From Oscillospiraceae bacterium (GTDB taxonomy: Bacteria > Bacillota > Clostridia > Oscillospirales > Ruminococcaceae), in NCBI GenBank assembly GCA_017848155.1, contig JAGAKC010000410.1:1-20062 (forward strand): 20,062 nt of DNA. Reading direction: 5' to 3'. This document shows, in pieces, positions 1 to 20,062 of this stretch. The position numbers and the translations under genes were made by a program. Within the stretch, counting starts at the first letter, position 1; every line of letters begins with the position of its first letter. The notes beneath the pieces are model-generated. The model was given only the letters and a program-made list of their open reading frames with translations, was not told where the DNA came from and made no database searches.

Positions 1-680
1 CAAAGCGTATTCCGATCATCGCAGGCACAGGAAGCAATGACACAGGCTACGCTATCGAGCTTTCCAAGGAAGCGCAGAAGGTCGGCGCTGATGCACTGCT
101 TCAGGTGACTCCTTACTATAACAAGGCTTCCCAGAGAGGTCTTGCAAAGCACTTCCTGTCCATTGCAGACAGCGTGGATATCCCGATCGTGCTGTATAAC
201 GTTCCCTCCCGTACAGGTATGGGCATCTCCATTGACTGCTACAAGGAGTGCGCACAGCACAAGAACATCGTTGCAACAAAGGAAGCAAGCGGCAATATGA
301 GCCTTCTGATGCAGGTGGCTGCTTACACCGACCTTGACATATATTCGGGTAATGATGACGAGGTGCTCCCTGCACTTGCCATCGGCGGCAAGGGAGTTAT
401 CTCTGTTACCTCCAACTGCATGCCTAAGGAGAAGCACGACGAGGTAATGCTGTTCCTTGACGGCAAGCGTGATGAGGCTCTTGATATCCAGAAGAGGATC
501 CTTGCTTTTGAGAAGGCGCTGTTTATGGATGTTAATCCCATCCCTGCAAAGGAAGCGCTTAACATCATGGGCTTCAAGGCAGGTGAGTGCAGACTTCCGC
601 TCTGCTCCATGACCGAAGCACATAAGGCTGTGCTCAGGGCAGAGATGGATGCTCTCGGACTTGTGGGTAAAATAAAGTAA
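1..680 (+). CDS. dapA: 4-hydroxy-tetrahydrodipicolinate synthase, 3' part (5' end outside window)
   Basis: The reading frame is open from base 3 and ends with TAA at 678-680, so about 225 C-terminal residues are present. The enzyme condenses pyruvate with aspartate semialdehyde, the first committed step of lysine and diaminopimelate synthesis in the cytoplasm. The family landmarks are visible in order: an IAGTGSNDT segment, the LQVTPYYNK segment carrying the active-site tyrosine, the VPSRTGM segment with the carboxylate-binding arginine, and VATKEASGN, whose lysine forms the Schiff base with pyruvate. GKGVISVTSN near the middle is also typical. The TIM-barrel C-terminus is complete and the length to the stop is normal. 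The gene leads directly into dapB, which catalyses the next step, so the two are almost certainly cotranscribed. The promoter and start are not in the window. Confidence 0.96.
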   Translation, partial: KRIPIIAGTGSNDTGYAIELSKEAQKVGADALLQVTPYYNKASQRGLAKHFLSIADSVDIPIVLYNVPSRTGMGISIDCYKECAQHKNIVATKEASGNMSLLMQVAAYTDLDIYSGNDDEVLPALAIGGKGVISVTSNCMPKEKHDEVMLFLDGKRDEALDIQKRILAFEKALFMDVNPIPAKEALNIMGFKAGECRLPLCSMTEAHKAVLRAEMDALGLVGKIK

Positions 681-699
681 CGAGCTGAAAGCATATAAC

Positions 700-724
700 G
701 GGCGCCCTCATACAGGGGGCGCCC
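700..724 (+). other. GC-rich hairpin between dapA and dapB
   Basis: Two perfect 8-base arms, GGGCGCCC at 700-707 and 717-724, face each other across a 9-base loop. Only a short, mixed TGTTTA follows, not a proper T-tract. A partial terminator or an mRNA-processing/stability hairpin that sets the dapA:dapB ratio fits better than a full stop signal. The dapB ribosome binding site (GAAAGGA) begins about 10 bases downstream. Confidence 0.5.
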
Positions 725-747
725 TGTTTAAAAGAAAGGACAAAACA

Positions 748-1506
748 ATGACCAGGATAGCCATTACAGGCGCATGCGGAAAGATGGGACGCGTTATCGC
801 AGGCATAATCAGCGGACGCAGTGACTGCTGTGTTGCGGCAGGAATCGATCTCTGCGGCGAGAAATACAGTGATTTCCCTGTTTACAAGAAGGTCTTTGAC
901 CTGCCCGAAAAGCCCGATGTCATCATCGACTTTTCGCACCCCTCCGCACTGCCTGACCTTTTATCATACGGCAAGATGAACAATGTTCCGCTGGTGCTTG
1001 CAACTACAGGCTACACTGACGAGGAGCGTGCTGACATAACCGCAGCTTCGTCGCAGATACCTGTGTTCTTCACTTTCAATATGTCGCTTGGCATCAATCT
1101 TCTTGTGGAGCTTGCAAGAAAGGCGACACAGATACTCGGCGGACAGTTTGATATCGAGATAGTTGAAAAGCATCACAATCTCAAAAAGGACGCTCCCTCG
1201 GGCACAGCCATCATGATAGGCGAAGCGATAAACGAGGAGCTTTCAAACTCAAAGCATTTTGTGTATGACCGTCACAGCGTGCGCAGAGAGCGTGGCAAGG
1301 ACGAGATAGGTATGCACGCAATACGAGGCGGCACTATCGTCGGCGACCACGATATAATCTTTGCAGGACATGACGAGGTCATCACACTCTCACATTCCGC
1401 ACAGTCCAAGGAGGTATTTGCTGTCGGCTCGGTAAATGCGGCGGTATTCCTTGCAGGAAAGCCTGCGGGAATGTATGCGATGGCTGACCTTATCAAGGCA
1501 GAATAA
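748..1506 (+). CDS. dapB: 4-hydroxy-tetrahydrodipicolinate reductase
   Basis: This 252-residue protein reduces the DapA product with NAD(P)H to tetrahydrodipicolinate, the second dedicated step toward diaminopimelate and lysine. The N-terminal Rossmann nucleotide-binding loop reads GACGKMG at residues 8-14. The family signature HHNLKKDAPSGTA starts at residue 142 and supplies the paired histidines and the lysine that act in catalysis and substrate binding. A later RGG..GDHDIIFAG block is also characteristic of the C-terminal domain. The protein is slightly shorter than the E. coli enzyme (about 273 residues), as many Firmicute versions are. The ATG follows a GAAAGGA Shine-Dalgarno site at a good distance. 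It lies 67 bases after dapA and 38 bases before the ACT-domain gene, consistent with one operon. Confidence 0.97.
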   Translation: MTRIAITGACGKMGRVIAGIISGRSDCCVAAGIDLCGEKYSDFPVYKKVFDLPEKPDVIIDFSHPSALPDLLSYGKMNNVPLVLATTGYTDEERADITAASSQIPVFFTFNMSLGINLLVELARKATQILGGQFDIEIVEKHHNLKKDAPSGTAIMIGEAINEELSNSKHFVYDRHSVRRERGKDEIGMHAIRGGTIVGDHDIIFAGHDEVITLSHSAQSKEVFAVGSVNAAVFLAGKPAGMYAMADLIKAE

Positions 1507-1544
1507 AACGACCTGACAGCTTGATCATGAAAGGAGATCATAAT

Positions 1545-1991
1545 ATGAGCATCATAGTAACCGAAAATGTATCAGCCGTGACCTTCAACAATGTTCCCCT
1601 GTATAAGACCATCATGGAGGAAACTCTTGCCGCAGTTGCAGCGGCAGATATCAACATCGATATGATATCCATGACTGCGCCTATGTCAGAGCGTTTCGGC
1701 TTTGGCTTTACGCTGAGCGATGACGACATGAGCAAGCTGCTTGTGGTAGCAAAGGGTCTTAAGGAGAAGCACGGGATCACTCCAATGATAAACTCGGGAA
1801 ACCGCAAGATAGTTATAAAGACCAGCGAGATGGAAACACAGGCAGGCTTTGCCGCAAAGGTGTTTGCAATGCTGAATAAGATAAATGCTATGATATTGCT
1901 GATAACGACAGGCATTGACGAGATATCCGTGCTTATCCGTGAGAGCGACGCAGACGCTGCCGTTGAGGGATTAAAGGAGATACTGAAATAA
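1545..1991 (+). CDS. Free-standing ACT-domain protein, aspartokinase regulatory-domain type
   Basis: The 148-residue product resembles the tandem ACT region at the C-terminus of aspartokinases, with no kinase domain attached. The first unit (about residues 1-70) has the INIDMISMTAP segment seen around the effector site of aspartokinases, then an SERFGFGFTLSDDDM strand. The second (about 75-148) ends in a typical INAMILLITTGIDEISVLI strand-turn-strand. ACT domains of this type bind amino acids such as lysine or threonine. Placement just after dapA-dapB suggests a lysine-pathway sensor, perhaps a regulatory partner for an aspartokinase made elsewhere; that role is inferred. The start is the ATG behind AAGGAG at 1531-1536, rather than an in-frame TTG at 1521 that would put this Shine-Dalgarno site inside the coding region. 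Confidence 0.85.
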   Translation: MSIIVTENVSAVTFNNVPLYKTIMEETLAAVAAADINIDMISMTAPMSERFGFGFTLSDDDMSKLLVVAKGLKEKHGITPMINSGNRKIVIKTSEMETQAGFAAKVFAMLNKINAMILLITTGIDEISVLIRESDADAAVEGLKEILK

Positions 1992-1993
1992 AT

Positions 1994-2914
1994 ATGTTCA
2001 AAGGCATTATATCCACCGCAGAGGCTGCGGTATCACAGACAGATGAAAAGACGCTCAATGACGCTGTGCAGGACCTGGTAGAAAAACCGGGAGAGACCAT
2101 GGACAAGCTGGGCGACTTCTTTCAGAATATACTTGATGGCATCATCGGAGCTATCCCGACGATACTTTTTGCGATAATCATTCTTATTGTCGGACTTATT
2201 GTATGCAAGTTTGCAATGTGGCTGCTTGGAAAGGGTCTTGAGAGATCAAAGGTAGACCTCACCGTTACAAAGTTCGTAAAGCAGGTCGCAAAGATAATCC
2301 TTTATGTACTGCTGCTTATCATCGTGCTTTCGATGCTAGGCATACCTACCACATCTGTCATCACAGTTGTCGGCACGGCAGGCGTTGCGATAGGTCTTGC
2401 GCTCCAGGACAGCCTTTCAAACGTTGCAGGCGGCTTTATACTTATGATAACAAAGCCGTTCAAGATAGGTGATTATATCATCGTAAACGGTGTTGAGGGT
2501 ACGGTCGAGCAGATCGCTATCCTGCATACACGTCTTACGTCGTGCACGAATCAGGCTATATTCATCCCTAACAGCCAGGCTGTGAATGCTACGGTTACAA
2601 ACAACTCCGCAAACGGTACACGCCGTGTTGATATGACGTTCTCGATCGCTTATGAGGACGATTATGAAAAGGCAAAGCAGCTTATCCTTGATGTTCTTGC
2701 AGACAACAGCAAGGTGCTGAAGGACCCTGCTCCTACTGTAAGGATGGTGGAGCACGGTGCAAGTGCGATAGTTATTGCGACCCGCCCGTGGTGCAGCACT
2801 GCTGACTACTGGGATGTTTATTTTGAAACGATAGAGGGTGTACGTGCTGCGTTTGTCGCAAACGGCATCACTATCCCGTTCGATCAGATCGACGTACATG
2901 TTGTGAAGGACTGA
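1994..2914 (+). CDS. mscS: Small-conductance mechanosensitive channel, MscS family
   Basis: The 306-residue membrane protein opens under membrane tension to release solutes during hypo-osmotic shock. Three hydrophobic segments are visible at about residues 53-78, 98-116 and 120-150. The third is the pore-lining helix, with the glycine/alanine-rich GTAGVAIGLALQDSLSNV run and then the highly conserved GGFILMITKPFKIGDYI. The cytoplasmic beta domain (GVEGTVEQIAILHTRL, IFIPNSQ) and alpha/beta domain follow, making a standard short MscS. An acidic, amphipathic stretch of about 45 residues precedes the first helix. The ATG lies 2 bases after the stop of the ACT gene, with an AAGGAG inside that gene's end, so translation is likely coupled. 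Its place at the end of a dap operon is unusual, since no direct functional link is known. Confidence 0.93.
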   Translation: MFKGIISTAEAAVSQTDEKTLNDAVQDLVEKPGETMDKLGDFFQNILDGIIGAIPTILFAIIILIVGLIVCKFAMWLLGKGLERSKVDLTVTKFVKQVAKIILYVLLLIIVLSMLGIPTTSVITVVGTAGVAIGLALQDSLSNVAGGFILMITKPFKIGDYIIVNGVEGTVEQIAILHTRLTSCTNQAIFIPNSQAVNATVTNNSANGTRRVDMTFSIAYEDDYEKAKQLILDVLADNSKVLKDPAPTVRMVEHGASAIVIATRPWCSTADYWDVYFETIEGVRAAFVANGITIPFDQIDVHVVKD

Positions 2915-2927
2915 TCACTGAAATACC

Positions 2928-2965
2928 AATGCCCGATCGAGTGCTGTGCTCGGTCGGGCATTTTT
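2928..2965 (+). terminator. Intrinsic terminator of the dap-mscS operon
   Basis: Fourteen-base arms (2928-2941 and 2949-2962) pair with a single G-U wobble around a 7-base loop and run into five T's at 2961-2965. It starts 13 bases past the mscS stop. The opposing ApbE gene ends 5 bases further on, but the - strand side has no T-run, so it looks one-directional. Confidence 0.9.
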
Positions 2966-2970
2966 GTGTA

Positions 2971-3996
2971 TCAACTTCGTATTATCTGTACCTTGCTATT
3001 GGTGCCGTCAGACAGGGTGAAGCTGTGCTCCAGTCCCTCTGTTATCAGTATATCTCCATCGATCTCAATAAGTATCATCTGGAAATCATTGTGACTTCGC
3101 CAGTAGCGCTCTGCATCCTCGCTGCCCATCACGAAAAGGGCAGTGGACAGCGCATCGCAAAGTCGACCCTCTTTTCCCACCACAGTGACGGAGCAAAGAC
3201 CGTTGGCGGCAGGTCTGCCTGTTTTCGGGTCGAGGATATGGCAGTATCGGGTCCCGTCATCTTCAAAGTATCGTTCATAATCGCCCGAGGTCACTGCTGC
3301 ACCGTCGTATAGCTCCAGTACGCCGATATTTCCGTCTGCACGAGGGTCCTTTATACCCAGCCGCCACGGTGTGCCGTCAGGCTTTCCGCCTATTACATGG
3401 ATATTTCCTCCGAGGTCAAGGATGGCAGAGGTCACACCTGCTTCAGAAAGCATTTCGTATAGTATGTCGCCTGTATATCCCTTTGCAACGGCTCCGAGGT
3501 CTATTTCTGTGCCCTGCGGCAGAGCAAGCGTGCTGCCTGAAATATGGATATCTCCCCGCATATCCAGCAGCTCATTGAGCCTGTTTAATTCAGGCACATT
3601 GTATTCGCTTGTTGTGAAGCCCCATTCTTTCATAAGCGGATATAGTCGTATATCAAGCGCTCCGTCTGTCTGCGTCCCCATAGCAAGGGAAAAGCTGATA
3701 AGCTCTGTTGTTTCAGGGGAAAGCTCAACTTCCTCGCCGTTATTCAGACGACCGACCTCGCTTCCTGTATCTCCTGCCGCCCATAGCGAGGACAGCTCGT
3801 TTATCCGTGCAGAAGCCTGTGCGGTCAGCCTGTCCGCATCGTCACCGTACACTGTAAGGCTCATGACCGTATCCATAGCATATATCGTCAGCTCGGACTT
3901 TTCTGCTTCCCTGCTGCATGCAGTGAAAAGTACAGACAGAGTTACTGTCGCCATTGCTGTCAGCCTTTTTATACCTATAAGCTCACCCCTCTTCAC
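2971..3996 (-). CDS. apbE: ApbE-family FAD:protein FMN transferase, lipoprotein
   Basis: This protein transfers FMN from FAD onto a threonine of target flavoproteins on the outer face of the membrane. Family motifs are present: GTEIDLGAVAKGYTGD in the middle, LDLGGNIHVIGGKPDG, CHILDPKTGRPA and the late DALSTALFVMG, which carries the conserved Ser/Thr and metal/FAD-site residues. With a GTG start at 3996 the N-terminus is a clean lipoprotein signal: MKRGELIGIKRL, a hydrophobic stretch, then LFTAC with Cys27 as the lipid-attachment site. The frame extends to an ATG at 4047, but that lies upstream of the predicted promoter (4013-4041). The GTG has no good Shine-Dalgarno site. An ATG at 3954 behind AAAAAGG is an alternative, but it would drop the charged signal-peptide start. 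No flavoprotein target such as Rnf is in view. Confidence 0.9.
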   Translation of the reverse strand: MKRGELIGIKRLTAMATVTLSVLFTACSREAEKSELTIYAMDTVMSLTVYGDDADRLTAQASARINELSSLWAAGDTGSEVGRLNNGEEVELSPETTELISFSLAMGTQTDGALDIRLYPLMKEWGFTTSEYNVPELNRLNELLDMRGDIHISGSTLALPQGTEIDLGAVAKGYTGDILYEMLSEAGVTSAILDLGGNIHVIGGKPDGTPWRLGIKDPRADGNIGVLELYDGAAVTSGDYERYFEDDGTRYCHILDPKTGRPAANGLCSVTVVGKEGRLCDALSTALFVMGSEDAERYWRSHNDFQMILIEIDGDILITEGLEHSFTLSDGTNSKVQIIRS

Positions 3997-4012
3997 AGAA
4001 ACATCAACATAT

Positions 4013-4041
4013 ATTATACTACCACTTGTCATGAAAAACAA
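4013..4041 (-). promoter_or_regulatory. Predicted sigma-A promoter of apbE
   Basis: On the - strand a TTGTTT (-35, plus-strand 4036-4041) and a perfect TATAAT (-10, plus-strand 4013-4018) are separated by 17 bases. Transcription would begin around 4006, only about ten bases before the GTG start. This favours a near-leaderless message and rules against the longer open frame. Confidence 0.65.
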
Positions 4042-4278
4042 GTACAAATAATATACGAATAGTAATATATCGAGGTGATATTACATAATGTGAGCTTTTA
4101 CGGAGCGATCGTCTGACGATTTGGTATACATAATGTAATATTTTGCTGAAATATGACAAAATCGCAGAAAAACAGGCACGACACGGCAATATATTGTTTT
4201 CTTCGTCATATAGCCTTAAAAGGGCAGTTTTGCGCTACAAATAGTAATTCTTGCTGACGACTATACGAATAGTATATA

Positions 4279-5610
4279 TTATATTTCAAGGAAAGAACCG
4301 ATCAATACGGCTGTTATAAAAAGTGGAGCTATCCACTTGATTATAAATTCAAAGCTGCGGCGTCTTTTGAATACACCATCAGATGCTATCTCATCAGAGA
4401 GCACTTCTGGTCCGACCACCCATCCGACGAAAAGACATGAGATAAGTGCCAATATAGGTGTGATAACAGAGTTTCCGACGAAGTCAGCAAAGTCAAGGAT
4501 ATACATACCAAAAGGACGGAGATCGTTCCATATACTGTATCCCAGCGCTGACGGAAGTCCGAGGACAAAGAATACGCCTGTCATAACTGCCACTGCCTGC
4601 CAGCGTTTAAGATGCAGATGCTGTATCAGGTTTGCAATGTCCACCTCCATCATGGATATTGCGGATGACAGTGCGGCGAAAAATACCAGAATAAAAAACA
4701 GCGCTCCTATTACATCACTGTATGGCATCTGCGAAAAAACGGATGGAAGTGTCTGAAACATAAGACCTGTGCCTGCGGTCAGTGCTGTTTCCTCACCGCC
4801 TGATACCGCAAAAACTGCCGACAGGACGATAAGACCACTGAGAAAGGCTATACCGATATCGAAAAGCTCTATCTGCTTCACAGAGTGCTCTATACTGTCC
4901 TTTTTGCCGAGATATGCACCGAAGGTGATCATAATACCGCTTGAAAGCGACAGTGAATAGAACATCTGTCCTGTTGCCGCAAGCACCGTTTTGAAGGAGA
5001 ACCTGGAGAAATCAGGTGTGAGGTAATACGCAACACCTGACCATGCACCGTCCAGTGTAAGGGTATATACTGCTGTAATGACGGCAAGGGCGATAAGCGC
5101 AGGCATCAGAAAGCGGTTTGCGTTTTCAATGCCGTTTTTGACTCCGCAAAGTAATATAGCGCCTGCCATCAGAAGAAACAGTATCTGAAACATTACAGGC
5201 TGTGCGGCCTGTGAGGTGTACTGTGTGAAGAAATCCGTATCTGCGGCGGTGTTGCCGTTTCCTGTACAGTATATAAGTGCATATTTCATTACCCAGCCGC
5301 CTATGACGCAGTAGTAGGGCAGGGTAATAAGTGTGATACCTGCCGTAAGCCATCCTATAAAACCACCACGATGATTCAGTTCTTTATAGGCATCCACCGA
5401 GGCAGAGGCGGTCTTTCGCCCTATTGCTATCTCCATTGACATTATGGGAAATCCGAATAGTAAGGTAATTATTATATATACAAGCAGGAAGATGCCACCG
5501 CCGTATTCCGCTGCAAGGTATGGGAATCGCCATATGTTTCCGAGTCCGACAGCAGAGCCGGCTGCCGACAGTACGAATCCGAGGCGGTTTGAAAATGTTG
5601 GTTTATTCAT
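4279..5610 (-). CDS. Neurotransmitter:sodium symporter (NSS/SNF) family transporter
   Basis: The 443-residue polytopic membrane protein has the NSS hallmark at its start: SNRLGFVLSAAGSAVGLGNIWRFPY, residues 7-31, the unwound first helix that binds Na+ and substrate in LeuT/MhsT-type carriers, followed by EYGGGIFLLVY. About eleven hydrophobic helices follow, including a YSLSLSSGIMITFGAYL segment typical of helix 6. Bacterial members import amino acids such as tryptophan, tyrosine or alanine with Na+; the substrate cannot be read from the sequence. The start is the ATG with GGAG 10 bases upstream, not the ATG at 5679, which falls inside a terminator. The leader folds CCGAAA against TTTCGG and this small hairpin abuts the ribosome binding site. 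The gene stands alone between two terminators or gaps. Confidence 0.93.
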   Translation of the reverse strand: MNKPTFSNRLGFVLSAAGSAVGLGNIWRFPYLAAEYGGGIFLLVYIIITLLFGFPIMSMEIAIGRKTASASVDAYKELNHRGGFIGWLTAGITLITLPYYCVIGGWVMKYALIYCTGNGNTAADTDFFTQYTSQAAQPVMFQILFLLMAGAILLCGVKNGIENANRFLMPALIALAVITAVYTLTLDGAWSGVAYYLTPDFSRFSFKTVLAATGQMFYSLSLSSGIMITFGAYLGKKDSIEHSVKQIELFDIGIAFLSGLIVLSAVFAVSGGEETALTAGTGLMFQTLPSVFSQMPYSDVIGALFFILVFFAALSSAISMMEVDIANLIQHLHLKRWQAVAVMTGVFFVLGLPSALGYSIWNDLRPFGMYILDFADFVGNSVITPILALISCLFVGWVVGPEVLSDEIASDGVFKRRRSFEFIIKWIAPLFITAVLIGSFLEI

Positions 5611-5677
5611 AGCGGTGCATCTCCGAAAAAGAATTTCGGTTAGTTTATGCAGATGATACTTTTTTATTCCGAACAGC

Positions 5678-5706
5678 AAAAAAGCGGTCGTGCAGACCGC
5701 TTTTTG
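5678..5706 (-). terminator. Intrinsic terminator after the GGDEF gene
   Basis: Arms AAAAAAGCGGTC and GACCGCTTTTTG pair across a 5-base loop, with A/T runs on both sides, so it can work in both directions. It begins one base past the GGDEF stop codon and isolates that gene from the downstream symporter gene on the - strand. Confidence 0.9.
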
Positions 5707-6783
5707 TTATTCTGTGATGATCACATTCTTGCCGCTTGTCTTTCCTTTGTAAAGACGTTTGTCAGCAATGGAGATAAGCTCCTCTATGTTCTTGTCAGCG
5801 TGTTTTTCAACAAATCCGAAGGTCATCGTTGCATTGATCATTGTTCCGTTACTTTCGACCGAACAAGCTCTTATATTTTTGTGGATCCTGGTGATCTTTT
5901 CAAGGCATTCAAAGCGTGTGCCACGCAGTATGACAAGTATCTCCTCGCCGCCCCACCGACAGGCAACATCGTTTTCGTCGATCCCGTCCGCAATAAGTGC
6001 GGTCAGCTTTTTTAGCACAGCATCGCCGCCGTCGTGACCGTAAGTATCGTTTACCTTTTTGAAGTTATCGATATCGCCCAGTGCTATACAGAAGTTGTTC
6101 CTGCTGCCTGAAAGCTCTTCAAAAAGGGGCTTCAGGCTATGGCGGTTAAACAATCCTGTAAGAGCATCATGAGTAGCTGTGTATTCAAGCTGCTGATTGG
6201 AGCTGCCGAGATCTTTGATAAGGGCATGTACCTCAAGTACAAATAGCAGTGAGAATCCGATAAGCATTATCGCAGCGGATATCATGTTTATCATCCTGAA
6301 AATACTGATATCCGAATAGTCCAGCGGGCATATCGGAAAATTATCCGAAGAGCTTACCGCCATAACTGTTATACTGCCCGCAAGCAAAGATATGATTATA
6401 AATACAGTGATCGTTCTAAGGAAGACCTTGATATCACAAGAGAAGAACAGTACATACGTAGAAATAGGGAGGATCACCAGAAGGAAGAGGTAAAAATCTG
6501 CCTCCATACCAACGATGATCATACATAGGATGGTATGGACGATTATTTCGGAAAAGAATGCGATCATCCATCCATATCTCATGTGCCCTGTTCTATGGCT
6601 TACACTGAACAGGCTTCCCAATATATAAAGTATTACACTGAATATATTGACGATTCCCATTTCTTCTACACCGATCATAAAGAACAGGATAAGGAAACAG
6701 GTATGTATTATACCGCCGCACGCGAACATTGCGCGATATTTGAGCGAATTTGAGATGTGTATGTTATCGATACTAAATTTCAT
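5707..6783 (-). CDS. Membrane-bound GGDEF diguanylate cyclase
   Basis: This 358-residue protein probably makes cyclic di-GMP. The N-terminal half holds about five or six hydrophobic helices with little extracellular loop, a membrane sensor module that I cannot assign to a named family. The C-terminal catalytic domain begins near THDALTGLFNRHSL and includes the metal/substrate segment GDIDNFKKVNDTYGHDGGD and the active-site loop RWGGEE at residues 276-281, a functional GGEE variant. The position of the inhibitory RxxD motif reads DEND, so the usual product-feedback I-site is missing. No EAL or HD-GYP domain is attached. The start is the ATG at 6783, behind an AGGAG; an in-frame ATG at 6852 lacks support. 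The leader carries a GCGTAC/GTACGC inverted repeat. Confidence 0.92.
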   Translation of the reverse strand: MKFSIDNIHISNSLKYRAMFACGGIIHTCFLILFFMIGVEEMGIVNIFSVILYILGSLFSVSHRTGHMRYGWMIAFFSEIIVHTILCMIIVGMEADFYLFLLVILPISTYVLFFSCDIKVFLRTITVFIIISLLAGSITVMAVSSSDNFPICPLDYSDISIFRMINMISAAIMLIGFSLLFVLEVHALIKDLGSSNQQLEYTATHDALTGLFNRHSLKPLFEELSGSRNNFCIALGDIDNFKKVNDTYGHDGGDAVLKKLTALIADGIDENDVACRWGGEEILVILRGTRFECLEKITRIHKNIRACSVESNGTMINATMTFGFVEKHADKNIEELISIADKRLYKGKTSGKNVIITE

Positions 6784-6797
6784 ATTACTCCTATAAC

Positions 6798-6816
6798 GCG
6801 TACTTCCCCTGTACGC
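6798..6816 (-). promoter_or_regulatory. Inverted repeat in the leader of the GGDEF gene
   Basis: GCGTAC (6798-6803) and GTACGC (6811-6816) are perfect arms around a 7-base centre, about 15 bases upstream of the start codon. A possible promoter (TTGTAT, 17 bases, TATCAT on the - strand, plus-strand 6832-6860) places this in the 5' leader, where it could be an operator or a small hairpin. Confidence 0.4.
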
Positions 6817-7005
6817 AACTCTGATATAATAATGATAACATAATAATAACAAAAATACAATACTAATGGTTAAAATTCAGACAATGTCACAAAAACACGA
6901 ACTATGTATCATATCTTATGCATAAAAAGAACAGCAGTATTTCATTGGTTATTACATATTTTCCTGATCTTCTATTAAATTACATAAAGAATTTTAAAAA
7001 AGCAC

Positions 7006-7034
7006 TTGACAATGTATTTTTAATGTGATATAAT
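7006..7034 (+). promoter_or_regulatory. Perfect sigma-A promoter of the rubrerythrin gene
   Basis: Consensus TTGACA (7006-7011) and consensus TATAAT (7029-7034) are separated by exactly 17 bases. Transcription should begin near 7041. Such a strong promoter suits an abundant stress protein that is held down by a repressor. Confidence 0.92.
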
Positions 7035-7048
7035 ATAATCACAGAAAT

Positions 7049-7063
7049 CAGTAATGATTACTG
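7049..7063 (+). promoter_or_regulatory. Fur/PerR-type 7-1-7 operator candidate
   Basis: CAGTAATGATTACTG is a perfect 7-1-7 palindrome at about +8 to +22 from the predicted start of transcription. The core TAATNATTA is shared with the known Fur, PerR and Zur boxes of Firmicutes, which have the same 7-1-7 geometry. PerR control of a peroxide-detoxifying rubrerythrin is the natural reading, but the outer bases do not distinguish PerR from Zur or Fur. Confidence 0.65.
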
Positions 7064-7102
7064 TTATTGAGATTGATCAAAATTTTCAGGAGGATAATAA
7101 TT

Positions 7103-7654
7103 ATGGCAAAGTATGTATGTCCCGTATGCGGTTATGTTCACGAAGGTGATTCTGCTCCCGAGAAGTGCCCCCAGTGCGGCGTACCCGGCAGCAAGTTCAA
7201 TGTAATGGCAGAGAGCGACAAGCTCGTATTTGCTGATGAGCACAGGATCGGTGTTGCAGCAGCAGTTACAGACACAGAGATCATTGAGGGTCTGCGTGCT
7301 AATTTTGCAGGCGAGTGCACAGAGGTAGGTATGTATCTTGCAATGGCAAGAGCTGCTCACAGAGAGGGCTATCCTGAGGTAGGTCTTTATTATGAGAAGG
7401 CTGCCTGGGAAGAGGCTGAGCATGCAGCAAAGTTTGCAGAGCTTCTCGGCGAGGTAGTTTCCGCTTCCACAAAGGAGAACCTCACAAAGCGTGTAGCAGC
7501 TGAGCATGGCGCTACAGAGGGCAAGCTCCAGCTTGCTAAGAGAGCAAAGGAGCTGGGTCTGGATGCTATTCACGATACTGTACATGAGATGGCAAAGGAC
7601 GAGGCAAGACACGGCAAGGCTTTTGAGGGTCTGCTGAACAGATACTTCAAGTAA
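7103..7654 (+). CDS. rbr: Reverse rubrerythrin (rubredoxin-like domain first, then diiron ferritin-like domain)
   Basis: This cytosolic diiron protein reduces hydrogen peroxide (and in some members oxygen) in anaerobes, drawing electrons through its rubredoxin centre. Domain order is reversed from classical rubrerythrin: an iron-binding CPVCG/CPQCG pair (Cys6, Cys9, Cys22, Cys25) comes first. A four-helix bundle follows, with [16 protein letters not shown], then a central EEAEH near residue 107 and EARH at residues 167-170, which supply the glutamate and histidine ligands of the diiron site. The 183-residue length is normal. The ATG sits behind AGGAGG; an in-frame TTG at 7067 would cover the ribosome binding site. 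The last 20 codons lie inside a direct repeat, because an integrative element has used the 3' end of the gene as its attachment site, leaving the protein intact. Confidence 0.96.
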
Positions 7655-7756
7655 GTCAGGCGATAAAGGCACATCTACGTCGTCAATGCCCATTCGGCAG
7701 GCACAAAGCCTGGCCCGAATGGGCTTTTCCTTGTATCTGCACCTTTCTCGCCTGAC
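7655..7756 (+). other. Long imperfect hairpin downstream of rubrerythrin
   Basis: The whole 102 bases can fold on itself. The outer arms GTCAGGCGA (7655-7663) and TCGCCTGAC (7748-7756) are perfect and continue through AAAGG against CCTTT. The inner arms GCCCATTCGG (7688-7697) and CCGAATGGGC (7715-7724) carry a CAGGC/GCCTG tip and are followed by TTTT. The inner part works as a Rho-independent terminator for rubrerythrin. The larger fold may be a structured RNA or a recombinase-recognised site. Confidence 0.75.
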
Positions 7757-7773
7757 TTGAATTACTGCGTTAC

Positions 7774-7811
7774 AAGAGGGCATTTCTCAATTTGAGGAGT
7801 GTCCTCTTTTT
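7774..7811 (+). terminator. Second intrinsic terminator in the left repeat
   Basis: AAGAGGGCATT pairs with AGTGTCCTCTT through two G-U wobbles, with a short inner CTCA/TGAG stem, and ends in TTTTT. It forms a tandem pair with the preceding hairpin and is present identically in the right repeat. Confidence 0.75.
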
Positions 7812-7916
7812 GTTGTGCCAAAAGCGATTTCAGCCCGTGAAAAGTGTCCTCGGAAAGTGTCCCCGCGCAAAGTGCGCTTATGAAATCTCTAAAATGTGTC
7901 CCTGAAAAATGTGTCC
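7799..7916 (+). repeat. Cluster of five GTGTCC motifs at the left end of the element
   Basis: GTGTCC occurs at 7799, 7844, 7857, 7896 and 7911, mostly as AAAGTGTCC or AAATGTGTCCC. Similar copies lie at the right end (13867 inverted, 13909, 14197). Short direct repeats flanking both junctions are typical arm-type sites for tyrosine integrases. Confidence 0.55.
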
Positions 7917-7921
7917 CGTAA

Positions 7922-8542
7922 TTATTTGTTTTCTGTAAGATTTACGAGCTTGTAAAAGCTCGTTCTTTTTGTGCCTGTCTGCTCAATAGCGACCTTTGCG
8001 GTTATCTCTCCCGACTTCCAAGAGGAATAAACGCTTTCCCAGTTCTCGGGGAATTCAAGAGCGGGTCTGCCTAGCTTCTTGCCATTCTGTTTAGCTGCTT
8101 CAATTCCCTCTGCCTGTCGTTTGCGTATCGTTTCACGCTCCTGCTCTGCAATAGTACCAAGCACTTCAATTAGAATGTTGTTCACCATTTCAAACACCCA
8201 TTCCTGTCCTGCGGGCAGTTCCATCATTGTTGTTGGTAAATCAATGACTTTCAGCCGAATTCCGTTGTCCTTGAAATATTGCAGTTCGTTGTGAATATCC
8301 ATCTTGTTTCTGCTCAATCTGTCGAGCGACTTCACAACAAGGGTATCACCACGGCGCAGCATAGCATTTTTGAGTACCTGATATCCTGCGCGTTCCAAGC
8401 TCTTGCCGCTTTCCTTGTCGGTGATGATGTCACGCTCCTGTGCTCCAAGAGCCTTAAAAGCTGCAAGCTGTCTGTCAAGGTTTTGCTCCTTGCTTGACAC
8501 TCTTGCGAACATATAAGAATGGAGCGGCAACCGCCGCCCCAT
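7922..8542 (-). CDS. Serine recombinase of the resolvase/invertase family
   Basis: The 206-residue protein has the short resolvase layout. The N-terminal catalytic domain opens with SYMFARVSSKEQNLDRQL, in which Ser16 is the expected nucleophile. It continues with DTLVVKSLDRLSRN, which supplies conserved arginines. A long helix (AEQERETIRKRQAEGIEAAK) leads to GRPAL and a C-terminal helix-turn-helix (about residues 170-200). Such enzymes resolve cointegrates or invert DNA; here it may resolve multimers of the element. The start is uncertain: the ATG at 8542 has no Shine-Dalgarno site and lies inside a hairpin repeat. The next ATG (8512) would cut off the strand just before the catalytic serine. 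It is the last gene of the leftward unit, 18 bases after the zinc-ribbon gene. Confidence 0.9.
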   Translation of the reverse strand: MGRRLPLHSYMFARVSSKEQNLDRQLAAFKALGAQERDIITDKESGKSLERAGYQVLKNAMLRRGDTLVVKSLDRLSRNKMDIHNELQYFKDNGIRLKVIDLPTTMMELPAGQEWVFEMVNNILIEVLGTIAEQERETIRKRQAEGIEAAKQNGKKLGRPALEFPENWESVYSSWKSGEITAKVAIEQTGTKRTSFYKLVNLTENK

Positions 8543-8544
8543 TC
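8517..8544 (-). repeat. Intercistronic GCGGC hairpin repeat, copy 1
   Basis: On the - strand GAATGGGGCGGC pairs with GCCGCTCCATTC over a GGTT loop: 12 pairs, one of them a G-U wobble. The core (8524-8538) recurs at 9714-9728 and 10610-10624. This copy contains the predicted start codon of the resolvase gene. Confidence 0.75.
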
Positions 8545-8560
8545 ATGTATGTGTATTTAT

Positions 8561-9616
8561 TTAGCTGTTCTCGTTATCTGAGTTCTGATGTTCTTGTTGT
8601 CTTTCTTTTTTAGCCATTGAGTTTGCCGTAGCTAAACCTACAAGCCCGCTTAAAACAAATATCATTCCTGGCATTAAGCCGATCAACATTAATTCTATAG
8701 ATTCTGTTGCAATGCCCATTAAGCCTAAAGCTAACAGCACACAACCTGTAATCAAGAAACCTTTTCCAAGACTTCTCTGCTGTTCAGCTGTTCGCTGTGT
8801 TGGCTTTGACACCTCAACTTCTTCCTCAAATGATGAATCAAGCTCTTTGATTTTAAGTGCATACTCATGTATCTGTTCAGACTTTACCATATGTTCTTTC
8901 ACACCTGCAGAAGGCGAAAAAGTTAGATTTGCCATATCATATTTTGCGTGTCGTATAATTAGCAGGCATTCCTTTATTACCTCTTCACTTATTCCTTTAC
9001 CGCTCTTTGAAATCTCTACCAGTTTGTTGTCAAGTGGGTCACAAGCTAAAACACAGCTGATAATAGTATTCTGAGCAACTGGACGAAGTTTTGAATAAAG
9101 ATCACTGTTTACTTTACCAGCAGCCGAAAGTATAAATCCACCTTCATATTGGCGAAGCAACGAAGCACCACTGCCAGCGATCCCATTAATTCTAGCTATC
9201 GTTTTGGTAGTAATCAATTTAATTCTTTTCTCTGCTTCACTTATTTCGCAGCCCTCTAAAGCCATATCATAAGCAGATGGAATGGTATTACCCAATTTAT
9301 CTGCTACAGAGCCTGCTTGTGAATTTGTAAAAGTAGTAAATTCTCCAAGGTAAGAATAAAAATACGCTTCCCAGTCATGGGGATTCTCATCAAGAATTTC
9401 CTTGTAATACTCAGCGGCATGTTCAAGGTCGTCAACTTCAATTGATTTTCTTGCTCTTTCATATAGATTAGAGAGCTTTTTACTGTTATCGACCTCGACC
9501 ATAATTTTTTTTGCGTCCTCTGCAGAATATTTCGTACCGCAGTTTTGACAAACAAACAAACTATTCTCTTTGACAAACTCATTGCCACCACATAGTTCAC
9601 ATACTAAAGCTTTCAT
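8561..9616 (-). CDS. Zinc-ribbon protein with TPR-like region and two C-terminal membrane helices
   Basis: The 351-residue protein begins with a four-cysteine zinc ribbon (Cys6-x2-Cys9 and Cys23-x2-Cys26), resembling TFIIB-type ribbons. A helical segment follows (about residues 50-85, with KLSNLYERARKSIEVDDLEHAAEYY) that reads like a tetratricopeptide unit. A long helical middle follows, and then two hydrophobic helices near residues 285-330, with a charged tail. It is thus a cytosolic domain anchored at the membrane. Similar zinc-ribbon proteins are common cargo in Firmicute mobile elements, but their role is not established. The ATG at 9616 has AAAGGG upstream; an in-frame ATG at 9640 lacks one. 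It lies between another zinc-ribbon membrane gene and the resolvase gene, same strand. Confidence 0.75.
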   Translation of the reverse strand: MKALVCELCGGNEFVKENSLFVCQNCGTKYSAEDAKKIMVEVDNSKKLSNLYERARKSIEVDDLEHAAEYYKEILDENPHDWEAYFYSYLGEFTTFTNSQAGSVADKLGNTIPSAYDMALEGCEISEAEKRIKLITTKTIARINGIAGSGASLLRQYEGGFILSAAGKVNSDLYSKLRPVAQNTIISCVLACDPLDNKLVEISKSGKGISEEVIKECLLIIRHAKYDMANLTFSPSAGVKEHMVKSEQIHEYALKIKELDSSFEEEVEVSKPTQRTAEQQRSLGKGFLITGCVLLALGLMGIATESIELMLIGLMPGMIFVLSGLVGLATANSMAKKERQQEHQNSDNENS

Positions 9617-9713
9617 ATATAACCCTTTCGTATTTGACAAATATATTCAAGACCGTTCATTTGTACACTTTGCCGCTACAAAAGCAGCAAAGCTATGTCC
9701 TAAAGTTCTCGGA

Positions 9714-9728
9714 GCGGCAACCGCCGCC
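9714..9728 (-). repeat. Intercistronic GCGGC hairpin repeat, copy 2
   Basis: The 15-base core is identical to copies at 8524 and 10610 and folds as GCGGC-GGTT-GCCGC on the - strand, with outer G-U pairing. It lies in the 136-base gap between the two zinc-ribbon genes. Confidence 0.7.
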
Positions 9729-9752
9729 TCATAAGATATGTACAAATTACGG

Positions 9753-10562
9753 TTAATCCTCAAAATAAAGCTTCATAGAATTATAGCAATTTACAGTTTC
9801 TGTGTCAGCCTCATTAAAAGCAGCAGAAAATGTTGTAAGGCTTCCCGTTGGATTAATAGCTAAATTTGTAAGTTCAATATATGCATCGTAATATTCTTTT
9901 AGTGCTTCGTACGCTTCCTGATGCTCCTCAGGGGGATTTTTCAAGTCCTTCATTAAACCTGCTACCAGTTCTTGATTGCTTTCGATATCAATGATTTGTG
10001 CCATAAATGTTGTATCAGCAAACAGATTACCGAGAGCTTCATTAAAATCATCTAAGAAATATCCATTCGGACGAGTATACTTATCTGTTTTGCTATCGTA
10101 CTCCTCGTGAATTGAATTATACCATACGCTCTTAATAAGGTTACCAGCAGATTCAGCATCAGCAGCGCCATCAAGCATTTCATATGCAACTGTTTCAACT
10201 TTATTTATATAATCTTCAGCAGCTTTCTTTTGGTTGCTGCTAGAAATCAATGAGAATATCAATACACCAACTGCAATCAATACAGCAGCAATAATTCCAA
10301 AGAGAATAAATTTCTTTGTCGACCTCTTCATCTGGAGATTAACAGATGTTACCTCAACTTTTTGCGCTGCTACTTCTTCCTTTTTTGATACAGGACAACC
10401 ACAGTTAGGACAAGTAGTTGCACCAGTGGGTATTTCAGTGTTACATTCTTCGCATAGTATAACAGCTTCAGTCTTTTCAATCAGCAATTCATTGCAATGA
10501 GGACAATTTTTTGCCTTATCGCTTACATTTTTCCCACAGTGTTTACATTGTATCAATGCCAT
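9753..10562 (-). CDS. Double zinc-ribbon protein with one membrane helix and an outer domain
   Basis: The 269-residue product carries two tandem zinc ribbons at the N-terminus: Cys6/Cys9 with Cys20/Cys23, and Cys37/Cys40 with Cys51/Cys54 (CPHC and CPNCGCP knuckles). A basic stretch (MKRSTKK) and one hydrophobic helix at about residues 84-106 follow. The last 160 residues are acidic and helical and should lie outside the cell, by the positive-inside rule. I do not recognise a family for that part. The architecture parallels the neighbouring 351-residue protein, so the two may form a membrane complex; this is inferred from position. The ATG has an AGAGGT Shine-Dalgarno site. Spacers in this unit contain the GCGGC hairpin repeat. 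Confidence 0.75.
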   Translation of the reverse strand: MALIQCKHCGKNVSDKAKNCPHCNELLIEKTEAVILCEECNTEIPTGATTCPNCGCPVSKKEEVAAQKVEVTSVNLQMKRSTKKFILFGIIAAVLIAVGVLIFSLISSSNQKKAAEDYINKVETVAYEMLDGAADAESAGNLIKSVWYNSIHEEYDSKTDKYTRPNGYFLDDFNEALGNLFADTTFMAQIIDIESNQELVAGLMKDLKNPPEEHQEAYEALKEYYDAYIELTNLAINPTGSLTTFSAAFNEADTETVNCYNSMKLYFED

Positions 10563-10609
10563 AATATTTACCTCTTTCTTTTTATTTGGATTTATTTGCC
10601 GTCACAAAA

Positions 10610-10624
10610 GCGGCAACCGCCGCC
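10610..10624 (-). repeat. Intercistronic GCGGC hairpin repeat, copy 3
   Basis: The same 15-base core lies 6 bases past the end of the HTH gene. On the - strand GGGGCGGC pairs with GCCGCTTTT and is followed by TTTTG, so this copy also looks like a weak terminator or attenuator ahead of the zinc-ribbon genes. Confidence 0.7.
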
Positions 10625-10630
10625 CCATAT

Positions 10631-10816
10631 TTATTCCATTGCATTTGCCACATACCTTACCGCTGCAATAGCAGTTTCATACAAATGCACATATCGGGAA
10701 ACAGTTGCGGGGCTGCGGTGCATTTTTGTTGCAACGGTCTTGAAACACCCGTATTTTTGATACAGCTCCCACATACGCTCCTTTTCTTTCTGCGTTACCC
10801 GTGTTCCCTTTGTCAT
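10631..10816 (-). CDS. Small helix-turn-helix protein (61 aa)
   Basis: The product is a single homeodomain-like helix-turn-helix: QKEKERMWELYQKYG is the first helix pair, and FKTVATKMHRSPATVSRYVH has the spacing of a recognition helix. Its small size and basic N-terminus fit a transcriptional regulator or excision/recombination accessory factor of the element; the sequence does not choose between these. The start codon overlaps the stop of the preceding 67-residue gene (ATGA), so the two are translationally coupled. Downstream comes the third GCGGC hairpin. Confidence 0.7.
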   Translation of the reverse strand: MTKGTRVTQKEKERMWELYQKYGCFKTVATKMHRSPATVSRYVHLYETAIAAVRYVANAME

Positions 10817-11016
10817 CTGCGTTTAGATAAGTCGCTCTTGCGGATATAGGGATTTTTCAATGCCTTTTCAATTGCGTCCTCTACATAAGCAGTGTATTCG
10901 ATCTTCTTTTCTTCTGCTCCCGCCTTAACAAGCACCTCGTTCATCTTGTCAATCTGCGCATAAAAGCTGTCGGGAACAATAACCTGTTCTCTTTCAGTGT
11001 CGATGATAATTCTCAT
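10813..11016 (-). CDS. Small protein of unknown function (67 aa), first gene of the leftward unit
   Basis: I do not recognise the family. The product starts MRIIIDTEREQVIVPDSFYA, a short beta strand followed by helices (AQIDKMNEVLVKAG, YTAYVEDAIEKAL), and ends in a basic tail (KSDLSKRR). The pattern of a strand followed by two helices is reminiscent of small DNA-binding or antitoxin-like proteins, but this is only a resemblance. The ATG at 11016 stands behind a perfect AGGAGG; an ATG at 11070 in frame is unlikely because it falls near the predicted -10 region. The gene overlaps the HTH gene by 4 bases. The upstream region holds a TTGACT -35-like box and a GCGTGACACGC palindrome. Confidence 0.65.
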   Translation of the reverse strand: MRIIIDTEREQVIVPDSFYAQIDKMNEVLVKAGAEEKKIEYTAYVEDAIEKALKNPYIRKSDLSKRR

Positions 11017-11045
11017 TTGAATTCCTCCTATTGTTTTATTACAAA

Positions 11046-11056
11046 GCGTGACACGC
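11046..11056 (-). promoter_or_regulatory. Operator-like palindrome upstream of the 67-aa gene
   Basis: GCGTGACACGC is a perfect 5-1-5 palindrome. It lies between a possible promoter (TTGACT on the - strand, plus-strand 11084-11089, followed by an A/T-only stretch) and the AGGAGG of the gene. Its position suits a repressor site for the leftward unit, perhaps bound by the unit's own HTH protein. Confidence 0.45.
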
Positions 11057-11365
11057 CTTGCTATATCCATTATATATATATAAAGTCAATAGTTTTTTGT
11101 GAGATTTGTCAATTTTTCTGATAATCTGTCAAGATTTCGATAGAAACAGGTGGATTTTATTAGATTTCAATTAAATCTGGCTAATTCAGATAAAAACAAT
11201 AGAAAACAGATAAAATTTATTGCGATAGGAGCGGAAACGGGGAAATCAGACAGCATTTCAAGCCGATACGCACCACCCCCGCCGCTTTATTCTGCTGCCG
11301 CTTTTATTCTCCCATAATATACCCCGCCCCAAACTGCCGCTTGCCGCTGCGTGTGGCGGATTACT

Positions 11366-11582
11366 TTGATTTTCATAAAAATTTTTATTATAATTATGAT
11401 ATAAGAAAAGAGAAAACAAAGTCAATCTGCAACAGCCAAATCCAAAGAGCTTCACTTTGATTTTTCAAAAAAATTTAAGTATAATTATTATAGAAAATGA
11501 AACGGAAAATTAAATTCCGAGCGACAACAGACTTGAACACCAAGCGGATTATTTTGATTTTCCAAAAAATATTTATTATAAT
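11366..11582 (+). repeat. Three tandem promoter-like repeats (possible iterons)
   Basis: Three AT-rich copies start at 11366, 11457 and 11554, 91 and 97 bases apart. Each reads TTGATT, exactly 17 bases, TATAAT (-10 boxes at 11389, 11480 and 11577), inside about 40 bases of wider similarity. They precede the replication-type gene pair. They could be three stacked promoters, or iteron-like binding sites for the downstream protein. The rest of the 11017-11642 gap is A/T-rich, with CAGATAAAA repeated at 11187 and 11207, 20 bases apart, and no gene that I can support. Confidence 0.6.
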
Positions 11583-11590
11583 TATTGTAG

Positions 11591-11612
11591 GAAGTAAAGA
11601 AATAATTACTTC
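11591..11612 (+). promoter_or_regulatory. Inverted repeat after the third promoter-like repeat
   Basis: GAAGTAA (11591-11597) and TTACTTC (11606-11612) flank an 8-base centre, directly where transcription from the third promoter-like repeat would begin. It is an operator candidate for the two-gene rightward unit. Confidence 0.4.
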
Positions 11613-11642
11613 AAGAATTCAAGAGATAAAAGGAGTATTATA

Positions 11643-11930
11643 ATGAAATTTAAAGATTATCACCCACATATTGAAGTTATCAGCAATATGGCAGAAAAAG
11701 CATCAGACCCTAAATGTTATCCTTATCTACTTCAAAGAGAACTGGCACACGACCGAATATTCACAAGGTATTGTATGGAAAGAGAGCTGACCCCAAAAGA
11801 AATTGATATGATTGTTGATAAAGTAATTCAGCGGCTATCGGTACGGGCAGACACAAAGCAGGCAATACAACAGATTGAAAGCCTGAATAAAGCTATCACA
11901 GATTTAACAACCATAGGAGGACAAAAGTAA
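11643..11930 (+). CDS. Small protein of unknown function (95 aa) ahead of the replication-type gene
   Basis: I do not recognise this family. The 95-residue product is mostly helical and soluble, with no signal or membrane segment. It begins MKFKDYHPHIEVISNMAEKA, has a PKEIDMIVDKVIQRL helix in the middle and ends in a probable coiled coil (QAIQQIESLNKAITDL). The ATG is preceded by AAAGGAG. The stop codon abuts the ATG of the next gene with no gap, and the AGGAGG for that gene lies inside this one, so the pair is translationally coupled. A helper or regulator of the following winged-helix protein is a reasonable guess from context only. Confidence 0.65.
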   Translation: MKFKDYHPHIEVISNMAEKASDPKCYPYLLQRELAHDRIFTRYCMERELTPKEIDMIVDKVIQRLSVRADTKQAIQQIESLNKAITDLTTIGGQK

Positions 11931-12503
11931 ATGACATATCCAAATCAAAGAACTGTAAAAATTCATAGAGAAAAACCAAAGTCTGATTTTCTCGGAATTA
12001 AAAATGAGAACTGGAAAGCGGCAAGCCGCAATTTAAGCGCACACTCTTTCCTGTTGTATATCTACCTTGCTTCCAATGCAGACAACTATTCCCTTGCTCT
12101 ATCTCCTGCCGCTGTCCGTCAGGAGATTGGAATGGCTCGTTCCACCTACCACGACCAGTTTCACATACTTGTTGATAAAGGCTACCTTGTTCCGACACAC
12201 GGAAATACATACGAATTTTTTGAAGTACCTCGAACGAGCCGCGGAGAAGATAAGGAAGAAGAAAGTACAATGTTGGCAGACGGAATTGATTTTGCCGCTT
12301 GTACAGATGACGGAAACGCTTTGCCGCAAATCGACAAGATTGAATTGTCAGAGGATATAGAAATAAATAATAGCCAAGAGAATATAAATAAAGGGATAAA
12401 TAATGAACAGACACAGCAAGATGAACAACAGCCGATGACAACAGTAAAAGAGATTACAATACCATCACCAAGAGCAAGACCGTCAAAGAAATTCAGATTT
12501 TAA
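11931..12503 (+). CDS. Winged-helix protein, replication-initiator-like
   Basis: The 190-residue protein resembles the helix-turn-helix, Rep-like proteins of Firmicute mobile elements. The N-terminal half includes FLGIKNENWKAASRNLSAHS, then FLLYIYLASNADNYSLALSP, then a winged helix (AAVRQEIGMARSTYHDQFHILVDKGYLV, residues 62-89) ending in a wing that carries HGNTYEFFEV. The remaining 90 residues are acidic and low in complexity, closing in a basic tail (RPSKKFRF). It could start replication of the excised circle or regulate the element; the sequence alone cannot separate these. Three promoter-like or iteron-like repeats lie upstream. It is followed by a strong terminator, with the integrase gene converging from the other side. 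Confidence 0.72.
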   Translation: MTYPNQRTVKIHREKPKSDFLGIKNENWKAASRNLSAHSFLLYIYLASNADNYSLALSPAAVRQEIGMARSTYHDQFHILVDKGYLVPTHGNTYEFFEVPRTSRGEDKEEESTMLADGIDFAACTDDGNALPQIDKIELSEDIEINNSQENINKGINNEQTQQDEQQPMTTVKEITIPSPRARPSKKFRF

Positions 12504-12508
12504 AAGGC

Positions 12509-12542
12509 AAGCGGCGGGAGCTGTAAACTTCCGCCGCTTTGG
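12509..12542 (+). terminator. Terminator after the replication-type gene
   Basis: AAGCGGCGGGAG and CTTCCGCCGCTT pair with one G-U wobble across a 7-base loop. It sits 5 bases past the stop codon. The T-run is short (TTT), but the stem is very stable. It stands in the convergent gap before the integrase stop at 12611. Confidence 0.75.
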
Positions 12543-12610
12543 TGTATTCTGTTGTCCGTTTCTGCGGAAGTGTTCAGCATAATTGCTGCCGAGCTTTGCC
12601 GCTGCGTTCG

Positions 12611-13846
12611 TTACTTTTCGCTTTTGTAATCAGTGTCTATCTGATTGAGCTTTTTTTGCAGAACTTCAATTCCTGTCTTTGATACTGCAAGATAATACTG
12701 TTCTGTCACCTTACCGCTTGCGTGTCCCATCTGATTTGTAAGCAAGTGCGTTGGTGTGTTAAGCTCTGCGAGCCGTGTTCCGTAGGTATGACGAAGATAA
12801 TGGAATTTGAAATCAATGTTCAGCTTGCTTTTTATCGTGCAGCTATGATATTTCATTGAGTTTACGGTCTGTATCTTTCCATTCGGCAAGCTATTGACTA
12901 GCAGCAGCGAGGAAATCTTATTTCCGTCAAGGTCTGTTATGTATGTGCTGTTCTGTTTACGCTGCGCTTTCAGCTTCTTTGCGTGTATCTCGGTCTGTTG
13001 TTTGAGCTGCGTGAAATATTCAATCAACTTGTCACTCATATAAACAACTCTGCGTGAGTTGCGGGTCTTTAGTGATACAAGCTTTATAAGCCCGTCCTGA
13101 TACTGCATTTGTCTGTCTATTGTGATAGCCCCTTTTTCAAGGTCTATGTTCTCCCATTTAAGCCCGTAGCATTCGTTTATACGCAGCCCACAGCATTTAC
13201 CGAGAAGATATGCGGTTTCAGCGTTCGACCCGCGGAAATACTCGTCAAGCTGCTCTATCTCTTCAACAGAAAAAGCCACGATATCAATATCATCATCGAC
13301 TTTCATTTTAGGCATACGAATTCGTATATCCTTATTTACACACAGCTTGTTGTATGTATCAACATCAATATAGTTTCGTGAATATGCCTGACCAAAAACG
13401 AGATAGAACATTTTGAGAAAGCCCTCTACATACATAAAAGACCGACCCTCATCATAATACAGCCTTGCAAGATAGTCGTTGACTTCCGCAACAGATATAT
13501 CATCAATAAACCGCGCCCCGAAATTCACTGAAATGTGATTGCGCCATAAGCTGTCCTGCTTCTTGATAGTAGCATAAGACTTGCCGCTGCGACCATTCTC
13601 ACAGTATTCCTCATAAACCTCTTGCACGGTCATTCTGCGCAGCGGCTTCTCGTGCAGACTTGCTTCAAATTTAAGCTCTGCGATATGCCTTGCTCGTATT
13701 GCTTCATTCTTTGTAAGCAAGGGATTTCCGAATTCGTCCTTTGAGTTCTTTCGGTTGATACGCTTTCCGTCTACTGTTTTGGTGAAACGGTAAGCCCATC
13801 TTCCACTCTTTAACTGATAAACTCCGAGCTGATTGTTGTTTGACAT
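12611..13846 (-). CDS. int: Tyrosine integrase of the element
   Basis: This 411-residue site-specific recombinase should carry out integration and excision of the element. The N-terminal part has an AP2-like arm-binding domain (QLKSGRWAYRFTKTVDGKR, about residues 11-30), then a SAM-like core-binding domain (about 70-165). The catalytic domain shows the whole active set: Arg222 in CGLRINE, Lys260 in SLKTRNSRR, His349 and Arg352 in HYLRH, His375 in QMGHAS, and the nucleophile at Tyr384 or Tyr385 in TEQYYLAVS. The start follows a perfect AGGAGG. The gene reads inward from the right junction, with the attachment repeat about 140 bases upstream. GTGTCC motifs, probable integrase arm sites, overlap its promoter region, so the protein may regulate its own expression. 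Confidence 0.95.
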   Translation of the reverse strand: MSNNNQLGVYQLKSGRWAYRFTKTVDGKRINRKNSKDEFGNPLLTKNEAIRARHIAELKFEASLHEKPLRRMTVQEVYEEYCENGRSGKSYATIKKQDSLWRNHISVNFGARFIDDISVAEVNDYLARLYYDEGRSFMYVEGFLKMFYLVFGQAYSRNYIDVDTYNKLCVNKDIRIRMPKMKVDDDIDIVAFSVEEIEQLDEYFRGSNAETAYLLGKCCGLRINECYGLKWENIDLEKGAITIDRQMQYQDGLIKLVSLKTRNSRRVVYMSDKLIEYFTQLKQQTEIHAKKLKAQRKQNSTYITDLDGNKISSLLLVNSLPNGKIQTVNSMKYHSCTIKSKLNIDFKFHYLRHTYGTRLAELNTPTHLLTNQMGHASGKVTEQYYLAVSKTGIEVLQKKLNQIDTDYKSEK

Positions 13847-13866
13847 AATGTTATCCTCCTGTTTGA

Positions 13867-13914
13867 GGACACATCAGGTCACATTTTATACATTTTCATA
13901 AGCGGCAAGTGTCC
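13867..13914. repeat. GTGTCC motifs at the right end of the element
   Basis: An inverted GGACAC (13867-13872) and a direct GTGTCC (13909-13914, context CAAGTGTCCC) lie between the integrase start and the right repeat. They match the five copies at the left end and are candidate arm-type integrase sites. Confidence 0.5.
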
Positions 13915-13925
13915 CTGTCCAAATC

Positions 13926-13987
13926 CGATAAGCGCAGCGGCGAAGCCGCTTCTCGGGGATTGCGTAGCGAAGCGAAGCACTCCCCGC
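13926..13987. other. GC-rich hairpin patch beside the right repeat
   Basis: AGCGGC-GAA-GCCGCT forms a tight stem with a 3-base loop, followed by CGGGGA and TCCCCG arms around a GC-rich middle that contains GCGAAGCGAAGC. It is base-compositionally distinct from the AT-rich DNA on its left and ends exactly where the right repeat begins. Confidence 0.5.
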
Positions 13988-14212
13988 GGCAAAGGACGAA
14001 GCAAGACACGGCAAGGCATTTGAGGGACTTCTCAACAGATACTTCAAGTAAAGTCAAGCGATAAAGGCACATCTACGTCGTCAATGCCCATTCGGCAGGC
14101 ACAAAGCCTAGCCCGAATGGGCTTTTCCTTGTATCTGCACCTTTCTCGCCTGACTTGAATTACTGCGTTACAAGAGGGCATTTCTCAATTTGAGGAGTGT
14201 CCTCTTTTTGTT
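13988..14212 (+). repeat. Right direct repeat / attachment site (attR)
   Basis: It contains an orphan copy of the last 20 rubrerythrin codons and the stop codon (14049-14051), then the same terminator region. It still encodes the identical peptide with five silent changes. It has no start of its own and is not a gene. The long hairpin (14053-14154) and the terminator (14172-14209) are kept. Confidence 0.92.
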
Positions 14213-14242
14213 TTCGGGTCGGATTTGGCTTGTAAAGAACAT

Positions 14243-14295
14243 AAGCGGCAAACGTGCTCCCCTGCAAAGGTAATGCACAGCCTGCCGCTTTTTTT
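14243..14295 (+). terminator. Branched terminator-like hairpin right of the element
   Basis: AAGCGGCA (14243-14250) pairs with TGCCGCTT (14283-14290), followed by a run of T's, with an inner GTGC/GCAC stem. No + strand gene precedes it, so it may be a relic of a lost gene from an earlier insertion. Confidence 0.5.
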
Positions 14296-14407
14296 CGATT
14301 TCTGTTGTCTTTATCATGAAAGGAAGTGTTTGTCATTGTATCGAAAATTGTCAGAAAACCGTTTTCTGAAATCAAATGTGCTTTTGGTGAAGGCGCAGAC
14401 CACCCCA

Positions 14408-14428
14408 CACCGCAAATTCGTGTTGCGG
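14408..14428. other. Possible origin-of-transfer-like inverted repeat
   Basis: ACCGCAA and TTGCGGT are perfect 7-base arms around a 7-base loop, followed about 20 bases on by a C-rich GCAGCCCCCCGAC. An inverted repeat next to a short unpaired nick region is the usual layout of mobilisation origins. No relaxase gene is present here. The rest of the 14213-14457 gap has no supported gene. Confidence 0.3.
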
Positions 14429-14457
14429 TTTGGTTTTCCCGAAAGGCAGCCCCCCGA

Positions 14458-15318
14458 CTATCCGTTGAAATAGTCAATAACGAATTCCTTGAATCTACTA
14501 AATATATACTGAAAAGAAACATATACTGCACGCATAGCAGGAATTAATTCATCACAATTGTTATTAAATGAAATATAGTTTGTTTCATTAATTGAACATA
14601 TACATAATTCATCTATTGCAGAAATATTAAAATGAGTATAATGACATAATGATGGATATATAATATCTCTACTATTTTTATCATCATCAATTGTATCGAT
14701 GTCATTAAGCATTTGTTTAACAATCTTCGTAGCTGAATAATCTTTTCCTATCTTTTTAGACAAATAATTAATAGCTTTATTTATAATGTCAATTTCTTCT
14801 TCTGTAAAACTTGTATTGCTTTCAGAATATTGCGGAACATTAAAATATGATATTTCTTCTGAAAAGTATTTATTTAGATTATTACAAAATCTATTATAAT
14901 ATAAAATGTCAGCATCACCCCAATTATTAATAATATCCCTATCTTGTAGCATATCTTTATACACTAGATACTTGTAGAACTTGCTTACTTCCATACTGGA
15001 TTTATTACATTCGTTAATTAAATAGAATATTAATGAACATTCTTCGATAGCTGAACGAGCTAAAAGAATCATACCAACATTCTTACTATTTTGTTGTAAA
15101 AGTGCTATTTGTGATGATAATTCAGCCACATTTCCTAAATGTAACATAGAATATTTTATTTCTTCTTTATGACAATTATTAAATTGTTCACCATATTGCT
15201 TTATAAAGTCAAAAACATCAGAACACAACGAATCAATTTGTAAAGCAATGTCTTTTCTAATATTTAAAGATTGTTGTGCACGCTCTGCGATTATATTAAC
15301 TAATTGATTTTCATTCAT
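14458..15318 (-). CDS. DUF5677/AbiV-like helical protein, possible defence protein
   Basis: The 286-residue product is all-helical, soluble and AT-rich in its codons. The segment GMILLARSAIEECSLIFYLI (about residues 82-101) with its Arg-Ser-x-x-Glu pattern, and a later SLCHYTHFNISAIDEL with two histidines, resemble the helical families DUF5677 and AbiV, some of which are linked to phage abortive infection. The match is by pattern only, and the function is not established. The start codon overlaps the stop of the zinc-ribbon gene by 8 bases, with a GAGGAG inside that gene, so the two proteins are made together. It ends beside the origin-like inverted repeat. Composition is far below the core in GC, which suggests recent transfer. 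Confidence 0.6.
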   Translation of the reverse strand: MNENQLVNIIAERAQQSLNIRKDIALQIDSLCSDVFDFIKQYGEQFNNCHKEEIKYSMLHLGNVAELSSQIALLQQNSKNVGMILLARSAIEECSLIFYLINECNKSSMEVSKFYKYLVYKDMLQDRDIINNWGDADILYYNRFCNNLNKYFSEEISYFNVPQYSESNTSFTEEEIDIINKAINYLSKKIGKDYSATKIVKQMLNDIDTIDDDKNSRDIIYPSLCHYTHFNISAIDELCICSINETNYISFNNNCDELIPAMRAVYVSFQYIFSRFKEFVIDYFNG

Positions 15319-15748
15319 ATTTTTCTAACTCCTCTTGAACAGCAGAAATAAACTGATAATCATCATAACATTTCTCACAAAAATTAGTTCTTGCGATTGA
15401 AGATTTATTATCAATATCTGTATATGTTTTGTCACAGTGCGCACATTTATACTCTTTATCAGAAGTGTTTGACAAGGAAATTATTGCATATAAGACACCG
15501 ATAACACCAATTAATACTAATAATGCCACGACAGCGTATATCATATGTTCATACTTGCGAGATTTCTTTACTTGTTCTTTTTGAGTGTTGATTTTTTCTC
15601 TTACTTCGTTCAACTGTTCATCGTCATCGTCGAATTTTTGCACATAAGTAGTTATTTTCATCAAAGTTATATTACAATTGTCGCAATTAATAGCTTTTTG
15701 GGGATATTTTGTTTTGCACTGCGGACAAATTTTCTTAAAATTCTCCAT
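15311..15748 (-). CDS. Membrane protein with zinc ribbons on both sides of one helix
   Basis: The 145-residue protein starts with a zinc ribbon (Cys8-x2-Cys11 and Cys22-x2-Cys25), then an acidic and then basic linker predicted to be helical (DDDDEQLNEVREKINTQKEQ). One transmembrane helix follows at about residues 69-90, and then a second four-cysteine unit (CAHC at about 102 and CEKC at about 124). I do not recognise the family. It is the first gene of a two-gene operon under a consensus promoter and is coupled by overlap to the DUF5677/AbiV-like gene. An in-frame ATG at 15793 is rejected because the ATG at 15748 has GGAGG at a proper distance. It resembles in layout the two zinc-ribbon membrane proteins of the neighbouring element. 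Confidence 0.7.
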   Translation of the reverse strand: MENFKKICPQCKTKYPQKAINCDNCNITLMKITTYVQKFDDDDEQLNEVREKINTQKEQVKKSRKYEHMIYAVVALLVLIGVIGVLYAIISLSNTSDKEYKCAHCDKTYTDIDNKSSIARTNFCEKCYDDYQFISAVQEELEKYE

Positions 15749-15784
15749 ACTATAACCTCCGAAACAAATGATATTAATAATTAA

Positions 15785-15813
15785 ATTATACATAATAATG
15801 CACTTCTTGTCAA
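15785..15813 (-). promoter_or_regulatory. Perfect sigma-A promoter of the zinc-ribbon/DUF5677-like operon
   Basis: On the - strand TTGACA (plus-strand 15808-15813) and TATAAT (plus-strand 15785-15790) are separated by exactly 17 bases. Transcription would start near 15778 and give a leader of about 30 bases to the ATG at 15748. Confidence 0.9.
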
Positions 15814-15890
15814 TGTTGCAATTATTTCAAATCAAACATTTAACACATTATAATAAATTATATCAATGTTAAATATCCAATCGAAATATA

Positions 15891-15923
15891 AAAAGCACGC
15901 AGCTCATCGCTGCGTGCTTTTTA
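15891..15923 (-). terminator. Terminator of the large lipoprotein gene
   Basis: Perfect 13-base arms (15891-15903 and 15909-15921) enclose a 5-base loop, with A and T runs on the two sides. It lies 25 bases past the stop of the lipoprotein gene and may mark where the core chromosome resumes after the accessory DNA. Confidence 0.93.
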
Positions 15924-15947
15924 TATATTCTATATGTTGCAGATCGC

Positions 15948-18320
15948 TCATGGAATGATGCATCCGCCCCATTCGACAACTGTGAATCCGTTCCTTTCAG
16001 CGGCTGCTTCAAGCTGCTGCGGAGCGATTGAGGTAAAGACATCGCAGGGGGTGATGCTCATATACACTCTGATGACAGTATCGGGACAGGGGGAGATGTC
16101 CAGTATTGCGTTATCTGTGTAGTCCTCAGCGTGGAAGCGGATAATGTTATAGGGGGAGCTTTCCAGATGCGGCAGCCAGAATTCCAGAAGATCAGCTGCT
16201 TCGCTGTCGGAAAGTCCGAGATAAGCGAGCTTTTCTTTCAGGAAGCTCTCGCTGTCTGTGCCCTTGATGCAGAAGCCCTTGTCAGTATCAAGAGTATAAG
16301 CCTTTCTGCCCTCCCAGAAAAGATAGGGATATTCATTACCGTCAGCTGTAATGAGCTTTCCGTCAGGATAAGCGGTGACATTCCATCCATCTCCGTATAC
16401 AGGGTCGGTAAGTATGAGCGAGCCGTTGTAGTCGAGCTTTACCGATACCTCGGTAACATCCTCGGGATACAGGTAGATGACAGGCTTGTAGTCAACTCCT
16501 GGTTCAAGCTGAAAATCACTTATCGTGATGTTTACAGGAATAACGCGGTATTCGTATTCTCCCAGCATGTACATGGGAGCGTATTCTACTTCGATGTTGT
16601 CACCGATGCAGAAGTCGCCGTAATCTGTAGGATCACATACAACTGTATAAACATCGGGATAAGGCCATGCAAGACTGCATACAAAGCCTTCGTCTGTGAT
16701 CTCGTTGATGGTAAGCGTCAGCGATCCACTCTCGCTATCTATCAGCGGAACGGGTTCAACAGTAATCTCACTGCTTGTAGTGCTCGATGAAGATATGATG
16801 GATACAGGGATAACAGTGAAGCTGTATTCGTCATTTTTGTACATCGGAGCAAACTCGACTTCAATAGTATCACCTGTGGAAAAGCTGTACTCGGAGGTGT
16901 CGCAGGCTATTTCGTATACAGCAGGGTAGGGGTGAGTAAGGCTGCAGATATACTTATCAGGTTGTACCTCGTTGATAATGAATTTCAGTGCGCCGCTTTC
17001 CATCTCGATCACAAGCTCATTTTCGGCGTCGATCTCCTTTATCTCAAAGGCCTGCATAAGAGTAACTCCGTCGCATATATGCTTTACTACTCTGTACGTG
17101 CCTGCTTCAAGAGGCTCTGCATAGGATGCGTCACGGAGAGAAACTGTGATGCTGTTTTCGGGATAGCTGCTGCTGATGGTATAGCCGAGAGAAACAAATG
17201 CCGCATTCTCCGCAAAACGTACATCGTTCCACTCTCCGTTATCGTCAAGGCGCTGAAGCATATAGTCACAGCCGAACATATATTCATGTTCGGTATTTGT
17301 TCCGACATATGTGAAGTTCAGCGTGAAAGCTTCCGTATCAGTGGTGATGTCGCCGTCGTGTGCTATCTCCATGATAACATCTGTATCTGTCAGCGGAATA
17401 TACTCGGTCTCTGTGGTTTCCTGCGTTTCGGGGTCTTCGGCAGGAGGTTCGGCGTCTGTCAGCACAAACTCACAGAACAGGTCACGGGGTGTGGTGACAC
17501 CTATTCCCACACGGTATCTTCCTGCTGTAAGCGGCTGGGCATAGGTGCTGTCTGACAGCGATACGGTCAGCGTGTTGTGAGGCGATTCGGGACTTACGAT
17601 ATGGGCAAGGAGGTAGAAGAATACATCCTCCGCAAAGGGGATATGCACCCATTCGCTGCTGTTTTCGTCAAAGCGTTCGAGGGAGTAGCTTGAACCATAG
17701 CTGTACTCTCCGCTGTCGCCGGTGTATGTGAGGCTCAGCATAATGCTGTCAGTGCCGAGAGAAACTGTATCTCCGCCGTCAACGGTCACGGTTACAGGTA
17801 TCTCTGTAGCCACGGACTGTCCCTCCTCGAATATCTCGAATTCTGCTGAAATATCCTGTGTGGCGGAGGGTACTTCGCTGTATTCGGTGACCTCTCTTGT
17901 CACTCTGTATCTGCCAGCCGGGAGAGGCTCTTTGTACGCTGTGCTGTCAAGCGGTACGCTGAATACGAGAGAGGGCGCATCGGCGCTTATCGTATATGCC
18001 AGTGCATCAAAAGCCACATTGTCTGCAAAGGGCACGACCGTCCAGCTGCCTTCCCCGGTCTGTCTTTCAAGAACGAAGCGTTCGCTCGTGATATAGGAGC
18101 GGTCGCTGTCGGTGGAGCTATATCTGATATTTATGCTGCCTGTTCCTGCTATAACTGATGAAACTTCGGCTTCGGCAAGCACCGATGCGGTATCTTCCGC
18201 TTTGGGTGCAGCTGCTGCATTGCCGCCTGACGGTGTCACTTCTTTTGAAGCACATCCGCTCATTCCTAACGCCGATATAGCGCACAGTGTCGCAAGAAGT
18301 CTTTTAGTAATGCTTGTCAT
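15948..18320 (-). CDS. Large surface lipoprotein: three Ig-like repeats, two short repeats, KPVIYLYP C-terminal domain
   Basis: The 790-residue protein has a lipoprotein signal (MTSITKRLLATLCAISAL, then GMSGC with Cys23) and so should be anchored outside the cell. Three repeats of about 100 residues follow. Each has a FxLER or YxLQR strand, a W..V(P)FA(D/E) element, an (A)Y-x-(I/V)S segment and a closing PL.AG.YRV strand, like the Ig-like bacterial domains. Two repeats of about 65 residues come next, each with CSL..PYP..Y...CD and E(V)E(F/Y)APMY. The last 200 residues start with KPVIYLYP and include DGWNVTAYPDGKLI and YLFWEG, a conserved region of gut and rumen Firmicute surface proteins with no established function. 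The ATG at 18320 follows AAAGGA. It is divergent from terD. Confidence 0.88.
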   Translation of the reverse strand: MTSITKRLLATLCAISALGMSGCASKEVTPSGGNAAAAPKAEDTASVLAEAEVSSVIAGTGSINIRYSSTDSDRSYITSERFVLERQTGEGSWTVVPFADNVAFDALAYTISADAPSLVFSVPLDSTAYKEPLPAGRYRVTREVTEYSEVPSATQDISAEFEIFEEGQSVATEIPVTVTVDGGDTVSLGTDSIMLSLTYTGDSGEYSYGSSYSLERFDENSSEWVHIPFAEDVFFYLLAHIVSPESPHNTLTVSLSDSTYAQPLTAGRYRVGIGVTTPRDLFCEFVLTDAEPPAEDPETQETTETEYIPLTDTDVIMEIAHDGDITTDTEAFTLNFTYVGTNTEHEYMFGCDYMLQRLDDNGEWNDVRFAENAAFVSLGYTISSSYPENSITVSLRDASYAEPLEAGTYRVVKHICDGVTLMQAFEIKEIDAENELVIEMESGALKFIINEVQPDKYICSLTHPYPAVYEIACDTSEYSFSTGDTIEVEFAPMYKNDEYSFTVIPVSIISSSSTTSSEITVEPVPLIDSESGSLTLTINEITDEGFVCSLAWPYPDVYTVVCDPTDYGDFCIGDNIEVEYAPMYMLGEYEYRVIPVNITISDFQLEPGVDYKPVIYLYPEDVTEVSVKLDYNGSLILTDPVYGDGWNVTAYPDGKLITADGNEYPYLFWEGRKAYTLDTDKGFCIKGTDSESFLKEKLAYLGLSDSEAADLLEFWLPHLESSPYNIIRFHAEDYTDNAILDISPCPDTVIRVYMSITPCDVFTSIAPQQLEAAAERNGFTVVEWGGCIIP

Positions 18321-18408
18321 AGTATCATTCCTTTCGTAGTGCGTCAACATTTTCTGCATATAAAACGGAATATCCTGCCAAAAGGTTGCGCTTGTATGTC
18401 ATGAGTAA

Positions 18409-18437
18409 ATGATACCATAATTGTATCGTTTTTGCAA
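18409..18437 (-). promoter_or_regulatory. Predicted promoter of the lipoprotein gene
   Basis: On the - strand TTGCAA (plus-strand 18432-18437) and TATCAT (plus-strand 18409-18414) are 17 bases apart. The -35 region, CACTTGCAA, is the same 9 bases as in the divergent terD promoter. Confidence 0.6.
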
Positions 18438-18495
18438 GTGAATCGATGCTATCTGTGTTTTTTCTCTGAAAAAATTTTTTTCGCCAAAAAAGCAC

Positions 18496-18524
18496 TTGCA
18501 AATATCTGGGCAAAGTGGTAATAT
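18496..18524 (+). promoter_or_regulatory. Predicted promoter of terD
   Basis: TTGCAA (18496-18501), a 17-base spacer and a weak TAATAT (18519-18524) precede the gene by about 65 bases. CACTTGCAA is shared with the divergent lipoprotein promoter, which might indicate common control. The -10 box is poor, so confidence is limited. Confidence 0.45.
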
Positions 18525-18587
18525 ATAAGTAGCATTTAAACATAAAATGTTAAAATAATTTCATAAACGATTCAGGAGGACGAGAAA

Positions 18588-19166
18588 ATGGCAGTAAATC
18601 TTACTAAGGGTCAGAAGGTGGATCTTACAAAGGGCAATCCCGGACTTACAAATCTTATGATAGGTCTTGGCTGGGATACCAATAAGTATGACGGCGGCTC
18701 TGCTTTCGACCTGGATACCTGTGTGTTCATGCTTGGCGAGGACGGCAAGGTGACAACTGAAAATGATTTCATCTTCTACGGAAATCTCCAGCATGCTTCG
18801 GGTGCTGTACAGCATATGGGCGACAATCTTACAGGCGAGGGCGACGGCGACGATGAGCAGATCAACATCGACCTTTCCAAGGTGCCTGCAAACATCACGA
18901 AGATGGACTTTACCGCTACGATATATGATGCGGATACAAGAAACCAGAACTTCGGTCAGGTGAGCAATGCATACATCCGTGTCGTTGACGCTTCCACAGG
19001 TACAGAGCTTATCCGTTACGACCTTGGCGAGGACTTTTCCATTGAAACCGCCATCGTTGTCGGCGAGATATATCGTCACAACGGCGAGTGGAAGTTCAAT
19101 GCCATCGGCGGCGGCTTCTCGGGCGGACTTTCCGCACTGTGCCAGAATTACGGCATCAATGCCTGA
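18588..19166 (+). CDS. terD: TerD-family stress/tellurium-resistance protein
   Basis: The 192-residue protein is a full-length TerD domain, a calcium-binding beta-sandwich found in tellurite-resistance and general stress operons. It opens with [20 protein letters not shown]. It carries the acidic [16 protein letters not shown] segment and [18 protein letters not shown], which supply metal ligands in this family, and closes with [20 protein letters not shown], the conserved C-terminal strand pair. The start has an AGGAGG Shine-Dalgarno site. It is followed by a terminator-like hairpin and then by a C-C bond lyase gene, the partner seen in the biosynthetic ter modules of Firmicutes. The chemistry of those modules is still unresolved. 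Other ter genes probably lie beyond the window. Confidence 0.95.
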
Positions 19167-19200
19167 TAACTCTGATATAGCTTAGTAAATTGTATACAGG

Positions 19201-19242
19201 GCGGGGAATTTCGCCGTAAGGAATTTCCCGCTTTGTTTTTTG
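19201..19242 (+). terminator. Terminator or attenuator between terD and the lyase gene
   Basis: GCGGGGAATTTC pairs with GAATTTCCCGC around a GCCGTAAG loop and leads into CTTTGTTTTTTG. It follows terD by 34 bases and precedes the lyase ATG by about 15, so read-through would set the level of downstream ter genes unless there is another promoter. Confidence 0.8.
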
Positions 19243-19256
19243 AGGTATAATATCAA

Positions 19257-20062
19257 ATGTCATCAACCACTTCAACCCCTTCAACCACATCAACGTTTTC
19301 AGTTCAGGAAATGCTGCCGTACAAAGTCGGAGCGCTGCTGTATTCACCTGCAATAAATACAGCCGTTGCGGACAAGCTTGCGGCGGAAGCATACCCCTGC
19401 CTTACGTCCATGGCATTCTGTCTTGAGGATTCGATAATGGACTGCGCACTTTCGCAGGCAGAGGAGAGCCTTCTTTCGACGCTGACGGATATTGAAAAAA
19501 AGGTGCCGTCAGAAAAACGGCCGCTCATGTTCGTCCGTGTCAGGACTCCCAGCCATCTGAGGCATATGCATGAGCTTCTGGGAGAAAAGGAGGGGCTGCT
19601 TACAGGCTACATCCTGCCGAAGTTTGATTCATCAAACGGCGGAGATTACGCGGAGATAATAACCGATCTTAACAGAGGACGCAATGAAAAGCTGTATTTC
19701 ATGCCGATAATCGAGAGCCGCCTTGCAGCGCAGGGACTCCATCGTCTTGAGGAGCTTCACAGGATACGCAGCCTTCTTTCAACTGTACAGCCGTACATTC
19801 TCAATGTACGTGTGGGAGGTACTGATTTCAGCAGCATTTTCGGTATGCGCCGTCCCGTAGACCGTACGATATACGATCTTGGAGTTATTCGTGATATACT
19901 TGTGGACATCAGCAGTGTATTCTCTGCGGATTACGTGGTGTCAGGACCTGTGTGGGAGTATTTTGACAGCGACGGTATGCGTGGAGCGTGGTCAGACGGT
20001 CTTGAAAACGAGCTTTGTGAGGACAGGCTCAACGGGTTTACGGGAAAGACCGCTATACACCC
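19257..20062 (+). CDS. HpcH/HpaI-like C-C bond lyase of ter clusters, 5' part (3' end outside window)
   Basis: The frame from ATG at 19257 stays open to the end of the window, giving 268 residues. It resembles the TIM-barrel citrate lyase beta/HpcH-HpaI aldolase group, in the form that accompanies TerD (C-C_Bond_Lyase). Visible landmarks are KVGALLYSPAINT near the start, SMAFCLEDSI, PLMFVRVRTPSHL, TGYILPKFDSSNG, LYFMPIIES and YILNVRVGGTDFSSIFGMRR, which together supply the acidic metal ligands and arginines expected of the fold. It would cleave or form a carbon-carbon bond in a small metabolite whose identity is unknown. The ATG is weakly supported by GAGG 10 bases upstream. The first 14 residues are Ser/Thr-rich and encoded by a 9-base tandem repeat, so the mature N-terminus may vary among strains. 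Confidence 0.85.
   Translation, partial: MSSTTSTPSTTSTFSVQEMLPYKVGALLYSPAINTAVADKLAAEAYPCLTSMAFCLEDSIMDCALSQAEESLLSTLTDIEKKVPSEKRPLMFVRVRTPSHLRHMHELLGEKEGLLTGYILPKFDSSNGGDYAEIITDLNRGRNEKLYFMPIIESRLAAQGLHRLEELHRIRSLLSTVQPYILNVRVGGTDFSSIFGMRRPVDRTIYDLGVIRDILVDISSVFSADYVVSGPVWEYFDSDGMRGAWSDGLENELCEDRLNGFTGKTAIH

Follow-up and report, generated by a model that had tools for sequence, protein, structure and literature searches.

The window, by which we mean the whole 20,062-nucleotide stretch of DNA analyzed here, carries a rubrerythrin gene (rbr) with a complete, open frame running from an ATG at 7103 to a stop codon at 7652 to 7654. The 3' end of this gene occurs a second time, beyond a 6.4-kb block with a tyrosine integrase at its right end. 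The features of the locus are as follows.

7103..7654, +: rbr, with an N-terminal rubredoxin-like domain, frame intact
7591..7814, +: left attachment repeat (attL side) with the last 20 rbr codons, a hairpin repeat and a terminator
7598..7615, +: probable crossover region, GAC GAG GCA AGA CAC GGC (DEARHG), placed by its high wobble identity
7616..7654, +: probable element-borne tail restoring the rbr C terminus
7650..7760, +: one copy of a hairpin repeat that shows covariation and is restricted to the genus (fold, family comparison)
~7774..7808, +: hairpin resembling an intrinsic terminator, then a T run (fold)
7843..7916, +: left arm with four GTGTCC direct repeats (7843, 7856, 7895, 7910), candidate integrase arm sites
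7922..8542, -: serine recombinase of the resolvase/invertase type, 206 aa (PF00239, E=3.5e-30; phrog_125)
8561..9640, -: 359-aa cargo protein with a zinc-ribbon-like N-terminal stretch (matches below curated cut-offs)
9753..10562, -: cargo protein of 269 aa with a double zinc ribbon (PF12773; phrog_4852, E=7.6e-34)
10631..10816, -: 61-aa helix-turn-helix-like protein (HTH_38, E=3.3e-5, below cut-off)
10813..11070, -: 85-aa protein (cluster in 4/32 elements)
11643..11930, +: 95-aa open reading frame (ORF), no family match
11931..12503, +: 190-aa replication-initiation-like protein (phrog_270, E=3.1e-6; cluster in 8/32 elements)
12611..13846, -: tyrosine integrase, 411 aa (PF00589, E=2e-17; PF14659, E=6.6e-5)
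13847..13987, +: right arm, from the integrase start to the right repeat, with GGACAC at 13866 and GTGTCC at 13908
~13955-13986, in the right arm: hairpin abutting the right repeat (read by eye)
13988..14212, +: right attachment repeat (attR side) with an rbr 3' fragment, the hairpin repeat and a terminator

The two repeats join as one alignment with 96% identity over 225 bp and, without gaps, form two families, one of 162 bp at 99% and one of 64 bp at 92%. Since the other direct-repeat families listed in the window are only 42 and 43 bp long (minimum length 25, seed 12), this match is not due to chance. An earlier reading, made from the sequence only, had described both the 224/225-bp repeats with the last 20 rbr codons and the 6.4-kb block with a tyrosine integrase at one end, and our analysis agrees with it on both points. 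Comparison of the left and right copies revealed five third-codon differences in the rbr 3' end, all synonymous, a 1-nt indel just behind the stop codon and two substitutions inside the hairpin; the final ~99 bp are identical. As all five tail differences are synonymous (5/5), both copies must once have been selected as coding DNA, and this pattern, together with the open and complete rbr, supports the earlier proposal that the frame was repaired on insertion. The hairpin that follows is 98.8% identical, and the tail diverges more (4/36), so later conversion between the copies is possible. What had been read as a terminator region does contain a terminator-like hairpin but consists of two parts, the other being a hairpin of ~105 nt (7650 to 7760) that belongs to a dispersed repeat family and matched no family in Rfam. 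A tRNA or known RNA was considered as the integration target and rejected, as no tRNA and no Rfam match were found.

We then asked where relatives of the integrase reside. The protein has ~3800 homologues, the best 120 of which were listed. We studied 78 public loci, left over from the best 80 that were retained out of 90 integrase relatives. A fragment was scored when an rbr match reaching at least residue 180 (E<0.01) lay on the opposite strand, at most 900 bp upstream of the integrase gene. We found such a fragment 40 to 272 bp upstream of the integrase start in 62/78 loci. The relatives examined came largely from gut Clostridia and include loci of Butyricicoccus pullicaecorum ET57 (L139) and Oribacterium sp. 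P6A1 (L114). In 31/78 loci a full-length rbr followed beyond the fragment, the two stop codons being 3.7 to 11.0 kb apart; the constant presence of the tail in the right fragment is partly built in by the residue-180 threshold. Among the 16 loci that missed the threshold, seven (L124, L146, L156, L165, L174, L176, L179) were truncated by a contig end, either within the integrase gene or at most 260 bp from its start, rbr was on the same strand as the integrase in L156 (also among the cut loci), L175 and L177, and the fragment was absent or lost in L116, L142, L158, L167, L170, L178 and L182. Some rbr match was present in the fetched DNA of 75/78 loci, the one in L170 being only a distant paralogue (31 to 32%). 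As a control, rbr was found in 0/28 loci of other tyrosine integrases (~1.5-kb flanks; integrase match listed for 27). Among 391 sampled Clostridia genomes, the integrase was matched at E<=1e-80 by two others than the window's own, and both carried the fragment. The congener G031 has an integrase 60% identical to that of the window in the same layout. The earlier reading had proposed a search for integrase relatives beside duplicated rbr 3' ends and had named homologues that always sit at a different target as its refutation; the 62 loci speak in its favor on both counts.

These counts bear on the view that segmental duplication at the 3' end of rbr gave rise to the repeats, with the integrase as a chance neighbor. 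Orphan rbr 3' ends do occur in congeners on contigs without an integrase match (G003:C19 and G012:C46, both at contig ends), but the fragment stands beside the integrase in 62/78 loci from several families versus 0/28 controls, which makes such a duplication extremely improbable. The locus has the marks of a gene-restoring tyrosine-integrase genomic island: the target is intact after insertion with the displaced 3' fragment at the opposite end, the integrase lies at one end next to an attachment repeat, and one integrase clade shares one target in unrelated hosts (62/78 versus 0/28).

Element-free sites were found in congeners, for the G031 element. Behind its right repeat, the G031 sequence rejoins, at ~66 to 74% nucleotide identity, the gene cluster found downstream of rbr (or of rbr-rubredoxin) in G009, G020, G025, G032, G034 and G036. 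The empty site called for by the sequence-only reading was thus recovered in these congeners but not in the window's own species, and the arrangement it had feared, both repeats without the intervening genes, was not seen. The right flank in the window showed only short patches similar to congeneric rbr neighborhoods. In another genus (G107 and 30 relatives), matches to the first kilobase behind the right fragment were all weak or short, the best being G461 (541-924, 65%); the gene further on matched copies at 68 to 75%, and these lay upstream of rbr where both were on the same contig (for example, G458, G449, G452, G398). A reading of G022 as occupied, with an orphan fragment, was considered and rejected: its two contigs are identical over exactly 141 bases, which reflects overlap in the assembly, and the site was therefore counted as continuous. 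Comparison of the occupied G012 with G022, a pair chosen after the similarity was seen and with two contigs joined by hand, gave 38/498 differences upstream of the core and 2/297 from the core to the terminator, after which similarity ends; this pattern speaks for transfer of a cassette.

To locate the crossover, left and right copies were compared in 31/32 pairs (L149 was left out because its ungapped alignment failed), and positions were numbered relative to the rbr stop codon, starting at its first base. Third bases were identical in 25 to 27/31 pairs at -52 to -37, i.e., over the DEARHG codons, and in 19 to 25/31 pairs from -34 to -1; identity fell to 11/31 pairs at the second and third bases behind the stop codon. 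At -61, third-base agreement again reaches 27/31 pairs, but in most of them this base belongs to a Met codon (ATG), which has no synonym. Because wobble identity is high over DEARHG and most alignments end near the stop codon, the crossover probably lies in these codons and the element would supply the last ~18. No 7-bp window was identical in all 31 pairs (best, 23/31), so the core is located only approximately. DEARHG ranks 16/164 among six-codon windows (38 rbr genes) and is thus well conserved, not most conserved. Extra rbr sequence of 98 to 178 bp lies 5' of the core in the right copies of L128, L130 and L151; it is 90 to 94% identical to the left copy and is not predicted by simple insertion. 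The earlier designation of the rbr 3' end as attachment site was therefore right as to the gene, but the crossover is probably ~18 codons before the stop and not at the gene end.

Alternatively, the same element could have used the same target with the crossover at the 3' edge of the repeat, in the terminator, so that the left rbr is native and the right fragment is passenger DNA. The longest identical stretch in the window (~99 bp) indeed lies at this edge. We consider this improbable, as identity ends at most 14 bases from the first base of the stop codon in 22/32 alignments, which therefore have no common 3' edge beyond (similarity continues to +23 to +226 in the other 10/32), the rbr 3' end on that arm would have no use, and the G012/G022 pattern places the junction 5' of the tail.

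We thus consider it very likely that the 6.4-kb element was put into the 3' part of rbr by its own tyrosine integrase, with a crossover probably in DEARHG and restoration of the tail. Strand exchange would probably take place in the codons for the second ExxH motif of the diiron site (DEARHG; 7598-7615 = 13995-14012), the predicted exchange region in rbr being GAYGARGCNMGNCAYGGN. The attP site would hold a working replacement for the remainder of rbr next to the core; on the left, rbr would be rebuilt from a host 5' part and an element-borne 3' part, and the displaced chromosomal 3' end would stay as a stub on the right. In the window's genus, the replacement cassette appears longer and would include what follows rbr, namely rubredoxin and terminator in some species and hairpin repeat and terminator in the window. 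Both rbr copies are followed by a rubredoxin gene in two members of this genus, G031 and G003, and in L110, which lies outside it. The arrangement is rare among the 78 loci, with 2/78 (L110 and L147, the latter being G031).

The likely arm-type integrase sites are short direct repeats present at both ends, which in the window read GTGTCC. A heptamer present at both ends with a summed count of at least 5 was found in 21/32 elements, compared to a mean of 3.5 and a maximum of 7/32 in 100 shuffles; the window element scores 4, under the threshold. The motifs vary among elements (GTGTCC, TTGTAAA, AGTGGAT, AGGACAA, TGCCACA) and the core stays, which suggests that arm and core recognition may evolve separately. 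Integrase residues R222, K260, H349, R352, H375, Y384 and Y385 are invariant in 14 aligned relatives and, from family knowledge, are presumably catalytic. The serine recombinase cluster is present in 22/32 elements, and the 269-aa zinc-ribbon protein has a 54% identical relative in the G031 element.

At E<=0.01, the eight ORFs of the window element include no relaxase or conjugation gene, and none was among the 25 listed of 44 Pfam families in 150 proteins of related elements; mobilization by an origin of transfer alone is possible. These tallies used 150/170 element proteins of at least 125 aa (the omitted 20 were mostly repeats of listed clusters), after removal of proteins of 395 to 420 aa as integrase-sized, which took out a few others too. 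No capsid, terminase or tail gene that would mark a prophage was found in the eight ORFs. A phage satellite (PICI-like) would combine an integrase and a replication gene with helper-dependent packaging; of these, a replication-initiation-like gene is present next to the integrase in the window element. A phage, plasmid or viral-contig origin was rejected since the collections searched gave no relatives. Defence cargo was likewise rejected, as PADLOC gave no match for the six ORFs scanned of the eight. Outside the element, an ORF at 15311-15793 gave an AbiTi match in PADLOC (E=0.0077). The 150 related-element proteins matched 15 PADLOC families; WYL predominated (17 and 14 members), followed by mREase_IV (5), DpdF (5), Cas3c (4) and single matches.

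The element could also be dead, a fixed genomic island, which is compatible with the integrase-driven origin proposed above. No circular form was seen, the integrase matched no plasmid or phage record at E<=1e-40 and no viral contig was confirmed; against this, integrase, resolvase and rbr are open, both repeats are present and related elements occur in many species. We find immobility rather unlikely, and the element may still excise and spread.

Rubrerythrin is a peroxide-defence gene of anaerobes. We tentatively propose that this integrase clade may be specialised on the metal-ligand codons of rbr and carry exchangeable repair cassettes, which in at least one genus and in L110 would have grown to a whole downstream gene. 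If so, insertion would swap the end of the host rbr and add a second rubredoxin, so that the element would edit an oxygen-defence operon; with cassettes reaching across a gene boundary, an integrase could change a host operon without breaking it. The rbr site would also offer a testable attachment site common to Lachnospiraceae, Oscillospiraceae and other Clostridia, a means to find and bound small mobile elements and, where genera have few genetic tools, a candidate landing site for work on strains.

Among solved structures, the nearest to the integrase profile is the "Int protein" of PDB 6emy, 6emz and 6en0 (E=4.2e-7), which we take to be a Tn1549-type integrase; the best stretch covers only 77 profile positions. 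In Enterobacteria, integration of the icd type is that of phage 21 and e14. The literature searched contained no report of rubrerythrin as an integration target. Gene-restoring integration is well known at icd, guaA, rpsI and others (PMC10111431, PMC4701971), so the mechanism is not new. As described in the former, the icd type resembles the window element in its tyrosine integrase, conserved protein gene, attP replacement and identity block of up to ~250 bp (PMC10111431). It differs in that here the target is rbr, the elements are ~3.7 to 11 kb, the window element has no recognised phage structural gene and the duplicated block of G031, G003 and L110 includes or adjoins a rubredoxin gene. Streptococcal integrative and conjugative elements (ICEs) use the 3' ends of rpsI, rplL, rpmG, guaA and lysS (PMC4701971, whose main text does not mention rubrerythrin). 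Unlike them, the window element has no recognised conjugation or mobilization gene; like them, it has a tyrosine integrase and direct repeats, leaves a housekeeping 3' end (nearly) intact and belongs to related integrases with a common target (PMC4701971).

The direct repeats that a sequence-only reading had placed on either side of an integrase-bearing block, each with the last 20 codons of the rubrerythrin gene (rbr), are present: these codons and 160 bp of downstream DNA recur at positions 13988 to 14212, with 96% identity between the copies over 225 bp, and rbr itself is complete.

7103 (ATG) to 7652-7654 (stop codon), rubrerythrin gene, complete
7591-7814, left repeat, at the 3' end of rbr
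12611-13846, minus strand, tyrosine integrase
13988-14212, right repeat, with an rbr 3' fragment
14458-15318, DUF5677 gene, in the A+T-rich stretch right of the element

The coding parts of the two copies differ at 5 positions, every one a third position and synonymous; behind the stop codon there are 1 indel and 2 substitutions, and the final ~99 bp are identical. Between the repeats lie genes for a serine recombinase, two zinc-ribbon-like proteins, a replication-initiation-like protein and the tyrosine integrase, which is transcribed away from the right copy, together with small ORFs. tRNA and Rfam searches of the window found no tRNA and no Rfam family.

We then scanned one genome per species for relatives of the integrase. 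The best 80 of 90 confirmed stretches correspond to 78 clostridial loci, whose record titles name, among others, Lachnospiraceae, Oscillospiraceae, Butyricicoccus, Oribacterium, Flavonifractor, Oscillibacter and Mogibacterium. The expectation that such relatives would sit beside duplicated rbr 3' ends was borne out: within these best 80 of 90, 62/78 loci show the window's arrangement, an rbr C-terminal fragment on the opposite strand 40 to 272 bp upstream of where the integrase gene starts; 37 have a full-length rbr beyond the integrase, and 31 have both, with stop-to-stop distances of 3.7 to 11.0 kb. Homologues that always sit at another target were not seen, and 7 of the other 16 loci end at a contig edge, either within the gene or at most 260 bp from the integrase start. 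Other tyrosine integrases served as a control, at 28 loci in congeners and in further genera of the same order, each with ~1.5 kb of flank per side (19 to 28% identical where matched; integrase match shown for 27/28); at E≤0.01 none of the 28 matched rbr. A further sample covered 391 Clostridia genomes, with at most 4 candidates scored per genome; besides the window's own genome, two had a member of the integrase family at E≤1e-80, and both of these carry the rbr fragment. Because of these counts, we regard the integrase as uncommon per genome and faithful to its target. An integrase clade targeting rubrerythrin is real and general and, to judge from the left and right copies, would restore the gene on insertion.

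Right-end fragments of 53 to 115 rbr codons, not ~18, occur at six of the integrase loci (L128, L130, L134, L140, L145, and L169); those of L128 and L130 are 91 to 94% identical to the full rbr. Such long fragments are perhaps host sequence captured during an earlier excision. Another genus has orphan rbr 3' ends of ~50 bp (genome:contig G457:C8, G459:C67, G455:C8, G450:C321, and G447:C69), which possibly belong to other elements at the same gene.

To locate the crossover, we compared the left copy with the right copy at 32 occupied sites; position counts, numbered from the first base of the rbr stop codon, use 31 pairs, L149 giving no ungapped alignment. Third-position identity is 25 to 27/31 pairs from -52 to -37 and falls to 19 to 25/31 in the tail 3' of -37, and of the bases that follow the stop codon, the second and the third agree in 11/31. 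Upstream, positions -58 and -55 agree in 20 and 19 pairs; position -61 agrees in 27/31, but there it is mostly the final base of a Met codon. The best 7-bp window is identical in 23/31 pairs, and the start of the right copy ranges from far upstream to -51 (L127). In the local alignments of 22/32 pairs, similarity stops no more than 14 bases from the first base of the stop codon; in the other 10 (L106, L108, L109, L110, L137, L141, L147, L157, L173, and the window) it extends to between +23 and +226. This pattern of identity fits a strand exchange that would occur in or next to six codons encoding DEARHG (7598-7615 in the window), with the remaining coding tail supplied by the element. The ExxH of DEARHG corresponds to a metal-ligand motif of the rubrerythrin family. 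DEARHG aligns with the second ExxH of the solved rubrerythrin 9fj2.

An occupied and a continuous site, in genomes G012 and G022, could also be compared; the pair was picked after the similarity was noticed, and the G022 site consists of two contigs joined at a 141-base overlap. Counting from the base directly behind the stop codon, the two differ at 38/498 positions upstream, nowhere from -75 to +157 and at 2/297 positions from the core to the terminator, and similarity is gone past ~+240. Across 91 congeneric pairs, so marked a conservation of the tail is not the rule: mean divergence is 0.137 there vs 0.158 upstream.

In the window's genus, the duplicated block reaches beyond rbr. It runs across a rubredoxin gene and terminator in G031 (to +226) and G003 (to ~+250, 85% identical), and to +163 in the window, across a hairpin repeat and terminator; no rubredoxin was found behind rbr in the window. 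Outside the genus, 22/30 pairs end near the stop codon and 8/30 extend further, among them L110, with rubredoxin behind both rbr copies. In G003 the two ends of a window-type element lie on different contigs, the left with a resolvase behind rbr-rubredoxin and the right with a window-like right arm before an rbr fragment. The same resolvase follows rbr-rubredoxin in G012 and G015; of the G012 resolvase, the contig includes just the 49 C-terminal residues before it ends. At the G015 site (L083:5275-13811), McrB/McrC-like genes lie behind the resolvase, with DNA cytosine methyltransferase-like, further defence-like and phage-like genes, all named by eye.

Rubredoxin follows rbr in 16/34 congeners examined (17 counting G022), and in many of the 34, among the matches listed, a conserved opposite-strand gene cluster comes next. 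In G031 (locus L147) the order is rbr-rubredoxin, an element of 8.9 kb (stop to stop) whose integrase is 60% identical to the window's, an rbr 3' end and a second rubredoxin. Past its right end, collinearity is patchy with G016 and G019, neither of them a perfectly clean comparison, with an additional zinc-ribbon gene close to the site; from ~2 kb on, G031 is collinear with the cluster in G009, G020, G025, G032, G034, and G036 at 66 to 74% identity. The empty sites sought in related genomes were thus recovered for G031, where the cluster is rejoined; none could be shown for the window's own site because the cluster gene searched for lies on a different contig of its genome.

Eight elements (L106, L108-L111, L114, L163, and the window) share a layout: a serine recombinase of 202 to 209 aa at or adjoining the left repeat, the integrase at the right end, and in between a variable slot whose products include zinc-ribbon, SHOCT and lipoprotein-like proteins; the L163 integrase is not called as a single open frame, and L110 has a 78-aa ORF beyond the serine recombinase. 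Clustering of 32 elements gave a serine recombinase in 22, a WYL-type regulator in 18 and a replication-like protein in 8. Short repeats at both ends, with a count of at least 5, were found in 21/32 elements vs 3.5 on average and 7/32 at most in 100 shuffles, with the caveat that single shuffled ends may outscore every real one. Their motifs vary from element to element; the window's heptamer score is 4, and its GTGTCC hexamer has four copies in the left arm and two in the right (one inverted).

A small hairpin (13955-13986, read by eye) abuts the window's rbr fragment on the element side, and window-type elements L105-L111, L163, and L070 have one at the matching place, with a varying stem and a similar loop (gcgaagcgaag-like in several, also by eye). 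To the right, the A+T-rich stretch 14213-15867 (GC as low as 26%) has a TTGTAAA motif near its start, and its segment 14238-14454 matches part of the G031 element at 69% identity; the stretch may be what is left of a second, tandem rbr element.

The ~110-nt hairpin repeat, at 7650-7760 and 14048-14158, occurs in 28/28 genomes of the genus (the window's own included) and 0/18 of other genera; the highest number of matches in one genome is 66, with at most 83 candidates scored. Over 48 distinct rows of an alignment fitted to its model and containing some antisense self-matches, 93.9% of cells are paired vs 75.1% in shuffles, with double changes at 30/38 pairs vs 19.8. Its internal loops are conserved, and it had no match in Rfam. 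It may be an unnamed structured RNA or a REP-like mobile hairpin.

The word rubrerythrin is absent from the main texts of PMC10111431 and PMC4701971, and in searches of the openly accessible PMC literature we found no report of rubrerythrin as an integrase site and, as the sequence-only reading had supposed, no named element family there. The passages found that mention rubrerythrin do so in other connections. As far as searched, neither the rubrerythrin target nor its breadth nor the multi-gene repair cassette has been described. The kind of element and the gene-restoring mechanism are already known: passages of PMC10111431 describe integrases of this type as carrying a replacement sequence, with an identity block of up to ~250 bp, as at icd, and those of PMC4701971 list integration at the 3' ends of rplL, rpsI, lysS, rpmG, and guaA.
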